DNA from: Arenibacter sp. F26102
GTDB taxonomy: Bacteria; Bacteroidota; Bacteroidia; Flavobacteriales; Flavobacteriaceae
Direction of reading: 5' to 3'
Length of the DNA: 64,000 nucleotides
Assembly: GCF_023015865.1 (NCBI RefSeq)
Contig: NZ_JALKBC010000008.1
Location: 62,001-126,000 of the forward strand
Position 1 is the stretch's first letter. Each line of letters begins with the position of its first letter. The translations under genes and the position numbers were made by a program. Shown here piece after piece: positions 1-64,000 of this stretch. The notes under the pieces are model-generated. The model was not told where the DNA came from, made no database searches, and was given only the letters and a program-made list of their open reading frames with translations.

Positions 1-303
1 TTCATCTTTGGTTATGTTTTTACCTACCGGCACCTTTGAGCTACTTATATAATCTTCAAAAGTATGTAAGGGTACACCTCCTAAGGTTAGAATACGTTCC
101 GCTATTTCATCTACCTTTAAATTGGCATCGGTATACAATTCCTCAAATTTTACATGAAGATCAAAAAATCTTTTCCCCTTTATATTCCAATGAATTCCCC
201 TCAGGTTTTGATAGTAACGTTGGAAATTTGCCAATAACTGATTTAAATCTTTACTTAAAGATTTTGATTTGGAAATATCCAAACCTATGCTGTTCAATTT
301 CAT
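1..303 (-). CDS. dps: Dps-family ferritin-like protein (partial, 3' end off the window)
   Basis: Reading the minus strand from the ATG at 303 gives 101 codons that stay open to the window edge. The N-terminal part has the Dps ferroxidase layout: H-W-N near residue 38 (GIHWNIKG), then F-F-D-L-H and E-E-L-Y on the next helix, then a D-E-I-A-E-R-I helix. Dps proteins form 12-subunit shells that oxidise and store iron and protect DNA during oxidative stress and starvation. Family members are about 150-165 residues, so roughly a third is missing. It is divergent from the efflux cluster across a 301-base gap. An oxyR homologue lies 4.6 kb away; OxyR controls dps in several bacteria, but I could not find a convincing OxyR site here. 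Confidence 0.88.
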   Translation of the reverse strand, partial: MKLNSIGLDISKSKSLSKDLNQLLANFQRYYQNLRGIHWNIKGKRFFDLHVKFEELYTDANLKVDEIAERILTLGGVPLHTFEDYISSSKVPVGKNITKDE

Positions 304-604
304 AATATATTCTTTTAATTATACCACTAAACTACAAATTCCTTTTACCATTGAAGCTTAAATTTATTGATAGATTTTATGATTGTATAGTAATATATGA
401 TAGGTAAAACGTAAGGTGCGTCAGTGGTATGATCACTAATGACATTACTAATAATTTAACGAAAAAATATTCAAAAAATTAAAAAAACATTCTTATAATA
501 TCAGTTTTACAATAAATTAAGAAAATAATAACAAAATATCCTATCTAATAATAAGGCACTAGCTTAAATTTGATTCCCCCCCCCTTTAACTAAACCACCT
601 AATA
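304..604. other. Divergent intergenic region between dps and the efflux adaptor
   Basis: This 301-base AT-rich gap must carry promoters for both flanking genes. Near the plus-strand gene there is a TAAATTTG -7 box (565-572) followed by a run of nine C. A short inverted repeat AGTG-N7-CACT lies at 423-437. Three ATAG tetramers (370, 387, 400) sit near the dps side, but their spacing does not fit an OxyR site. No coding sequence is visible. Confidence 0.6.
565..584 (+). promoter_or_regulatory. Candidate -7 box followed by a C9 homopolymer, upstream of the efflux operon
   Basis: TAAATTTG at 565-572 matches the Bacteroidota -7 consensus TAnnTTTG. Transcription would start about 5-7 bases further on, inside the run of nine C at 576-584, which ends 20 bases before the ATG at 605. 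I see no clear TTG element near -33. The C run is striking in this AT-rich DNA and could vary in length by slippage. Confidence 0.45.
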
Positions 605-1849
605 ATGAATAAAAAAAAACTACTCCTATTTGGTATCCCCATTGTTCTTGTTCTTTTAGGCTACACCTTGTTCGGGAATACTTCGGATGAAGATGTAGCT
701 ATTACCACCAAGGTAGTAAAGGGCGATTTTCTTAATGAAGTGATTATTTCTGGGGAGGCTCAATCCACTAGCTTGAAAAAAATTAATGGTCCTGATGACA
801 TTCGAAAATTTAAACTTCGGGATGTAAAAATTCAAGATTTAATTCCAGAAGGCTCTTTGGTGAAAGAAGGAGACTATGTGGGAAGATTGGATCCCTCAGA
901 GGTGAATGAACAGATATTGGATGCCCAATTAAACTTGGAAACCGCCCAGTCTAAATACACCCAAGAACAGTTGGACACTACCCTCACCTTGAAACAGGAA
1001 AGGACAGCTATAAAAGATTTGTTATTTGATCTCCAAGAAAATAGGCTGGAGCTTAAACAATCTATCTATGAACCTCCCGCCACTATTAAAAAGCTTGAAA
1101 TAGGTATTGAACGTCTGGAACGGGATCTAAAAGAAAGAACCGAGGATTACAAAATCAAAGAACAGAAAGCCATGGCCAAAATGGTGGAAGTTGGAACTGA
1201 AGTCTCCAAAATAAGTAAAATGCTGGACGAGCTCAGGAATCTTCAAAAATCCTTCACCATACTTTCGGACGCCAATGGAATGGTGACCTATGCCAAGAAC
1301 TGGGATGGTTCAAAAAGAAAGGTCGGGTCGTCCATTAGTATGTGGGATCCTGCTATTGCGACCCTACCGGACCTCACCAAAATGGAATCCAAGACCTATG
1401 CCAATGAGGTAGACATAAGAAAGATTAAAAAAGACCTTCCCGTTATAATAGGTTTCGATGCATTTCCGGACGTAATGGTAAAAGGAACCATAACCAACGT
1501 GGCCAATGTAGGGGAAGAAAAAAGAGGATCGGACATTAAACTTTTTCAGGTATTGGTGAATTTTGATGAGAATAATGAAAATGTAAGACCAGGCATGACG
1601 ACCTCCAACAGGATACTGATACACAAGGAAGAAGATGTCCTTATGGTGCCCTTGGAAGCCGTATTCTCCCAAGATTCCATAAGTTTTGTTTATGCCAAGT
1701 CCGGATTGTCAATCAATAAAAAGGAAATAGAGATGGGCGAATCCAATCTAGACGTAGTAATCATTAAAAATGGTTTAAATGAAAATGAAGTCGTATATCT
1801 GAGTAAGCCGGACGGAATGGAAGAAAAGAGTATACTGTCTTTAAATTAG
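605..1849 (+). CDS. MacA/HlyD-type periplasmic adaptor of an export system
   Basis: A 414-residue membrane-fusion protein. A basic N-terminus (MNKKK) and one hydrophobic segment (about residues 5-24) anchor it in the inner membrane. A lipoyl/barrel half follows (about 35-105), then a long charged alpha-hairpin (about 108-215, rich in E, K, L and Q), then barrel and membrane-proximal domains with a typical ending around VPLEAVF. Such proteins bridge an inner-membrane permease to a TolC channel. It is the first gene of a tight adaptor-permease-TolC cluster: four bases separate it from the permease. No ATPase gene is in the cluster. The exported substrate cannot be told from sequence. Confidence 0.85.
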   Translation: MNKKKLLLFGIPIVLVLLGYTLFGNTSDEDVAITTKVVKGDFLNEVIISGEAQSTSLKKINGPDDIRKFKLRDVKIQDLIPEGSLVKEGDYVGRLDPSEVNEQILDAQLNLETAQSKYTQEQLDTTLTLKQERTAIKDLLFDLQENRLELKQSIYEPPATIKKLEIGIERLERDLKERTEDYKIKEQKAMAKMVEVGTEVSKISKMLDELRNLQKSFTILSDANGMVTYAKNWDGSKRKVGSSISMWDPAIATLPDLTKMESKTYANEVDIRKIKKDLPVIIGFDAFPDVMVKGTITNVANVGEEKRGSDIKLFQVLVNFDENNENVRPGMTTSNRILIHKEEDVLMVPLEAVFSQDSISFVYAKSGLSINKKEIEMGESNLDVVIIKNGLNENEVVYLSKPDGMEEKSILSLN

Positions 1850-1853
1850 CTTC

Positions 1854-3224
1854 ATGATAGACAAGATACTTCTAGAACAGATTGTCTCTAATTTTAGGGA
1901 AGCCATCCGTGTGGTAACGATCAATAAGGTTAGAACCTTTTTAACGGCATTGGGAATCATATTTGGTGTTGCAGCCGTAATTACCATGTTGTCTATTGGG
2001 AATGGGGCAGAAAAAGAGATTTTGGCACAATTGGAACTCGTAGGTGTAAACAACATTGTGGTTACCCCCATACCTGACGAAGAAGATGAGAACGTTAGTG
2101 AGGACGATGAGGGTGCCAAAGAAACGACCCGGTTTTCAAAAGGATTGGATCTATTGGATGTAGCCAGTATAGCAAATAATATTCCAACCATAAAAGCCAT
2201 TAGTCCCGAAATAATCCTGGAAACTTATGTCATAAATAAGGGAAGGCAAAATTCGGTAAAATTAATAGGCGTTACCAATTCCTTTTTTGAAACCTCTAAC
2301 ATTCATATAGGTAAAGGCATCAACTTCTCGGAGGAGCATTCTGTAAATGCTTCTTCGGTATGTATTATAGGGGAAAAGGTTGAAAAAAAATTATTTCCGG
2401 GCGAGAGTGCCATAGGCAAACAAATCAAGGTCAAAGACGTTTGGCTTCAAGTGATCGGAATAATCGAGGAAAAGCTAATTTCGGAAAAAGCTCAGGAAAA
2501 CCTAGGCATCAGAGATCTTAATCAAGATATCTACATTCCTGTTAAGACTTTTTTGGTCCGCTATAAGGATAGAAAGATTATATCCGATGAACCCTTAGAT
2601 TTTAGTGGAGGAGGAATGATCATAATTGGTGGCGCCAACAATGGACCCAAAAAGAGAATACCCAGGGGCAATTATCATCAGTTGGACAAACTAACGGTTC
2701 AGGTAAATAATTCCAACGAACTAAAATCGACCGCTGAAGTACTTAGCAAACTCCTTAAAAGAAAACATAATGATGTTTTGGATTTTGAAATAACCATTCC
2801 TATACAATTGCTAAAGCAGCAACAGAAAACGAAACAGATTTTCAATATAGTGCTTAGTGTTATTGCCGGTATATCCCTCCTTATTGGTGGCATCGGTATT
2901 ATGAACATTATGTTGGCCTCAGTATTGGAACGCACTAAGGAAATCGGTATCATGCGGGCCATTGGGGCTACCAAGCAGGATGTTATTCTACAGTTTTTAT
3001 CGGAGTCTGTACTAATAAGCTTAGGTGGCGGGATTATAGGGATAATATTGGGAATTGTGGCATCCTACGGGTTGGAATTGGCAACCGGAATAGAGACAAT
3101 ACTTTCATTAAACTCCATAATTTTATCCTTTTTTGTAGCCACTTTCATAGGGCTTGCGTTTGGAGTTTTACCTGCTAAATCCGCTGTGAACAAAAATCCA
3201 ATAGAGGCCATAAGACGGGAATAA
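1854..3224 (+). CDS. MacB-type (FtsX-fold) ABC transporter permease without a fused ATPase
   Basis: A 456-residue protein with the MacB permease layout: one membrane segment after the N-terminus (about 25-47, VRTFLTALGIIFGVAAVITM), a large periplasmic MacB_PCD-like domain (about 50-325), then three C-terminal membrane segments starting near 330. The coupling motif ERTKEIGIMRAIGAT, typical of FtsX/MacB permeases, follows the second segment. An acidic insert near residue 78 (PDEEDENVSEDDEG) is unusual. MacB of E. coli carries its own N-terminal ATPase; this protein has none, and no ATPase gene lies beside it, so it must borrow one encoded elsewhere. It likely works with the adaptor 4 bases upstream and the TolC homologue 66 bases downstream. 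Confidence 0.87.
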   Translation: MIDKILLEQIVSNFREAIRVVTINKVRTFLTALGIIFGVAAVITMLSIGNGAEKEILAQLELVGVNNIVVTPIPDEEDENVSEDDEGAKETTRFSKGLDLLDVASIANNIPTIKAISPEIILETYVINKGRQNSVKLIGVTNSFFETSNIHIGKGINFSEEHSVNASSVCIIGEKVEKKLFPGESAIGKQIKVKDVWLQVIGIIEEKLISEKAQENLGIRDLNQDIYIPVKTFLVRYKDRKIISDEPLDFSGGGMIIIGGANNGPKKRIPRGNYHQLDKLTVQVNNSNELKSTAEVLSKLLKRKHNDVLDFEITIPIQLLKQQQKTKQIFNIVLSVIAGISLLIGGIGIMNIMLASVLERTKEIGIMRAIGATKQDVILQFLSESVLISLGGGIIGIILGIVASYGLELATGIETILSLNSIILSFFVATFIGLAFGVLPAKSAVNKNPIEAIRRE

Positions 3225-3290
3225 AATAATATTACGAATAACATTTATTACAATTACCCTCCCCCACTATATCAATCAAAACAGTCCAAA

Positions 3291-4751
3291 ATGAAAAAAT
3301 GTATTTTGTTGATGTTCCTTTGTTCAAACCTTTTTGTACTGGGACAGACCAAAAAGCTCACGCTAACTGAGGCCATTGAAATGGCGAAAAAAAACTCCCC
3401 TGAATACCAAGCAGTACTTAATCAATCACAAGCCAGTTATTGGAAATACAGAACCTATGTGGCCCAATTTTTGCCCCAATTTAGATTGTCAGCCACTTTG
3501 CCGGATTATTCCAAATCCATTACAAGAATTACAAATGATGAGGGCCAGGATATTTTCGTAAATCAGAATCAATCCAGAGTAGATGGGACTTTGTCCATAG
3601 ACCAGCGGGTTCCTTTCACTGGAGGTAACCTTTCCCTTAATTCCCAAATCCAAAGAATTGACCGCTTTGGTGCAGATGAAAACAGCAACTACTCCCTGAC
3701 CCCATTTTCCGTAAATTACTATCAAAATTCCTTGTTCTTTAATCCCTATAAGTGGGACAGGCAAATAGAACCTTTAAAATACGAGGAATCCAAGCGCGAA
3801 TTTATAGAACGGATGGAGGATATTTCTTTAAGCAGTTGTCAGCGGTATTTTGGGTTATTGACCGCGCAAATGAGGTTAAAAAATTCCAAGAATAATTTGG
3901 CCACACAGGATACCTTATTACAGATTGCCAAAGGGAGGTTCGAAATTGGAAAGATTGCCGAAAATGAGCTATTGCAGATGGAACTCGGACATTTAAACTC
4001 AAAAAATGAAGTTACAACAAACACTATCCTACTTAAAAGAACTTCACAAAATCTAGCCCGTTATTTGGAATTAGAAACCGAAAACATAGAACTCTTCATT
4101 CCCGAGAAACTGGTAGATTTTGAGGTGAGTGTGCAGACGGCCCTAGATGAAGCTACCACCAATAGAAAGTCTGTTATCGAATTTAGAAGGAGACGATTGG
4201 AGGCGGAAAGAAATCTTGCTGAAATAAAAGGTAACAATAGGTTGGAAATTAATGTTAATGCCAATTTTGGATTAAATAAACGCGCCGATGATTATGACGC
4301 CTTATTTCAGGACTATGACAGACAACAAAGGGTTTCCGTAAGGTTAGGAATCCCCATTTTTGATTGGGGGGTATCCAAATCCGAAAGAAAAATGGGAGAG
4401 GCCGATCTAGGTTTGGTAGAAACAAATATTAAACAAGAACAGCAGGCCTTTGAACAGGAAATTTATCTACATATATTAAATTGGTCCAGCAAACGTGATT
4501 TTCTTTCCACCTCGGAAAAGGCCAAAGAGATTGCCATTAAACGTTATCAAATTACTAAGGAGAGATATGTTCTGGGAAAAATTACCATTACCGATCTAAA
4601 TCTGGCACAACAAGAAAAAGATAAGGCGGAGATCGATTACCTAAATTCTTTGGAAAATTTTTGGACCGATTATTATACCTTGAGAAAACTAACGTTGTAC
4701 GATTTTATCAATGACAAAAAGATTGAAACTGAAAATATAATTTTTGATTAA
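3291..4751 (+). CDS. TolC-family outer membrane efflux protein
   Basis: 486 residues with an N-terminal signal peptide (MKKCILLMFLCSNLFVLGQ) and the two repeated OEP halves expected of TolC: an early LTLTEAIEMAKKNSPEYQ segment and long amphipathic coiled-coil stretches around residues 165-260 and 360-460. In such proteins three subunits form an outer-membrane barrel with a periplasmic helical tunnel that docks onto adaptor proteins. It closes the adaptor-permease-TolC cluster. The 66-base gap before it contains a C-rich patch but no obvious terminator, so it is probably co-transcribed with the first two genes. Confidence 0.87.
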   Translation: MKKCILLMFLCSNLFVLGQTKKLTLTEAIEMAKKNSPEYQAVLNQSQASYWKYRTYVAQFLPQFRLSATLPDYSKSITRITNDEGQDIFVNQNQSRVDGTLSIDQRVPFTGGNLSLNSQIQRIDRFGADENSNYSLTPFSVNYYQNSLFFNPYKWDRQIEPLKYEESKREFIERMEDISLSSCQRYFGLLTAQMRLKNSKNNLATQDTLLQIAKGRFEIGKIAENELLQMELGHLNSKNEVTTNTILLKRTSQNLARYLELETENIELFIPEKLVDFEVSVQTALDEATTNRKSVIEFRRRRLEAERNLAEIKGNNRLEINVNANFGLNKRADDYDALFQDYDRQQRVSVRLGIPIFDWGVSKSERKMGEADLGLVETNIKQEQQAFEQEIYLHILNWSSKRDFLSTSEKAKEIAIKRYQITKERYVLGKITITDLNLAQQEKDKAEIDYLNSLENFWTDYYTLRKLTLYDFINDKKIETENIIFD

Positions 4752-4889
4752 ATGCCTATATTTTCAGGGAACGAACCTATGAACGGGCTTCCACATTTAG
4801 AGGATAGTAAAAAGATTTTACAAGTAAGGGCCAAACAGTTTAGGATTTGATTTTAGTTTTCATAATTTTATCCTTTAAAATAATACTGC

Positions 4890-5828
4890 ATGACCATTAC
4901 ACAATTGCAATATGTACTAGCCGTAGCCGAGTACCAAAATTTCACCTTGGCAGCCGAAAAAAGCTTCGTTACCCAACCTACCCTAAGTATGCAAGTACAA
5001 AAATTGGAGGATGAATTGGACATATTGATTTTCGATAGAAGTAAAAAACCCATCACCATAACAGAAGTGGGTGCAAAAATTGTGGCACAAGCTAAGAATA
5101 TTGTCAACGAGGCCAACCGTATCAAAGATATTGTAGACCAAGAAAAAGGGTTTATCGGTGGGGAGTTCACCTTAGGAATAATTCCTACAATTATGCCCAC
5201 CCTATTACCTATGTTCCTTAGGACCTTTATTAAGAAATATCCTAAAGTAAACCTGATTATAAAGGAACAAAACACTGATAATTTAATCCGGAACCTACAA
5301 GATGGCCATATTGATGCGGCCATTGCGGCCACACCTTTGGAAATCGAATATATAAAGGAACGCCCACTATACTATGAACCTTTCGTAGGCTACGTACCGC
5401 CTAACCACCGATTGGGGCAATCGTTCGAATTGACTCCGGAAGATCTGGAAATTTCAGATGTCCTGCTTTTGAGGGACGGACACTGTTTTAGGGATGGGGT
5501 AATAAATTTGTGTAATGCTTCCAAAAATTATCAGGAAGAACACTTTCAATTGCAGAGTGGTAGTTTTGAAACACTGATCAACCTGTCTAACGAAGGTTTG
5601 GGCATGACCCTCCTACCCTTTCTAAATACAATAGAACTCGATGATAAAAAGAGGCAGAACCTCAAATTTTTTAAAAATCCATCTCCAGCACGGGAAGTAA
5701 GTCTAATATATCATAAGAGTGAGCTCAAAATACAGATTACCGAAGCATTATATGATGTGATCGCCAGTGTAGTAAGAGGCGCTATTGCTTTCCAGGACGT
5801 AAAAATTATTAGTCCGTTAAACAAATAG
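4890..5828 (+). CDS. oxyR: Hydrogen-peroxide sensing LysR-type regulator OxyR
   Basis: 312 residues: a LysR winged helix-turn-helix (about 1-60, with LAAEKSFVTQPTLSMQVQKL) and a ligand-binding-fold sensor domain (about 90-295). The redox signature is present. DGHCFRD places a cysteine at residue 199 and NLC places the second at 208, the same positions as the C199/C208 pair that forms the regulatory disulfide in E. coli OxyR. The protein should therefore switch on antioxidant genes after oxidation by peroxide. The dps, msrA and trxB genes in this window are plausible targets by function, but I see no clear binding site. It ends exactly one base before the convergent lipoprotein gene. Confidence 0.93.
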   Translation: MTITQLQYVLAVAEYQNFTLAAEKSFVTQPTLSMQVQKLEDELDILIFDRSKKPITITEVGAKIVAQAKNIVNEANRIKDIVDQEKGFIGGEFTLGIIPTIMPTLLPMFLRTFIKKYPKVNLIIKEQNTDNLIRNLQDGHIDAAIAATPLEIEYIKERPLYYEPFVGYVPPNHRLGQSFELTPEDLEISDVLLLRDGHCFRDGVINLCNASKNYQEEHFQLQSGSFETLINLSNEGLGMTLLPFLNTIELDDKKRQNLKFFKNPSPAREVSLIYHKSELKIQITEALYDVIASVVRGAIAFQDVKIISPLNK

Positions 5829-6224
5829 CTAATTTATTTTTCGATATTTATAGGAGCATTCCTCAATACAGCCCACGTTGGACAAAATAAGATTTCCTTC
5901 CGAAAAATTCATATTGAAATTGGTCTCAATAGCATTGTTTTCACAGTGATATCTCAATGTTAATACTTGATCATTTGTACTGAAGATTCCATTGACAATT
6001 CCACCACAGGCCTTCTCGTTATGGGTATAGGATCCATTTGCCTTAAATTCGAATTTAGGTCCATTGGCTACCATTGTCCAATTTTCAACAATGTCGCCAG
6101 GACTTATTTTAGTAGCTTCCAATTGCCATTCCCCGAGAAGTTCGTTGGTAATTACCGGCAAGGTATCTTCGTCCTTTCCACAGCTCAAAACGATTAGAAC
6201 AATCAGGTAGGTTAAATATTTCAT
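5829..6224 (-). CDS. Small lipocalin-like lipoprotein
   Basis: I place the start at the ATG at 6224 (131 residues) because it gives a clean lipoprotein signal (MKYLTYLIVLIVLSC, cysteine at 15); an in-frame ATG at 6248 would add eight residues before it. After the cysteine comes GKDED, an acidic stretch of the kind linked to surface display in Bacteroidota. The mature part has the lipocalin-like pattern LLGEWQLEATKI and FEFKANGSYT, seen in many small Bacteroidota proteins of unknown role. Five cysteines remain in the mature domain, so disulfides are possible. Its stop codon abuts that of oxyR with no gap. Confidence 0.72.
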   Translation of the reverse strand: MKYLTYLIVLIVLSCGKDEDTLPVITNELLGEWQLEATKISPGDIVENWTMVANGPKFEFKANGSYTHNEKACGGIVNGIFSTNDQVLTLRYHCENNAIETNFNMNFSEGNLILSNVGCIEECSYKYRKIN

Positions 6225-6340
6225 GTATATAAAATTGGGGGTCCGCAATTATATACGTTTGAATTAAGCAAAAAAGTTGTTATCGAAACAAAACAATTAT
6301 TAAAATAATTGCCTCGCTCCCGCTTGGCAGGCCATAAAAA

Positions 6341-6363
6341 AAGCCACCATATAAGGGTGGCTT
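6341..6363 (-). terminator. Rho-independent terminator of the small gene at 6368-6565
   Basis: The hairpin AAGCCACC / GGTGGCTT has a 7-base loop. On the minus strand it is followed by a run of T (the plus strand shows a run of A at 6336-6342). It begins five bases after the stop of the 65-residue gene. Confidence 0.85.
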
Positions 6364-6367
6364 GTAT

Positions 6368-6565
6368 CTAAGCTTTTAAATAAAGTAAGCTTTGTTGTAG
6401 TTCCGGCTTGTCAAAAATGAATTGTTTTAACCAGAGTTTTAATTCTTCTATTTCAAATGGTAATAGTCTTGTCACTGCTTTTTCTAGTTCTTTGCAAAAT
6501 AACTTTGTATCAAAACTAACCTTTTGCAGTACGGTTTTAGTGTACTCTAACATAGCTCTTGCCAT
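6368..6565 (-). CDS. Small conserved hypothetical protein (65 aa)
   Basis: A 65-residue, leucine- and lysine-rich, probably helical protein (MARAMLEYTKTVLQKVSFD...) with no signal peptide or membrane segment. It has its own strong terminator directly after the stop codon, which supports it being a real, separately expressed gene. I believe near-identical short proteins occur in other Flavobacteriaceae, but I cannot name a family or a function. The single cysteine (residue 24, LFCKEL) has no partner. An overlapping plus-strand reading frame (6408-6602) is less likely because of the terminator's orientation. Confidence 0.7.
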   Translation of the reverse strand: MARAMLEYTKTVLQKVSFDTKLFCKELEKAVTRLLPFEIEELKLWLKQFIFDKPELQQSLLYLKA

Positions 6566-6655
6566 ATTTCAAAATAATTTTAGGTTGCTAGGACTAAGAT
6601 AACCATTAAAAGATATATATTATTGCTGTCTTTCCGTTAAATAATAGATAAAAGG

Positions 6656-7981
6656 ATGTTAAAGTCGATGACCGTACAATTTCAAATACCATATTCAGAT
6701 AAAATACGTATACTTAAACCGTTAATATTAGTTTGTTTCTCGATGATTTTTACGGGATGTAAAACCTTTAAAAACAATAAGTTATCCAAAGAAATTAATA
6801 AACAGCTAAGTTCCGTGGCAACTACTAATTACTTCCAAGGCGTTTTAGTCTATGACCCTGTTAGAAATGATACGGTGTATAGCCACAATAGTCAGAAATA
6901 TTTTACTCCCGCCAGTAATACCAAAATAATTACATTATTTTCTTCACTTAAAACCCTACCGGATAAGATTCCTGCGCTTAAATATGTGGTTAAAAATGAC
7001 ACCCTCTATATGGAAGGCACGGGCGATCCAACTTTGTTGCATTCCTATTTCGCAGACAGTACCGCAATAAAATTTGCCCAGGAATACGAGAACATATCCC
7101 TCTACTTGAATAATTTTAAGGAAAGTAGGTTTGGCCCCGGTTGGGCATGGGAGGATTATGAGCTGTATTTTAGTCCGGAAAGAAGTGGCATGCCTTTATA
7201 TGGCAATGTTGTAACTATTTCCAGTAAAGACAGTGTACAGGTTATACCAAGCTATTTCCAAAATCAAGTAGTACCTATAACTTATAGCGTAAACAGGGAA
7301 CTGTACAACAATACCTTTTATTTTGATACACAAAGAAGAGATACTTTGGAGAGTCCTTTTATGATAGATAGCACTCTTACCAAAAAACTGCTGGAAACAG
7401 TACTTCTTAAAAAGGTGAATATTGTACAAAAAATGCCAGATACGGAAAAACAAATATTGTACAGCGTTCCTTCAGATTCCGTATATAAAAGAATGATGCA
7501 GGTAAGTGATAATTTTCTGGCAGAACAATTATTGATTTTAAGTTCCTCTACCCTTTCGGATACCTTAAACAGTGCCAAGGCCAGAAAGTTTATTTTGGAC
7601 AACTATTTACAGGAACTTAGACAACCACCCCGATGGGTGGATGGTTCGGGCCTTTCCCGATACAATTTATTCACACCGGAAACCATGGTATATGTACTGA
7701 ATAAAATGTACCAAGAAATACCTCGTGAACGCCTTTTTAACTTTTTCCCTGTTAGCGGCCTATCAGGAACTTTAAAAGGCAAATTCAACGGTAATGACAG
7801 CCCTTATATTTACGCCAAAACCGGGTCGCTGGGCAATAATTACTGCCTTAGTGGATATCTGATAACCCGTTCGGGGAAAACCTTGATATTTAGTTTTATG
7901 AACAATCATTTTACCAAGAGCAACGCGGAGGTAAAACAACAAATGCAATCCATTTTCGAAATGATCAGGGATAATTATTGA
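6656..7981 (+). CDS. dacB: D-alanyl-D-alanine carboxypeptidase/endopeptidase, PBP4 (S13) family
   Basis: 441 residues. The three penicillin-binding motifs are visible in order: SxxK as SNTK at 87-90 (PASNTK), SxN as SDN (VSDNFLAEQ, about residue 280), and KTG at 388-390. This is the S13/PBP4 family, which cleaves D-Ala-D-Ala ends and cross-links in the periplasm during wall remodelling. The N-terminus looks like a lipoprotein signal (VCFSMIFTGC, cysteine at 35) with an unusually long leader; the ATG at 6668 would shorten it, but the AAAGG just before 6656 does not decide the matter. The 3' end overlaps the convergent msrA by seven bases. Confidence 0.9.
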   Translation: MLKSMTVQFQIPYSDKIRILKPLILVCFSMIFTGCKTFKNNKLSKEINKQLSSVATTNYFQGVLVYDPVRNDTVYSHNSQKYFTPASNTKIITLFSSLKTLPDKIPALKYVVKNDTLYMEGTGDPTLLHSYFADSTAIKFAQEYENISLYLNNFKESRFGPGWAWEDYELYFSPERSGMPLYGNVVTISSKDSVQVIPSYFQNQVVPITYSVNRELYNNTFYFDTQRRDTLESPFMIDSTLTKKLLETVLLKKVNIVQKMPDTEKQILYSVPSDSVYKRMMQVSDNFLAEQLLILSSSTLSDTLNSAKARKFILDNYLQELRQPPRWVDGSGLSRYNLFTPETMVYVLNKMYQEIPRERLFNFFPVSGLSGTLKGKFNGNDSPYIYAKTGSLGNNYCLSGYLITRSGKTLIFSFMNNHFTKSNAEVKQQMQSIFEMIRDNY

Positions 7982-8484
7982 CCCAAGACCTTACTTTCAT
8001 CAACATGCTTCCCAAATTTTAATGACAAGAGCCTTAGTTTAGGGGCAATATAGGTATCACAAAATGGCTTTTGTGGATTGTTAAAATAATAATTTTGGAA
8101 TGCTTTGTCCGAAAGTTTAAAATCCCCAAACGGCAAGACCTTGGTTACCAAAGGTTTTTTAAAACGCTCTTGAAGATTCTGTAATGACGCTTTGGACTTT
8201 TCAGTATCCAATGGGTCAAAAGTATAAATGGCAGACCGATATTTATTCCGCATGCTGTGATCTGAAGTCGATTTATGGGTATGCAGGTGTATTAAAATTA
8301 AGTCTTCGAGGGCGATGGATTTTGAATCGTAATACACAATAACAGCCTCAGAAAAGGAAGATTCTTTCCCTTTTGGAGCAACAAAACCCTGTTCTACCAC
8401 TCCAACACCTTTCAAGGACTGGTAAACCGCTTCGGTGCACCAATGGCATCCACCTCCAAAACCAATTTTCTGATTTGTTTTCAT
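7975..8484 (-). CDS. msrA: Peptide methionine-S-sulfoxide reductase A
   Basis: 169 residues, no signal peptide, cytoplasmic. MsrA reduces methionine-S-sulfoxide in oxidised proteins using thioredoxin. The active-site segment is GFGGGCHWCTEAVY, with the nucleophilic cysteine at 13. Most MsrA proteins have GCFW here, so histidine replaces the usual phenylalanine, and a second cysteine lies three residues later. Further family features are the HLHTHKSTSDHSMRNKYRSAIY region (substrate-binding H/D/Y) and an F-x-x-A-F-Q-N-Y-Y segment. A TrxB-type partner is encoded at 23.1-24.1 kb. It lies 18 bases downstream of the Nudix gene, so the two are probably one transcript. Confidence 0.9.
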   Translation of the reverse strand: MKTNQKIGFGGGCHWCTEAVYQSLKGVGVVEQGFVAPKGKESSFSEAVIVYYDSKSIALEDLILIHLHTHKSTSDHSMRNKYRSAIYTFDPLDTEKSKASLQNLQERFKKPLVTKVLPFGDFKLSDKAFQNYYFNNPQKPFCDTYIAPKLRLLSLKFGKHVDESKVLGQ

Positions 8485-8502
8485 AAGGGATTGGTCGCAA
8501 AG

Positions 8503-9090
8503 CTAATTGGAAAATAACCCATTAATTTTAGCATATTGCAGTAACATTATGGTCTTGGCGTCCTTTATTTCTCCCGAAGCTATCATAGCCAATGCTCTAT
8601 CAAAAGGCAACTCCAATACTTCAATATTTTCCGTTTCGGATTCTGCTCCGCCACCATCGCTCACCTTCATTTTTTCTTCGTAAGATCCAATAAAAAAATA
8701 TAGAACTTCGGTTACGGAACCGGGAGACATGTAGGATTCGAATACCTTTTCCACATGATCTAATTTATATCCTGTTTCCTCCTCCGTCTCCTTTTTAATG
8801 CAATCCTCCGGATGGTCACCGTCCAACAGACCGGCACAGACTTCTATCATCATGCCCGACTCGTTGCCGTTAATGTACGTTGGCATTCTAAACTGTCTTG
8901 TAAGGATAACACTTCCTTTCTTTTTGTTGTACAATAGGATAGCTGCACCATTACCCCTATCATATGCTTCACGGGATTGAGATTCCCAATTCCCATCCGC
9001 TTTTAGATAATCAAAAGTTATCTTTTCAAGTTTATACCAGTTGTTGGATAAAAGTTCCCTATTTACGTTTCTTACTTTATTGCTTTTCAC
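8503..9090 (-). CDS. nudK: Nudix hydrolase of the GDP-mannose pyrophosphatase (NudK) type
   Basis: 195 residues closely resembling E. coli NudK along its whole length: [53 protein letters not shown] and [10 protein letters not shown]. The Nudix box is [10 protein letters not shown] (about 113-122), with the metal-binding glutamates present and lysine in place of the consensus arginine. Such enzymes split GDP-mannose or ADP-sugars into nucleotide and sugar phosphate. On the minus strand a TAGATTTG box lies 30 bases upstream of the ATG (plus-strand 9120-9127), a good -7 element. It probably leads a short nudK-msrA operon. Confidence 0.88.
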
Positions 9091-9119
9091 TTTGGGAAGG
9101 TTATTTTATTAATTTCATA

Positions 9120-9127
9120 CAAATCTA
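9120..9127 (-). promoter_or_regulatory. Candidate -7 promoter box (TAGATTTG) of nudK-msrA
   Basis: The minus strand reads TAGATTTG, a full match to the Bacteroidota TAnnTTTG box. The predicted transcription start is about 24 bases before the nudK ATG at 9090. No convincing TTG at -33 was found. Confidence 0.45.
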
Positions 9128-9266
9128 GGGATTTTAAATATCCAGATAACGGTGATAATAAATTTCATTTTGAATAGGGTATATAGACTTTAATGCAATT
9201 GTTACAGGAATAGTCCAATCAACAAGATAAAGTCTTTTTCAACGGAACTCCATATGCCCATTGGGA

Positions 9267-9307
9267 GCGCTGCAACGTATAATTAATACGTCATCGGTTT
9301 GTAGCGC
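9267..9307. repeat. 41-base two-level inverted repeat
   Basis: Outer arms GCGCTGCAA (9267-9275) and TTGTAGCGC (9299-9307) pair over nine positions with one G-T wobble. Inside them, ACGTAT-AATTA-ATACGT (9275-9291) forms a second six-base-pair hairpin. No T run follows on either strand, so it is not an ordinary terminator. It could be an RNA structure or the remnant of a mobile-element end. Confidence 0.5.
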
Positions 9308-9434
9308 GTATCTGTTTAAGTCGGAAAGAAAGTTTCGCCTCCACTGCCTCCTTTACAAAATGATCGGTTTTATCTACAGATATTCCCTATGTAAACAATT
9401 GTCCTTCAACAATAAATTTTTCAACAGCCTACCC

Positions 9435-10088
9435 TTACACAGTAACCGCCTTGTTCAAATACCTTCTAAAGGGCAGCATTTCCATATAAATAGAGATTAC
9501 CTTCTCCTTAAAACCAGGCAGTAAAACTTCTTCTTGGGTCAAGGGATGCATTACGGCAAAGGTCTTATTGCGCAATAGATCTATATGTGGATGGTCATTG
9601 GAAAATCCTTTGGGTGCTTTCTTTAGGGTTTCATCCAGAACCAGCTCCCCAAAGGTTTCTTTAAATGTCTTTTTATTCAGAATTTTTTTGAGTTCTTCAC
9701 CGTCATAATCAATGGCCTCACGAATACTTTTTAAGGTTTTGGGGTCTGGTCTCCAAATTCCACCGGCCAGCATAGAACTACTAAGTCCAATCTCAACATA
9801 AAAGTCACCCGTATTGGGCGCCTTATCCAGCCCTGCCCCAAAATGGTCCTTGTAAGTAGGTTTATTGGGATGAAACATTAAATTATTATTGATGCGATTT
9901 ATTCCTTTTTTACCCGGTGTGCCATAGTATTCATTATCCACGGCCGCCAAGGCAAGATCCAAATCATTCAACCATCCTATATATTCGTCCCTAACTTCTT
10001 TATACCAATTTCGGTTTTTATCCATCCAATCCTTGGAATTGTTCTGGTTGAGCTGGGTTAGAAATTTAAACAGGGAATTAAAATTCAT
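9435..10088 (-). CDS. DUF2461 (TIGR02453) family protein
   Basis: 217 residues matching the DUF2461 pattern: an N-terminal F-x-F-L-x-x-L-N-x-N-N-S-K-D-W-M-D-x-N-R motif, an R-I-x-x-x-x-M-F-x-x-x-K-x-P-Y-K-like segment (NRINNNLMFHPNKPTYKDHFGA), and GFYxE-like DFYVEIGLSSSMLAGGIWRP. The family is widespread and has no established biochemical role. There is no signal peptide or membrane segment. It lies 46 bases downstream of the AIM24 gene on the same strand, so co-transcription is possible. Confidence 0.85.
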   Translation of the reverse strand: MNFNSLFKFLTQLNQNNSKDWMDKNRNWYKEVRDEYIGWLNDLDLALAAVDNEYYGTPGKKGINRINNNLMFHPNKPTYKDHFGAGLDKAPNTGDFYVEIGLSSSMLAGGIWRPDPKTLKSIREAIDYDGEELKKILNKKTFKETFGELVLDETLKKAPKGFSNDHPHIDLLRNKTFAVMHPLTQEEVLLPGFKEKVISIYMEMLPFRRYLNKAVTV

Positions 10089-10134
10089 TATTAGGATATG
10101 TTATGATAGGTAATATTATGGATTATTAAATTCT

Positions 10135-10932
10135 TTAAAATCGGTTATCCCCGTCCAATAGATCGCCCAAGCCACCTAAAATACTTCCTTCTCCCTTATC
10201 CTTCCCTCCTCTTGGAATTGATGCCAAGATTCTTCCGGCCAATCGGCTAAAAGGCAACGACTGAATATAAACAGTACCAGGACCCCTTAAGGTGGCATAA
10301 AACAGACCTTCACCTCCAAAGATGGTATTTTTAATTCCACCAATAAATTCTATATCATAATCCACATCCTTTGTAAAGCCAATAATACAGCCGGTATCGA
10401 CTTTTAGAGTTTCGCCAGGGCCCAATATTTTTTTAGCTATGGTACCACCAGCGTGTACAAAAGCCATTCCGTCTCCCTCTAATTTTTGCATGATAAATCC
10501 TTCTCCCCCAAAAAGTCCACGACCTAGTTTTTTTGAGAATTCAATACCTACGGAAACCCCTTTTGCTGCACATAAAAAAGCATCTTTCTGACAAATAAAC
10601 TTTCCTTGGAATTCAGTAAGGTCTATTGGAATAATTTTACCTGGATACGGGGAAGCAAAACTCACTTGCTTTTTACCGTGACCTATATTTAAAAATGCCG
10701 TCATAAAGAGGCTTTCCCCTGTCAGCAATCGCTTGCCAGCAGAGAACAATTTGCCCAGGACACTGTTGTCCTGATTGGATCCATCCCCGAATATGGTATC
10801 CATTTTAATGTCGGAATCCATCATCATAAAACTCCCTGCTTCCGCCACAACTGCCTCCTGGGGATCTAATTCAATTTCTACATATTGCATTTCCTCACCA
10901 TAAATCACAAAGTCTATTTCGTGTGCATTCAT
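10135..10932 (-). CDS. AIM24 / TIGR00266 family protein
   Basis: 265 residues with the AIM24 features: an early MQYVEIELDPQEAVVAEAGSFMMMDSDI segment, many glycines in short beta-strand repeats (GRGLFGGEGFIMQKLEGDGMAFVHAGG), and a glycine-rich C-terminus. The fold is a tryptophan-RNA-binding-attenuation-like beta helix, and the bacterial role is unknown. No signal or membrane segment is visible. It is followed on the same strand by the DUF2461 gene. Upstream (10,933-11,101) lies a degenerate 8-base periodic repeat rather than an evident promoter. Confidence 0.86.
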   Translation of the reverse strand: MNAHEIDFVIYGEEMQYVEIELDPQEAVVAEAGSFMMMDSDIKMDTIFGDGSNQDNSVLGKLFSAGKRLLTGESLFMTAFLNIGHGKKQVSFASPYPGKIIPIDLTEFQGKFICQKDAFLCAAKGVSVGIEFSKKLGRGLFGGEGFIMQKLEGDGMAFVHAGGTIAKKILGPGETLKVDTGCIIGFTKDVDYDIEFIGGIKNTIFGGEGLFYATLRGPGTVYIQSLPFSRLAGRILASIPRGGKDKGEGSILGGLGDLLDGDNRF

Positions 10933-11027
10933 ATTCTAACTTTATTATTTTGATTTTTTTCAAACTATTAGTACCAAAAACTACCGTTCTGTTACAATGT
11001 TCCAATAGTATATTGGTAAGGTGGCCT

Positions 11028-11107
11028 AATTGGTAAATTGATCCATTAGTGCATTCTTACATTACTACATTGATTCATTGGCAAATTAAACAATTGGAAC
11101 ATTAACC
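11028..11107. repeat. Degenerate 8-base tandem array, (A/C)ATTnnnn x 10
   Basis: On the plus strand an AATT or CATT tetramer occurs at 11028, 11036, 11044, 11052, 11060, 11068, 11076, 11084, 11092 and 11100, always exactly eight bases apart, while the other four bases of each unit vary. The last unit overlaps the stop codon of the DUF4442 gene, so on the minus strand the array is the start of that gene's 3' untranslated region. A shorter array of the same kind lies at 33418-33447, also right after a minus-strand stop codon. Confidence 0.75.
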
Positions 11108-11557
11108 CTTAACCTTAAGGGTCCATTCAAAATTAAAGGTTGAAACTACAATACCCTCTTCATTGACCCCAACGGATTTCATCCACACGGTCTGTCCCTC
11201 CCCTGTAGCAATAGTATTCTTTATGGCATCGGAAATAAGATGCCCATCTGTACAGGTAAAGGTGATTTTACCAGTGGCTTTCTTTGAAAAATTAGCATTA
11301 TTGTTCGCCACCAACATCGAAATATTCCTTCCACTTTTCCTAATCTGATTCATTACCATGGCTCCTGTTGTTAGTTCCGCCGCCATTCCTTGAACAGCCC
11401 AAAACAAGGATTTAAAAGGATTTTGATTTATCCACCTATGTCTAACGGTTACAATGGCTTTTTGATCATCAATATACCTTAAACGCACTCCTGTCCACCA
11501 AACGGCAGGTAGCTTAAAAAAACTGAACATGTTTATTTTACTCGCATCTGATGCCAT
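11102..11557 (-). CDS. DUF4442 hot-dog-fold protein (thioesterase-like)
   Basis: 151 residues. The segments MFSFFKLPAVWWTGVRLRYIDDQKAIVTVRHRWINQNPF and GAMVMNQIRKSGRNISMLVANNNANFSKKATGKI are characteristic of DUF4442 proteins, which share the hot-dog fold of acyl-CoA thioesterases of the YiiD/PaaI type. A catalytic assignment is not possible because the usual active-site residues are not clearly conserved. It is cytoplasmic, with no membrane segment. It is transcribed towards the AIM24 gene, with the 8-base array starting at its stop codon, and divergently from the DUF4870 gene. Confidence 0.75.
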   Translation of the reverse strand: MASDASKINMFSFFKLPAVWWTGVRLRYIDDQKAIVTVRHRWINQNPFKSLFWAVQGMAAELTTGAMVMNQIRKSGRNISMLVANNNANFSKKATGKITFTCTDGHLISDAIKNTIATGEGQTVWMKSVGVNEEGIVVSTFNFEWTLKVKG

Positions 11558-11640
11558 AGGTATAGTTTAATTTACTTCAAAAGTATGTAAAATGTACGAA
11601 CAAATAAATGTTAATTTACTGTTAAAATTTAGTACTTTGT

Positions 11641-11673
11641 TTTGCATAGTACCTTCTTTTAGATATATATTTG
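11641..11673 (+). promoter_or_regulatory. Promoter of the DUF4870/PadR/PspC cluster
   Basis: TTTG at 11641-11644 is followed after 21 bases by TATATTTG at 11666-11673. Both elements and the spacing fit the Bacteroidota housekeeping promoter (TTG near -33, TAnnTTTG near -7). Transcription would begin about 145 bases before the DUF4870 start codon. Confidence 0.6.
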
Positions 11674-11822
11674 CATAGGAAGTTATTATGTGTAGTAGAT
11701 TTGACTTCCAAAATCCAGTACCCTGATTCATATTTCAGGCTAAATATTAAGTGGAAATCATTATTACTCCATTTTAGAATGGAAAACAAATAGTAAAACC
11801 GTAGAACACTAATTAAAACGCC

Positions 11823-12305
11823 ATGACCGAAACACTTAGTAAATACGAAAAAAATTTGTCGGCCATAATTCATGCCTCAACTTTTTCCAAGTACTTTATC
11901 CCCTTCGGGAACTTTCTCCTGCCATTGATACTTTGGACAGCGAACAAGAAAGATCATGGATTCGTAGACCAAAATGGAAAACAGGCCTTAAATTTTCAGA
12001 TAAGCCTTCTATTGTATTCAATTATACTGGGTATTTTAACTGTGCCTTTCTTTATTGGCATTATTCCAGAAATTATTCATCAGGGAGATTTTGGTTTCGC
12101 GCAGTTCAATAATTTCAATGGATTTAATTTTGATTTTGATTTTAGCCAAATAAAATTGGGCAAACTACTCTGGCCTTTGGGAATAGCTGTAGTTGCACAG
12201 TTGGGACTTTTTTTGGTGAATATAGTTTATACCATCCTAGCTACCATTCGTACCAGTGAAGGACAGGATTTTAAATACCCAATAAGTATAACATTTATAA
12301 AATAA
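11823..12305 (+). CDS. DUF4870 integral membrane protein
   Basis: 160 residues. The pattern of DUF4870 is clear: HASTFSKYFIPFGNFLLPLILW (membrane segment 1), the conserved VDQNGKQALNFQ signature, then two or three further membrane segments (about 60-83, 110-140). An F/N/D-rich loop (QFNNFNGFNFDFDFSQ, about residues 94-109) separates the segments. The function of the family is unknown. In Bacteroidota it often sits next to PadR and PspC genes, as it does here (124 bases upstream of the PadR gene), pointing to an envelope-stress role for the module; that is inference from neighbours. Confidence 0.84.
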   Translation: MTETLSKYEKNLSAIIHASTFSKYFIPFGNFLLPLILWTANKKDHGFVDQNGKQALNFQISLLLYSIILGILTVPFFIGIIPEIIHQGDFGFAQFNNFNGFNFDFDFSQIKLGKLLWPLGIAVVAQLGLFLVNIVYTILATIRTSEGQDFKYPISITFIK

Positions 12306-12429
12306 CACATAATCAAATTAGTACTCATCACACTAATTACGGAGTTTATTCATCTAATCAGTCAAAAGTGAAACACTTAAATGCGATCATCAAAAAAACG
12401 AACAGTTAAATTATTATAATCATGCAACT

Positions 12430-12765
12430 ATGAATATTGAAAATACAAAAGCACAGATGCGCAAGGGAGTCTTGGAGTACTGCATACTTTCCATTCTCAA
12501 CGGAAAGGACAAGTATACCTCCGAAATTCTGGACACCTTAAAAGACGCTAAAATGCTAGTAGTGGAAGGTACTATTTATCCACTCCTCACACGACTAAAA
12601 AATGCGGGACTTCTTAATTATCGTTGGGAAGAATCTACATCAGGCCCCCCAAGAAAATACTACACCCTAACCGAAACAGGTAAACTTTTTCTAAAAGAAT
12701 TGGATACCACTTGGGATGAATTAAGAAATGCGACGAACCTCGTAACCAAAACAAAAAACAACTAA
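12430..12765 (+). CDS. PadR-family transcriptional regulator
   Basis: 111 residues forming one winged helix-turn-helix domain of PadR type: RKGVLEYCILSILNGKDKYTSEILDTLKD, then EGTIYPLLTRLKNAGLLNYRWEES and GPPRKYYTLTETGKLFL. There is no effector domain; PadR proteins of this size bind DNA as dimers and usually repress their own operon. It lies three bases before the PspC-domain gene, so the two are almost certainly co-transcribed and the PspC protein is its probable target. Confidence 0.92.
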   Translation: MNIENTKAQMRKGVLEYCILSILNGKDKYTSEILDTLKDAKMLVVEGTIYPLLTRLKNAGLLNYRWEESTSGPPRKYYTLTETGKLFLKELDTTWDELRNATNLVTKTKNN

Positions 12766-12768
12766 AAA

Positions 12769-14523
12769 ATGAACAAGACAATAAATATAAATCTGGCCAA
12801 TTTATTCTTTCATATAGATGAAGTAGCCTATAGCAAACTTCAACGCTATTTAGAGGCCATAAAACGCTCTTTCGCCAATACCAGTGGTAGTGACGAGATT
12901 ATAGCGGATATAGAAGCCAGAATTGCCGAACTCTTCCATGAAAAAATGGAAAACGAAAGACAGGTAATTACAGAAAAGGAAGTGGACGAGATTATAGGCA
13001 TAATGGGACAACCGGAAGATTATATGGTTGATGAGGACATTTTTGAGGATCAACCAAAAACTTCCAAAAACCAGGGACGTGTAAGGAAATTATATCGGGA
13101 CGTAGACAATAAGTATATTGGAGGTGTATCTGCTGGTCTGGGGCATTATTTTGGCATAGACGCCCTCTGGGTTAGACTGTTATGGATCCTACTGACCATT
13201 TTTAGCTGGGGAGGATTTGTATTTATCTATGGTCTACTGTGGATATTAATTCCCGAGGCCGTTACTACTGCCCAGAAGTTGGACATGCGCGGTGAAGCGG
13301 TTAACATAAGTAATATTGAAAAAAAAGTAAAGGAAGGTTTTGACGACGTAGCCGAGAAAGTAAAAAACGTGGACTATGAAAAAGTGGGAACCAAGGTTAA
13401 AGATGGTAGTAGGAGCTTTTTTAACGCCATTGCCGATATTATTATGTTTTTTTTTAAGATCATTGGCAAATTTATTGGGATTATACTGATCATAATCGGT
13501 GCTTCTGGAATTGTTGCATTGTTCGTGGGTCTTTTTACCGTTGGTATATTGGATATTATACACCTACCAGGCATAGATTTTTATTATATGGTGAACTCAA
13601 CCAATACCCCTGTTTGGCTGGTATCCCTACTGGGCTTTTTCGCAATAGGGATTCCCTTTTTCTTTCTCATGTACCTAGGCTTAAAGATTTTGGTGAACAA
13701 CTTAAAATCTATTGGTAATGTTGCAAAATTTACACTTTTGGGATTGTGGTTGATCGCTATTATTTTATTGGCCGTTTTTGGCATAAGACAAGCAGCTGCC
13801 CACGCCTATACCGGTAATGTTTCAGTAGAGCAGGAACTGGCCTTCCAGCAGCCGGACCAACCCATGAAAATCATTTTGAAGTCCGGTTCACATCTAAATA
13901 ATGGCAATAAAATTGGAATAAACGGGGTAGTTCTGGATTACACTGAAAATGGTGAAGAAGTACTGGTTTCGGAAGATGTTCGTCTAAACCTTAAAATGTC
14001 CAAAGATTCCATTGCCCGTATCGAGATACGTAAGAATGCCAATGGGAATTCTTTTAAAAGTGCCACTGAGACTGCGGACGAAGTGAACTATAATTATGAT
14101 TTGCAAGGAAACACTTTAATATTGGACGATTTTTTGACTACCGCCAAAGAAAATAAATACAGGGACCAGGAAGTAAGAATAGTTCTATATATCCCAGAGG
14201 GCACCGTATTGGCATATGAAAGCGACAATAATCATTGTTGGACAATGAGAGCTCCCTTGGATCGCGACATGAATGGTTGTGAAATGACCAAATACCTATG
14301 GAAAATGAATGTAAATGGGAAACTAGTATGCCAAAATTGTCCTGTTACTGTAGAAAGCTATGATGATGATAATAATGGTAAAATAATCATAAATGAGGAT
14401 GGAGTGGATATAGATATAAAAGGAGACGGGGATAATTTTAAACTAAAAATCGACGAAAAGGGCGTACAGTTTAAAACGAAGGACAGTAGAAAAACGGTAA
14501 TAAAAAAAGATACAGTTCAGTAG
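12769..14523 (+). CDS. PspC-domain membrane protein with cytoplasmic and periplasmic extensions
   Basis: 584 residues. An N-terminal soluble segment (about 1-100) resembles the small helical domain found in front of many Bacteroidota PspC proteins (EIIADIEARIAELFHEK). The PspC domain follows (about 106-165: RKLYRDVDNKYIGGVSAGLGHYFGID, then WVRLLWIL... and the end motif LIPEA). Further membrane segments lie at about 222-262, 283-308 and 320-345. The last 230 residues are soluble, acidic and rich in D, N and K. PspC proteins sense or respond to inner-membrane stress. Transcription is shared with the PadR gene three bases upstream. Confidence 0.87.
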   Translation: MNKTININLANLFFHIDEVAYSKLQRYLEAIKRSFANTSGSDEIIADIEARIAELFHEKMENERQVITEKEVDEIIGIMGQPEDYMVDEDIFEDQPKTSKNQGRVRKLYRDVDNKYIGGVSAGLGHYFGIDALWVRLLWILLTIFSWGGFVFIYGLLWILIPEAVTTAQKLDMRGEAVNISNIEKKVKEGFDDVAEKVKNVDYEKVGTKVKDGSRSFFNAIADIIMFFFKIIGKFIGIILIIIGASGIVALFVGLFTVGILDIIHLPGIDFYYMVNSTNTPVWLVSLLGFFAIGIPFFFLMYLGLKILVNNLKSIGNVAKFTLLGLWLIAIILLAVFGIRQAAAHAYTGNVSVEQELAFQQPDQPMKIILKSGSHLNNGNKIGINGVVLDYTENGEEVLVSEDVRLNLKMSKDSIARIEIRKNANGNSFKSATETADEVNYNYDLQGNTLILDDFLTTAKENKYRDQEVRIVLYIPEGTVLAYESDNNHCWTMRAPLDRDMNGCEMTKYLWKMNVNGKLVCQNCPVTVESYDDDNNGKIIINEDGVDIDIKGDGDNFKLKIDEKGVQFKTKDSRKTVIKKDTVQ

Positions 14524-14651
14524 GCACTTGTAACAGCTCAGTAATATATAGTGGGTTTAAAGAAACCTAATTAGTATTTTTATTTAATCATTAATCAATC
14601 CTTGAACACCTCTTTCCCCCAGGGTTTATTTCAAGCCAAAAAACAACAATC

Positions 14652-15377
14652 ATGACAACACTAGCAAGAATTACCATCACCCTTATCTTGGCAATTTTAT
14701 TTTCTTCCTGCGGTTTCGATATTAATATTGGAAACGGCAAGAAGGGAAATGGAATTGTTGAAGAAGACCATCGTGCCGTTAACTCGGATTTTACCGCTAT
14801 TTCAGCCTCTGAGGGTTTGGATGTTTATGTTACCCAAGGCAATGATTTCGAAATTGTAGTGGAAGCGGACAAAAATATAATAGACCTTATAGGAACCGAT
14901 ATTAAAAATGGTACATTACGAATTCATGCCATCGAAAATATTGGTAGGGCTACCAAAAAAGTTTACGTTACCTTACCAGTAATTAACACTTTGGAAACTT
15001 CCAGTGGTGCTGCCCTGACTACCAAAAATGCCATTAGCGCACAAAATATCGATTTAAGTGCCAGTAGTGGTTCCAATCTTCAAATAGAGGAACTCAAGGC
15101 ATTGAATGTAATAGCGGAATGCAGTAGCGGGGCCCATATTAGGCTGGCCGGAGAAACAGAAACACTCAACAGCAGTGCAAGTAGTGGCTCAGGAATAAAA
15201 GCTGAAAACTTAAACTCTGCCAAATGTAGTGCCAGTGCCAGTAGTGGCGCTGGTATTACAGTTAATGCATCCGAATCCTTAATAGCAAAAGCTAGTAGCG
15301 GCGGAAATATACGCTATACAGGAAATGCCACTGTAGAACATAAAAAATCGAGCTCTGGAAGCGTAAGTGCACTCTAA
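14652..15377 (+). CDS. Lipoprotein with a head GIN (DUF2807) domain
   Basis: 241 residues: a lipoprotein signal (ITLILAILFSSC, cysteine at 20) and one DUF2807 domain spanning most of the rest. DUF2807 is a right-handed beta-helix built of repeating strands, here seen as recurrent S-A-S-S-G-S/A patterns between residues 130 and 235. Its start, FTAISASEGLDVYVTQGNDFEIVVEADKN, is typical. Such proteins are exposed on the outer membrane or in the periplasm, and their role is unknown. It follows the PspC gene after 128 bases with no terminator I can see, and a good terminator lies 46 bases after its stop, so it may close the DUF4870-PadR-PspC-GIN transcript. Confidence 0.85.
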   Translation: MTTLARITITLILAILFSSCGFDINIGNGKKGNGIVEEDHRAVNSDFTAISASEGLDVYVTQGNDFEIVVEADKNIIDLIGTDIKNGTLRIHAIENIGRATKKVYVTLPVINTLETSSGAALTTKNAISAQNIDLSASSGSNLQIEELKALNVIAECSSGAHIRLAGETETLNSSASSGSGIKAENLNSAKCSASASSGAGITVNASESLIAKASSGGNIRYTGNATVEHKKSSSGSVSAL

Positions 15378-15423
15378 ATTACAAACAAGGCCTTGGCAAC
15401 AACTGTATTGCACAAATGTTGAT

Positions 15424-15451
15424 AAAACCCATTGAGATTTCAATGGGTTTT
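15424..15451 (+). terminator. Rho-independent terminator after the GIN-domain gene
   Basis: The hairpin AAAACCCATTG / CAATGGGTTTT has an 11-base-pair stem and a 6-base loop. The T run on its 3' arm serves the plus strand; the symmetrical A run could also terminate minus-strand transcripts. It separates the PspC module from the epimerase gene. Confidence 0.82.
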
Positions 15452-15500
15452 GACTTTCCAATACATTAGCTTTCTTTATATTCGTTCTATAAATTTTGGT

Positions 15501-16511
15501 ATGAAAATAAAGATTAAAAAATACGTACTCCCTTTAAAACACACTTTCAGCATTTCCAGGGAATCCCATGATTTTCAAGATTCTATGATCGTTTCTTTGG
15601 AACTGGATGGTAAAACGGGCCATGGCGAGGCAACTTCCAACCCCTATTACAAAATAACCTTTGAAACCATGCAGGCAGAGATTGAAAATGTTAGAAATGA
15701 CATTGAGCAATTCAATTTTAAGGAACCCGAAGCATTCCATGCATTTTTGGTTTCAAAGAATCTGAGCAATTTTGCCATTTGTGCATTAGATTTAGCTGCC
15801 AATGATTTATTTGGAAAAATACAAGGCAAACCCCTGTATGACTTATGGAATACGGACAACAGCACTTATCCGATAACCAATTATACCATAGGATTGGACT
15901 CCATTGAAAAAATGGTGGATAAAATGAAAGAAATGCCCTGGCCCATATATAAAATTAAACTTGGCACCGATAAGGACGTGGAGATTGTAAGGGAGTTGCG
16001 CAAACATACGGATGCTATTTTTAGGGTTGATGCCAATTGTGCATGGACCGCTGAAGAAACCATCCTGAATGCCCCATATTTAAAGGTATTGGGTGTGGAG
16101 TTTATTGAGCAACCCCTTAAGGCCGATGATTGGGAAGGCATGGAAAAGGTTATGCATAAAAGTGTTCTGCCCATTATAGCGGATGAAAGCTGTATAGTGG
16201 AAGCCGATGTGGAAAAATGCGGCCTTCATTTTACGGGAATAAACATAAAATTGTCCAAATGCGGTGGGCTTACCCCGGCAAGACGTATGATTGAGAAGGC
16301 CAAGGAAATGGGACTTAAGGTAATGGTAGGTTGTATGACGGAATCTACTGTGGGAATATCGGCCATAGCCCAATTAATTCCACAATTGGATTATGTAGAT
16401 ATGGACGGTGCCATGTTGCTCAAGGAGGACATTGCCGATGGGGTTATTATAAAGGACAATGGAAAAGTAATCTTTCCTTCCGTTGGAGGAAGTGGAATAA
16501 GCTTGCGATAA
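15501..16511 (+). CDS. Dipeptide epimerase (L-Ala-D/L-Glu epimerase type, enolase superfamily)
   Basis: I choose the ATG at 15501 (336 residues); an upstream in-frame start would lie inside the terminator hairpin. The enolase-superfamily active site is complete: KxK at 151-153 (YKIKLG), metal ligands D177 (RVDAN), E203 (FIEQPL) and D228 (ADES), and the second catalytic lysine K250 (INIKLSKCGG). The C-terminal DMDGAMLLKED is typical of dipeptide epimerases. E. coli AEE acts on L-Ala-D-Glu from murein recycling; substrate preference varies in the family and is not provable here. Its TAA overlaps the ATG of the next gene by one base (TAATG), indicating translational coupling. Confidence 0.9.
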   Translation: MKIKIKKYVLPLKHTFSISRESHDFQDSMIVSLELDGKTGHGEATSNPYYKITFETMQAEIENVRNDIEQFNFKEPEAFHAFLVSKNLSNFAICALDLAANDLFGKIQGKPLYDLWNTDNSTYPITNYTIGLDSIEKMVDKMKEMPWPIYKIKLGTDKDVEIVRELRKHTDAIFRVDANCAWTAEETILNAPYLKVLGVEFIEQPLKADDWEGMEKVMHKSVLPIIADESCIVEADVEKCGLHFTGINIKLSKCGGLTPARRMIEKAKEMGLKVMVGCMTESTVGISAIAQLIPQLDYVDMDGAMLLKEDIADGVIIKDNGKVIFPSVGGSGISLR

Positions 16512-17572
16512 TGACATTTTATATCGATCGCTTCCCTGGCAGGGAAATAGAGCTGGAACAGAAGAAATACTTGTATTTTGGTGGCACCTCCTATCTAGGA
16601 CTTCAGACGGATGAAGCTTTCCAGAACATCTTTATATCCAATATAAGGAAATACGGAACAAATTACGGGGCATCTAGAAAATCGAATATCCGAATTTCAA
16701 TTTATAAGGAGTCGGAAAAACATTTATCCCGTCTAGTAGGAAGCGAGGCCTGTATTAGTCTGTCGTCTGGATATTTGGCAGGACAACTTGTGAGACAATT
16801 TATGGATACCAAGGCAAATAGGCTATTCTATGCCCCAAATACCCATTCTGCGCTCTATTCCCCTAACCCTAGCATATCTAAACTTAAACCTTACAAAACG
16901 TTCACCGCCTTAAATTTAGCCGTAAGAGATCATTTGAAAGCCGATCAAGAGACCACACCAGTGGTGTTTTTGGATGCCATTGATTTTTCCGGATCTAACT
17001 ATCCCGATTTTGAGGGATTAAAAATGCTACCATTGGAAAATATCATTCTAGTGGTAGATGATTCGCACGGAATTGGAATTGTCGGCAACAACGGGGGTGG
17101 TGTTTTTCGCAATATTAAGGATTTAAACCCAAAGGAATTGATTGTTTGTTGCTCATTGGGAAAGGGTTTTGGGATACAGGCAGGTACCGTTTTTGGTTCT
17201 AAAATACGTATGGAACAATTGGTGGACACTCAGTTTTTTGGAGGTGCAAGTCCGGCCACACCTGCTGCCATGGCAAGCTTTATTGATGGAAGTGAGATTT
17301 TCAAAGAAAAAAGGACTATCCTAAAAAATAATATTGATTTATTCAGGTCCAATATAAAAGCGCTGGACAAGTTCAAGTTTATGCAAGAACATCCTGCGTT
17401 CAGTTTTAGTGATGAGGAACTCACCAAATATCTGCAGGAGCAAAAGGTAGTGGTGACAAGTTTTCGATACCCAGATGAAGATTCCACTCTTATGAGCAGA
17501 ATCGTAATCAGCGCCCATCACACAAAGAAGGATATCCTTTTATTGTGTAATCTAATAAACTCATATTTCTAA
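16511..17572 (+). CDS. Alpha-oxoamine-synthase-like PLP enzyme (8-amino-7-oxononanoate synthase family)
   Basis: 353 residues, starting at the ATG that overlaps the epimerase stop. Fold-type I PLP features of the AONS/KBL family are visible: YLYFGGTSYLGL near the N-terminus, the cofactor-binding VVDDSHGIG (D183, H186), and the PLP lysine in CCSLGKGFGIQAG (K218). These enzymes condense an amino acid with an acyl-CoA. It is shorter than biotin-pathway BioF (about 385 residues), and there is no biotin gene nearby. Coupling to a dipeptide epimerase suggests a peptide- or amino-acid-derived substrate. The true reaction is unknown. Confidence 0.78.
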   Translation: MTFYIDRFPGREIELEQKKYLYFGGTSYLGLQTDEAFQNIFISNIRKYGTNYGASRKSNIRISIYKESEKHLSRLVGSEACISLSSGYLAGQLVRQFMDTKANRLFYAPNTHSALYSPNPSISKLKPYKTFTALNLAVRDHLKADQETTPVVFLDAIDFSGSNYPDFEGLKMLPLENIILVVDDSHGIGIVGNNGGGVFRNIKDLNPKELIVCCSLGKGFGIQAGTVFGSKIRMEQLVDTQFFGGASPATPAAMASFIDGSEIFKEKRTILKNNIDLFRSNIKALDKFKFMQEHPAFSFSDEELTKYLQEQKVVVTSFRYPDEDSTLMSRIVISAHHTKKDILLLCNLINSYF

Positions 17573-17575
17573 AAA

Positions 17576-17605
17576 AAACGGCCATCCAAAAAAGGACGGC
17601 CGTTT
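17576..17605. terminator. Bidirectional terminator between the PLP-enzyme gene and susD
   Basis: AAACGGCCATCC (17576-17587) pairs with GGACGGCCGTTT (17594-17605), with one mismatch in the stem. A runs on the left and T-rich sequence on the right let it serve both convergent transcripts. Confidence 0.8.
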
Positions 17606-17629
17606 CTTTTAATAGAGAACAATTAATTT

Positions 17630-19111
17630 CTAGTTATCCCACCATACTGGTGTAACCGGAGATTGTTGATTTGCCAAAACATTAGCCTCATTTCGGCTTA
17701 ATTCGGTTGAGGGATAAATGGCCCTCCTAAACCACTGTCCAAAATACTCGCTGTCGTCACTTGACTCATCCAACCTAATTTGCAGACCGGTAAATACATC
17801 GCTAGAAAAATCATATCTCCTAAAATCCACAAAAGTTTCAGGATTCAAAAAGTTATGGATGTATTTTTCCTTCATGATATGATGCAACATTAAACCTGCT
17901 TCCCCAACCGCAATGGCACCGTCGGCTAAATAATCGGTTCCATCAACATCATACATATCCATACTGGCCTGTATGCCTTCCACATAAGCGGTATATGCCT
18001 CTGTGGTGGATCCTATACTGTTCGTATTACCACCGTTGGCCAAAAAAGCGGCCTCAGCCTCAATAAATTTGGCTTCGGCATAACTGATCAACATTAAAGG
18101 AGAATCCACACTAGTATAATAGCCATCTGTCTTAAATCGGGTATTGGCATCGCTACCGTCCGGGGACTTCCCTTCTCCACCACTAACAAAACCTTTCCAT
18201 TCAACTTCATCCCCATTTTCTGCGAAAAGAGGCAATCTTGGATCAATGGTAAGTGCAACACTTTCAAAAGGATAGTAATCCCCGTTCATAGAACTTACCA
18301 ACTGACTGGCTATATCATTGCTAAGGTTACCTGTAGACCTGGCAAGTATTTCAATGGAATACCAAGGGTTGATGTTTTTCTCATTGTAGAACATTTCAAA
18401 ATTATCATCATTTGAGGTAAAACCATTACCAATAGAGGCCAAGACTTCATTGGCAGTTACGGTTCCTTTTTTAACCAAATGCAATTGATATCTCGCTTTT
18501 ATAGTGTAAGCTGCCCTTAACCATTGATCCGAATCTCCCCCATAGATAAGGTCTGAGCTCCCTAAATTGAAGCCAGAGTTATCAGGACCTTCCAGGGCAG
18601 TGATTGCCGAATTAAGAAGCGTGAATATTTCCGTATAAATCGATTCTTGCGTATCGAAAGTAGGGAAATTATTATCGGGGCCATCAGTGGCATCCGAATA
18701 GGGAATATTATCCCAGGTATCAGTTGCTATTCCAAGATTTATTGCAATAACAATATCAGAAATAGCTCCAATATGTGTAGCATTGGTCTCTACAGCCTTT
18801 TCCTTGATTGCTTTAAGATTCGGCAATATATAAAGGTAAACCTGACTCCATAATCCACTTGCTTCAGTCTGTCCGGCAGCTCCCCCACCTGTAGATACAA
18901 AGTTCTGCACATAATTTCCAAATGCCAATTCAGCAGATCGTTGACCCTCCATGGTACTATGTATTACCGGCGCCATTAAATCCTGCATCCTTAACTCTTC
19001 CAAAGTTGCTGTATTGGAAGGGGTATTCACATCAAAATAATCATCACTACACGAAATCTGCGTAACCAATAACAGTGATAAAATTCCAGTTTTTATTATA
19101 TTGTTTTTCAT
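17630..19111 (-). CDS. SusD/RagB-type nutrient-binding lipoprotein
   Basis: About 493 residues from the ATG at 19111; an in-frame ATG at 19120 would add three residues. The lipoprotein signal is LLLVTQISC followed by SDDYFD, an S-D-D stretch like the surface-export signal known from Flavobacteriaceae. The first mature residues (NTPSNTATLEELRMQDLMAPVIHSTMEG) and tetratricopeptide-like helices are those of the SusD-like-2 group. SusD proteins lid the SusC transporter and capture ligands at the cell surface. The gene follows its susC partner after about 11 bases. The ligand is unknown, and no glycoside hydrolase is nearby, so it could also be a peptide. Confidence 0.88.
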   Translation of the reverse strand: MKNNIIKTGILSLLLVTQISCSDDYFDVNTPSNTATLEELRMQDLMAPVIHSTMEGQRSAELAFGNYVQNFVSTGGGAAGQTEASGLWSQVYLYILPNLKAIKEKAVETNATHIGAISDIVIAINLGIATDTWDNIPYSDATDGPDNNFPTFDTQESIYTEIFTLLNSAITALEGPDNSGFNLGSSDLIYGGDSDQWLRAAYTIKARYQLHLVKKGTVTANEVLASIGNGFTSNDDNFEMFYNEKNINPWYSIEILARSTGNLSNDIASQLVSSMNGDYYPFESVALTIDPRLPLFAENGDEVEWKGFVSGGEGKSPDGSDANTRFKTDGYYTSVDSPLMLISYAEAKFIEAEAAFLANGGNTNSIGSTTEAYTAYVEGIQASMDMYDVDGTDYLADGAIAVGEAGLMLHHIMKEKYIHNFLNPETFVDFRRYDFSSDVFTGLQIRLDESSDDSEYFGQWFRRAIYPSTELSRNEANVLANQQSPVTPVWWDN

Positions 19112-19122
19112 GTTTATCATAT

Positions 19123-22100
19123 TTAGAATGAAATATTTAGACCCAAAGAGTAGCTTTGGCTCACAGGTACACTAAGTCCTGTAAAGCCGTAAACATTGCT
19201 ACCAGCACTATACTGGTTCCCTTCAGGGTCATAGCCGTCAAACGGAGTCCATAGGAGTATATTCCCGGCACTAGCGGAAAGGCTTACTTTCTCCATATTC
19301 AAATCCCTTATGAATTTACTGTCCAAATCATAGCTTACACTCACATTACGAAGTTTAACCCAGGAAGCATCCTGAACCAATATTTCGGAAGCCCTATTGT
19401 AGACGTTAGAATTTCTATAGTAATCTTGATCAATTAAAGCTGGTGTAGTATTGGTTGTGAATCCGCCGCTTCCGTTATCCATTACTCCTGACAACACCAC
19501 TTCTTCATCCCTGACCAAAGTACTCAAGGGATTACCATTTCTAATAGAATTCCTGAGCCCGGAATCATACAGATCTCCACCTTCCTTATATTCCACCAAG
19601 AAATTAAACCCAATGCCCTTCCATTTGAAATTACTGCCCAAGGACGATATAAAGTCTGGAAAGGCATTACCTACCTTTACCCTTTCATCAGTTACAATTT
19701 CCGGAAAACCATCGGCATCCAAATACCGCTGACCATCTTCATATCTCCATTTATATCCGTAAAGATTCCCCATTTTATCTCCAGCTCTGATTTCCGAAGT
19801 TATTCCAGCAAATCCTGAATCCGCAAAAATTATAGATTCAATATCCTCAGGGATTTCCAATACTTTTCCTTCGCTGGTAGACCAATTTAAAATCAACTCC
19901 CACCTAAAGTCATTACTTCTAATGATATCGGCACTAACCAATAGTTCGTGTCCGAAAACCTCATAATCGCCTGCATTCCTTGTAATTCCAGAGAGTCCTG
20001 AAGAATAAGCGGTTCCAACAGTAAATATTTGATCCTTTACTCGAGTCTTATAATAGGCATAATCAAATCTAATCCTATCTTTCATAAACCTAAGGTCGGC
20101 ACCAAATTCCGTAGATTGATTACGTTCCGGAACTATAGCCAAATCTCCCAATAAAGTACTTCGTCTATATCCTCCGGCACCACCAAAAGGAAAATCCCCA
20201 TCAACAACAAAATATTGGCCAACATCACCAAATCCGGGACCTTTACCTACCTCGGCCCAAGATGCCCTAAGTTTACCAAAAGTAAAGACATCATTATCGC
20301 CAAATACATCGGAGACATCATATGCCAAACTTGCAGATGGATAAAAGAACGAACGATTTTCTTTGGGTAATGTGGACAACCAGTCGTTTCTACCCGTCAC
20401 GGTCAAGAATAATTTATCCCTATATCCTAATTTCAGCTCGCCAAATGCACCTACATTGCGCAATTGTGTAATACTGTTATCCACAAAATAATTAATAGTA
20501 TTTCCAATTTCATTGATTCCTGGTACGTTCAATCCTTCACCCCTAGCCTGGGCATAATCCCTTTTTGAATCAGAAATCTGATGGCCCACGGTAAGATCTG
20601 TGGTAAAATCGTCCGACCAAGCTTTAGTAAAGGCAACCAAAAGGTTCGATTCCAATCCGGTAAAATTGATATTTTGATTTAATACAAAACCACCAACTTG
20701 TGCCCCTCCGTCTAAATCCGGCCCCACATATCTGTTACGCTGATCCGAATAATTATCTATTTGGGCAGCGTAAGTAACATTTACCCAATCTTTAGGCTTC
20801 CAATTTAATGTGGCATTACCTATCCATCTGTTCACGTTATCGATTAAACTACTTGTTTCCATTAAATACCTAGGGTTATCAATTATCCCAAAAGAATAAT
20901 CCCTTTCTGTACCATCGGCATTCTGATAGTCATTTATTGGAAAGGTCCCCGAGTAATAGGAAAGAGCACTCATAACGGATTTATCCCCTCCATTGGCCCT
21001 ACGCCCGCCAGACTTAGTATAGGAAATAGAGGAATTCAATGTCAAATGATCAGAAATCTTATATCCTGCTTTTAACCTAAAATTATTCTTGCCGTAATCC
21101 GTGTTAGGAAGAACACCATCTTCTTTGTCTTTTCCCATGGAAAAGAAATAATCCAATTTTTCATTGGCTCCACTAATACTTAGGTTTACTTGGGAATTGA
21201 ATCCGGTCCTAAAAATATCGTAGGGACTGTAAAAACGATCCCCTGTCAAATCCACTACTGTGCCGTTGGACAAGGTATAAGAATCATCAGAGTATTTAGG
21301 TCCCCAGCTATAGAAAGAGGTAGTATTTTGTACCCTATTGAAACCAGTTTCGGAGTCTGGATCGTAAAGTGTCCTAGGAGCTCCACTAAATCCTTCCCTA
21401 TAGGTAGTTTGCAAGGAAGGTGTTGTTTGTATTTCCCTAAAGGTTGTTGAAGCCGTCAATGTTATTTTGGCCTTACCTTGTTTTCCTTTTTTTGTTGTAA
21501 TAATTATTGCCCCGTTAGAAGCCCTTACACCATACAAAGCGGTAGCCGCGGCTCCTTTAAGTACGTTGAAACTTTCAATATCCTCAGGGTTAATGTCACC
21601 TGCCCTATTGGAAAAGGCAAATTGTTCGGAACTATTCGGCGAATTGGAACCCGCACTAGGTCTAACTTCACCGGAAAAGGTATCGTTGTTCAAGGCAATT
21701 CCATCAACAACAATTAATGGTTGATTGCTTCTACTGGGATTTACTGAAGTTATACCCCTTATTAAGATATCGACTCCGCCGCCAGACGATCCAGAAGTTC
21801 TGTTGATTTGAACCCCAGCTACCCTACCCTGCAAACTCTCCATAGGGTTCGATTGCCCTGCCAGGTTTAAGTCTTCAGTGTTAACCTGGGTCACTGAATA
21901 GCCCAGAGATTTTTGCTTTTTCTCAACACCAAAGGCAGTGACAACTACTTCGTCCAAAGCACTGGCATCTTCCAATAAAACGACACTTAATTCGGCATTT
22001 GACCTAACAGTAACATCCTGAGATTTCATGCCCAAATACGAGAAGCGTACTGTGTCGCCTTGGTTGGCAGAAATAATAAAGTTACCATCAAAGTCTGTCG

Positions 22101-22245
22101 TGGTTCCTGTATTGGTTCCTACAATTAAAACGGTAACGCCTGGAAGTGGTGCCCCACTTTCATCTTTAACGTTACCGGTAACATTTTGTGTAAAGCCATG
22201 CCATGTGAGCATGAACAAACACAACAATAAAAGTTTTTGTATCAT
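19123..22245 (-). CDS. SusC/RagA-type TonB-dependent outer membrane transporter
   Basis: 1040 residues. After a signal peptide (to about residue 19) comes a carboxypeptidase-regulatory-like domain (about 22-95: GNVKDESGAPLPGVTVLIVGTNTGTTTDFDG), then the TonB box region (DEVVVTAFG), the plug domain (about 115-235, with VLKGAAATALYGVRASNGAIIITTKKG), and a 22-strand barrel ending in an aromatic residue (SLGLNISF). It forms the pore half of a SusCD pair, with susD starting right after it. The pair has no local sensor, sigma/anti-sigma genes or enzymes, so it looks like an orphan uptake system. Confidence 0.93.
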   Translation of the reverse strand: MIQKLLLLCLFMLTWHGFTQNVTGNVKDESGAPLPGVTVLIVGTNTGTTTDFDGNFIISANQGDTVRFSYLGMKSQDVTVRSNAELSVVLLEDASALDEVVVTAFGVEKKQKSLGYSVTQVNTEDLNLAGQSNPMESLQGRVAGVQINRTSGSSGGGVDILIRGITSVNPSRSNQPLIVVDGIALNNDTFSGEVRPSAGSNSPNSSEQFAFSNRAGDINPEDIESFNVLKGAAATALYGVRASNGAIIITTKKGKQGKAKITLTASTTFREIQTTPSLQTTYREGFSGAPRTLYDPDSETGFNRVQNTTSFYSWGPKYSDDSYTLSNGTVVDLTGDRFYSPYDIFRTGFNSQVNLSISGANEKLDYFFSMGKDKEDGVLPNTDYGKNNFRLKAGYKISDHLTLNSSISYTKSGGRRANGGDKSVMSALSYYSGTFPINDYQNADGTERDYSFGIIDNPRYLMETSSLIDNVNRWIGNATLNWKPKDWVNVTYAAQIDNYSDQRNRYVGPDLDGGAQVGGFVLNQNINFTGLESNLLVAFTKAWSDDFTTDLTVGHQISDSKRDYAQARGEGLNVPGINEIGNTINYFVDNSITQLRNVGAFGELKLGYRDKLFLTVTGRNDWLSTLPKENRSFFYPSASLAYDVSDVFGDNDVFTFGKLRASWAEVGKGPGFGDVGQYFVVDGDFPFGGAGGYRRSTLLGDLAIVPERNQSTEFGADLRFMKDRIRFDYAYYKTRVKDQIFTVGTAYSSGLSGITRNAGDYEVFGHELLVSADIIRSNDFRWELILNWSTSEGKVLEIPEDIESIIFADSGFAGITSEIRAGDKMGNLYGYKWRYEDGQRYLDADGFPEIVTDERVKVGNAFPDFISSLGSNFKWKGIGFNFLVEYKEGGDLYDSGLRNSIRNGNPLSTLVRDEEVVLSGVMDNGSGGFTTNTTPALIDQDYYRNSNVYNRASEILVQDASWVKLRNVSVSYDLDSKFIRDLNMEKVSLSASAGNILLWTPFDGYDPEGNQYSAGSNVYGFTGLSVPVSQSYSLGLNISF

Positions 22246-22479
22246 ATTAGTTTTTTTAATTAATCTACGCTAAAATCTTAAATAAATCATAAAAATCAAA
22301 CATTGGACCATAGAAATGTGAGTTTTATAAAAATAGCCTAATAAAAAGAGTATTTGTCACAGAATTAAGACGCAAAACCTCTTTTATTTAATTCTTTTTT
22401 AACATAACCATTGATTAATATGTTAATAATCCAAAAAAGTTGTAACTTATTAGTATCTAAACTCATAAATAATATAATC

Positions 22480-22926
22480 ATGAAAAAAATTCTTGGAATA
22501 GTTTTCTTGATGCTATTCTTGGTGTCTGCCACCGAAATTGCATCTACAAAAATTCAAAACCCCAATACCATTGAAGGTACCTGGGAATTAGTAAGTTTTA
22601 ATAATTACGATGGTAATGATGTGGTTAAAACCATACCGCCTACAGAAGGTTACCGCCAAATAAAAATGTATTATAATGGAAAGGTAATGTGGACGCGATA
22701 TGTTCCTACAGACTCCATTGAATGGTTTGGGTACGGCTCATATGTGGCAACAGATAGTACCTTGACAGAAAAATTGGAATTTATGTCGTCATCTATGCGA
22801 AAAGTTGCCAATGAAAATATGGAATGGCATATGGAACTAAAATTGGAAGGTGACAAATACAGCCAAATCTTTATTGATGCGGATGGGAACCGAATAAATT
22901 CCGAGAACTATAAGCGTCTAAATTAA
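22480..22926 (+). CDS. Secreted lipocalin-like protein
   Basis: I take the ATG at 22480 (148 residues) as the start because it gives a standard signal peptide (MKKILGIVFLMLFLVSATEIAS); the reading frame is open further upstream but has no signal there. The mature protein begins with the lipocalin-like NTIEGTWELVSFNNYDGNDV and continues in alternating strands (IKMYYNGKVMWTRYVPTDS, LEGDKYSQIFID, ENYKRLN). Proteins of this type in Bacteroidota are periplasmic and uncharacterised. It stands alone, with a terminator about 70 bases downstream shared with trxB. Confidence 0.72.
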   Translation: MKKILGIVFLMLFLVSATEIASTKIQNPNTIEGTWELVSFNNYDGNDVVKTIPPTEGYRQIKMYYNGKVMWTRYVPTDSIEWFGYGSYVATDSTLTEKLEFMSSSMRKVANENMEWHMELKLEGDKYSQIFIDADGNRINSENYKRLN

Positions 22927-22993
22927 TATTTTAGTTTACAACCAACTATTTCAATAAAGGAACTTAAATACTCGGTACTTATGGTACCAAATA

Positions 22994-23040
22994 AAAAACA
23001 ATCTGTACGTGGATAATAATTCCATATACAGATTGTTTTT
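22994..23040. terminator. Bidirectional terminator between the lipocalin-like gene and trxB
   Basis: ACAATCTGTA (22998-23007) pairs with TACAGATTGT (23027-23036) and the stem continues through TGGA/TCCA around a short AT loop. An A run precedes it and a T run follows, so it can stop the two convergent transcripts. Confidence 0.8.
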
Positions 23041-23102
23041 GTTTCCCCTCAACTAATTTGAAGGTGGGTGTTGATCAATACCCTATAATAATTGATTTCA
23101 GA

Positions 23103-24065
23103 CTAAGCTTCTTGATGGGTTTCTATGGTGGCCAAATATCTTTCCGCATCCAAGGCTGCCATACAACCCGTTCCAGCGGCTGTTACCGCCTGTCTATACT
23201 CTTTATCCTGAACATCGCCACTGGCAAAAACTCCGGGCTTACTTGTTTTGGTAGATTTACCTTGGGTAATAATGTACCCTGTTTCATCCATTTCCAATTG
23301 TCCTTTAAAAATATCCGTATTCGGTTTGTGACCAATGGCAATGAACAATCCTGTAATGGCTATATCCTCTTTTTCTCCGGTAACATTGTTGACCATTCTT
23401 AATCCCTCTACTACTTGATCGCCCAAAACGGTATCCACTTCGGTATTGTAACGAATTTCAATATTGTCCAAGCTGTTAACCCTATGTTGCATAGCTTTTG
23501 AAGCACGCATTTCATCTCTTCTTACCAGCATAGTAACCTTCCTGCAAATATTAGCCAAATAAGACGCCTCTTCTGCAGCCGTATCCCCTGCCCCAACAAT
23601 AGCGACATCCTGTCCTTTGTAAAAGAATCCATCACATACGGCACATGCAGATACTCCACCTCCACGCAATTTTTGCTCACTAGGGATACCTAAATACTTG
23701 GCCGTAGCCCCTGTGGAAATAATTACTGTTTCCGCTTCAATAATCTTATTATCGTCTATGGTAACCTTATGAATGCCACCAACTTCATCGCTAAAATCCA
23801 CAGCTGTTGCCATCCCAATGCGCACCTCTGTACCGAATCTCTCAGCTTGTTTCTGTAATTGCATCATCATTGTGGGTCCGTCTACCCCGTCTGGATAACC
23901 GGGAAAGTTATCAACCTCCGTTGTAGTGGTCAATTGTCCTCCAGGTTCCATTCCTGTATACAAAACTGGTTTTAAATCTGCCCTAGAGGCATATATTGCC
24001 GCAGTATAGCCTGCAGGCCCCGAACCAATAATCAACGTTTTTAAACGTTCTACTTTTTCTGCCAT
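23103..24065 (-). CDS. trxB: Thioredoxin-disulfide reductase
   Basis: 320 residues from the ATG at 24065. I prefer this start over the in-frame ATG at 24080 because the -7 box at 24095-24102 puts the transcript start about nine bases before 24080, leaving no room for a ribosome site there. The features are an FAD-binding GSGPAGYTAAIYAS (14-27), the redox pair CAVC at 141-144, an NADPH-binding GAGDTAAEEASYL, and the C-terminal FASGDVQDKEYRQAVTAAGTGCMAALDAE. The enzyme reduces thioredoxin with NADPH, and could supply MsrA indirectly. Confidence 0.95.
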   Translation of the reverse strand: MAEKVERLKTLIIGSGPAGYTAAIYASRADLKPVLYTGMEPGGQLTTTTEVDNFPGYPDGVDGPTMMMQLQKQAERFGTEVRIGMATAVDFSDEVGGIHKVTIDDNKIIEAETVIISTGATAKYLGIPSEQKLRGGGVSACAVCDGFFYKGQDVAIVGAGDTAAEEASYLANICRKVTMLVRRDEMRASKAMQHRVNSLDNIEIRYNTEVDTVLGDQVVEGLRMVNNVTGEKEDIAITGLFIAIGHKPNTDIFKGQLEMDETGYIITQGKSTKTSKPGVFASGDVQDKEYRQAVTAAGTGCMAALDAERYLATIETHQEA

Positions 24066-24094
24066 AATCAAAATCTTCATTACTTATTAAAAAG

Positions 24095-24102
24095 CAAAAG
24101 TA
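24095..24102 (-). promoter_or_regulatory. -7 promoter box (TACTTTTG) of trxB
   Basis: The minus strand reads TACTTTTG, a full TAnnTTTG match 30 bases before the ATG at 24065. A TTTG at plus-strand 24127-24130 (as CAAA) lies 24 bases further upstream, slightly longer than the usual -33/-7 spacing. Confidence 0.5.
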
Positions 24103-24260
24103 GGATTTTCAATAAAAAACTTACATCAAAAGTTATAAAAAGTTATTATAAAAGAAGTGGCTAAAGCTATGGACTGTTACACCGTATACCTTAATGTTCG
24201 GTTTTTGTTGTAAAACTGGATTATTTACTGAATGGGACTACTTTGTAGTTCCCCACCAAC

Positions 24261-25109
24261 CTATCCCAATAATTGATAAGGCAAAACTAAGAAAGGTATA
24301 CTTGTATGGAAACCAATTTGGTTTATAACCGGTTTTAAGAAGAGATTTTCGAGAAAACTATGCTTATTCTTTACCATTACCAACAGTTGGGAATGCTGCT
24401 CCAATTGAATACTATTGATTGCCTCAATGATTCCTTGATCTGGCAGTTCATGAAACTTATGTTTAGTTCCCGATAGTAAATCAGCCAATTTACTCTTGTT
24501 CCTTATCTCTTTATCGTTAAGTTCATAACTGGTACAGACATGCATAATATCTATTGTAGATCTATGGATGGCGGAAATAAACAATACTTCCTTGAGTAAA
24601 GCTAAACTATAATCAATTTCGTAGTCCGTCGGAAATAGGATCTTTTTTGGAATTTCAAAATTATAATTAAAAGGGATGGCCAATACTGGACATTTAGCCC
24701 TTTTAATGGTGTGAACGGTACTACTGCCCAAAAATATTTCCTTTGCACCCGTAGCTCCTTGGGTCCCCATAATTATAAGATCTATTTTCTTGCTTTCCAC
24801 AAGTTCATCAATGGCCTCCATTAATACACTGAAAGCACTATAGGTTATAAAATTATGTTTGGGGTTATTATAATCGGTAACGATTTTCGATTTTAACTCT
24901 TCCAATCTCTTTTCAGAATCGGTCCGGTAGATATCTCCCAATCCCAATTGTCCGGGACTATGTAATAAATACTCAGACTGATATATAGCCGGGGTATAGG
25001 TATGTAGCAGATAAAAAGTGCAATCCTCACTTTTAAGCAAACGCACCGCATAGGAAATTGCCCCGTAGGCATTATCCGAAAAATCTGTGGGTATTAATAT
25101 GTTTTTCAT
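24261..25109 (-). CDS. Tandem-domain universal stress protein (UspA family)
   Basis: 282 residues with two Usp domains. The first (about 1-145) has MKNILIPTDFSDNA and the ATP-binding-type end GTQGATGAKEIFLGSSTVHTIKRAKCPVLAIP. The second (about 150-282) begins KKILFPTDYEIDYS and is degenerate, lacking the G-x2-G-x9-G-S/T loop, so only the first half may bind nucleotide. Such proteins accumulate in starvation, low oxygen and other stresses. It is divergent from cbpA across 336 bases that hold a Crp/Fnr-type promoter facing cbpA and a 17-base palindrome close to this gene. Confidence 0.9.
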   Translation of the reverse strand: MKNILIPTDFSDNAYGAISYAVRLLKSEDCTFYLLHTYTPAIYQSEYLLHSPGQLGLGDIYRTDSEKRLEELKSKIVTDYNNPKHNFITYSAFSVLMEAIDELVESKKIDLIIMGTQGATGAKEIFLGSSTVHTIKRAKCPVLAIPFNYNFEIPKKILFPTDYEIDYSLALLKEVLFISAIHRSTIDIMHVCTSYELNDKEIRNKSKLADLLSGTKHKFHELPDQGIIEAINSIQLEQHSQLLVMVKNKHSFLENLFLKPVINQIGFHTSIPFLVLPYQLLG

Positions 25110-25145
25110 CTGTATATTTTTGGTTCATAAAAAGTGATTTGAGAC

Positions 25146-25162
25146 ATAGGTTATTAACCTAT
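25146..25162. promoter_or_regulatory. 17-base perfect palindrome upstream of the usp gene
   Basis: ATAGGTTATTAACCTAT reads as two 8-base arms around a central T. It lies 37-53 bases before the usp ATG, a position suited to an operator or to a leader hairpin. It does not fit the TGA-N6-TCA pattern of the cbpA side. Confidence 0.4.
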
Positions 25163-25283
25163 ATATCATACATTCTTAAAATCTGCTTAGGAATGAATCA
25201 ATGATTATCTTAATCAAGGCACTGTCCAATTGAGCATTTATGTAAGTTTCTATTAAATTTAAGGAATAATATGGAACGAGATA

Positions 25284-25326
25284 TGATTTTCATCAGTTGA
25301 ATCAACGAACGTTTTGAATAATTTTG
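25284..25326 (+). promoter_or_regulatory. Class II Crp/Fnr-type promoter of cbpA-cbpM
   Basis: TGATTTTCATCA (25284-25295) is a TGA-N6-TCA inverted repeat with the Fnr-like core TGAT-N4-ATCA. TAATTTTG (25319-25326) is a full TAnnTTTG -7 box 35 bases downstream, start to start. That puts the repeat centre near -41.5. The same geometry recurs at 26816, 58388 and 62383. Confidence 0.72.
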
Positions 25327-25445
25327 CCATATGCAACTAGTCCAATTGGAATTTCCAAAATTGGAGAAGAAAGCATTTAATTGCACATGCTTTTAATATG
25401 ATCGGTAGTACAAACACTAAAGTGTAAAGCATAAATAACGGACAG

Positions 25446-26339
25446 GTGAATTTTATAGACTATTACAAAATATTGGGTTTGGACAAAAGTGCCAGCCAAA
25501 GCGACATAAAAAAGGCGTACCGTAAATTGGCCCGAAAACACCATCCAGATGTTAATCCAAACGATAAGGAGGCAGAAAAGAAATTTAAGGAAATTAATGA
25601 AGCCAACGAAGTTTTGAGCGACCCTGAAAAACGTAAAAAATATGATAAGTACGGAAAGGATTGGCAACATGCAGAAGAATTTGAAAAGGCACGATCATCA
25701 CAGGGCTCCGGCTACAGTAGAGGCAGGAGAACTTCTTCACAAAGTTATGGTGAACATGATTTCTCTGATTTTTTCGAATCTATGTTTGGTGGTTCCAGTA
25801 ATTTTTCCGGAAGGGGACGGGCGCGTTTTCGAGGGCAGGATTTAAATGCGGAATTAAAATTACATATTAGGGATGTTTTTAGGACCCACAAGCAGACCCT
25901 CAATATAAACGGTAAAAACATCAGGATTACAGTCCCCGCAGGGATTGAAAATGGGCAAACCATAAAGATTACCGGACATGGGGGACCTGGTCATCAGGGA
26001 GGTCCAAACGGCGACCTGTATATCACCTTTGGAATCATAAACGATACACCCTTTAAAAGGGACGGTAACGATCTGTATACTTCTGTAGACCTAGATTTAT
26101 ATACCGCCCTATTGGGAGGTGAAATAATGGTGAATACTTTTGACGGACAGGTAAAACTAAATGTTAAACCAGAAACACAAAACGGCACCAAAATAAAATT
26201 AAAAGGAAAAGGCTTCCCAGTGTATAAAAAAAATGATGTTTACGGGAATCTATATATTACTTATAACCTGGTTACGCCAACCAATTTAACGCAAAAGGAG
26301 AAAAATCTATTTAAGGAACTGGCGGAGCTAAGAAAATAA
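25446..26339 (+). CDS. cbpA: J-domain co-chaperone CbpA
   Basis: 297 residues starting at a GTG. A TAA lies in frame at 25425 with no ATG between, so GTG is the only sensible start. The J domain (about 1-70) contains HPD at 33-35, a G/F- and S-rich linker runs to about 125, and two DnaJ C-terminal beta domains follow (about 130-290, [30 protein letters not shown]). The four-cysteine zinc repeats of DnaJ are absent, as in CbpA. It stimulates DnaK in protein folding; E. coli CbpA also binds curved DNA in stationary phase. Its inhibitor homologue cbpM follows after 66 bases. The leader is about 115 bases long. Confidence 0.92.
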
Positions 26340-26405
26340 TAATGTATACCGATAGAGAAACTCGCGCCTAGGCATTATGCATTCCCTATCCCCAATTTTA
26401 ATCGC

Positions 26406-26693
26406 ATGGAAAAGGAATATATCTTAATTACCGACTTCTGTTTAAGTCACAATATTGAAACCCATTTTGTAATGGAGCTTTATGAATTTGGACTGGTTGA
26501 GCTTGTTGTGAAAGAAAATGTACCTTACCTCCCTATTCAGCAATTGCCAAAAGCTGAAAAAATAATTAGGCTCTATTCCGACCTCGACATCAATTTGGAA
26601 GGTATAGCCGTTATTACCCAACTTCTCAATAAAATTGAAAAAATGCAGGATGAAATTACCCATCTCAAAAACAGACTGGACCTCTATGAATAA
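26406..26693 (+). CDS. cbpM: CbpM-like chaperone modulator (MerR-type fold)
   Basis: 95 residues. The N-terminal half has the MerR-like helical fold of CbpM (FCLSHNIETHFVMELYEFGLVELV, then LPIQQLPKAEKIIRLYSDLDINLEGIAVITQLL), and it ends in a predicted coiled coil (IEKMQDEITHLKNRLDLY). CbpM binds the J domain of CbpA and blocks its activity. The order cbpA-cbpM and the 66-base gap without a terminator support one transcript under the Crp/Fnr-type promoter. Confidence 0.85.
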   Translation: MEKEYILITDFCLSHNIETHFVMELYEFGLVELVVKENVPYLPIQQLPKAEKIIRLYSDLDINLEGIAVITQLLNKIEKMQDEITHLKNRLDLYE

Positions 26694-26815
26694 TCCCATC
26701 ATTAAGTATGCATTCCTGAATCAATATAATAGCATCCCTTTAAAGCCTAAAAATTCCATTTAAAATAACGATCAATTAGAACTCAAAACATAGAATTGAA
26801 AAAAATTACCGCAAC

Positions 26816-26858
26816 TGATTTAAATCATTTTACGTGAAGTGTTGGAAGTCTAATTTTG
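26816..26858 (+). promoter_or_regulatory. Class II Crp/Fnr-type promoter of the HMA-like gene
   Basis: TGATTTAAATCA (26816-26827) is a perfect 12-base palindrome of the TGA-N6-TCA type; TAATTTTG (26851-26858) follows with the same 35-base start-to-start spacing seen at three other genes. Transcription would start near 26863, 23 bases before the ATG at 26886. Confidence 0.74.
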
Positions 26859-26885
26859 ATTTCAATAATCCAAAAACTAGATTCC

Positions 26886-27101
26886 ATGACAACATTGATC
26901 AAAGTAGAACAACTGATTTCTGAAGAAAATAAAACGGTAATAACAAGAAACTTAAGTCGGATTTTGGAATTAAGAATTTTGGACATTGATATTATTAATA
27001 AAACCATTTCCCTGGTCTATAACAACCCCTTTGTGTTGGACAAGGTCAAAAAAGAACTTGGTCGAGTAGGTTTTTCATTTCAAAATACTCCCGTACTTTA
27101 A
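26886..27101 (+). CDS. HMA-fold-like small protein without metal ligands
   Basis: 71 residues from the ATG at 26886. A TTG at 26856 is in frame but sits inside the -7 box, so it cannot be the start. The order TTLIKVEQL - VITRNLSRILELRILDIDIINKTISLVYN - VLDKVKKELGRVGF fits the beta-alpha-beta-beta-alpha-beta plan of heavy-metal-associated (HMA) domains, with the usual ending E-x-x-G-F. The CxxC metal site is absent: the protein contains no cysteine at all. It therefore should not carry copper in the usual way. It may be a regulatory or binding domain, and its own Crp/Fnr-type promoter shows that it is expressed as a single gene. The fold assignment is inference. Confidence 0.68.
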   Translation: MTTLIKVEQLISEENKTVITRNLSRILELRILDIDIINKTISLVYNNPFVLDKVKKELGRVGFSFQNTPVL

Positions 27102-27159
27102 GTCCATCGATCCTAAAGGCGATGAGGCTGTTCTATATTAAAAGGTATAATCCGCAAAT

Positions 27160-28206
27160 CTATACTTCCAACAGACTGTAATGTGTATTGGATAACGATT
27201 TCATGGTATCCGCTGCTTGTTCGGCGGTAATATCCCGCTGTGGATTAGCAAACATCTCATATCCTACCATAAACTTTTTTATAGTCGCCGATCGTAGTAA
27301 AGGCGGATAAAACGACATATGAAAATGCCATTCCGGATGGTCCTTACCATCTGTTGGCGCCTGATGAATACCTGCGGAATATGGAAAAGAGGTGTTGAAT
27401 ATATTATCGTATTTAATCGTAAGTTGTTTTAGGATTTCAGCGTAGGAACGCTTTTCGCTTTCTGAAAGCAAACCAATATGTGCCAATTTCCGTTTGGGAA
27501 GGATCATAGTCTCATACGGCCATACTGCCCAATAGGGAATCAGCGCGACAAAATGTTCATTTTCAACAATAATACGTTCATCCAACTTCAATTCCTGTTC
27601 AATATAATCCTCCAAAATACTTCTATTGTTCTTTTCCCAATAATCTTTTAGATTGCCGATTTTCTTTTGTACCTCTTGCGGTATTTTGTTTTGGGCCCAA
27701 ATTTGCCCGTGTGGATGGGGGTTACTACACCCCATTATACCACCCTTATTTTCGAAAATCTGAACGTAATTTATGGCTTCAATACTCCCCAATTCTATAT
27801 ATTCTTTTTGCCAAAGTGAAATTACTGCTGTAATATCATATACGGACATTAATGGTAATGTAAGAGCATGGTTTGGGGAAAAACAAACGACCTTGCAAAT
27901 ACCGGATTCAGCTTCAGCATAAAGCAGACCATTTTCGTATGTCTCTTCCTTAACATCCCGTAGTAGGGCCGAAAAATCGTTGACAAAAGAATAAGGCTTA
28001 TCGTAACTGGGATTAAACTCCCCTCCCATCCTTTCATTGGTCGGACAGAGGTAACAGGAAGGGTCGTAAATAGGCAGATCAGTATTAGCACTTTTTTCAG
28101 TCTTTCCCTGCCAGGGCCTTTTGGTTCTATGCGGAGAGACCAAAATCCATTCTCCCGTTAGGATATTTAACCTTCTATGTGGATTGTTATTAAAATTATT
28201 TGCCAT
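27160..28206 (-). CDS. galT: Galactose-1-phosphate uridylyltransferase
   Basis: 348 residues with the whole GalT layout: RRLNILTGEWILVSPHR, a zinc-binding C51-x2-C54 (CYLCPTNERMGGE), and the active-site NPHPHGQIW with the nucleophilic histidine at 166 (H164-P-H166, the same numbering as E. coli). Later come IPYWAVWPYE and a metal-binding HWHFH-like EWHFHMSFYPP. It transfers UMP from UDP-glucose to galactose 1-phosphate in the Leloir pathway. It lies five bases after galK on the same strand, so the two form an operon. There is no galE, mutarotase or sugar transporter beside it. Confidence 0.95.
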   Translation of the reverse strand: MANNFNNNPHRRLNILTGEWILVSPHRTKRPWQGKTEKSANTDLPIYDPSCYLCPTNERMGGEFNPSYDKPYSFVNDFSALLRDVKEETYENGLLYAEAESGICKVVCFSPNHALTLPLMSVYDITAVISLWQKEYIELGSIEAINYVQIFENKGGIMGCSNPHPHGQIWAQNKIPQEVQKKIGNLKDYWEKNNRSILEDYIEQELKLDERIIVENEHFVALIPYWAVWPYETMILPKRKLAHIGLLSESEKRSYAEILKQLTIKYDNIFNTSFPYSAGIHQAPTDGKDHPEWHFHMSFYPPLLRSATIKKFMVGYEMFANPQRDITAEQAADTMKSLSNTHYSLLEV

Positions 28207-28211
28207 TACGA

Positions 28212-29342
28212 TTAATTTTGTATGTAGGTTCCTTCACTTGGTTTTACTTCAAATGCATCCAATTCTATATTGAAAGCTGCTTTGTATGCCTTGGTGGCCG
28301 CTTCCACAAAATCATCTACCTTGTCCTCATGTACTATATTTAAGGTACAGCCTCCAAATCCACCCCCTGTTTGTCTAGCTCCCAAGACGGCATCGTATTG
28401 CTTGGAAAAATCAACCAAAAAATCAGACTCCGGACAGCTCACTTCATATAATTTGCTTATTCCTTCGTGTGCCTCGTAAAGTAAGGTGCCAAAGAGGTTT
28501 AAATCATTGGCCTTTAAAGCTTTTGCCGTTTTCAACACCCTATCATTTTCACTTACAATAAAACTACATCTTTTAAAAAGTGTTGCGTCCATTGTCTCCT
28601 GAAATTCCTGAATCATGGTAGCCGTAACATCCCTTAATGACATTACTTCCGGATATTTTCCCTTGATGATAGCTACTCCTTCCTCACATTCCCGCTTCCT
28701 TGTATTATACTCACTGGAAGCCAAGTTATGCGACACTTTTGTATTCAACATTATCATTTTATATGGATCTATTTGGATCGGAATTTGTTGATGTTCCAAA
28801 GACTGGCAATCCAGCAAAATCACATGCCCTTTTTCGCTCATTACGGAGGCAAATTGATCCATAATACCACATTGGGTTCCAACAAAGGTATGTTCCGCTT
28901 TTTGCGAAAGCAGCACAATGTCCATTTTGGAAAGACCAAGATCAAACAGTTCATTAAGACCATATGCAAGTCCACATTCCAATGCCGCAGAAGAACTTAG
29001 ACCGGAACCCATCGGTAATTTACTTTCAATGGTACAGTCAAAACCCCTTAATCTATCTGTCCTTAATAATATCTCGTTTAAAACACCAAGAATATAATTC
29101 TCCCATTCCACATTACTTTTCGCTATTTTATCCAAGGACAGGGTAAAACCAGTATTGTATCCCAAACTATAAAGATTGCACTCCGCTTTGGAATTGTTCT
29201 TTTTGAATTTAAAGGTTATTTTTTTTTCAATGGCCGTAGGCAATACATAGCCAAGGTTATAGTCCGTATGCTCCCCTATCAAATTGATCCTTCCTGGGGA
29301 TTCAATAACAAGCTCTGGGATAAATTTTTCTGAAAAAGACAT
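28212..29342 (-). CDS. galK: Galactokinase
   Basis: 376 residues from the ATG at 29342; an in-frame start at 29366 overlaps the -7 box and is rejected. The features are the galactokinase signature GRINLIGEHTDYN near residue 18, the GHMP ATP-binding loop PMGSGLSSSAALE, and a C-terminal GARQTGGGFGGC motif. It phosphorylates galactose at C1 and feeds galT. A TAnnTTTG box and an 11-base inverted repeat lie just upstream. The neighbouring PUL could be the source of its galactose. Confidence 0.95.
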   Translation of the reverse strand: MSFSEKFIPELVIESPGRINLIGEHTDYNLGYVLPTAIEKKITFKFKKNNSKAECNLYSLGYNTGFTLSLDKIAKSNVEWENYILGVLNEILLRTDRLRGFDCTIESKLPMGSGLSSSAALECGLAYGLNELFDLGLSKMDIVLLSQKAEHTFVGTQCGIMDQFASVMSEKGHVILLDCQSLEHQQIPIQIDPYKMIMLNTKVSHNLASSEYNTRKRECEEGVAIIKGKYPEVMSLRDVTATMIQEFQETMDATLFKRCSFIVSENDRVLKTAKALKANDLNLFGTLLYEAHEGISKLYEVSCPESDFLVDFSKQYDAVLGARQTGGGFGGCTLNIVHEDKVDDFVEAATKAYKAAFNIELDAFEVKPSEGTYIQN

Positions 29343-29365
29343 AAAATATAATGTTATTAAGACCA

Positions 29366-29403
29366 CAAATATAGCAAAAATTCCTTATAAACGTAAAATT
29401 TAC
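29366..29403 (-). promoter_or_regulatory. galK promoter with a candidate operator over the -33 region
   Basis: The minus strand reads TATATTTG at plus 29366-29373, a full -7 box about 24 bases before the ATG at 29342. An inverted repeat GTAAA-A-TTTAC (29393-29403) sits where the -33 element should be, and no TTG is found there. This is a plausible site for a galactose-responsive repressor or activator. Confidence 0.45.
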
Positions 29404-29455
29404 ATTTATCTAATAAAGCCTATACCTTTCATGGCAAAACTGGAAAAAATACGCC

Positions 29456-29488
29456 AAAAAAAATCCCCCAGGACAAAACCTGGAGGAT
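29456..29488 (-). terminator. Rho-independent terminator of the FGE gene
   Basis: On the minus strand ATCCTCCAGG pairs with CCTGGGGGAT around a short T-rich loop, followed by a run of eight T (plus-strand A run 29456-29463). It ends the transcript that contains the gene at 29514-30653 and isolates it from galK-galT. Confidence 0.85.
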
Positions 29489-29513
29489 CATATAATAAAA
29501 GGTAGAATAAGTA

Positions 29514-30653
29514 CTAATTATCCTCTTTAAGCATAGATACCGTTGCTACCGTCCTAAACCCTAGATGTTCCAATGAGGAATCCAAACTGGAAGCCATTCT
29601 AGAGGATAACCTATAACTGGCGCAATAAGAGGCATTGCAAAGAAAAGAACCACCTCTCATTACTTTCTCCCTTGCATAGGGCATATTTGGATTATAAGGA
29701 TTGGTTGCCCCTTGAGGATTAACAACAGCACCGTTCATTGCACTTACTTCATTATAATAATTGGTATTATACCAATCACTGGTCCATTCCCAAACATTAC
29801 CGGCCATATCATACAATCCAAAATCGTTTGGAGGGTACGATTTTACCCTTGCGCGTTGTTCAAAGCCGTCCGCTTTACTATTATTCACAGGAAATTCCCC
29901 TTCCCATGTATTAGCCATTTGCGACAAAACAGCATCGTCATCTCCCCAAAAATAGATACTTTCCGGCTTATTGCCCCTTGCCGCTCTTTCCCATTCTGCC
30001 TCTGTGGGCAATCTTCTACCTGCCCATTGGCAATATGCCAAGGCATCTTCATAGGCCACCTGCACTACGGGGTCGTTATCTTTGCCCTTAATAGAACTTC
30101 CTGGGCCATTAGGTTGCTTCCAGTTAGCTCCAATGGTCCAGTTCCACCATTGGGAAAAGTCATAAAGGTTGGGAACCGAATTCTTGGTCTTCTTAAACGT
30201 CAATGAGCCAGGTTGTAAAATGGAATCGTGAGGTTTAGGGGTTCCTTCAGGAACTTGGGTTTTCATTTCCTCCCAATCTATGGCCCGCTCGGCAATAGTA
30301 ATATATCCCGTTTCCTTTACGAATTTTGCGAATTGTGCATTGGTTACCTCTGTAATATCCATAAAAAACCCATCGACCTTTACCTTGTGGGCCGGCTTTT
30401 CGTGATCCATGGCCATTTTATCTTGGGGTACGGCACCCTGTGTAAACTCCCCACCAGGAATCCACACCATTCCTTCCGGAGTCTTTATATTTTCCGGTTT
30501 TTCTACCAAAATGGGGGTAGTATCAATTTTGGATTCCACGACCTCCGATATGGGGGAATTAACTTCTTTTTCGCCGGATGACTTTTTTTCCTCCTTACAC
30601 TGAATCAACAATCCCGCCAAAAGAAAGGCACTTAATAACTTATAATATTGCAT
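29514..30653 (-). CDS. Formylglycine-generating enzyme (SUMF1-type) lipoprotein
   Basis: 379 residues: a lipoprotein signal (FLLAGLLIQC, cysteine at 19) followed by KEEKK, then an FGE-sulfatase domain (about 55-375). The fold motifs are MVWIPGGEFTQGA, DITEVTNAQFAKFVKETGY, CQWAGRRLPTEAEWERAARG, GNVWEWTSDWY and MRGGSFLCNASYCASYR. The last contains C339 and C344, matching the redox cysteines of human SUMF1, so the enzyme should be active. FGE oxidises a cysteine of sulfatases to formylglycine with oxygen. It shares a strand with the sulfatase two genes upstream. A TACATTTG -7 box (plus 30675-30682) lies 22 bases before the ATG, so it can be transcribed by itself. Confidence 0.88.
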   Translation of the reverse strand: MQYYKLLSAFLLAGLLIQCKEEKKSSGEKEVNSPISEVVESKIDTTPILVEKPENIKTPEGMVWIPGGEFTQGAVPQDKMAMDHEKPAHKVKVDGFFMDITEVTNAQFAKFVKETGYITIAERAIDWEEMKTQVPEGTPKPHDSILQPGSLTFKKTKNSVPNLYDFSQWWNWTIGANWKQPNGPGSSIKGKDNDPVVQVAYEDALAYCQWAGRRLPTEAEWERAARGNKPESIYFWGDDDAVLSQMANTWEGEFPVNNSKADGFEQRARVKSYPPNDFGLYDMAGNVWEWTSDWYNTNYYNEVSAMNGAVVNPQGATNPYNPNMPYAREKVMRGGSFLCNASYCASYRLSSRMASSLDSSLEHLGFRTVATVSMLKEDN

Positions 30654-30674
30654 TCTAATTCATTTATGATTCTA

Positions 30675-30682
30675 CAAATGTA
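30675..30682 (-). promoter_or_regulatory. -7 promoter box (TACATTTG) of the FGE gene
   Basis: The minus strand reads TACATTTG, a full TAnnTTTG match 22 bases before the ATG at 30653, in the short gap after the M28 gene. It implies an internal promoter in the sulfatase-M28-FGE gene row. Confidence 0.45.
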
Positions 30683-30698
30683 AAGAACGAAAATCATT

Positions 30699-31658
30699 CT
30701 ATTCCCCTTGTGGAATAAATTTCATTTCATAAGTTGTTGAAGCCACTTTCATAATCGCATTGAAGATATAGTCGCAGACTAGCTTCTGACCTTCGAAATT
30801 AATAAGATCTACGGTATCTTCCGGGGTGTGATATTGTGGATGACCTCCTGTATGTATCCCTAGAACTGAAATATTCTTTTTATAGAAAGAGACATGATCT
30901 GATCCTCCCACGGATCCAGCATGGACTATAGGTGTTAGCCCCAAAGGCTGTCCCAATTCTTTCATCAGTTCCACTCCCCCAGGAAAGGTTCCCGCTCCTC
31001 CCATATAAACCTGTTTGGATTCGTTTAACCTGCCAACCATATCCATATTGATCATTAATTTAATCTGTGATAATGGAACAACAGGATTGTCCACAAAATA
31101 TTTACTGCCTAAAAGCCCTTGTTCCTCGGCCCCAAAAGCCACCAACAAAACACTTCTTTTTAACTCGGTTTTGTGGGCCATTAGCATCTCCCCTATTTCC
31201 AATAGTGCCGAAGTACCACTTGCATTGTCATCTGCACCATGATGGATTCCAATCCTTTCGGATTTTGAGGAGGGGCCACCACCCAGACCTAAATGGTCGT
31301 AATGGGCACCAAGTACGATATATTCGTTTTTTAAAATGGGGTCATTTCCCTCAATAACACCTAAAACATTCCAAGTTTTAACTTCCTCTTTGGGCATCAG
31401 CCCTTTCTTAACCCTTAATTGGGCCATAAAAGGTTGTTTATAGGATTTCAAATAGGAAGGAATATTGGATTTCTTAAAATCCCTTTTAATATAGTTTACA
31501 ATCCTTTTATTGGCCTTTCCTCCCGGATATCGACCCGAATTCTTATCGGAAGTTAAATAGCTAATATGTTCTTGAAGTTCCTGTACCGTTATTTCCTCTT
31601 GAGCAGATAAGAGGTTTATAAGCAAAAAGCAGCTAAATAAATTAAAATATAATCTCAT
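30699..31658 (-). CDS. M28-family zinc aminopeptidase, exported
   Basis: 319 residues with a signal peptide (MRLYFNLFSCFLLINLLSAQ). The five zinc ligands of family M28 are visible in order: H119 (GAHYDHLG), D143 or D144 (HHGADDNASG), E178/E179 (FGAEEQG), D206 (NMDMVG) and the histidine in YHTPEDT. Such enzymes remove N-terminal residues from peptides or act as carboxypeptidases, here in the periplasm or on the surface. It lies between the FGE and sulfatase genes (45 and 82 bases away), which hints that the locus handles a glycopeptide or proteoglycan; that is inference. Confidence 0.88.
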   Translation of the reverse strand: MRLYFNLFSCFLLINLLSAQEEITVQELQEHISYLTSDKNSGRYPGGKANKRIVNYIKRDFKKSNIPSYLKSYKQPFMAQLRVKKGLMPKEEVKTWNVLGVIEGNDPILKNEYIVLGAHYDHLGLGGGPSSKSERIGIHHGADDNASGTSALLEIGEMLMAHKTELKRSVLLVAFGAEEQGLLGSKYFVDNPVVPLSQIKLMINMDMVGRLNESKQVYMGGAGTFPGGVELMKELGQPLGLTPIVHAGSVGGSDHVSFYKKNISVLGIHTGGHPQYHTPEDTVDLINFEGQKLVCDYIFNAIMKVASTTYEMKFIPQGE

Positions 31659-31740
31659 CCAATATAATTAAGGCACCTAAAATGGTTTAAAATGATAAAA
31701 ACAAATAATTATCTCACCAGCGAAATTTAGTAATAAGCTA

Positions 31741-33297
31741 TTAAAGGCCCTCACTAAGGACCGGAAGCCTAAACTTTTCTATAGTGGGTTCCGTATGCTG
31801 ACTTTCCAATATTTTGGCAGCCCTTTCCAGTATTTCGGGATATTGATCCGCAACATTGGTAGTTTCTTTTAAATCAGTCTTAAGATTAAACAGTTCCAGT
31901 TTTGGCTCATTTTTATTATCCTTCAGATGGGATTTCACCACTTTCCAATCGCCCATTCTAATAGCTAATTGCCCACCATATTCTGGAAACTCCCAATATA
32001 GGAAATCGTGCTCCTGTTGATCCTCCTTAGAAAGCAAGGTAGGTAGAAAACTAAGTCCATCCGTATAGCTTGGTTTTTCATAACCTGCCACATCAGCCAG
32101 CGTAGCCATAACATCATAGTGTACAGAAATAAGATCGGTGGTAGTTCCAGGCTTTATTTGCCCGGGCCATGAAGCTATCATGGGCACCCGAATTCCACCT
32201 TCGTAAACAAATCCCTTAGCTCGACCCTGCTCGCTCCTAAAAGGTTTGGCACTATCAAACCATGGTGAGTCCGAACCTCCATTAAAAGTGGGGCCATTAT
32301 CCGAAGTAAAAATGATCAAGGTGTTCTCGTATAGCCCGTCTTCCTTTAACTTCGCTACTAGTTTACCTACATTTTCATCCAAATAAGAAACCATGGCAGC
32401 GTAACCGGCATGGGGATTTTGATGCGGGAAATAGCCCCTTTCGCCCAAATAGGGTTCTTCATTCCCAAATTTATTCTTGTAATAGTCCACCCATTTTTGG
32501 GGAGCTTGGATTGCCGCATGTGGAATTGGCGTAGCCCAATAAATAAAAAATGGATTTTCCTTGTTCCTATCTACAAACCCTTTTAGCTCCTCGAACATAA
32601 GATCGGGCGCATAATCGTTCAAGGTAAAGGGAGCATAACTCTCCGGGTCGTTTATCTCTGCCCCTTTGGCCAATTTAGTATTAGGTGCAATGGTATCGTT
32701 ATCTAAGTGTACCCTATTTTCATTTTTGTACAAATGCAAGGGATAATAGGTGTGCGCCTGTCGCTGGCAATTATATCCAAAAAAATAATCGAAGCCCATT
32801 TTTGTAGGAATGGATTGTGTATGGGGTGCTCCAAGTCCCCATTTACCAAATATGGCCGTGTTATATCCCGCTCCTTTCAACTTTTTAGCAATGGTAATGG
32901 TGCTATCGGGCATAGGTCGTTGTCCTTCCAAAACCGAATCCTTGGCCATTGCTTTGTAGTTCCATACCTCACCACGTTCTCCCCATTCTTCATTGCCGCG
33001 AATATAGGCATGACCAGAATGTGTCCCTGTAAGCAACATATAACGTGCAGGAGCACACACCGGGGCACTGGTATAATGTTGGGTAAACAACATACCCTCT
33101 TTGGCCAAGGCATCAATATTTGGGGTCTCTATTTTTTCCTGTCCATAGGCACCCAATTCCGCGTACCCCAGATCATCGGCTAAAATGTAGATGATATTTG
33201 GTCTTGATGCTGGAATTATAACAACATCTTTTTCACCTTCATTCTTACAGCTTAATAAGGCAAATGGAATTAGGAATAAATAGCTTATTTTTTTCAT
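31741..33297 (-). CDS. Cys-type arylsulfatase (family S1) lipoprotein
   Basis: 518 residues with a lipoprotein signal (LIPFALLSC, cysteine at 17). The sulfatase signature C-x-P-x-R is CAPAR at 81-85, followed by the usual T-G-T (LLTGTHSGH). Metal ligands D41 and D42 lie in ILADDLGYAE, and the second metal pair is in TSDNGPTFNGG. Cysteine 81 must be turned into formylglycine to be active, which the FGE in the same row can do. It would remove sulfate esters from a sugar. The substrate cannot be given without a subfamily comparison. A heptamer repeat lies 19-50 bases before the ATG. Confidence 0.93.
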   Translation of the reverse strand: MKKISYLFLIPFALLSCKNEGEKDVVIIPASRPNIIYILADDLGYAELGAYGQEKIETPNIDALAKEGMLFTQHYTSAPVCAPARYMLLTGTHSGHAYIRGNEEWGERGEVWNYKAMAKDSVLEGQRPMPDSTITIAKKLKGAGYNTAIFGKWGLGAPHTQSIPTKMGFDYFFGYNCQRQAHTYYPLHLYKNENRVHLDNDTIAPNTKLAKGAEINDPESYAPFTLNDYAPDLMFEELKGFVDRNKENPFFIYWATPIPHAAIQAPQKWVDYYKNKFGNEEPYLGERGYFPHQNPHAGYAAMVSYLDENVGKLVAKLKEDGLYENTLIIFTSDNGPTFNGGSDSPWFDSAKPFRSEQGRAKGFVYEGGIRVPMIASWPGQIKPGTTTDLISVHYDVMATLADVAGYEKPSYTDGLSFLPTLLSKEDQQEHDFLYWEFPEYGGQLAIRMGDWKVVKSHLKDNKNEPKLELFNLKTDLKETTNVADQYPEILERAAKILESQHTEPTIEKFRLPVLSEGL

Positions 33298-33315
33298 TCT
33301 TGGTTTATTTCTGGT

Positions 33316-33347
33316 TTCTTGCTTCTTGCTTCTTGCTTCTTGCTTCT
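33316..33347. repeat. Heptanucleotide tandem repeat TTCTTGC x 4.6 upstream of the sulfatase gene
   Basis: Four exact copies of TTCTTGC (33316-33343) and a partial fifth (to 33347). In the minus-strand transcript sense this reads GCAAGAA repeats, 19-50 bases before the sulfatase ATG. Short tandem repeats like this change copy number by slippage and could alter promoter spacing or ribosome access. Confidence 0.85.
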
Positions 33348-33417
33348 ATCTAATCAATTCTACTCTGGACAACCAACTTCTTAGATATTTTTAACCGGTC
33401 ACTATAGAAATATTTCA

Positions 33418-33447
33418 AATTAACACATTTCCAAATTATCAAATATC
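33418..33447. repeat. Short degenerate 8-base array, same kind as 11028-11107
   Basis: AATT at 33418, CATT at 33426 and AATT at 33434 are eight bases apart, and an AATA follows at 33442. As in the longer array, it starts at the stop codon of a minus-strand gene (the DUF3472 gene). Confidence 0.5.
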
Positions 33448-34844
33448 TATTGTATTGGTTTCTCCAGTAATGAAAAATCTATCACAGGAGGTACTCCGTT
33501 GGCAGTCCTTTCATGGAAAGTATCCATATTAGTTTTTTCATTAAAAAAGCCGCAATTCTTCATAAAAAATTTGTTTCCAATGGCCCCACCGGCATAATCT
33601 ACCCTTGACCCCTTCCTAGCAGTTGCGTCTGCCGTGAATTTAGCCTTGGTAAGTTCGTGCCACTGCCCTTTGGTGTCCATTATCCATTGGTTAGTATATT
33701 CCCCCATTCTGGAAATATGGCCCACTTCTGTCCTAAAGTTCTCTAAAAAGGAATGTGGTTTTTTTAAATAGGTAGACGTATGCGGTCTTCTAAAACTGGC
33801 TATTAAATTCCATTTTTCAGATTCCACATCATAGAAATATGCGGTATAATCAGTAGAATTATTTACTGATGGCTCCCCTTTCAATAAAAATTTATAAGTG
33901 TTTCCGGCCTTCCAATTGAACACTTTATAACTTTGTCCACCTGAACCTTCATTCCCAAATTCGCCCGTAGTTACTCCTTCTCCCTTTCCTAACATAATTA
34001 TCTTATAATCATCCGGGATACTTTTAGGGTCTTGGGTTTCAAATGGACTCCAAACCGAAAACAAGATTCTTCTTTCTGTTTCTGAATTTACTTGCATTCC
34101 AAAATAACCTTCACCAAAGCCATTGGCCATATAATAGGACCCTATGACGTCTTCATTTTCGAGTACCGTTATTTCATTATAAAACCACAGAATGTCCGTG
34201 TTTTCGGGAGTGGTATAGCTTAAATGCACAGATGGCCCCCTTCTGCCCCAATAAAAATCTTCCTTTACATAAGTAAGCTTACCATTGGCAGCCTGACCCC
34301 CTATAAGCACCTCATTGACATCCGCAAAATTATTTGCCGATTTTTCCATGCCTTGTAGTTCCACATAGTGATAACCAGGTGTGGTAAGCTTAAACATGCC
34401 TACCTCCACTGTTTCAAAATCCTGGTTGGAAACTTGGATCTCCTTGGTGGTTCCGTCCAAGGAAACCTTGAGTTTAGAGCTATTGGTGGACACTTTAAGC
34501 TTAAGTCCAACATTCAATGAACCGATTTGGTCTGTCTTAAAATAGGTTCTAATAATAGTATTCCCATCATTCCAATTGCGTATCCCCTTATCGGAAATAA
34601 GCTCTTGATTATCCTCAACATAATTCACTGTCCAACTATTACCAGCAGGATTTATTGATTCGGTGAAATTTAATTTTCCCTTATTATTTTCTTCATGAAC
34701 ATCTTGTTTGGACAAGGTAGTACAAGAAAAAACGTATAGTAGTAAGGTAATTCCAATACTGTTTTTATATCCGATAAAGCTTGATGCAGCAATCTTGGTT
34801 GATCTATTTGAAACCTTAGCCCCATTATTCTTTTTTTCTCTCAT
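33447..34844 (-). CDS. DUF3472 protein with an N-terminal DUF5077-type domain
   Basis: 465 residues from the ATG at 34844; an in-frame start at 34862 is possible. The hydrophobic segment (about 26-40, SIGITLLLYVFSC) ends in a lipobox, though it is preceded by an unusually long basic stretch. An N-terminal carbohydrate-binding-like domain (DUF5077, about 60-180: AGNSWTVNYVEDN to VNEVLIGG) precedes DUF3472 (about 190-400: WGRRGPSVHLSYTTP, FYNEITVLENEDVIGSYYMANGF, GYFGMQVNSE). Such proteins are common in PULs and thought to bind or act on glycans, but no activity is established. It lies between the sulfatase and the sensor-regulator genes. Confidence 0.8.
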   Translation of the reverse strand: MREKKNNGAKVSNRSTKIAASSFIGYKNSIGITLLLYVFSCTTLSKQDVHEENNKGKLNFTESINPAGNSWTVNYVEDNQELISDKGIRNWNDGNTIIRTYFKTDQIGSLNVGLKLKVSTNSSKLKVSLDGTTKEIQVSNQDFETVEVGMFKLTTPGYHYVELQGMEKSANNFADVNEVLIGGQAANGKLTYVKEDFYWGRRGPSVHLSYTTPENTDILWFYNEITVLENEDVIGSYYMANGFGEGYFGMQVNSETERRILFSVWSPFETQDPKSIPDDYKIIMLGKGEGVTTGEFGNEGSGGQSYKVFNWKAGNTYKFLLKGEPSVNNSTDYTAYFYDVESEKWNLIASFRRPHTSTYLKKPHSFLENFRTEVGHISRMGEYTNQWIMDTKGQWHELTKAKFTADATARKGSRVDYAGGAIGNKFFMKNCGFFNEKTNMDTFHERTANGVPPVIDFSLLEKPIQ

Positions 34845-34891
34845 TATAAATATTATGGTCATTATACTTTTTATACCCCTAAATCCATTAA

Positions 34892-37800
34892 CTATAAATC
34901 CGATAATCCAATACCATCTGCCTTACCCTTTAACTTTCCAGGATTTTTACCAAACTCCTTTTTAAAACATTTTGAAAAATACTTAGGGTCGTTGAAGCCT
35001 ACCAAAAATGCTGCCTCGGACACGGAATAATTACAATCGGAGATCAAAATAGCCGCTTTTTTTAATCGCATTGTCCTTACAAAATCGACAATTTTCTTGC
35101 CCGTCAAGGCTTGAAATTTTCTGTAAATCGCGGAATAACTCATGTTTAATTTGCTCGACAAATCCTCCAGCTTAAAATCAGGGTTACTCATCTGATTCTC
35201 AACCAGACCAACCAACTTTTCTAGAAAAACTTCATCTTGAGACCTGCTTGACCCGTTCTTTGGTGTAGTTATTAAATCGTTCTTGTATTTCAAAATAATC
35301 CGATCGCTACGGGTGATTATATTATTTACCTTTAAGACGAGCTCGTTTATATTAAATGGTTTACTAATATATTCTAGGGCGCCTGTGCGTAACCCCACTA
35401 TTTTGTTTTTCGATGTTTTTTTGGCGGTAAGTAAAATAATGGGGATATGAGTGGTAAGCTCGTTTCTTTGAAGCATTTTGCTCATTTCTATACCGTCCAA
35501 TTTCGGCATCATAACATCACTTATTATTAAATCGGGGTTATGTTCCAAGGCCAGGGCATAGCCCTCTTCCCCATTTTCCGCCAATAGAACATTATAGTAG
35601 TCGGCAAATATATCTTTCAATGATATTTGTAGTTCATAATTGTCCTCGACCACTAAAATGGTCTTCGCCAATTTAGCTGTAGCTGTACCTATAATTTCCT
35701 CCTTCAATTCATATTCAATCTCCTCAACTTCCCTAATCGCCTCTTCCAGGGTTACCTCATTTTGTAAATTATCAGCCCTATTTTTGTCAATAGGAAAGCT
35801 AACACTAAAACAGGTTCCCTTAACCGGGTCCGACTTTACATCGATTTTGCCATGGTGTAAATCCACCAATTCCTTGGTTAGGGCCAGCCCTATGCCCGTC
35901 CCTATTTTTTGCTTCCCTGTATCTGCCTGATAGAACAATTGGAAAATATTTTCTAGCTCTTCATTTGGGATACCCGGTCCTGAATCGGTAACGGATATTT
36001 TTACGTTTCTTTCCCAATCCTCCACAATAACATCCAATGTAATAGATCCCCCTTTAGGTGTAAATTTGAAGGCATTGGATAGAAGATTAAAGAAAATATG
36101 TTCCATTTTATCCTTATCGTACCACATTTTCAATTCATCACTGGGATAACTACATTTATAAATAATGCCCTTGAATACAGCTTGCTCCTCAAAGGAACTG
36201 GTTATTTCCGTTAGATCGGCAACTAAATTGTGTTCTGTCACCCTTAATACAAGTTTCTCCAATTCCTTGTCCCGTAAAGAGGTGAGTTCAAAGACAATTC
36301 TTGATAACCTGTTGGCATTGTTCGATATTAACTTAAGTCGTTGTTGCAGCAGTACATTACCACTTGTAACAGCACGTTGCAACATGTTTTCCAAGGGTAT
36401 TAAAATTAACGTCAAAGGTGTTTGTATTTCATGGGACATCTTGGCAAAGAAATCCATTTTTAAGGCATACAGCTCCTTTTCATGTTTGTGTTCCAGTTCA
36501 TCTGCAATTACCCTGTTCCTAAGTCTGAACCAGATGACCATCCCATAGAGCAATCCTATAAACAAAAATAAATAGATTATCTGGGCTATACTTGATCTCC
36601 AAAATGGACGTAGAATACTAATAGCAACCGATTTTTCTTTTATGTCCCATTCCCCATTCCCTGTACTGGCCTTCACTTGAAAAACGTAATTCCCGGGAGG
36701 TATGTTCGTATAAGTTGCCAAACGTTCCTTTTCGGAATCAATCCAATTATCATTGAATCCTTTAAGTCTGTAAGCATAGTTATAGTTGGAAAACAGCACA
36801 TTGTCTATCGCCAAAAAGCGAAAGGAAAATGACGATTGGTTATGATCCAATTTCAACACCTCCAACTTCTCCACCCCCTCTTCAACTTGTTCGGGAATGA
36901 CGTTTATGGCGGGTTGATTTAGGATATCGATATCTTCAATAAATAATTTAGCTACTGTTTCTTCTTTTTTAATTTGATTAGGCTTAAAGTAGCTTACGCC
37001 ATTTAAACCACCAAAATAAATATTGCCATCCCAACCCAAATGGGCGCTTCGCTGCATAAAGGAATTATCTTGAAGTCCATCTATTTTTTGAAATACCCTC
37101 GATATGGAATCCCTCACATTTAAATGCCAGATTCCATTAGTTGAACCCAACCATAAATTATCCTGGTTTTCCAATATTACAGACTTAAAATTGGTGTTAT
37201 CATAAGTCCCGTTTATCTTTATTTTTTCAACTTTTTGATCCTCAACATTAAATCTAATTAACTCGCCACTTACCAACACCAACCATATTGCATCTGCATT
37301 GCTAGCGGCCATGGACCAGATATAATAATTCCTATTGGTAATGAGGTTGTCGGTGACATGATTAAACCGGGTAAAATTGGATTTGGCAATATCACTCCCA
37401 TCTTCGTTGAACCTAAATAATCCCCCTCCATTGTACGCAAGCCAGACCGTCCCGGAGGAGTCTTCCACAACAGACTGGGAAATGGACCCGACCAATCCGG
37501 ATGTACCATTTTCGAAGCGTGCCAACAATTTGTTTCTATCCGTAAATAAATAAATTCCCATGTCGGTCGTTACCCATAATCTACGTTTGGAGTCCTTAAA
37601 AATAAAACGAACGTCCAATACCATGTTATTTTTGGAATTGCTCAAAGGCAGCTTGGAGAACGAATTTCTTTGGGCATTATAAACCCACAGTCCGTTTTTA
37701 TAGGTCCCAATCCATATATTGCCACTATTATCCTCATTAATAGAGTGGATATAAAAACCTTTGGTCTGGGCCGAATTGTTAAAAAATTGCTCTTCCTTTC

Positions 37801-38980
37801 CGTTTGCCACAACCTTGGTAATTCCGTCTCCGTCAGTCCCTATCCAAAGTGTTCCATCCTGTGCCCTATAGGAAGACAAAACCCTAGCAGGGCTTCCTTG
37901 AACTGCACCGGAGTGATAATTTATCTGATTATTCTTATTGCGAAGTATGTTTATATCTCCATAATTGGTAAGTACCCATAAATTATTCTTTAGGTCTTCA
38001 TTAATTCCTATGACAGTATTGGTACTCAGGGAAAACCCATTAAGATGATTGTGTTTATATATCTTTAATTCCCCAGACTCAGTATCCAGCCTATACAGGC
38101 CATTCCCATCCGTTCCCAACCAAATAAAACCATTTACATCGCAGTACATTGCCGTAAACAATTCATTTAACTGACTACGCCACCGTTGATTTATGATCTC
38201 GTCTTGAACAAAGGATTCTTTGTCAAAATCATAAACCATTATTCCATGCCCCACATAAGAGGAACCGATCCATAGTCTATTTTTTTTATCTAGCAGTAGT
38301 AGATTGTTATCGGCCAAGGTATAGTCATAGGGCACCTCCAATTTCTCCAGACGTTTGGTTCCCAAATAATAAATATAAATAGGTCCCTTCAAGGTACTTA
38401 CTATAAGTTGATCGGATTTTCTAAAGACCAAGGAATTAACTTCTTTAATTCCTGAAGCATTCACAGGAACAGTGGTTATACTATCTACAATTCCCTTACC
38501 GTGGTCATAGGCATATATGGAACCATTATCCGTAGCCAACCAAATAATACCGTTATCCTCATTTACGATATTGACCTTGTGCTTTTTCTGGAAACCCTTT
38601 ACGGAATTGTCTATGGACAAAAACGTTCCATTCTTTTCCAAATAGGAGATTTGCCCGTTCATGGACAAGGCCCAAATTACTCCTTTCGCATCCCTAAATA
38701 TTTGTCTTACTTCATCCGTGGTTGTATCCTCCAGAAAAATCGAACTTTTGGGCGTGAAATCAAAATTGTAACCATCGTATTTGGATATTCCTTCTGCGTG
38801 GGCCAACCAAACAAAACCTAGGCTATCCTGCACAGCGTGGCTAACCTTAATATTATGATTGCCCAGTTTACTTGGAAGGTGGATAAAATTGGCAGAATTC
38901 TGTCCGGATAAATAGGCCCCACAAAACAGCCCCAGTACAAATAGGGCGTATATTTTATTCTTATTTAATTTCTTGCTCAA
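34892..38980 (-). CDS. Hybrid two-component sensor/regulator (HTCS) of a PUL
   Basis: 1362 residues combining a whole signalling chain. After a signal segment come about 14 propeller repeats (about 25-740, with many L-W-x-G-T/S and D-G-x-I-W motifs), a Y_Y_Y domain (about 755-820), one membrane segment (about 833-853), a histidine kinase core (phosphate acceptor in KMSHEIQTPLTLI; ATPase motifs TDSGPGIP and GTGIGLAL), a receiver domain (about 1105-1225; ILVVEDN, DVMMPKLDG, ISKPF) and an AraC-type DNA-binding domain (about 1262-1355). HTCS proteins bind an oligosaccharide in the periplasm and activate the adjacent PUL. A TACTTTTG box lies at 39023-39030. Confidence 0.95.
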   Translation of the reverse strand: MSKKLNKNKIYALFVLGLFCGAYLSGQNSANFIHLPSKLGNHNIKVSHAVQDSLGFVWLAHAEGISKYDGYNFDFTPKSSIFLEDTTTDEVRQIFRDAKGVIWALSMNGQISYLEKNGTFLSIDNSVKGFQKKHKVNIVNEDNGIIWLATDNGSIYAYDHGKGIVDSITTVPVNASGIKEVNSLVFRKSDQLIVSTLKGPIYIYYLGTKRLEKLEVPYDYTLADNNLLLLDKKNRLWIGSSYVGHGIMVYDFDKESFVQDEIINQRWRSQLNELFTAMYCDVNGFIWLGTDGNGLYRLDTESGELKIYKHNHLNGFSLSTNTVIGINEDLKNNLWVLTNYGDINILRNKNNQINYHSGAVQGSPARVLSSYRAQDGTLWIGTDGDGITKVVANGKEEQFFNNSAQTKGFYIHSINEDNSGNIWIGTYKNGLWVYNAQRNSFSKLPLSNSKNNMVLDVRFIFKDSKRRLWVTTDMGIYLFTDRNKLLARFENGTSGLVGSISQSVVEDSSGTVWLAYNGGGLFRFNEDGSDIAKSNFTRFNHVTDNLITNRNYYIWSMAASNADAIWLVLVSGELIRFNVEDQKVEKIKINGTYDNTNFKSVILENQDNLWLGSTNGIWHLNVRDSISRVFQKIDGLQDNSFMQRSAHLGWDGNIYFGGLNGVSYFKPNQIKKEETVAKLFIEDIDILNQPAINVIPEQVEEGVEKLEVLKLDHNQSSFSFRFLAIDNVLFSNYNYAYRLKGFNDNWIDSEKERLATYTNIPPGNYVFQVKASTGNGEWDIKEKSVAISILRPFWRSSIAQIIYLFLFIGLLYGMVIWFRLRNRVIADELEHKHEKELYALKMDFFAKMSHEIQTPLTLILIPLENMLQRAVTSGNVLLQQRLKLISNNANRLSRIVFELTSLRDKELEKLVLRVTEHNLVADLTEITSSFEEQAVFKGIIYKCSYPSDELKMWYDKDKMEHIFFNLLSNAFKFTPKGGSITLDVIVEDWERNVKISVTDSGPGIPNEELENIFQLFYQADTGKQKIGTGIGLALTKELVDLHHGKIDVKSDPVKGTCFSVSFPIDKNRADNLQNEVTLEEAIREVEEIEYELKEEIIGTATAKLAKTILVVEDNYELQISLKDIFADYYNVLLAENGEEGYALALEHNPDLIISDVMMPKLDGIEMSKMLQRNELTTHIPIILLTAKKTSKNKIVGLRTGALEYISKPFNINELVLKVNNIITRSDRIILKYKNDLITTPKNGSSRSQDEVFLEKLVGLVENQMSNPDFKLEDLSSKLNMSYSAIYRKFQALTGKKIVDFVRTMRLKKAAILISDCNYSVSEAAFLVGFNDPKYFSKCFKKEFGKNPGKLKGKADGIGLSDL

Positions 38981-39022
38981 GGCGCTTTAAATTCTATTAA
39001 TCCTTCCTTATTCTGTCTGAAA

Positions 39023-39030
39023 CAAAAGTA
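39023..39030 (-). promoter_or_regulatory. -7 promoter box (TACTTTTG) of the HTCS gene
   Basis: The minus strand reads TACTTTTG, a full TAnnTTTG match 43 bases before the HTCS ATG. Nearby, AGGTGT occurs twice 17 bases apart (39056-39061 and 39073-39078), which could belong to a direct-repeat regulator site facing either gene. Confidence 0.4.
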
Positions 39031-39206
39031 CCCATAATTAGTGTCAACGTAAAGGAGGTGTTTTTTGCAAAAAGGTGTAAAAAAACTTCAAATATCGAAA
39101 TAATCCGAAAATTTACCCCTAGAACGCCAAAAATAAACACCAAATTAATTAACACAATCTTAATATTTGCGGAACATTAATAACAAGTATCATTATTTAG
39201 TGAATT

Positions 39207-40571
39207 ATGAACCAAAGAAGAAATTTCATAAAGAAAACAGCTATCAGTGGGGCTGGCCTTGCCATGATGCCAAACCTTACTATAGGAAGTATTAATTCCA
39301 AAAAGATCCAAAAGTTGAGGGTTGGCGTAATAGGCGTTGGACTCAGGGGAACAAATCACTTGAACAACCTACTACAAAGAAGTGATGTGGTCGTAAAAGC
39401 TATTTGCGACATTGACCAAAATCGTATTGATATTGCACAGGACCATATCGTAAAAGCAGGTCAAAAGAAGGCCATCGCTTTCGGAAAGAACGATCAGGAT
39501 TACAAAAACCTGTTGGCTTTGGCAGAAATCGATGCTGTGGTCATAGCCACTCCTTGGCTCTGGCATACCAAGATGGCCGTAGACTCAATGAAGGCAGGAA
39601 AGTACACAGGACTGGAAGTATCAGCTGCCAATACTTTAGAGGAATGTTGGGACTTGGTCAACACTCATGAAGAAACTGGTTCGCATCTAATGCTATTGGA
39701 AAATGTAAACTATAGACGTGATGTGCTTGCCGTATTAAATATGGTAAAACAGAATGTTTTTGGGGAATTGTTGCATTTTAGATGTGGATATCAGCATGAT
39801 TTAAGAGGGGTAAAATTCAATGACGGAAAAACTGCTTATGGAAAAGGTGCAGAATTTGGGGAGAAGGGAATTTCAGAATCCGCATGGCGTACACAACATT
39901 CGTTGCTGAGAAACGCCGATGTGTATCCTACCCATGGCTTGGGGCCAATTGCAGTTATGGCCGACGTAAACCGGGGAAATAGAATGCTTACCCTTACCTC
40001 ACATGCAACCAAAGGTGTTGGCTTGCACAAATATATTGTGGAAACTGGCGGGGAAGACCATCCGAATGCTAAATTAAAATTTAAGCAGGGAGATATCATT
40101 ACCTCCACCATTGAAACTTCAAATGGGGAAACCATCATAGTTACCCATAATGTAAATAACCCACATCCCTATTCCTTAGGATTTAAAGTTCAGGGCGCAC
40201 AAGGCCTTACGGACTTTGACTACCACACACAAAGAATCCATATTGAAGGAACTACAGAAGGACATGGTTGGGAAAATATGGATACCTGGTTGGAAAAATA
40301 CGACCATCCCCTATGGAAAAAATTTGGTGACAGTGCCACAGAAGCTGGACATGGAGGGATAGACTTCTTTGTGATGAATGCCTTTGTAGAATCGGCCAAG
40401 GAAAACATTGCTCCTCCAATGGACGCTTATGATGCAGCAGCCTGGAGTGCAGTAACACCGCTTTCGGAACTATCTATAGAAAATAATGGGGAGCCACAGG
40501 ATTTCCCTGATTTTACGAGAGGAAATTGGATCAAGAGAAAACCTTATAACTGGATTAAGGATACCTATTAA
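39207..40571 (+). CDS. GH109-type NAD-dependent glycosidase (alpha-N-acetylgalactosaminidase family)
   Basis: 454 residues with a Tat signal (N-Q-R-R-N-F-I-K-K near the start). The NAD-binding loop is GVGLRG (43-48). It matches the Elizabethkingia alpha-N-acetylgalactosaminidase over long stretches, for example SAANTLEECWDLV, LENVNYRRDV, NRGNRML and DHPLWKKFG. Y240 and H243 (VYPTHGLGP) correspond to the residues implicated in catalysis in GH109. The usual Gfo/Idh EKP motif is replaced by EVS (137-139), as in GH109. These enzymes remove terminal alpha-GalNAc by an NAD-based redox mechanism; other specificities exist. It heads the plus-strand half of the PUL, opposite the HTCS gene. Confidence 0.88.
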   Translation: MNQRRNFIKKTAISGAGLAMMPNLTIGSINSKKIQKLRVGVIGVGLRGTNHLNNLLQRSDVVVKAICDIDQNRIDIAQDHIVKAGQKKAIAFGKNDQDYKNLLALAEIDAVVIATPWLWHTKMAVDSMKAGKYTGLEVSAANTLEECWDLVNTHEETGSHLMLLENVNYRRDVLAVLNMVKQNVFGELLHFRCGYQHDLRGVKFNDGKTAYGKGAEFGEKGISESAWRTQHSLLRNADVYPTHGLGPIAVMADVNRGNRMLTLTSHATKGVGLHKYIVETGGEDHPNAKLKFKQGDIITSTIETSNGETIIVTHNVNNPHPYSLGFKVQGAQGLTDFDYHTQRIHIEGTTEGHGWENMDTWLEKYDHPLWKKFGDSATEAGHGGIDFFVMNAFVESAKENIAPPMDAYDAAAWSAVTPLSELSIENNGEPQDFPDFTRGNWIKRKPYNWIKDTY

Positions 40572-40782
40572 TTTTTTCCTTTTAAGGCTTTTAATAATTT
40601 TTTGAGTTGTTTGGTTTAGTAGTTTTTCAAAACCCATTTCATGCAAATGGAATGGGTAAATCAACCAGCAATACCTCAAAAACAGAACAAAACATTTATG
40701 AGCAGAAACATTCAAACAATTTTAACACAACTTTAATTTTTCAAATTTTAACTACATCCGATTATTAATTTAAACTAGATCA
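40572..40782. other. Intergenic region between the GH109 gene and susC
   Basis: 211 AT-rich bases. Two alternative hairpins overlap here: ACCCATT (40632-40638) with AATGGGT (40651-40657), and CCATTT (40634-40639) with AAATGG (40645-40650). No T run follows directly, so they may tune readthrough into susC rather than end the transcript. I could not identify a TAnnTTTG box. Confidence 0.4.
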
Positions 40783-43700
40783 ATGAAAAAACTACTTACG
40801 AAAGGATTGTTCCTACTTGCACTAACCTTCTCCTACACGGTTCAAGCACAGGAACTAAATATTACGGGTATTGTTACCGACGGAAATACCGGTGTACCGA
40901 TTCCAGGAGTAAATATTGTCGAGAAAAACACCTCTAATGGCGTTGCAACAGATTTTGATGGTAATTATTCCATTAATGCTGCCAACGGAAGCGTCTTGGT
41001 ATTTAGCTATCTTGGTTTCTTAACTCAAGAAGTTACAGTAGGCAATCAAACAACTATAGATGTGAACCTACAAGAAGATGCCGCACAATTGAATGAAGTT
41101 GTGGTTGTAGGGTACAGCACCCAGAAAAGGGAGAGTTTAACAGGCGCTTTACAGACCGTTAAAGGAGATGAACTGAGGGACATTACTACACCTTCGGTTG
41201 AAAACATGTTAAATGGAAAAGCTCCTGGGGTTTTTGTGGCACCTGGATCAGGAAAGCCCGGTTCAAGAGGTGGTGTTGTTATTCGCGGACAGGCTACACT
41301 AAGTGGAACTACCAGCCCACTTTGGGTTATTGACGGGGTTATAGTTGGATCAGGCGCCGGTGATTTAAACCCGGACGATATCGAATCCATGACCATCCTA
41401 AAAGATGCCGCATCAACATCCATTTACGGATCTCAAGGGGCTAATGGCGTTATTGTGGTAACGACAAAGAGGGCTAAAATTGGAAAAACCACTGTAGAGT
41501 TTTCTTCTAAAATAGGTTTCAACCAGCTCAATAACGGTAATACCGAAATGATGAATGGAGCTGAGTTGTACGACACTTATGCCGCCTATGCCAATGCCGA
41601 TCAAATATCGTTTCCACGTTGGAACCCCGATTTACGCAATAGCAATTTTGACTGGTGGGATGTTGCAACCAAGAGTGGGTTTACCCGTAATTATAATGTT
41701 TCTATTCAAGGGGGTAGCGAAACACTGCGGTCCTTTATGTCCGTAGGAGTATATAATGAAGAAGGTGCTATAAAAGGGTATGATTACACCCGTTACAATT
41801 TTCGTTTCAAAACTGAATATAAGCCCTTTGAATGGTTAACCGTTAAGCCTGCATTAGTAGGCTCACTACGGGACGTAGAAGACAGACAGTATTCTACAAC
41901 CGCAATGTACTCTAACCTACCTTGGGATAGCCCATACGACGGAGAAGGCAACCTAGTGGGCCACCGTAGTAGCGATTGGGTAAATAGTGCCAGCACGAAT
42001 TACCTATACGACCTTCAGTGGAATCATTCTTCCAATAAGAACTATGAATTTATGGGAAATCTCGATTTCGACATCGAATTGACCGACTGGTTGACCTTTT
42101 CTTCTGTCAACAACATCCGATACAATAGTTACAAAGCAAACGGATATACCGACCCTCGTTCCAACGGAGGTGAGAGCGTAGGCGGGCGTATAACGGACTA
42201 CCGATCTGAGTATACACGCCAGTATACCAACCAGATTTTAAGATTCAACAAAAATTGGGACAAGCACGACCTAAACGGTTTGTTGGCCTATGAATACAAC
42301 GATTACCGCAGTGAAACTTTAGATGTATACGGTACCGGATTTATTCCTGGTTTTGAAGTTTTGGATGTTGTTGCCAAACCGGAACGTACAAAAGGAGCCA
42401 TTAATGAGTGGGCGGTACAGTCTGTTCTTTCTAATGTAAATTATTCGTTCGATAATAAATATATGGCCCAGGTCTCCTTCCGTAGAGATGGTGCATCCAA
42501 TTTTGGTGATAATGCCAAGTATGGTAATTTCTTCTCCGTAAGTGGAGGATGGAATATAGACCGGGAAGATTGGTTTAAAGCCGAATGGGTAGATGCACTT
42601 AAACTTCGTCTAGCATATGGTTCCGTAGGAAACCGTCCTAGCGCTCTTTATCCGCAATACGATCTTTATGCAGTTTCTACAAGTGCAGGGTACAATGAAA
42701 ATCCAGGTGCCTTGATTAGTCAAATAGGAAACAAAGATCTTACTTGGGAAAAAACATATACTAGTGGTGTAGGGCTAGATGCCAGACTTCTTAATAACCG
42801 CGCTAGGATTACCTTTGATTATTACGAAAAAAATACGGATAATATATTGTACCAGGTTCCGGTTACCGGTTTAACAGGTGTTACTAGTATCTGGCAGAAC
42901 ATAGGTGAAATGGAGAACACAGGAATTGAGCTTGCCATTGGTGGCGACATTATCCGCAATGAGACCCTTACCTGGAGCCTAGATGTGAACTTAGGGCATA
43001 ATGTTAACAAGTTGACAAAGCTTTACAAGACAAAGGATGCCAGCGGAGATTATGTGGTAAGACCGATCATCATAAGCGATGGTCTTGGAATTGCAGGATC
43101 AGCTCAACGTATGTTGGAGCCTGGCCGTCCGGTAGACACCTATTACCTTAAGGAATGGGCCGGCGTAAATCCTGATAATGGATTACCTTTGTGGTACATA
43201 GTGGAAAGGGACGACGACGGAAACGAATTGTCCAGAACCACCACTTCAAACTACTCGGAAGCTACATTTGAAAAGACCGGAAAGGTGTCTCCTGATGTCT
43301 TTGGAGGTTTTTCAACGGCGATATCCTACAAGCAATTTGACCTTGGAGCAGTATTCGGATACTCCATCGGAGGTAAAATCTACAACTATTCCCGACAAGA
43401 GTACGATGCGGACGGAACTTATACGGACCGTAACCAAATGAAATTAAGACCAGAGTGGAACCGTTGGGAGCAACCAGGAGATATTGCCACACACCCAATT
43501 GCAAGGTACAACAACCAAGATAAGGGAAATTCTACTTCTACGCGTTTTCTAGAAAAAAGTGATTTTTTAAAGATGCGTTCGCTTACGTTGGGTTACAATC
43601 TTGACCTAAGCCAGTACAATATCGATAATTTACGTATTTCCTTAACCGGGGAAAACCTGTTCGTTATCACTGATTATTCCGGTGTAGACCCTGAAATTCC

Positions 43701-43797
43701 TATTAATGAAGATAACGGAGCCATTCTAGGATCAACAGGACCTGGTGTGTACCCAGCTACCCGTAAATTTATGCTTGGACTTAACTTGAAATTCTAA
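40783..43797 (+). CDS. SusC/RagA-type TonB-dependent outer membrane transporter of the PUL
   Basis: 1004 residues: a signal peptide (to VQAQ, residue 22), a carboxypeptidase-like domain (about 25-100, GIVTDGNTGVPIPGVNIVEKNTSNGVATDFDG), a TonB-box-like NEVVVVGYS, a plug domain (about 115-230, ILKDAASTSIYGSQGANGVIVVTTKR) and a beta barrel ending in LNLKF. It imports oligosaccharides across the outer membrane with the SusD partner encoded 11 bases downstream. It is a different subfamily from the SusC at 19.1-22.2 kb, so the two pairs should carry different ligands. Confidence 0.94.
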   Translation: MKKLLTKGLFLLALTFSYTVQAQELNITGIVTDGNTGVPIPGVNIVEKNTSNGVATDFDGNYSINAANGSVLVFSYLGFLTQEVTVGNQTTIDVNLQEDAAQLNEVVVVGYSTQKRESLTGALQTVKGDELRDITTPSVENMLNGKAPGVFVAPGSGKPGSRGGVVIRGQATLSGTTSPLWVIDGVIVGSGAGDLNPDDIESMTILKDAASTSIYGSQGANGVIVVTTKRAKIGKTTVEFSSKIGFNQLNNGNTEMMNGAELYDTYAAYANADQISFPRWNPDLRNSNFDWWDVATKSGFTRNYNVSIQGGSETLRSFMSVGVYNEEGAIKGYDYTRYNFRFKTEYKPFEWLTVKPALVGSLRDVEDRQYSTTAMYSNLPWDSPYDGEGNLVGHRSSDWVNSASTNYLYDLQWNHSSNKNYEFMGNLDFDIELTDWLTFSSVNNIRYNSYKANGYTDPRSNGGESVGGRITDYRSEYTRQYTNQILRFNKNWDKHDLNGLLAYEYNDYRSETLDVYGTGFIPGFEVLDVVAKPERTKGAINEWAVQSVLSNVNYSFDNKYMAQVSFRRDGASNFGDNAKYGNFFSVSGGWNIDREDWFKAEWVDALKLRLAYGSVGNRPSALYPQYDLYAVSTSAGYNENPGALISQIGNKDLTWEKTYTSGVGLDARLLNNRARITFDYYEKNTDNILYQVPVTGLTGVTSIWQNIGEMENTGIELAIGGDIIRNETLTWSLDVNLGHNVNKLTKLYKTKDASGDYVVRPIIISDGLGIAGSAQRMLEPGRPVDTYYLKEWAGVNPDNGLPLWYIVERDDDGNELSRTTTSNYSEATFEKTGKVSPDVFGGFSTAISYKQFDLGAVFGYSIGGKIYNYSRQEYDADGTYTDRNQMKLRPEWNRWEQPGDIATHPIARYNNQDKGNSTSTRFLEKSDFLKMRSLTLGYNLDLSQYNIDNLRISLTGENLFVITDYSGVDPEIPINEDNGAILGSTGPGVYPATRKFMLGLNLKF

Positions 43798-43808
43798 ATA
43801 GAAAAAAC

Positions 43809-45518
43809 ATGAAAAAAATATTTATAACCCTATTAGCCATTACAGCACTTTCTGCTTGTGATATTGACCGCTACCCATATGGGAGCATGGACTCGGAGAC
43901 TATTGTCAATGACCCGGATGCTTCCCTAGAATCATTGCTCACTGGGATGTATGCCCAGTTAAAGACCTGGTCCGATCCCATGCACCGTTGCGGTGAGTAT
44001 GCAGGAGACAATATGATGATCCGTGGATCATCTACGGATGCCTTCTACGAATTTATCTCGTATGCACGTACACCCAATAACTATCGTTTGACCCAGTTTT
44101 GGGATTCGGGCTATAAGGCAATTGCACAAGCTTCCAACATTATTGGGATGATCGATGAAGGACAGAATGCAGAAATTGATAGTAAGATAGGAGAATCCTA
44201 CTATGTTAGAGGTATGTTGTATTTCTACCTATGTCGGGCTTACGGCCGTCCTTATTACCAAAACCCTCAAACAAACCCGGGTGTACCTATCGTTAACGGT
44301 ACTCCAGAAGACATCATTAATCTGGAGCTTCCTGATCGTGCCACGGTCAAAGAAACTTACGAGCAAGCCATCAGTGACTTAAAGAAGGCAGAAGAATTGC
44401 TCTCCGTGGACAAGGGTCCAATTTTCGCTTCCAAAGAAGCTGCTCAGGCCATGCTGTCCCGTATTTATCTTTATATGAGTGGTACCTATACAACACCGAA
44501 TCCAGAATATGCACAACTTGCCGTAGACTATGCGGATAAGGTTATCAACTCAGGAAAGTACTCCTTGTTGCCTAGAGAGCAATTTATGAAGTACAATACT
44601 TTTGTACCAGAGAACAATGCGGAGACCATATTTGCCATAAAACGTGTGGCTTCTGAATATTCAGGCTATGATCACTATTATGGTGTTGGGGGCATGTATG
44701 CCAACATTGGTGGTATGGGCTGGGGAGAAATGTATGCCAGTGCCAAGTATATCGATTTGTTGGACGAAACCGGTCGCAATGACTGGCGTACGGATAGTTA
44801 TAATATGGTAGATGCACGTGCTGCATTTATCGAACCTACCTACTCCACAGATGCCAACACCGGTGAATATACCGAAGTATTCCGTTTTATTAAGGAAGAT
44901 GGCGATGTTTTAAACTATGTACAGGCAGAAACCACCCGCAACGGTGGCATTATAACCGCTAAAGACGGGGACGACACCTATACCCTTATTCCTGTAGACA
45001 CCGATCAGGAGATCTATTCCATTCTATATAATGATGGAAAAACCTATACCGGTGTAATAGATAACTTCATTACACTAAACCGTGTCTATCCTCAATTTTA
45101 CATAACAAAAGCTTCAAAAGAAGGAGAGGATACCCATTTACACTCCCCGCTCATCAGCCGATTAGGTGAAATTTACCTAAACCGTGCCGAGGCGTATGCA
45201 AAACTGAAAAATTATGATGCCGCAATCATTGATCTAAACACCATCAGAGAGCGTGCCATTGTAGGCGGAGGATACAGCTCATTGGATGCTTCCAATGCAA
45301 GTGAACGAATTGATAAAGAGCGACAACTGGAACTTGCTTATCAGGCAGAGCGAAGTTATGACGTATTCCGCAATGGAAAAGAACTTACACGCCAGTATCC
45401 AGGACCTCACAATCAATTTGAAGATATATCTGCTACTGACTTCCGTGTAGTGTACTACATTCCACAAGATGCCATTAATTCGTATCCTGGTACACTAACA
45501 CAGAATCCGACACAATAA
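43809..45518 (+). CDS. SusD/RagB-type glycan-binding lipoprotein of the PUL
   Basis: 569 residues with a lipoprotein signal (LLAITALSAC, cysteine at 17). It has the helical SusD pattern: Y-V-R-G-M-L-Y-F-Y-L-C-R-A-Y-G-R-P-Y near residue 140, AISDLKKAEELL, then SRIYLYMSGTY, and a C-terminal RLGEIYLNRAEAYAKLKNYDAAIIDLNTIRERA followed by ERQLELAYQAERSYDVFR. It is the surface lid of the SusC encoded 11 bases upstream. A strong terminator follows the gene, closing the GH109-SusC-SusD side of the PUL. Confidence 0.94.
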   Translation: MKKIFITLLAITALSACDIDRYPYGSMDSETIVNDPDASLESLLTGMYAQLKTWSDPMHRCGEYAGDNMMIRGSSTDAFYEFISYARTPNNYRLTQFWDSGYKAIAQASNIIGMIDEGQNAEIDSKIGESYYVRGMLYFYLCRAYGRPYYQNPQTNPGVPIVNGTPEDIINLELPDRATVKETYEQAISDLKKAEELLSVDKGPIFASKEAAQAMLSRIYLYMSGTYTTPNPEYAQLAVDYADKVINSGKYSLLPREQFMKYNTFVPENNAETIFAIKRVASEYSGYDHYYGVGGMYANIGGMGWGEMYASAKYIDLLDETGRNDWRTDSYNMVDARAAFIEPTYSTDANTGEYTEVFRFIKEDGDVLNYVQAETTRNGGIITAKDGDDTYTLIPVDTDQEIYSILYNDGKTYTGVIDNFITLNRVYPQFYITKASKEGEDTHLHSPLISRLGEIYLNRAEAYAKLKNYDAAIIDLNTIRERAIVGGGYSSLDASNASERIDKERQLELAYQAERSYDVFRNGKELTRQYPGPHNQFEDISATDFRVVYYIPQDAINSYPGTLTQNPTQ

Positions 45519-45571
45519 TTGACGGTGTAAATCAGAGAAATAGGTGAAAGCCTATAGTATATAGACCTCAA

Positions 45572-45620
45572 AAAAATGGTTTGCTTTGGAAATTAAAACC
45601 TTCCAAAACAAACCATTTTT
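45572..45620 (+). terminator. Rho-independent terminator after susD
   Basis: AAATGGTTTG-x-TTTGGAA (about 45575-45592) pairs with TTCCAAAA-CAAACCATTT (45601-45618), with a slight mismatch in mid-stem. A runs precede it and T runs follow, so it may also act on the opposite strand. Confidence 0.82.
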
Positions 45621-45710
45621 CATTATTCCCCAAGTACAAAGTGTTCCCCACCCTAATTACAAAACAGTCGGGACACGTACATTATCAATACTACTAATTA
45701 TACTTAAACA

Positions 45711-45748
45711 AAAAAATCCCAAACATGTGGAATGCTTGGGATTTTTTT
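45711..45748. terminator. Terminator of the Gfo/Idh/MocA gene at 45767-47083
   Basis: AAAAAATCCCAA (45711-45722) pairs with TTGGGATTTTTT (45736-45747) around a 13-base loop. The run on the minus strand begins 19 bases after the stop of the gene at 45767. Confidence 0.82.
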
Positions 45749-45766
45749 GTTAAAAGTAGTTTCTTC

Positions 45767-47083
45767 TTAAATCACTACGGTCTTCCCTGGAGTTGGTATA
45801 TTATAGGTACCATCCGCATTGGGCTGAACTGGTGCCGGCGAATCCCAAGTTAAGTTATCCGGTGCAAGATCAATATTGGAAGTCATTGCCTCTTCCCATT
45901 TAATTACTTGGCCGGAATAGGTAGCCATTCTACCAACAATGGCGCTCATAGTACTCATAGCACCATTCTCGGCATCTGTAATAACTCCCTTGTTTCTGAT
46001 AGATTCGAAAAGTTTAATATGCTCCACCTGGTATGGGTTTGGATCATCTTTACCACGATGTGTAAATATTTCCCCTCCATCGTAATTCTTGATAAAGGTA
46101 TTATCCCCGTAAGTTTCAATAGTCCCTTTGGTACCTTGAAAAGTTTCTGCTACTCTACTCATGGTCTCCGGCATATGACGACATTGACTGGCGATTACTG
46201 CACCACTTGGGTAGGTGTATTCTACAAAATGATGATCAAAAATTTCACCATGGTCCTTTCCTGTTCTTACTTGTCTCCCACCAAACCCTTGAGCTGAAAT
46301 AGGATATTCTCCAATAAACCAGTTGGCCACATCAATGTTATGGATATGCTGTTCCAAAATATGGTCGCCACACAACCAGTTAAAATAGTACCAATTGCGC
46401 ATCTGGTATTCCAATTCCGATTGTCCAGGTTGTCTTTCTCTAACCCATACTCCCCCACTGTTCCAGTATACCTGGCCAGATACTATTTTTCCGATTTTGT
46501 TATCCTTTATTTGTCGCAACCCAGCCAAATAGTTGTCCTGATAATGTCTTTGAAGACCTACAACAACATTTAATTTTTTATCCTTAGCTACTTGTGCTGC
46601 AGCCAATACCTTCCTTACTCCAGGGATATCTGTAGCAACTGGCTTTTCCATGAATACATGCTTTCCTGCATTTACCGCATATTCAAAATGCTGTGGTCTA
46701 AATCCCGGAGGAGTGGCCAAGATAACCACGTCTGCCATATCTATTGCTTTTTCAGCCCCATCAAAACCAACAAACTGATTTTTCTTGTCTACGTTGACCT
46801 TTTTAGTCCCAGCAAATTCCTTTTGCAAGTTCATTAAGCTACCCTGCAACCGATCTTCAAAAGCATCGGCCATAGCCACCAATTCCACGTTGGGATCTGC
46901 ATGCAAGGCCTGTTGTGCCGCACCTGTACCACGACCACCACAACCAATTAGGGCAATCTTCAATTTCTTATCGTTGGCTACATTTACCATGGCATTCATC
47001 TGCATGGTAGGCAAAATCAATGCCCCTGATACCAAGGCACTGCTCTTAACAAAATCTCTTCTACTATTTTTAGTATTGGTCAT
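45767..47083 (-). CDS. Tat-exported Gfo/Idh/MocA-family oxidoreductase
   Basis: 438 residues. A twin-arginine signal (S-R-R-D-F-V-K, then SSALVSGALILP) sends the folded protein, with its cofactor, to the periplasm. A Rossmann domain follows (IALIGCGGRGTG, about residues 42-53), with the EKP catalytic-loop motif in FMEKPVAT and a GDHILEQHIHNID segment in the C-terminal half. The family oxidises or reduces sugars and their derivatives with NAD(P). It is on the opposite strand to SusD, converging on it, at the right edge of the PUL; its role there is likely sugar modification, but the substrate is unknown. It is not GH109: it keeps EKP and lacks the YPTHG motif. Confidence 0.88.
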   Translation of the reverse strand: MTNTKNSRRDFVKSSALVSGALILPTMQMNAMVNVANDKKLKIALIGCGGRGTGAAQQALHADPNVELVAMADAFEDRLQGSLMNLQKEFAGTKKVNVDKKNQFVGFDGAEKAIDMADVVILATPPGFRPQHFEYAVNAGKHVFMEKPVATDIPGVRKVLAAAQVAKDKKLNVVVGLQRHYQDNYLAGLRQIKDNKIGKIVSGQVYWNSGGVWVRERQPGQSELEYQMRNWYYFNWLCGDHILEQHIHNIDVANWFIGEYPISAQGFGGRQVRTGKDHGEIFDHHFVEYTYPSGAVIASQCRHMPETMSRVAETFQGTKGTIETYGDNTFIKNYDGGEIFTHRGKDDPNPYQVEHIKLFESIRNKGVITDAENGAMSTMSAIVGRMATYSGQVIKWEEAMTSNIDLAPDNLTWDSPAPVQPNADGTYNIPTPGKTVVI

Positions 47084-47325
47084 GACTTTCTTAATTAGTT
47101 TAGTTTTTAGAGTTTAAAATTAAATGTGATATGACTTGTTCCAAAAATTTGAGGACAAGTACGGGTGGTCAAGATAGAGATTAATTTGGAAACGTACAAT
47201 GTACAGTTTTACAGAATGGCATCGATTATGTTAAATATTCCTTTTTTTACCAAAATAGCTTTTAAAAAATTGATTTACCTCAAAAAAAAGCCGCCTTACA
47301 TTCTATCCCTCAAAACGATGGCATC

Positions 47326-47835
47326 CTATAATTTTGATTTACTTTCGGTTTCATCCGGCATAAATTTCCGATGTTTCTCCATCATCATATTCTGAAGGGA
47401 GTCCATTTGTTGGAATAATTGTCGCATATCCGAAAAATTATTGGCTCGCTGCCTTTCAAAAAAATCATCAAAAAATTGGTTCCCGATCATCAGGGAATCC
47501 TTTTCAAAAAACCGACCTAAATCATGGTCTTCAAAAAAGGATGATAAATTGCCTTGGAAAAAAAACTTCATTGAATTCATAATACTATCCAGATTCATCT
47601 CCTTGCGCAAGTTGCCAAGATTGTCATAGGAGTAGGAATATATCGAATCATACCCTATAACGTTCCCCTCCTCATCATATTTTTCATCAACCTTCCAACT
47701 TATTTTCGGTTTATGAACGGAAAGACTATCCGTATTTTTTTCAATCAAATCATCTTTGGCCTTACTTTGGTCGTTCTGTGCCTGGCATCCAGCCACCATA
47801 AAGCCCAACAAAAGTGCAAACACAAATTTTTTCAT
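47326..47835 (-). CDS. Uncharacterised lipoprotein (169 aa)
   Basis: 169 residues with a clear lipoprotein signal (MKKFVFALLLGFMVAGC, cysteine at 17). The mature part is polar, rich in D, E, S, M and F, with predicted helices (DSIMNSMKFFFQGNLSSFFEDHDLGRFFEKD; FSDMRQLFQQMDSLQNMMMEKHRKF). I recognise no domain. It stands alone, with no partner gene in operon distance on its strand. Its place beside the GH63/debranching cluster is probably accidental. Confidence 0.68.
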   Translation of the reverse strand: MKKFVFALLLGFMVAGCQAQNDQSKAKDDLIEKNTDSLSVHKPKISWKVDEKYDEEGNVIGYDSIYSYSYDNLGNLRKEMNLDSIMNSMKFFFQGNLSSFFEDHDLGRFFEKDSLMIGNQFFDDFFERQRANNFSDMRQLFQQMDSLQNMMMEKHRKFMPDETESKSKL

Positions 47836-48033
47836 CTTAAAAATTTTTAATTAAACTTCCTTTATTTATTGGTAATAAGCCACAAAAAAAATGCCATCAA
47901 AGTTGTTAATTAAACCGCTGTCAGGTTAAAAATGTGTTAAACATATATTATCTTTAATTGTCAGATAAGGGTGCCATCATACAGAATCATATATTGTTGG
48001 GCAGCCCTAAACTTTTTATACGGCAATAACTAA

Positions 48034-50670
48034 ATGACTAAAAATAAAATAACAAAGGAACAAAAGCGATTGGACGATTCCCGATCCAAAGTAAAGGATT
48101 GGCATAAATGGGGGCCCTATTTAAGTGAGCGGCAATGGGGGACGGTTAGGGAAGATTACAGTCCGGATGGAGATGCCTGGAACTACTTTTCCCATGAAGA
48201 TGCACGAAGCAGAGCCTATAGATGGGGAGAAGATGGGATTGCTGGTATATCCGACCGATATTGTAATCTTTGCTTTGGAATAGCCCTATGGAACGGTAAG
48301 GATCCTATTCTGAAGGAGCGACTTTTTGGCTTAACAGGGCCTCAAGGGAATCACGGGGAAGATGTTAAGGAATTGTATTACTATTTGGAGAATACTCCTA
48401 CCCATTCCTACATGAAACATCTGTACAAATATCCGCAGAACGAATTTCCCTATATTGAATTGGTAGAAGAAAACAGGAGACGTGGAAAAAACGAATTGGA
48501 GTACGAGCTCTTGGATACTGGTATTCTAGACAACAATGAATATTTTGATGTGGTTACGGAATACGCCAAGGCGGACAACGAAGACATTCTCATAAGAATA
48601 TCTATTAGCAATAGGAGTTCCAAACCAGCTCCCATTCATGTTCTACCCACGCTTTGGACCAGGAACTTATGGAGTTTTGTAGGGATGCCAAAAAAACCAC
48701 TTATTAAAAAACAAACCCATAAAGGCCAAACCTTTGTCTCTATAGACCATATTTATGTAGGCAACTATAACCTTTATTTTGAAGAGTCGACCCGACTGTT
48801 GTTTACCGAGAACGAGACCAATATGGAGAAGGTCTATGCACAGCCCAATGATCACCCCTATAAAAAAGATCTCTTTCACAATTCTGTGGTGAACGATGAT
48901 TATTCCATAATTTCCAAAAATAATCAGGGCACCAAATTCGCACCCTTGTACGAGATGAACCTTAAGGGCGGGGAAACAAAAACAATTAAATTGAGGTTGA
49001 CCGCCTCCTCATTGGAAGCCCCGTTCGATCAGGGTTACGAAACTGCTTTTACTAAAAGAATCCAAGAATCCCAAGAATTTCTGGATGCTACTTTTAAATC
49101 GGTATCCAAAGAAGCCAAAGAAATACAGAAACAGGCTATTGCCGGTCTTTTATGGTCCAAGCAATATTACAATTATGAAGTTGAAAGGTGGCTGAACGGA
49201 GACCATAAAGAAATGCCGCCCCCAAAAGAGCGTTTTAACGGAAGAAACAAAGAATGGAAGACATTAAGGAACCATGATATCCTTGCTATGCCGGACAATT
49301 GGGAATATCCTTGGTTCGCAGCCTGGGACACCGCATTCCATTGTGTTAGCCTAGCTTTGGTTGATTCCAGTTTCGCCAAGGACCAACTGTTGCTATTTAC
49401 CAAAGAATGGTATATGGCACCGAACGGACAGATTCCGGCATATGAGTGGAATTTTAGCGATGTTAATCCACCTGTCCAAGCCTGGGCCTCCCTACAGGTT
49501 TTTCAAATGGAAAAAAAGAGGACCGGCAAAGGAGATCTTATCTTTTTAAAACGAATGTTTAACAAATTGGCCCTAAATTTTACCTGGTGGGTAAACAGGG
49601 AAGATAGTCTTGAAAACAATGTTTTTGAAGGAGGATTTCTAGGCCTGGATAATATTGGTGTCTTTGATCGTAGTAAGGATATACCAGGAGGCGGGGTCTT
49701 GGAGCAGGTAGATGGAACGTCATGGATGGCCTTATACTGCCTAAATATGTTGGAGATGGCCCTTGAAATAGCATTGGAAGACGTATCTTTTGAGGATATG
49801 ACCATGAAGTATTTTGGCCATTTTGTCTTTATCGCAGAAGCTTTGAATAATATAAGTCAGGAGTATAACGGATCATGGGATGAAAGCCAAGGTTTTTTCT
49901 ATGACAAATTGATATTCCCTAATGGGGAATCCATGCCCATTAAAGTGCGTTCCATTTCCGGATTGTTATCGCTTACAGCTGTATTGAACATTAAAAAGGA
50001 ATATCTGGACAAACTTCCAAGATTTAGAAGAAGTATGGAATGGTTCCGTAGACACCGGATAGAGAACGCTAAATATCAGGTGATGGAGGAATATTCGCAT
50101 GACCAGGATGTATTATTGTCCTTGGTACCAAAGGATCGCTTGGAGAAACTGATCGGAAGCATTTTGGATGAAAAGGAATTTCTTTCCGAATATGGCATCA
50201 GGTCCTTATCCAAGGTACATGAAAATCCTTATACCATCGCCATAGATGGTACCACTTATGGGATAAATTATGAACCTGCAGAATCCAGTACCGGGCTTTT
50301 TGGAGGAAACTCTAACTGGCGAGGGCCTATTTGGATGCCGATGAACTATTTATTTATTAATTCCTTAAGGGAATATCACAGTTATTTTGGGAACAAGTTA
50401 ATATTCACCTACCCAACCGGAAACGGCAAAACAATGAATTTAAAGGATATTACTGATGAAATTGGCAAGAGATTGATAAAACTTTTCGAAAAGGATGCGG
50501 ACGGCAATAGGCCTATTCACCTTTTGCACAAAGAGAAATACCAAGACCCCCATTTTAAGGACCTTATCCTGTTCTATGAGTATTTTCATGGAGATAGTGG
50601 TAGAGGTGTTGGGGCGTCACATCAAACCGGATGGACCGCTTTGGTGGCAAATTTAATGGAAGAAATATAA
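48034..50670 (+). CDS. GH63-like (MGH1-type) glucosidase
   Basis: 878 residues, no signal peptide, so cytoplasmic. The N-terminal third (RLDDSRSKVKDWHKWGPYLSERQWGTVREDYSPDGDAWNYF) and the (alpha/alpha)6 catalytic part are those of bacterial GH63-like MGH1 glucosidases. WFAAWDTAFHCVSLAL contains the acid-type aspartate; NWRGPIWMPMNYLFI and GASHQTGWTALVA lie near the C-terminus. Such enzymes hydrolyse alpha-glucosidic bonds; the exact substrate (trehalose-like, glucosylglycerate or alpha-glucans) is not predictable. It is followed after seven bases by a debranching enzyme, so the pair likely degrades an alpha-glucan inside the cell. Confidence 0.87.
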   Translation: MTKNKITKEQKRLDDSRSKVKDWHKWGPYLSERQWGTVREDYSPDGDAWNYFSHEDARSRAYRWGEDGIAGISDRYCNLCFGIALWNGKDPILKERLFGLTGPQGNHGEDVKELYYYLENTPTHSYMKHLYKYPQNEFPYIELVEENRRRGKNELEYELLDTGILDNNEYFDVVTEYAKADNEDILIRISISNRSSKPAPIHVLPTLWTRNLWSFVGMPKKPLIKKQTHKGQTFVSIDHIYVGNYNLYFEESTRLLFTENETNMEKVYAQPNDHPYKKDLFHNSVVNDDYSIISKNNQGTKFAPLYEMNLKGGETKTIKLRLTASSLEAPFDQGYETAFTKRIQESQEFLDATFKSVSKEAKEIQKQAIAGLLWSKQYYNYEVERWLNGDHKEMPPPKERFNGRNKEWKTLRNHDILAMPDNWEYPWFAAWDTAFHCVSLALVDSSFAKDQLLLFTKEWYMAPNGQIPAYEWNFSDVNPPVQAWASLQVFQMEKKRTGKGDLIFLKRMFNKLALNFTWWVNREDSLENNVFEGGFLGLDNIGVFDRSKDIPGGGVLEQVDGTSWMALYCLNMLEMALEIALEDVSFEDMTMKYFGHFVFIAEALNNISQEYNGSWDESQGFFYDKLIFPNGESMPIKVRSISGLLSLTAVLNIKKEYLDKLPRFRRSMEWFRRHRIENAKYQVMEEYSHDQDVLLSLVPKDRLEKLIGSILDEKEFLSEYGIRSLSKVHENPYTIAIDGTTYGINYEPAESSTGLFGGNSNWRGPIWMPMNYLFINSLREYHSYFGNKLIFTYPTGNGKTMNLKDITDEIGKRLIKLFEKDADGNRPIHLLHKEKYQDPHFKDLILFYEYFHGDSGRGVGASHQTGWTALVANLMEEI

Positions 50671-50677
50671 TTGTAAT

Positions 50678-52648
50678 TTGGAAGATTTTTTTAATAAGGA
50701 ATGGTTGGTTACGAACGGATTGGGCGGTTATGCCTCTGGTGCTGTCAACGGTGCCAATACTAGGCAGTACCACGGCCTTTTAGTGGCTGCCCTTGAACCA
50801 CCTACCGATAGAATGGTGGTAGTTGCCAAAATAGAAGAACGGGTCCTTTTAGATGGCCAATATCATAATCTATCCTCCAATCAATATCCAAAAGTGGTTT
50901 TTCCCGAGAGCGGGCACTATTTAAAGAGTTTTGATGTAAACCCTACTCCTTCATGGCAGTTTGCTGGAAATAATTGGGATTTGTATAAAAATATAAAAAT
51001 GATTCCTGGGTCCAATACCACGGTGGTGACCTATACAAACAATGGCATAGCACCATTGGTTTTGGAGTTACATCCTCTCTACGCTTACAATGACTTTCAT
51101 ACTACCTTTCACGAAGCTTCAAGTTATAATTTTTTTACAGAATTCAATGAGGGACATTTAAAAACATTCCCAAAATACGGAAGTCAGCCCGTTTTTACTG
51201 GCTGGACATCGGGACAGTTTTTTGAAGACCGTTCTTGGTTTAAAAATATTATTCTTCCAAAGGGTAAATCCCGAGGCTTAGGGTCTCTTTGCGACTATTA
51301 CCGAATTGGATATCTTGTGCATGAGTTGCAACCGGGGGAAGATCTTACCTTGTACTTCACAGTTGAAGATGACATCATAAAAAATGGTCTAAAAAATCTT
51401 CCAGCCCTTGGCAACGAAAAACAAAAATCCCGCAATAAGAAGCTTCAAACTGGGTTTTTCAAAGACCTTATGGCATCAGGAGAGCAATTTTTGGTGCAAA
51501 GAAAATCTACCAATAGTATGTCTATTATTGCAGGCTATCACTGGTTTACGGATTGGGGAAGGGATACTATGATCGCAATGCGCGGATTGACCATAGCTAC
51601 TGGTAACCAAGCGCTATCAAATTCTATATTGAATACCTTTTTCAAAAGTGTTGATCAAGGCATGATACCGGATCGCTTTCCAGATAACGCCAAAGACCCT
51701 GTTCACTATAATACTATTGACGCAACCTTATGGCTTTTTGTAGCGAGCTATGATTACCATCAAAAATTCAAGGATCTTCAATTTTTAAAAAGTCATATTT
51801 CAATATTGAAGGATATATTGGACCAACATATTTCCGGGGCACGTTACAATATTCACATTACCGAAGAAGGATTTATTTATGGTGGGGAGCCCAATGTTCA
51901 GCTTACATGGATGGACGCCATCGTAGGTGGAAAGGTAATTACCCCAAGAATTGGCTGTCCGGTAGAGATCAATGCCCTTTGGTACAATGCCCTTAAAATT
52001 TACGAAAATTTCTGTAGTGTTCTTAAAGTGGAAATTGATGCCTGCTATTTGAGTTTAGTAACTAGGTTTGAAACCAATTTTACTAAATATTTCACTAATC
52101 CGCAAGGAACCTTATACGATGTAATCGTACCTGGGATTTCGCAGGACAACACCTTCCGTCCCAATCAAATTTATTGCCTTAGCCTACCCTTCACCGTTTT
52201 TAATATTGACCAACAAAAGTCCATTTTCGAAGCTGTGAAACATAGACTTTATACCCCATTTGGACTTCGCACTTTAGATCAGGACAATCCGGATTATAAG
52301 CCGAATTATGAAGGAAATCAATGGTCTCGTGACCATGCTTATCATCAGGGAACCGTATGGCCGTTTTTACTATATGAATATTTTCAGTCCTTTTTCAACA
52401 TATACGGAACTACCTTGGAGAATAAAAAAAAGGTCCTGTCTGAATTGGAACCATTAAAAGAGCATTTCTATTTCTACAATGGCATTCATTGCATTTCCGA
52501 AGTCTTTAACGGGGATGATCCCAAGGAAGGAAAAGGATGCATCCATCAGGCCTGGTCCGTTGCCGCCATTATTAAACTATATGTAGATTATGGCTTGGAC
52601 AAAATTGAAAATAAAAGTGAAAGTGAAGTATCGGTTAAATTGGGGTAA
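50678..52648 (+). CDS. Glycogen debranching enzyme (amylo-alpha-1,6-glucosidase)
   Basis: 656 residues from a TTG start; there is no ATG earlier in the frame, and TTG GAA GAT directly follows the upstream gene (seven-base gap). The N-terminal domain (WLVTNGLGGYASGAVNGANTRQYHGLLVAA) and the C-terminal (alpha/alpha)6 domain with DWGRDTMIAMRGL, TWMDAIVGG, PVEINALWYNAL, QWSRDHAYHQGTVWPF and CIHQAWSVAAI are those of archaeal-type and bacterial GDEs. It cuts alpha-1,6 branch points of glycogen. The short gap to the GH63-like gene indicates an operon and a common alpha-glucan substrate. There is no signal peptide, so it acts in the cytoplasm. Confidence 0.88.
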   Translation: MEDFFNKEWLVTNGLGGYASGAVNGANTRQYHGLLVAALEPPTDRMVVVAKIEERVLLDGQYHNLSSNQYPKVVFPESGHYLKSFDVNPTPSWQFAGNNWDLYKNIKMIPGSNTTVVTYTNNGIAPLVLELHPLYAYNDFHTTFHEASSYNFFTEFNEGHLKTFPKYGSQPVFTGWTSGQFFEDRSWFKNIILPKGKSRGLGSLCDYYRIGYLVHELQPGEDLTLYFTVEDDIIKNGLKNLPALGNEKQKSRNKKLQTGFFKDLMASGEQFLVQRKSTNSMSIIAGYHWFTDWGRDTMIAMRGLTIATGNQALSNSILNTFFKSVDQGMIPDRFPDNAKDPVHYNTIDATLWLFVASYDYHQKFKDLQFLKSHISILKDILDQHISGARYNIHITEEGFIYGGEPNVQLTWMDAIVGGKVITPRIGCPVEINALWYNALKIYENFCSVLKVEIDACYLSLVTRFETNFTKYFTNPQGTLYDVIVPGISQDNTFRPNQIYCLSLPFTVFNIDQQKSIFEAVKHRLYTPFGLRTLDQDNPDYKPNYEGNQWSRDHAYHQGTVWPFLLYEYFQSFFNIYGTTLENKKKVLSELEPLKEHFYFYNGIHCISEVFNGDDPKEGKGCIHQAWSVAAIIKLYVDYGLDKIENKSESEVSVKLG

Positions 52649-52893
52649 ACCTTAAATCAAGGAATAAATTCATTTGCTCCCCACCCTGTTAGCCTTTAAA
52701 ATCAAGTTAAATCTTAAATGGCATGCCACCCCTCGTAATATGGTTGAGCTAAAATAAAAAGCCAACATAGTGCTTGGCGTTAGTTGGGTAAAATGGGCGA
52801 TTTTGAGATATTTTGTAAAATCTCACCTATGAGTAAAGATATTTTGTATTTTTTGAGAACCAATTAACAACCGATCAAATTAATCCAATTACA
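52649..52893. other. Intergenic region with inverted and direct repeats
   Basis: 245 bases with no gene. A hairpin GCCAA-N8-TTGGC (52761-52778) has an A run on its left side, so it would terminate a minus-strand transcript, but no minus-strand gene lies upstream of it. Next to it, TGAGAT and ATCTCA (52804-52825) flank a TTTTGTAAA loop. AGATATTTTGTA occurs at 52806-52817 and again at 52837-52848, 31 bases apart. These repeats lie 45-90 bases before the Gfo gene at 52894. Confidence 0.5.
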
Positions 52894-54270
52894 ATGGAAA
52901 CCAAGATTTTTAACATCAATAGAAGACACTTTATAAAGGGCGCTGCGGCGTCCTTGGCACTTTCCTCCTTTGGATCCTATGGTATGGAACTTCTTTATCG
53001 GGATAAGCCGCTACGTGTTGGACTGATCGGTACTGGCTGGTATGGAAAAAGTGACCTTTTTAGGCTTATGCAAGTGACCAAGGTAAACGTTGTCTCCATT
53101 TGCGATGTGGACGAGCGTTTGCTTAAGGAGGCAGCAAACCTGATACAACTTAGGCAACCTTCAGGAAAAGCTCCCAGAACCTATAGGGATTATAGAAAAA
53201 TGTTGGCTGAAAAGGATCTGGATATTGTGCTTATTGGCACCCCTGATCATTGGCATGCACTACAGGCCATAGAGGCTTTAAAATCGGGCGCCCATGTTTA
53301 TGTGCAAAAACCAATAAGTGTGGATGTCCTTGAGGGCGAAGCTATGGTCGCTGCCGCCAGAAAATACAATAGGGTTGTTCAGGTGGGAACCCAGCGCAAA
53401 AGTACTCCCCACCTTATTGATGCCAAAAAAAATATAATTGACGCAGGCCTGTTGGGAAAAATTTCCCATGTGGAAATGTGCTGTTACTACCATATGAGGG
53501 CCAATGGCAATCCTCCCTTAGAAAAGGTTCCTGATTTTTTGGATTATGAAATGTGGACCGGACCTGCACCATTACGTCCTTATGATGGAATTCCCCACAG
53601 GCGTTGGTGGCGAGCCTTTATGGAATACGGCAATGGAATTATGGGCGATATGTGCGTACACATGCTGGATACCGTTAGGTGGATGCTAGAGCTGGATTGG
53701 CCCAAAAGGATTAGTTCTACCGGAGGAATCTATGTCCAAAAAGACAGTAAATCCAATATAGCCGATACCCAAACCGCAATTTTTGAATATGAGGAACTCA
53801 ACTGCGTATGGCAGCATAGAAGCTGGGGAACCCCTGCAGACCCAGATTACCCTTGGTCCTTTAAACTTTATGGAGAGAAAGGAACATTGTCCGGCAGCAC
53901 TATGAGATATGATTTTGTTCCGCATGGGGAAGGTGAAAAGATTCATATGGACGTTATTTATGAAAAAGAAAAATTTCCAGAGGACCTTACCGAAAAAGAT
54001 ATAGAATTGAACGCGGCACCGGCCACCAGATTACATATGTTGGATTTCCTAGCTGCCATTGATAAAGGAACTTTACCTATAGCCGATATTCGGGAGGGTC
54101 ATGTATCCACTGCCAGTTGTATTTTGGCCAATATGGCCATGGCTACAGGAAGGCCATTGATCTATGACCCTAAAAATATTGTAGTGGTTAATGATGCGGA
54201 AGCCACGGCACTATTGCAAAGAGACTATCGTGCCCCATGGAAACATCCACATCCCAACGATTTTAAATAA
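52894..54270 (+). CDS. Tat-exported Gfo/Idh/MocA-family oxidoreductase (QKP variant)
   Basis: 458 residues. A twin-arginine signal (N-I-N-R-R-H-F-I-K-G, then AAASLALSSFG) indicates periplasmic or surface location after folding with its cofactor. The Rossmann loop is GLIGTGWYGKSD (about residues 44-55). In the catalytic loop, VQKPISVD carries QKP in place of the usual EKP, and the C-terminal half has GNGIMGDMCVHMLDTVRWMLELDWP, typical of the secreted Gfo subgroup. The substrate is unknown. It is not in operon distance of the GDE gene (245 bases) but shares its direction. Repeats upstream suggest its own regulation. Confidence 0.87.
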   Translation: METKIFNINRRHFIKGAAASLALSSFGSYGMELLYRDKPLRVGLIGTGWYGKSDLFRLMQVTKVNVVSICDVDERLLKEAANLIQLRQPSGKAPRTYRDYRKMLAEKDLDIVLIGTPDHWHALQAIEALKSGAHVYVQKPISVDVLEGEAMVAAARKYNRVVQVGTQRKSTPHLIDAKKNIIDAGLLGKISHVEMCCYYHMRANGNPPLEKVPDFLDYEMWTGPAPLRPYDGIPHRRWWRAFMEYGNGIMGDMCVHMLDTVRWMLELDWPKRISSTGGIYVQKDSKSNIADTQTAIFEYEELNCVWQHRSWGTPADPDYPWSFKLYGEKGTLSGSTMRYDFVPHGEGEKIHMDVIYEKEKFPEDLTEKDIELNAAPATRLHMLDFLAAIDKGTLPIADIREGHVSTASCILANMAMATGRPLIYDPKNIVVVNDAEATALLQRDYRAPWKHPHPNDFK

Positions 54271-54308
54271 ACCTTTAGCTGTCCTTATTAGGTTTAGAAA
54301 AAGAATAA

Positions 54309-54983
54309 TTAATCCAAAATCCGCCCATCCTCCATCTGGATGATGCGATCGGTACGTTTTGCAAAATCCTCGTCATGTGTCACTACCAAAAGGGAGAGAC
54401 CTTCCTCTTCTTTTAGCCGTTTAAATATACTGAAGACGTTTTCTGAGTTATGGCTGTCCAAATTTCCAGTGGGTTCATCTCCCATAAGTATGGAAGGATT
54501 GTTTATCAATGCCCGGGCAATGGCTACCCGTTGTTTTTCCCCGCCAGAGATTCGGGAAGCGCGTTGCTTTGCCAATTTTTCTATATCCAGCATTTTTAAT
54601 TTTTCCATGGCATCATGTTCTATTTCGGCCAGAGACTTCTCTGCCAATTTTTTGGCAGGTAGCATTACATTTTCAAGGACACTGAATTCGGACAACAAAT
54701 AATGGAACTGGAATACGAAGCCAATATGCTTATTGCGAATTCTGGAAAGTTCTTGATGCTTCTGTCCTGTAATTAATTTATTGTTTAGATATAGTTCACC
54801 GGTATAGTCTGTATCCATTGTAGAAAGAATATACAAGAGGGTAGATTTCCCTGAACCGGATTTCCCCATGATCGAAGCAAACTCCCCTTTCTTTATTTCA
54901 AAGGAAATATCCTTAAGCACATGAAATTTCACAGGCTTTTCAAAGAATTTATTGATTTTATTGGTTTTTAAAACGAGCTCCAT
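54309..54983 (-). CDS. ABC transporter ATP-binding protein (LolD/MacB type)
   Basis: 224 residues with the full set of ATPase motifs: Walker A GKSGSGKS (40-47), Q-loop FVFQFHYLLSEFS, signature ISGGEKQR, Walker B and catalytic glutamate LMGDEPTGNLDS, and the H-loop VVTHDEDFA. The close likeness to LolD/MacB/FtsE ATPases fits a mechanotransmission transporter. It is the last gene of a three-gene operon, nine bases after the permease. It could also serve the orphan permease at 1.9-3.2 kb, but that is speculation. Confidence 0.93.
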   Translation of the reverse strand: MELVLKTNKINKFFEKPVKFHVLKDISFEIKKGEFASIMGKSGSGKSTLLYILSTMDTDYTGELYLNNKLITGQKHQELSRIRNKHIGFVFQFHYLLSEFSVLENVMLPAKKLAEKSLAEIEHDAMEKLKMLDIEKLAKQRASRISGGEKQRVAIARALINNPSILMGDEPTGNLDSHNSENVFSIFKRLKEEEGLSLLVVTHDEDFAKRTDRIIQMEDGRILD

Positions 54984-54992
54984 TATGATTAC

Positions 54993-56255
54993 TTATGTTC
55001 CCCTGATAATTCGCACCGGGTCTATGCGTTTTGCCTTGTTGGAAGGCAACCAACCAGCGATAAAGGTAGATATTAGGGCAAAAGAAATACCGATGACATA
55101 ATACCATATATTGTAATTTATGGGATATGTGGTAATGGTTGGTAACGCCTCGGTTTCAAAGGCCACATTATCTATTAGTTTGGAAAGTACAAATCCAACT
55201 ACCAATCCAAGAATACCGCCTACGGTTCCTATGATCATGGCCTGACTCATAAAAATCAGCTGTACATCGGTACCCGAAAATCCGGTAGCCTTTAGAATGG
55301 CGATGTCCTTCATTTTCTCGTATATGAGCATATTAAGGATATTATAGATTCCAAAGCCCGCTACAATCAATAAGGTTATGGAAACGGCATAGGTAATTAA
55401 GTTCCGGATATTAGATCCCGTTTCAAATTGGGCGTTGGCCTCGTTTACGCTGGTCGCCTTAACTTGAAACTGCTTTTCCAGGCTTTTTGCCATGGCCGTG
55501 GCAGCGCCAATATCGTTCAATTTTACATTAATATCCGTTACGTAATTCTTGGGCTCTCCCAAAATACGCTGCACCGTTTTTAGATTGGCATAACTCTGAA
55601 TATTATCTATTTCCGCAATGCCACTTTGATATATCCCCACGATCTTTAGCGGAAACACATCACCCCTTATTGTACTAATCTGTACCCGATCCCCTTCTTT
55701 GAGCGACATTTTTTTGGCAAGACCAGCTCCTAAAAGAATTCCATTTTCGCTATTTTTTAAATCTTCGGGCGTACCCTGTATAATATAGTCGCCAATATTG
55801 GAAATTCGCGCTTCCTCCATTATGTCCACACCAAGTAGATTGCCCCCCAGTTCTATGGATCCGGAGAGATAGAAAATCTGCGCCCTTAGTTGGGGTGTGG
55901 CACCATATACATTTTTGTCCTTCTTCAAATAGTTCAGTATGGGTAGTCCATTGTGAATCTTCTTTTGACTTTGTTTGGGCTTTACGGAACTCACTACATT
56001 AAAGGCATCCTCAAATTCTTGGTACAGGGCAATAGGTTGCTTTTCCGAAGGCTCAATTTCATTGTAGATATGGATGTGCGGGGTTTGATTTAAAATAAGA
56101 CTGTCCAGCATTTCATTAAGTCCGGTCATAAAACTCACCAAGGTAATATAGGCCCCAATACCAAAGGTAACTCCCAAAGAGGCCGTGACCGTAGATTTCA
56201 TCTTGGTCAGCAAATGGGTTTTGGCAATGTTCAATATTACTTTCCAATTGATCAT
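54993..56255 (-). CDS. FtsX/MacB-type ABC transporter permease
   Basis: 420 residues. An N-terminal membrane segment (about 20-45, ASLGVTFGIGAYITLVSFM) precedes a periplasmic domain (about 55-285) and three C-terminal membrane segments (about 290-410). The FtsX coupling sequence YEKMKDIAILKATGFSGTDV is present. It is the permease of the adaptor-permease-ATPase operon: its ATG overlaps the adaptor's stop codon by four bases (56252-56255), and the ATPase follows nine bases later. There is no TolC gene in this cluster, so it would need an outer-membrane channel from elsewhere. Confidence 0.9.
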   Translation of the reverse strand: MINWKVILNIAKTHLLTKMKSTVTASLGVTFGIGAYITLVSFMTGLNEMLDSLILNQTPHIHIYNEIEPSEKQPIALYQEFEDAFNVVSSVKPKQSQKKIHNGLPILNYLKKDKNVYGATPQLRAQIFYLSGSIELGGNLLGVDIMEEARISNIGDYIIQGTPEDLKNSENGILLGAGLAKKMSLKEGDRVQISTIRGDVFPLKIVGIYQSGIAEIDNIQSYANLKTVQRILGEPKNYVTDINVKLNDIGAATAMAKSLEKQFQVKATSVNEANAQFETGSNIRNLITYAVSITLLIVAGFGIYNILNMLIYEKMKDIAILKATGFSGTDVQLIFMSQAMIIGTVGGILGLVVGFVLSKLIDNVAFETEALPTITTYPINYNIWYYVIGISFALISTFIAGWLPSNKAKRIDPVRIIRGT

Positions 56256-57334
56256 TCCTCGGGTTTTAGGATTTCTGTGCTCTCACCAATGCCATCCAGG
56301 ATTTCGACACTATCCATATTTCTCAGTCCAATGACAACTTCTACCAAACCATCATGGGTCATCACTTTATTCCCGTCTATTAAAAATTCCTTGGGAATGG
56401 TCAGTGCACTCTCTTTTTGTCTAATAATAATATTCCCCTCCCCTGCCAAGCCAGGGTAAAGTGCTTTTGGAGGGTCGTCAAAAGTGGCTTCTGCCATAAA
56501 CGTCTGGGAACGCTCGTCCTTTTTAGGATAAATCTTGCTTATTTTAGCATCAAAAACCTCATCTCCATAGGCGTCTAAAGTAATAAGGGCTTTTTGTCCC
56601 AAATTTAATTTTACAATATCGACCTCATCTATCAACAATTCAATAACAAAATCAGAACCACTACCTACAGCTGCCAAAGGTTCCATGGTACTGACGATTT
56701 CACCTGGATTTTTATAAAGGGCATAAACTTTTCCGTTTATCTTGCTTTTTAAGGTAAAATCTTGGGTAGAAATCTTGGAGGTAGAGTAATTGTTCAAAGC
56801 TTGTTTAAGCTGTGTAGAGAGTTCATTCCTGGTTTGCACGTACTTATTTTTAAGCTGCTTTAAATTATTTCCAGAAATTTCATACGCAAGTTTACGGTTT
56901 TCGAACTGCACTTTAGACCCAATATTCTGATCCCATAACCTCTTTTGCCTAAAATAATTCATGGAATCGTTTTTAAAGGACAAGGTTGCCGATTGGATCT
57001 CATCTTCCAAGGAACTCAATACTGCCGAGCTTCCATTATAATTTGCCTTCGCCAATTCCAATGCCAAACGAGCATTATCCGAATTGAGTTTCGGAGTGTT
57101 ATTAACAATCTGAACAATTGGAGTTCCCTTCATTACCTTATCGCCTTCCTCCAACAAATTAAGGTCTAAAATACCACCTACGGGGGCATAGGCCTGATAA
57201 AGACTATCTGGTTGTACGGTTACCGAGGCATAGACCGATTCCGTTAGATGTTTTTTAGTAGGGAATATCGTTTCTTGTTGGCTTCCACAGGATATGAAAA
57301 GAAAAAGAAAATTTATCCAGAAAAATTGCCTCAT
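56252..57334 (-). CDS. HlyD/MacA-type adaptor lipoprotein
   Basis: 360 residues from the ATG at 57334; an in-frame start at 57358 would add eight residues ahead of the signal. The signal is MRQFFWINFLFLFISC, a lipoprotein type with the cysteine at 16. Then come a lipoyl/barrel half (VQPDSLYQAYAPVGGILDLNLLEEGDKVMKGTPIVQI), an alpha-hairpin (about 80-185) and beta-barrel/membrane-proximal domains ending KEFLIDGNKVM and GLVEVVIGL. It is the first gene of the export operon and its stop codon overlaps the permease start. Confidence 0.88.
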   Translation of the reverse strand: MRQFFWINFLFLFISCGSQQETIFPTKKHLTESVYASVTVQPDSLYQAYAPVGGILDLNLLEEGDKVMKGTPIVQIVNNTPKLNSDNARLALELAKANYNGSSAVLSSLEDEIQSATLSFKNDSMNYFRQKRLWDQNIGSKVQFENRKLAYEISGNNLKQLKNKYVQTRNELSTQLKQALNNYSTSKISTQDFTLKSKINGKVYALYKNPGEIVSTMEPLAAVGSGSDFVIELLIDEVDIVKLNLGQKALITLDAYGDEVFDAKISKIYPKKDERSQTFMAEATFDDPPKALYPGLAGEGNIIIRQKESALTIPKEFLIDGNKVMTHDGLVEVVIGLRNMDSVEILDGIGESTEILKPEE

Positions 57335-57725
57335 TGCTATATAGTTAGGATGGTCCAAAATAAAGGGAATTTAACCTTGGAGAATATGAGAAAAGTCATA
57401 TATGTGTTAATTCTAGGGGTATTCCCAATTAATTCTTGTAAATTCTATCAAGAAAGTACTTGATAATAGTATTGGATGTATTACAGTTTCTAGACTTCTT
57501 TACCCTAATCCCTATTCCGCAACCACGATTACTAGCAATTTATTGTTGCCGCATACCATTGGCTAGATTTAAACAGAAGGTACAACTTAACCCAAAGAAA
57601 AAGGACATCACAAAAACGGGAATCTCAGACCCACCGTCTTGAAAATGTCCATTAACTTAAATTGGAAATAAAATCATTTACCTTGATTCCCATTAAATAT
57701 AAGGTCTGGGCAATGTTCTTACCTC
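57335..57725. other. Intergenic region between the adaptor gene and the PepSY-like gene
   Basis: About 390 bases between the divergent start of the adaptor gene and the 3' end of the PepSY-like gene. It holds a possible 25-codon lipoprotein-signal peptide (57386-57463). I see no terminator, RNA gene or other feature. An 11-base stretch resembling the 3' part of 16S rRNA (57526-57536) is too short to mean anything. Confidence 0.5.
57386..57463 (+). CDS. Possible 25-aa lipopeptide or lipoprotein-gene remnant
   Basis: ATG at 57386 to TGA at 57463. The peptide begins MRKVIYVLILGVFPINSC, a basic start, a hydrophobic core and a C that fits a lipobox, and ends eight residues later. It is either a very short lipoprotein like the entericidin type or the 5' end of a decayed lipoprotein gene. 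No ribosome-binding pattern or promoter box supports it strongly. Confidence 0.25.
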   Translation: MRKVIYVLILGVFPINSCKFYQEST

Positions 57726-58235
57726 TTATAGAAATTCCCCTTTTTCATCCAATTTTACCCTTAACATTTTATCCCCGTTCTCCAATTTAACCTTGTAGGT
57801 TTTCTTAGCACCTTTGGCATCGGTGTAGGAGACCAAATATATATCTTTCGTAATGGTCCATTCAGGAAAACGATCTGCTATGGAATTCCTTACAGAGGAT
57901 GGCAGATTTATATCCTTGAACTTTTCAGCAGTCCGCAGTAACTTCCCATCCTTGTCGTAAGCGGCAAGTATTTTACCTTCTGGAATAAAGAAAGTAATAT
58001 TATAAAGATCATAATCATCTTGATAGTATTCAGAACTCTTAATATCATAGGTTGCCACCTTTTGCTGTAATAGCTTCACAGGTATCGAGGCCACCTCTTC
58101 GGTGTTTACATTGTTCAGATACTTGTAGTTCGTAGCATAAACGGTTACCTCCGATAGCTCTACCGTAGGAATAATTTGAGAATAGGCTTGGGTGGTTAAT
58201 CCAAAAGCTAATAAACCAAATAGAATTTTTTTCAT
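57726..58235 (-). CDS. Periplasmic PepSY-like (BLIP-type) protein
   Basis: 169 residues from the ATG at 58235; the ATG at 58241 would add two. A signal peptide (MKKILFGLLAFGLTTQAYSQ) is followed by a domain with VELSEVTVYATNYKYL and a repeat of the PepSY-like layout: FFIPEGKILAAYDKDGKLLRTAEKFKDINLPSSVRNSIADRFPEWTITKDIYLVSYTDAKGAKKTYKVKLENGDKMLRVKLDEKGEFL in outline only. The final V-K-L-x-x-G-x-x-x-L-x-V-x-x-D-x-x-G is characteristic. The function is unknown. A perfect TGA-N6-TCA palindrome lies 94-105 bases upstream of its start. Confidence 0.72.
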   Translation of the reverse strand: MKKILFGLLAFGLTTQAYSQIIPTVELSEVTVYATNYKYLNNVNTEEVASIPVKLLQQKVATYDIKSSEYYQDDYDLYNITFFIPEGKILAAYDKDGKLLRTAEKFKDINLPSSVRNSIADRFPEWTITKDIYLVSYTDAKGAKKTYKVKLENGDKMLRVKLDEKGEFL

Positions 58236-58326
58236 GATCAATAAATTTAAATTAATAATTAGTGTTCACATGAACGTACAACTGCTGTTCATGGGGCGGA
58301 AATTACCCCACTTTAATAGCTACTAC

Positions 58327-58342
58327 AATGACTTAAGTCATT
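58327..58342. promoter_or_regulatory. Perfect 16-base palindrome, second TGA-N6-TCA site
   Basis: AATGACTTAAGTCATT contains TGACTTAAGTCA. Facing the PepSY-like gene, the position 35 bases downstream reads TAATTTCC, which matches TAnnTTTG except for the last two bases, so activation of that gene is possible but weaker. Facing the other way no box exists. Confidence 0.45.
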
Positions 58343-58387
58343 CTGCGTCCATTACATAAGAAAACACCTACATAAAGGGACGATAAC

Positions 58388-58430
58388 TGACCAATATCAT
58401 ATTTTACCCAAATAGAAGGAACTAGATTTG
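58388..58430 (+). promoter_or_regulatory. Class II Crp/Fnr-type promoter of the PNPOx-like gene and ppsA
   Basis: TGACCAATATCA (58388-58399) is followed by TAGATTTG (58423-58430), again 35 bases start to start. Sixteen bases starting at the repeat (TGACCAATATCATATT) are identical to those at 62383-62398. The predicted transcription start is about 82 bases before the ATG at 58518. Confidence 0.74.
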
Positions 58431-58517
58431 AACTTATCAAGCTTGGATCGGAATATTTTTTGGAAAATTCCCTTTCAACAAATAGTAAGGCAGTTTATTG
58501 ATTACTTATAAAGGATT

Positions 58518-58970
58518 ATGACAAATTTAACCACTAGCGAAAGTATTCGTTTACTTAAGGATAATTATACCGGTCACTTGGGATACATATGCCAAAATCA
58601 ACCATATGTTCTTCCTATTACCTATTATTATGACAAGGAAAATCACTCATTAATAAGTTATTCCGCGGATGGCCATAAGATAGAATCCATGCGAAAAAAC
58701 AATGCGGTTTCCCTATTAGTGGAGGAAATAAAATCAACAAACAATTGGCAATCCGTTATGGCCCATGGAACCTATGAAGAACTTAAGGGTATCGATGCCA
58801 AGTTTAAATTACATCAATTTACGGAGGGCGTCAAAAGCCTTATCCTTGCCAAGGAGCATAGAGAAACGGAATTTATAAGTGAATTTTCCAGCAAATTGTA
58901 CTCTCGGGGAATTCCAACCGTATACCGTATTAAAATATTGGATATTACTGGAAAAAGAAAAGAGACCTAG
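58518..58970 (+). CDS. Pyridoxamine 5'-phosphate oxidase-like FMN-binding protein
   Basis: 150 residues forming one split-barrel domain of the PNPOx-like class: TSESIRLLKDNYTGHLGYICQNQPYVLPITYYYDKENHSLISYSADGHKIESMRKNNAVSLLVEEI in outline, then WQSVMAHGTYEEL. Proteins of this size bind FMN or F420 and may bind haem; few have a known reaction, so I do not call it PdxH. It opens a probable operon with ppsA (104-base gap without a terminator) under a Crp/Fnr-type promoter. Small flavin-split-barrel proteins are often induced in low oxygen, which agrees with the promoter type. Confidence 0.82.
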   Translation: MTNLTTSESIRLLKDNYTGHLGYICQNQPYVLPITYYYDKENHSLISYSADGHKIESMRKNNAVSLLVEEIKSTNNWQSVMAHGTYEELKGIDAKFKLHQFTEGVKSLILAKEHRETEFISEFSSKLYSRGIPTVYRIKILDITGKRKET

Positions 58971-59074
58971 GATTCATAAGCCAAAGGTAAGTTCCCCCTT
59001 TTTTTTCCAGCTATTTGTAACTAGCTGTACATCCCTGTATAAGTAATTTCAAGAAACCATTTATTGTATTGGTG

Positions 59075-61483
59075 ATGAAAAACTACATAAGACACTTTAA
59101 CGAAATAGACATAAACAATGTCCCCGAAGTGGGAGGCAAAAATGCTTCATTGGGTGAAATGTATCAAAACCTGACTTCGAAGGGAGTTCAAGTTCCTGAC
59201 GGGTTTGCCACTACTTCTGAAGCTTATTGGCTCTTTATAAAGGAGGCAGGGTTAAAGGACTTCATTTTCATGGAAATGGAAAAATTGGACAAAAAGGATT
59301 TTTCCAATTTGAGGGAAGTTGGAACTGCTATACGTAACAAAATTGCCAAAGCACAATTTCCTGAGGCCATTAAAACTTCAGTGGAAAAGGGATACATTAC
59401 TATGGTGAAGAAATATGGCCCGGAAATCTCCTTGGCCGTCCGCAGTAGTGCAACGGCAGAAGATCTTCCCAATGCCAGCTTTGCAGGGCAACAAGAAACC
59501 TATCTTAACGTGAAGGGTTTGGATGAATTGATTGCTGCCTGTCATAAATGTTATGCTTCGCTGTTTACAGACAGAGCCATTAAATACCGAGAAGACAATA
59601 ATTTTGACCAGACCACGGTAGCCCTATCCATAGGTGTCCAATTAATGGTACGCTCAGATCTGGCCAGTTCCGGTGTTAATTTCACCATAGATCCAGACAG
59701 CGGTTTTGATCAGGTAATCCTGATATCCAGCATATGGGGTTTAGGGGAGAATATTGTCCAGGGAAGTGTAAATCCAGACGAATACTTCGTTTTTAAACCC
59801 AGTGTAAAAAAGGGGATACACCAACCTATAATTTCAAGAAAATTGGGGAGCAAGGAAAAAACAATGATATATGACCCCTCAGGCAGTGGCACGCTTAACC
59901 TCAATACCAAATTAGAAAAGCAAGAACAATTTGTACTAACGGACCCGGAAGTCATTAAACTGGCTGACTGGGCCATAATCATTGAAGAGCATTATGGCCG
60001 TCCTATGGATATAGAATGGGCCAAGGACGGATTGACGAATGAGCTGTTCATTGTACAAGCAAGACCAGAGACTGTGCAAAGTGCAAAAAAGGATAAGTTA
60101 AGGATTACAACCTATACCTTATTGGAAAAAGGTAGGGAAATTACAAGCGGAATGGGTCTTGGCAACAAAATATCCGCTGGAAAAGCCCGTATAATTCATA
60201 GCCCCATGGAATCCGACAAACTACAACCAGGAGAAATTCTTGTTACCGAAAAGACCGACCCGGATTGGGATCCCATCCTAAAAAAGGCGGCCGGTATTAT
60301 TACCGACCAAGGTGGACGAACAAGTCACGCTGCAATTGTTGCCCGTGAGGTTGGAGCGGCAGCCATTGTGGGTACCCTAAATGCCACTCAAACGATCAAG
60401 GATGGCCAAGATATCACCATCTCCTGTGCAGATGGGGATACGGGTGTAGTCTACGAAGGAATACTAAAATGGGATGAAAAAGTGGTGGATACAACAACAT
60501 TGAAAAAACCATTAACCCAACCCATGCTTATTCTGGCAGATCCAGAGCAGGCCTTCAAGCTGTCGTTTTACCCTACTGCCGGCGTTGGTCTGATGCGATT
60601 GGAATTCGTTATCAACAATTCCATCCAAATCCATCCCATGGCGCTAAAACGTTTTGATTCCTTAAAGGATGTCCCAGCCAAAAAACTTATTGATAAACTA
60701 ACACATCACTACCCTGACAAGGCCAATTATTTTGTACATAAACTTGCAGAGGGCATAGCTACCATAGCGGCAGCTTTTTATCCCAAGGATGTTATTGTTC
60801 GAACCAGTGATTTCAAATCCAACGAATACGCCAATTTAATAGGCGGTAAGGAATTTGAACCAATTGAGTCCAACCCTATGATCGGTTTTAGGGGAGCATC
60901 ACGTTACTATCATCCCAAATACCAAGAGGCTTTTGAAATGGAGTGTAAAGCAATGAAAATGGTTAGGGAAGACATGGGTTTTAACAATGTAAAAATTATG
61001 ATTCCCTTCTGTCGTACTATTAAGGAAGCTGAAAAAGTGGTTGACCTTATGGCAGATTACGGATTAAAAAGAGGAGAAAACGGCCTACAACTATATATGA
61101 TGACCGAAATTCCCAACAATGTTGTACTCGCGGAGGAGTTTTCACAATTTTTTGATGGCTTCTCTATAGGCTCCAACGACCTTACCCAATTGACTTTGGG
61201 GGTGGACCGCGATTCACAGCTCTTAAGCGACATTTTTGATGCCAATGACCCTGGAGTAAAAAAAATGATCGCCATGGTCATTGCTTCGGCTCGTAAAACC
61301 AATACAAAAATTGGACTATGCGGACAGGCACCTAGTGATTACCCCGAGTTTGCCCAATTTCTTGTAGAACAAGGAATCAACTCCATATCCTTTAACCCCG
61401 ATGCCCTTATCGCTGGAATTAAAAATATAAATGTGGCTGAGGAAAGTAAGATTAGCTTTGGAATGGCGGAAAGTAGTAATTAA
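59075..61483 (+). CDS. ppsA: Phosphoenolpyruvate synthase
   Basis: 802 residues from the ATG at 59075; TTG and GTG codons just before it are in frame but less likely. Three parts are visible: the ATP-grasp domain (about 15-340, VGGKNASLGEM, VRSSATAEDLPNASFAGQQET), the phosphohistidine domain with GGRTSHAAIVARE (H418, matching H421 of E. coli), and the PEP/pyruvate domain ending with IGLCGQAPSDYPEF (catalytic C749, E. coli C751). It makes PEP from pyruvate with ATP for gluconeogenesis. The neighbours pfkB and glk work in the glycolytic direction, so tight control would be expected. It probably shares the PNPOx-like gene's promoter. Confidence 0.95.
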   Translation: MKNYIRHFNEIDINNVPEVGGKNASLGEMYQNLTSKGVQVPDGFATTSEAYWLFIKEAGLKDFIFMEMEKLDKKDFSNLREVGTAIRNKIAKAQFPEAIKTSVEKGYITMVKKYGPEISLAVRSSATAEDLPNASFAGQQETYLNVKGLDELIAACHKCYASLFTDRAIKYREDNNFDQTTVALSIGVQLMVRSDLASSGVNFTIDPDSGFDQVILISSIWGLGENIVQGSVNPDEYFVFKPSVKKGIHQPIISRKLGSKEKTMIYDPSGSGTLNLNTKLEKQEQFVLTDPEVIKLADWAIIIEEHYGRPMDIEWAKDGLTNELFIVQARPETVQSAKKDKLRITTYTLLEKGREITSGMGLGNKISAGKARIIHSPMESDKLQPGEILVTEKTDPDWDPILKKAAGIITDQGGRTSHAAIVAREVGAAAIVGTLNATQTIKDGQDITISCADGDTGVVYEGILKWDEKVVDTTTLKKPLTQPMLILADPEQAFKLSFYPTAGVGLMRLEFVINNSIQIHPMALKRFDSLKDVPAKKLIDKLTHHYPDKANYFVHKLAEGIATIAAAFYPKDVIVRTSDFKSNEYANLIGGKEFEPIESNPMIGFRGASRYYHPKYQEAFEMECKAMKMVREDMGFNNVKIMIPFCRTIKEAEKVVDLMADYGLKRGENGLQLYMMTEIPNNVVLAEEFSQFFDGFSIGSNDLTQLTLGVDRDSQLLSDIFDANDPGVKKMIAMVIASARKTNTKIGLCGQAPSDYPEFAQFLVEQGINSISFNPDALIAGIKNINVAEESKISFGMAESSN

Positions 61484-61689
61484 ATTTAAAGTCAAAATTC
61501 GATATTAAAACATAATTATCGGCAATTTTTAAATTGTATAAACTTATAAATTGGCTTCAATTACTGCACAAAAATATTTTTCATTTTTATTCCGACAATT
61601 TCACTGACTGGATCCGCTTATTCCGTAATTTAGATATAGGAACAATAAGGAATGTTCCACTTCCCCTTCCAATCTTTAATCTATAACAC

Positions 61690-62256
61690 ATGCAAAGAAA
61701 CAGTTTCATTGCAGCCCTATCTGCACTCGCTACGCTTCCTTTAATATCATTTTCATCAATGGAGAAAGTAATAAAAAGAAAGACCAAGGGCTTTAAAATT
61801 AATGCAGGAGAAGGTAGAATACATGGCCACATAAAACTAAAGGGCGTAAATTCCAATATAATGGATGTAAAAATATCCGGTAGTGACAACGATAATGACC
61901 TAGCTATATTTGAACAAACTTCACTTTCCCAAGGGAAAGGCACTCCTTTGCATATACACCTACGGCAGGACGAAATATTTTATGTCCTTGAAGGTGCATA
62001 TTATTTTAAGGTCGGAGGCGAAACCTATAATCTCACAATTGGCGATAGCATATATCTACCTAGGAAAGTTCCGCACGCGTGGACCCAAGTATCTGAAAAA
62101 GGTAAAATGCTAGTAATTTTTCAGCCCGCAGGCAAAATGGAGAATATTTTTGTTACCATGGCAGCATTGGATCATGAACCAAATACCAAAGAGATCTCGC
62201 AACTATTTGCAGACAATGAAATGCAGGTTGTAGGACCTCCCTTGAAAATTGATTGA
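61690..62256 (+). CDS. Cupin-domain protein, probably exported
   Basis: 188 residues. The N-terminus (MQRNSFIAALSALATLPLISFSS) looks like a signal peptide with a possible Tat-like character but no twin arginine. The cupin fold has both motifs: G-T-P-L-H-I-H-L-R-Q-D-E-I-F-Y-V-L-E-G (metal-binding H, H and E) and, about 25 residues later, DSIYLPRKVPHAWTQ (histidine). A metal centre is therefore likely. Cupins include oxygenases, isomerases and sensors, so the activity is open. It follows ppsA after 206 bases with no Crp/Fnr-type site before it. Confidence 0.8.
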   Translation: MQRNSFIAALSALATLPLISFSSMEKVIKRKTKGFKINAGEGRIHGHIKLKGVNSNIMDVKISGSDNDNDLAIFEQTSLSQGKGTPLHIHLRQDEIFYVLEGAYYFKVGGETYNLTIGDSIYLPRKVPHAWTQVSEKGKMLVIFQPAGKMENIFVTMAALDHEPNTKEISQLFADNEMQVVGPPLKID

Positions 62257-62690
62257 TCTGTCTCCCAAGACAGTGCGATAAATTGAAACATACCTCATTC
62301 AATGACTATTTATTATTAAACAAACACATGCCTTGAACCTTACAATCCATGCAGCAATAGAATGGATATTACTATAAGGTAATGACCAATATCATATTAG
62401 ATCACCTTCATAATTACTTCCTTTGTTATTACAATTGCAACACCTTATCGTGTGCCGTAATCCAATCTTGTTCAAACAACGATTAAGAATCCGGATTATA
62501 TTGAAAAAGGACTTTCCAATAATAAAAACGTCCATTTGAGTCCAATGAAAAAAAGGAAAACATATCATTTAGAATGGTATTTCATGTACCCACTGATTTG
62601 GAACCAAGGATACCCCCCAAAATTAGTGAAGGTCATTTATTGCAAAATCCAAATTAATTGAATCATGAACAATTATTAACTCCGACTAAC
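62257..62690. other. Regulatory region upstream of pfkB with a long leader
   Basis: 434 bases. They carry the Crp/Fnr-type promoter at 62383-62425 and then about 260 bases of leader before the pfkB ATG. A 38-codon frame (62545-62661) is present, but its sequence shows nothing gene-like. I see no clear riboswitch or attenuator fold by eye. Confidence 0.5.
62383..62425 (+). promoter_or_regulatory. Class II Crp/Fnr-type promoter of pfkB-glk
   Basis: TGACCAATATCA (62383-62394) is followed by TTCCTTTG (62418-62425), one mismatch from TAnnTTTG and again 35 bases start to start. The 16-base block TGACCAATATCATATT is identical to the one at 58388-58403. Confidence 0.66.
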
Positions 62691-63632
62691 ATGCGTAAAA
62701 AAATAGTAACTCTTACATTAAATCCCGTATTGGACAAAAGCGTTACAGTAGCTGGCATTAGCCCTAACACGAAACTTCGTTGTACTGCGCCAACTTACGA
62801 TGCGGGAGGAGGTGGCATTGATGTATCCCGTGCCGTTAAAAAATTGGGAATGGATTCACTCTGTATATATCTCGCAGGCGGTCCTACCGGAGAACATTTA
62901 AAACAACTTTTGGACAAGGCAGGTATTGACCAATTAGCGATTCCCATTAGGGGATGGACACGCGATAATCTTGCTGTTACCGATACCATTACCAATTTAC
63001 AATACCGCTTTGGGGTTCCTGGACCAAATGTAGAAAAAGAAGAATGGGAAACCCTACTTGATCAATTGGAAAAAAATTTGGAAGAAGGTGACTATTTGGT
63101 GGCCAGCGGTAAATTGCCGCCTGGAATTCCCGATGATTTTTACGTTCAGGTAGCCGAAGTGGCCAAAAATAAAAAGTCAAGGTTTGTATTGGACACTTCC
63201 GGTGAGGCTTTGGTAAAGGCCACTAAATCCAAAGTTTTTATGCTTAAACCCAATTTGGGCGAGCTAAGTTCCTTATGCGGGGTAGAATCCATATCCGCTA
63301 TGGAACTGGAACCATTGGCCAAAAAGTTTTTGAATGAGCATGATTGTGAGATACTAGTAGTCTCTTTGGGTGCAAAAGGAGCCCTATTGGCTACTAAAAA
63401 CCTAATGGAGCATATTCCCGCACCCACTGTTCTACAAAAAAGTACCATTGGAGCGGGTGATAGTATGGTGGCAGGTATGATCGTGAGTCTGCTTCAGGGC
63501 AAAACCTATAGTGAGATGGTAAAATATGGTGTAGCCTGTGGTACTGCAGCTACCATGCATGAAGGTACTCAACTATGCAATAAGAACGATGCGGATAATT
63601 TGTACCAATGGGTCCTAAAGACACAAAAGTAA
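62691..63632 (+). CDS. pfkB: 6-phosphofructokinase II (PfkB family)
   Basis: 313 residues from the ATG at 62691; an in-frame TTG at 62658 would add eleven residues unlike the family. It matches E. coli PfkB throughout: an early VTLTLNPVLDKSVTV, the glycine-rich GGGGIDVSRAVKKLG, AGGPTGEHL, LPPGIPDDFY, KPNLGELSSL, the ribokinase-family catalytic GAGDS (D257; E. coli D256) and a C-terminal ATMHEGTQLC. It phosphorylates fructose 6-phosphate (or tagatose 6-phosphate) with ATP. A glucokinase begins 60 bases later, so the two phosphorylation steps are probably co-expressed. Confidence 0.92.
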   Translation: MRKKIVTLTLNPVLDKSVTVAGISPNTKLRCTAPTYDAGGGGIDVSRAVKKLGMDSLCIYLAGGPTGEHLKQLLDKAGIDQLAIPIRGWTRDNLAVTDTITNLQYRFGVPGPNVEKEEWETLLDQLEKNLEEGDYLVASGKLPPGIPDDFYVQVAEVAKNKKSRFVLDTSGEALVKATKSKVFMLKPNLGELSSLCGVESISAMELEPLAKKFLNEHDCEILVVSLGAKGALLATKNLMEHIPAPTVLQKSTIGAGDSMVAGMIVSLLQGKTYSEMVKYGVACGTAATMHEGTQLCNKNDADNLYQWVLKTQK

Positions 63633-63692
63633 ACCAGCAAAAAGTCGATAAATATGGACAAGAACAAAGCTATTGCATAAAAGATTCCTACC

Positions 63693-64000
63693 ATGGAAAA
63701 TATTCAAAAATTCGCCCTACCTGCCCTCCATGAAGGGGAGATTCCGTTGGCATTCATGAACACCAATGCACCCCATAACAAAGGGATAATTTTGGCAGCT
63801 GATGTTGGCGGTACAAAAACAAATTTGGCACTTTTTAAAGTGCAGGCCGGCAATCTGCTTCCATTAAAGGAAAAGTCGTATCCCACGAAAAAATATAAAT
63901 CCTTTATGGAGATAGTGGCTGCCTTTCATACCAAAGAATTGCCAAGGATAAATGGGGTTTGTTTAGGGCTTGCCGGTCCTGTAACCCAAGGCAAGGTATC
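63693..64000 (+). CDS. glk: Glucokinase (partial, runs off the right edge)
   Basis: The ATG at 63693 opens a frame that stays open for 102 codons to the window end. The ATP-binding signature is at about residues 34-46 (LAADVGGTKTNLALF), followed by a YPTKKYKSFMEIV segment and CLGLAGPV, as in the Glk family (about 320-350 residues). It phosphorylates glucose with ATP. It lies 60 bases after pfkB on the same strand, with no terminator between, so it likely shares the Crp/Fnr-type promoter. Glucose released by the GH63-like and debranching enzymes could be its substrate. Confidence 0.85.
   Translation, partial: MENIQKFALPALHEGEIPLAFMNTNAPHNKGIILAADVGGTKTNLALFKVQAGNLLPLKEKSYPTKKYKSFMEIVAAFHTKELPRINGVCLGLAGPVTQGKV

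Follow-up and report, generated by a model that had tools for sequence, protein, structure and literature searches.

A candidate class II Crp/Fnr-type promoter architecture in the Flavobacteriaceae and its putative receiver-Crp activator

Operator-box sites and the genes behind them

The 64-kb window from Arenibacter sp. F26102 (the whole stretch of 64,000 nucleotides analysed here) contains a recurring arrangement in which a TGA-N6-TCA repeat is followed, after 23 bases, by a TAnnTTTG box. The first-pass annotation had placed this arrangement upstream of four genes, with a fixed 35 bases between the first base of the repeat and that of the box, and all four instances were recovered on the plus strand, as exact matches at 25284, 26816 and 58388 and with one box mismatch at 62383. 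A fifth, weaker, conserved site lies on the minus strand at 57356 and also carries one box mismatch, so that the box is exact at three of the five window sites.

The first site combines the operator TGATTTTCATCA (25284..25295) with the -7 box TAATTTTG (25319..25326) and precedes the gene for a cbpA-like DnaJ-family co-chaperone (25446..26339, plus strand; Pfam DnaJ and DnaJ_C), which scores 192.8 bits against the NCBIfam curved DNA-binding protein model, below its cut-off of 403. A cbpM-like MerR_2 protein (26406..26693, plus strand; Pfam MerR_2, E 2e-27) is encoded downstream. At the second site, the operator TGATTTAAATCA (26816..26827), a perfect palindrome, is followed by the same box, TAATTTTG (26851..26858), and by an open reading frame (26886..27101, plus strand) for a small protein of 71 aa, originally named HMA-like, whose residues 2-71 returned no Pfam match; a comparable small protein from a different genus (L109; 43% to an F26102 paralogue) likewise has an exact site (d=22). 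A minus-strand match at 26785 was rejected as a site, since it uses the same palindrome as 26816 and no minus-strand gene was seen close downstream.

The third site, with operator TGACCAATATCA (58388..58399) and box TAGATTTG (58423..58430), lies upstream of genes for a PNPOx-like protein (58518..58970, plus strand; Pfam Pyridox_ox_2, E 1.3e-15) and a ppsA-like PEP synthase (59069..61483, plus strand; Pfam PPDK_N and PEP-utilizers), which are 98 bp apart and presumably cotranscribed. The fourth repeats the operator TGACCAATATCA (62383..62394) with the mismatched box TTCCTTTG (62418..62425), ahead of a pfkB-family sugar kinase gene (62691..63632, plus strand; Pfam PfkB) and, next after it, a glucokinase gene (from 63693, plus strand; Pfam Glucokinase on the 102 residues within the window); a pfkB relative in another genome (G108) has an exact site (d=24). 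The fifth comprises the operator TGACTTTTCTCA (57387..57398, minus strand) and the box TTATTTTG (57356..57363, minus strand), with a gene for a HlyD-type fusion protein starting 29 bases past the box start; this gene is followed by a MacB/FtsX-type permease gene and the next minus-strand gene (together 54309..57334; Pfam HlyD_D23, MacB_PCD and FtsX, the third gene not being family-scanned).

Allowing at most one mismatch, the window holds six matches against 0.70 ± 0.82 expected, and none of 100 shuffles reached six. Scoring with a PWM derived from 112 exact sites in other genera placed the five sites at the top of the window, all above 20 bits (29.3 at 58388, 27.2 at 26816, 21.0 at 25284, 20.5 at 57356 on the minus strand and 20.3 at 62383), against a maximum of 12.4 in 12 random windows drawn from a first-order Markov model.

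Conservation upstream of orthologues, which the original proposal had made a test of the shared architecture, was borne out for the PNPOx-like gene and in part for cbpA. For these two genes, we searched 12 genus-mates from the orthologous proteins and not from the sites. The cbpA site is kept in six of the 12 (three exact, three with one mismatch), 127-132 bases from the start codon of genes whose products are 87-96% identical, and is absent within 420 b in the other six, which are the more distant ones (proteins 75-78%). The PNPOx site is exact in all six close genus-mates (proteins 83-93%), 74-101 bases from the start codon; four more distant genus-mates have relatives at 45-54%, with one exact site, one with a single mismatch and two without, and the relative is missing in the remaining two, being present in 10/12. 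In another genus (L106), no site lies within 420 b upstream of the gene for the PNPOx relative itself, and the gene that it follows has one. The HMA-like site was present in all three genus-mates inspected, the pfkB site in two of four, with the same one-mismatch box, and the fifth site in four of four, with one mismatch each; as the regions of these four genus-mates were chosen for having listed sites, the three fractions come from a small, non-random sample and are not unbiased, and they uphold the claim for the HMA-like gene and partly for pfkB.

In two reports on Flavobacterium, the flavobacterial -7 box spans T-12 to G-5 (PMC6847099, PMC9723704). With the first base of the box at -12, the repeat falls at -47 to -36 and its centre at -41.5, and transcription is predicted to start at 25331, 26863, 58435, 62430 and, for the minus-strand site, 57351; the first four are the very positions that had been proposed before. 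The fixed 35-base spacing and the published box numbering thus support the earlier interpretation of the motif as a class II Crp/Fnr-type activator promoter. Elsewhere, the distance from box start to start codon is 20-40 bases at 30 of 43 sites in one set and 32 of 69 in another, in keeping with a promoter box followed by a short leader. The predicted leaders of pfkB (~261 nt), cbpA (~115 nt) and the PNPOx-like gene (83 nt) are longer, and we count them as weak points; with its mismatched box and long leader, pfkB is the weakest of the four sites first noted.

Distribution of the architecture and recurring target genes

The suggested search of the whole genome and of related Flavobacteriaceae confirmed that the architecture is found across the family, on a larger scale than first noted. 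In the 5.44-Mb F26102 genome, the exact pattern occurs 26 times, against two matches for a reversed-pattern control. When the gap between repeat and box was varied from 8 to 38 bases, the 26 matches at gap 23 stood against a total of 57 for the other 30 gaps (mean 1.9, maximum 6 at gap 24; Poisson P ~7e-21). One of the 26 genome matches (L005) falls within a long reading frame and probably arose by chance; another (L009) is at the start of a frame whose own start is uncertain. Across 149 Flavobacteriaceae genomes, one per genus, we counted 1355 exact matches against 135 for the control, with at least eight matches in 83 genomes and never more than four for the control in any of them. In 69 site regions that we read from eight genomes with listed site positions (selected from two regulator classes defined below), a frame starts at most 60 bases from the box in 50, and only two sites lie inside frames.

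The genes behind these sites recur. In F26102, sites precede the gene for an Fnr-like regulator, hemN and a copper nitrite reductase gene (both by NCBIfam), a patatin gene (Pfam) and, by reading, genes for c-type cytochromes, FtsH, the HK1 kinase and universal stress proteins, as well as deoC and others. In other genera, they precede ccoS (at 25-28 bases), hemN, universal stress protein genes beside the receiver-Crp regulator described below, and genes for HPF, pta, pfkB, hsp20, an MlaE-type permease and PFL-type enzymes; NirK is also among the recurring genes. Family profiles identified HPF, CcoS and pta, and names given without a profile search come from reading of the sequences or from BLAST to F26102 genes. 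HPF-type ribosome hibernation factors follow exact sites at L109:13228-13530 (Pfam) and, by reading, at L115:16114-16413 and in L150, L162 and L179. According to PMC9723704, cbb3 oxidase and heme-pathway genes of F. psychrophilum are induced on oxygen limitation; the main text of that report contains neither fnr nor crp. Taken with this induction, the genes behind the sites point to low oxygen and energy shortage as the common theme, and the recurrence of ccoS, hemN, NirK, universal stress proteins, pta and HPF in other genera lends support to the low-oxygen or energy-stress response proposed from the window genes.

Candidate regulators and their association with the sites

The regulator had been said to lie outside the window, which is correct: two candidates are found 12 and 33 kb past its right end, on sequence continuous with it (C83). 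Both copies (C83:138231-139298, minus strand, and C83:159463-160515, plus strand) stand behind a PAS histidine kinase gene and encode a response-regulator receiver fused to a Crp/Fnr output (Pfam REC, cNMP_binding and HTH_Crp_2), hereafter REC-Crp, a fusion of which we found no description in the open-access literature searched. The surrounding island contains pta-ackA, several universal stress protein genes in a row, and genes for thioredoxin, Hsp20, cation P-type ATPases and glycogen phosphorylase, with pta named by Pfam and most other genes by reading. One universal stress protein gene of this island, downstream of a site, has a long run of Val codons (a simple repeat) in its presumed leader (C83:156365-156559). 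Three palindromes on C83 (131679/131710, 137166/137197 and 146631/146662) have box-like sequence at equal spacing on both strands, and look as though a single operator might serve a pair of divergent class II promoters.

A second kind of candidate, an Fnr-like protein of 228 aa (L033, L073), is encoded near cbb3 assembly genes at C66:191427-192110. A site precedes it, with the start codon 31 bases past the box; a divergently oriented gene encodes a heavy-metal P-type ATPase, and ccoS is a few kb off. The protein has the domains of the Crp/Fnr fold (cNMP_binding and HTH_Crp), and C4, C7, C53 and C106 are invariant in its best 30 matches, the F26102 protein included. It does not reproduce the four-cysteine layout of E. 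coli Fnr, C20, C23, C29 and C122, which we take to be the FNR ligands: C4, C7 and C106 align with ligands and no cysteine stands at the C29 position, so the third cluster ligand seems to have moved relative to FNR. Against the NCBIfam Fnr model (NF008365), it scores 104.1 bits, short of the cut-off of 228. The F26102 genome has 12 cNMP-binding matches in all, 11 of them above cut-off, and three adjoin sites. Upstream of another Crp-like gene (C33:93348-93953; L032), the palindrome TTGATTTAAATCAA is accompanied by a box-like sequence at a different spacing.

Site numbers follow both candidates. Scoring REC-Crp as present at a best E <1e-60 and the Fnr-like protein at a best E <1e-45 (a threshold that counts G043, at 2e-48, as present and G020, at 6e-41, as not), the median number of sites per family genome is 1 with neither regulator (n=29), 7 with the Fnr-like protein only (n=54), 9 with REC-Crp only (n=30) and 16.5 with both (n=36); in genomes at least 90% complete, the medians are 1.5 (n=18), 7 (n=45), 9.5 (n=28) and 17 (n=35), shared ancestry being ignored in both comparisons. 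A regression that includes genome size and likewise ignores shared ancestry (148 genomes, F26102 left out) assigns +6.7 sites to REC-Crp and +4.5 to the Fnr-like protein, with an interaction of -0.15. Three genomes with neither regulator (G048, G138 and G147) still have 7-10 sites. Outside the family, class-level genomes show no clear difference, with a median of 5 sites with REC-Crp (n=20) and 4 without (n=8; P 0.22).

Sites also crowd near the regulator genes. Within about 20 kb of the regulator lie 14 of 43 sites in four REC-Crp-only genomes (0.51 expected) and 13 of 53 in five Fnr-only genomes (0.57 expected), with sites on regulator-free contigs of G017 and G044 entered as placeholders. 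Outside the family, 15 of 73 sites in class-level genomes are equally near REC-Crp (0.71 expected), a count taken over the 14 of 20 genomes with full-length REC-Crp that have listed site positions; among the other six, three have a site directly behind REC-Crp, and G203, G238 and G230, the last of which has no site, have none in 15 kb. At the best 80 of 577 confirmed loci of REC-Crp copy 2, a long frame aligning to the kinase stands directly upstream in 76 of 80; 79 of them have enough sequence to look downstream, and 69 of these show an exact site on the same strand no more than 400 b behind the gene. Being the best of the 577, the set leans to close relatives. A kinase-like gene is directly upstream of REC-Crp at all 13 family loci, one of them truncated where the locus ends, and at 15 of 19 class-level loci, in a count for which gene calling missed the REC-Crp of L311.

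The alternative that survives best is that the Fnr-like protein activates all the sites, those of the window included, with the REC-Crp genes merely among its targets. The 54 Fnr-only genomes with their median of seven sites favor this explanation, as does the site ahead of the protein's own start codon, and operator logos from REC-Crp-only and Fnr-only genomes (65 and 47 sites) show no clear difference, so that single sites cannot be assigned to one regulator. We nevertheless consider it unlikely, since 30 genomes have REC-Crp without an Fnr-like orthologue and keep a median of nine sites, the effects of the two regulators are additive with no interaction, and the island sites crowd around REC-Crp. 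The sites of REC-Crp-only genomes, where read, include those of low-oxygen genes: exact sites precede hemN in G101, G027, G130 and G143 and ccoS in G027, G130 and G143. The 69 regions mentioned above were drawn from four such genomes (31 regions, of 30 genomes) and four Fnr-only genomes (38 regions, of 54). Site counts, nearness, shared targets and like logos together make it most likely that both regulators share one promoter design; for the window genes, REC-Crp is the better candidate by position, as these genes lie in its island.

It is improbable that the sites are used by some other member of the Crp family, for example P0003 on C33, perhaps in response to cAMP or carbon supply. The recognition helix of P0003 is similar, the genome offers the further cNMP-binding proteins counted above, and carbon sensing has been predicted for Flavobacteriales CRP/FNR homologues (PMC8510549); against this, the recurring targets are low-oxygen genes, and in G101 (11 sites) and G143 (10 sites) REC-Crp is the only HTH_Crp_2 protein above the Pfam cut-off that we read with a Glu-x3-Arg recognition pattern. 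A second Crp-type protein with a Glu-x3-Arg helix is present in G027 (L328) and G130 (L325).

Slightly less probable still is a repressor that sits over the -35 region and blocks polymerase until a signal frees it. Crp/Fnr proteins are able to repress, and position by itself is no proof of activation; a fixed centre at -41.5 is, however, the usual position of activators, repressor sites being more variable, and a single spacing dominates the gap scan. Chance, or a by-product of AT-rich promoter composition, can be rejected: the motif is short and degenerate, the genome is AT-rich and one of its 26 matches lies deep in a reading frame, but orthologue conservation opposes such an origin, as do the shuffles, the reversed-pattern control, the spacing scan and the PWM null.

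A putative oxygen switch and its relation to known systems

The kinases paired with REC-Crp bear on the nature of the signal. Their alignments were read against what we take to be the heme- and oxygen-binding residues of FixL and DosP. The FixL heme-PAS signature is found in six of 15 aligned class-level kinases before REC-Crp, one of which (L306) matches the FixL heme domain with E 2.7e-31. At three of the signature loci (L306, L308 and L309), an exact site lies directly behind REC-Crp and is followed by a dehydrogenase-like gene, shorter in L306, and a hemN-like gene, both named by reading. Oxygen sensing by these class-level kinases is well supported at the level of their sequences, and is only suggested for the F26102 kinases HK1 and HK2. 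The best solved match of the first PAS domain of HK2 is FixL (E 1.5e-13), and HK2 has a His aligned to the heme ligand (76/76 relatives) and an aligned Arg (68/76), without the IIGIGRE signature, which leaves its heme binding uncertain; in the PAS alignment of HK1, the heme-ligand His is missing. Three residues past the presumed heme-ligand His, HK2 (L029:11944-13455) also has an Asn in place of the second His found in 76 of 76 relatives.

We consider it probable that the window sites are class II promoters whose most likely activator is REC-Crp, switched by its kinase when oxygen or respiration falls. The sites, their spacing and partial conservation, their nearness to and association with the regulators and the domain fusion are computed observations; binding, phosphorylation, oxygen as the signal and activation rather than repression are what we infer from them. 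As proposed here, a dimeric Crp/Fnr-family protein would bind TGA-N6-TCA centred at -41.5 and contact RNA polymerase on the Bacteroidota -7 box. Falling oxygen or respiration would lead the PAS histidine kinase to phosphorylate REC-Crp, which would then induce chaperones, universal stress proteins and the enzymes of glycolysis and overflow metabolism. A FixL-like kinase would in this way act through REC-Crp on low-oxygen genes directly, the roles of FixJ and FixK being joined in one protein, and the Fnr-like protein encoded on C66 would work through promoters of the same design, chiefly those of cbb3 and heme genes, and may have targets in common with REC-Crp. Finely balanced, in our judgement, is the broader proposal that the Bacteroidia possess a one-step oxygen switch, a FixL-like kinase with REC-Crp at -41.5, beside or instead of an Fnr whose cluster cysteine has been relocated and which reads promoters of this design, such that the two regulons add and, at cbb3 and heme genes, one regulator can stand in for the other.

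Activator-dependent promoters of the Bacteroidota, which have their own sigma factor and box, seem to have been little mapped. The fixed operator-box geometry can be searched for, and predicts promoters, transcription starts and low-oxygen regulons in many genera of the family. It would be read by two seemingly interchangeable regulators, one of them a receiver-Crp fusion, and the loss or replacement of a regulator between genera offers a natural test of regulon rewiring.

Class II CRP/FNR promoters of E. coli have an operator centred at -41.5 with a TGA-N6-TCA core, and the sites described here share this centre, core and single helical register; they differ in depending on a Bacteroidota sigma factor and a TAnnTTTG box, not on -35/-10 elements. 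Compared with FNR (solved chains such as 5e44, presumably from Aliivibrio), the Fnr-like protein has the same fold, low-oxygen targets and cysteines aligning to three of the four ligands, and differs in having an invariant Cys at 53 in place of one at the C29 position and in falling below the NCBIfam Fnr cut-off.

FixJ has a LuxR-type output, and REC-Crp, which shares the receiver, has a Crp-type output instead and so falls outside FixJ; it also falls outside FixK, which has no receiver. Class-level partner kinases that combine the signature with a histidine kinase would, on sequence, qualify as FixL. The likeness to the FixL-FixJ-FixK cascade of rhizobia and Caulobacter (PMC7078487) extends to a PAS kinase (with a FixL-type signature in six class-level loci), a response regulator, a Crp/Fnr-type activator and high-affinity oxidase and heme targets; because receiver and Crp output occupy one protein, REC-Crp would dispense, unlike that cascade, with a separate fixK step.

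The output domain of DosR/DevR is NarL-type; REC-Crp, with its Crp-type output and unrelated operator, differs from DosR/DevR and OsdR and stands outside the DosR/DevR class. With the DosR/DevR and OsdR regulons (PMC5069765), it shares two-component control of universal stress proteins; the predicted OsdR targets there include PNPOx and pyruvate phosphate dikinase, and many stress genes lie near osdRK. The low-oxygen-activated island of PMC6127331 similarly unites universal stress proteins and a heat-shock protein with a link to FixLJ and the Crp-family FixK, and differs in having separate FixLJ and FixK, in its phylum and in its promoter type. By the tests applied, the system belongs to none of these classes; by analogy, it is FixLJ-FixK-like, its last two steps being combined, and in content it resembles DosR-type or low-oxygen-activated islands.
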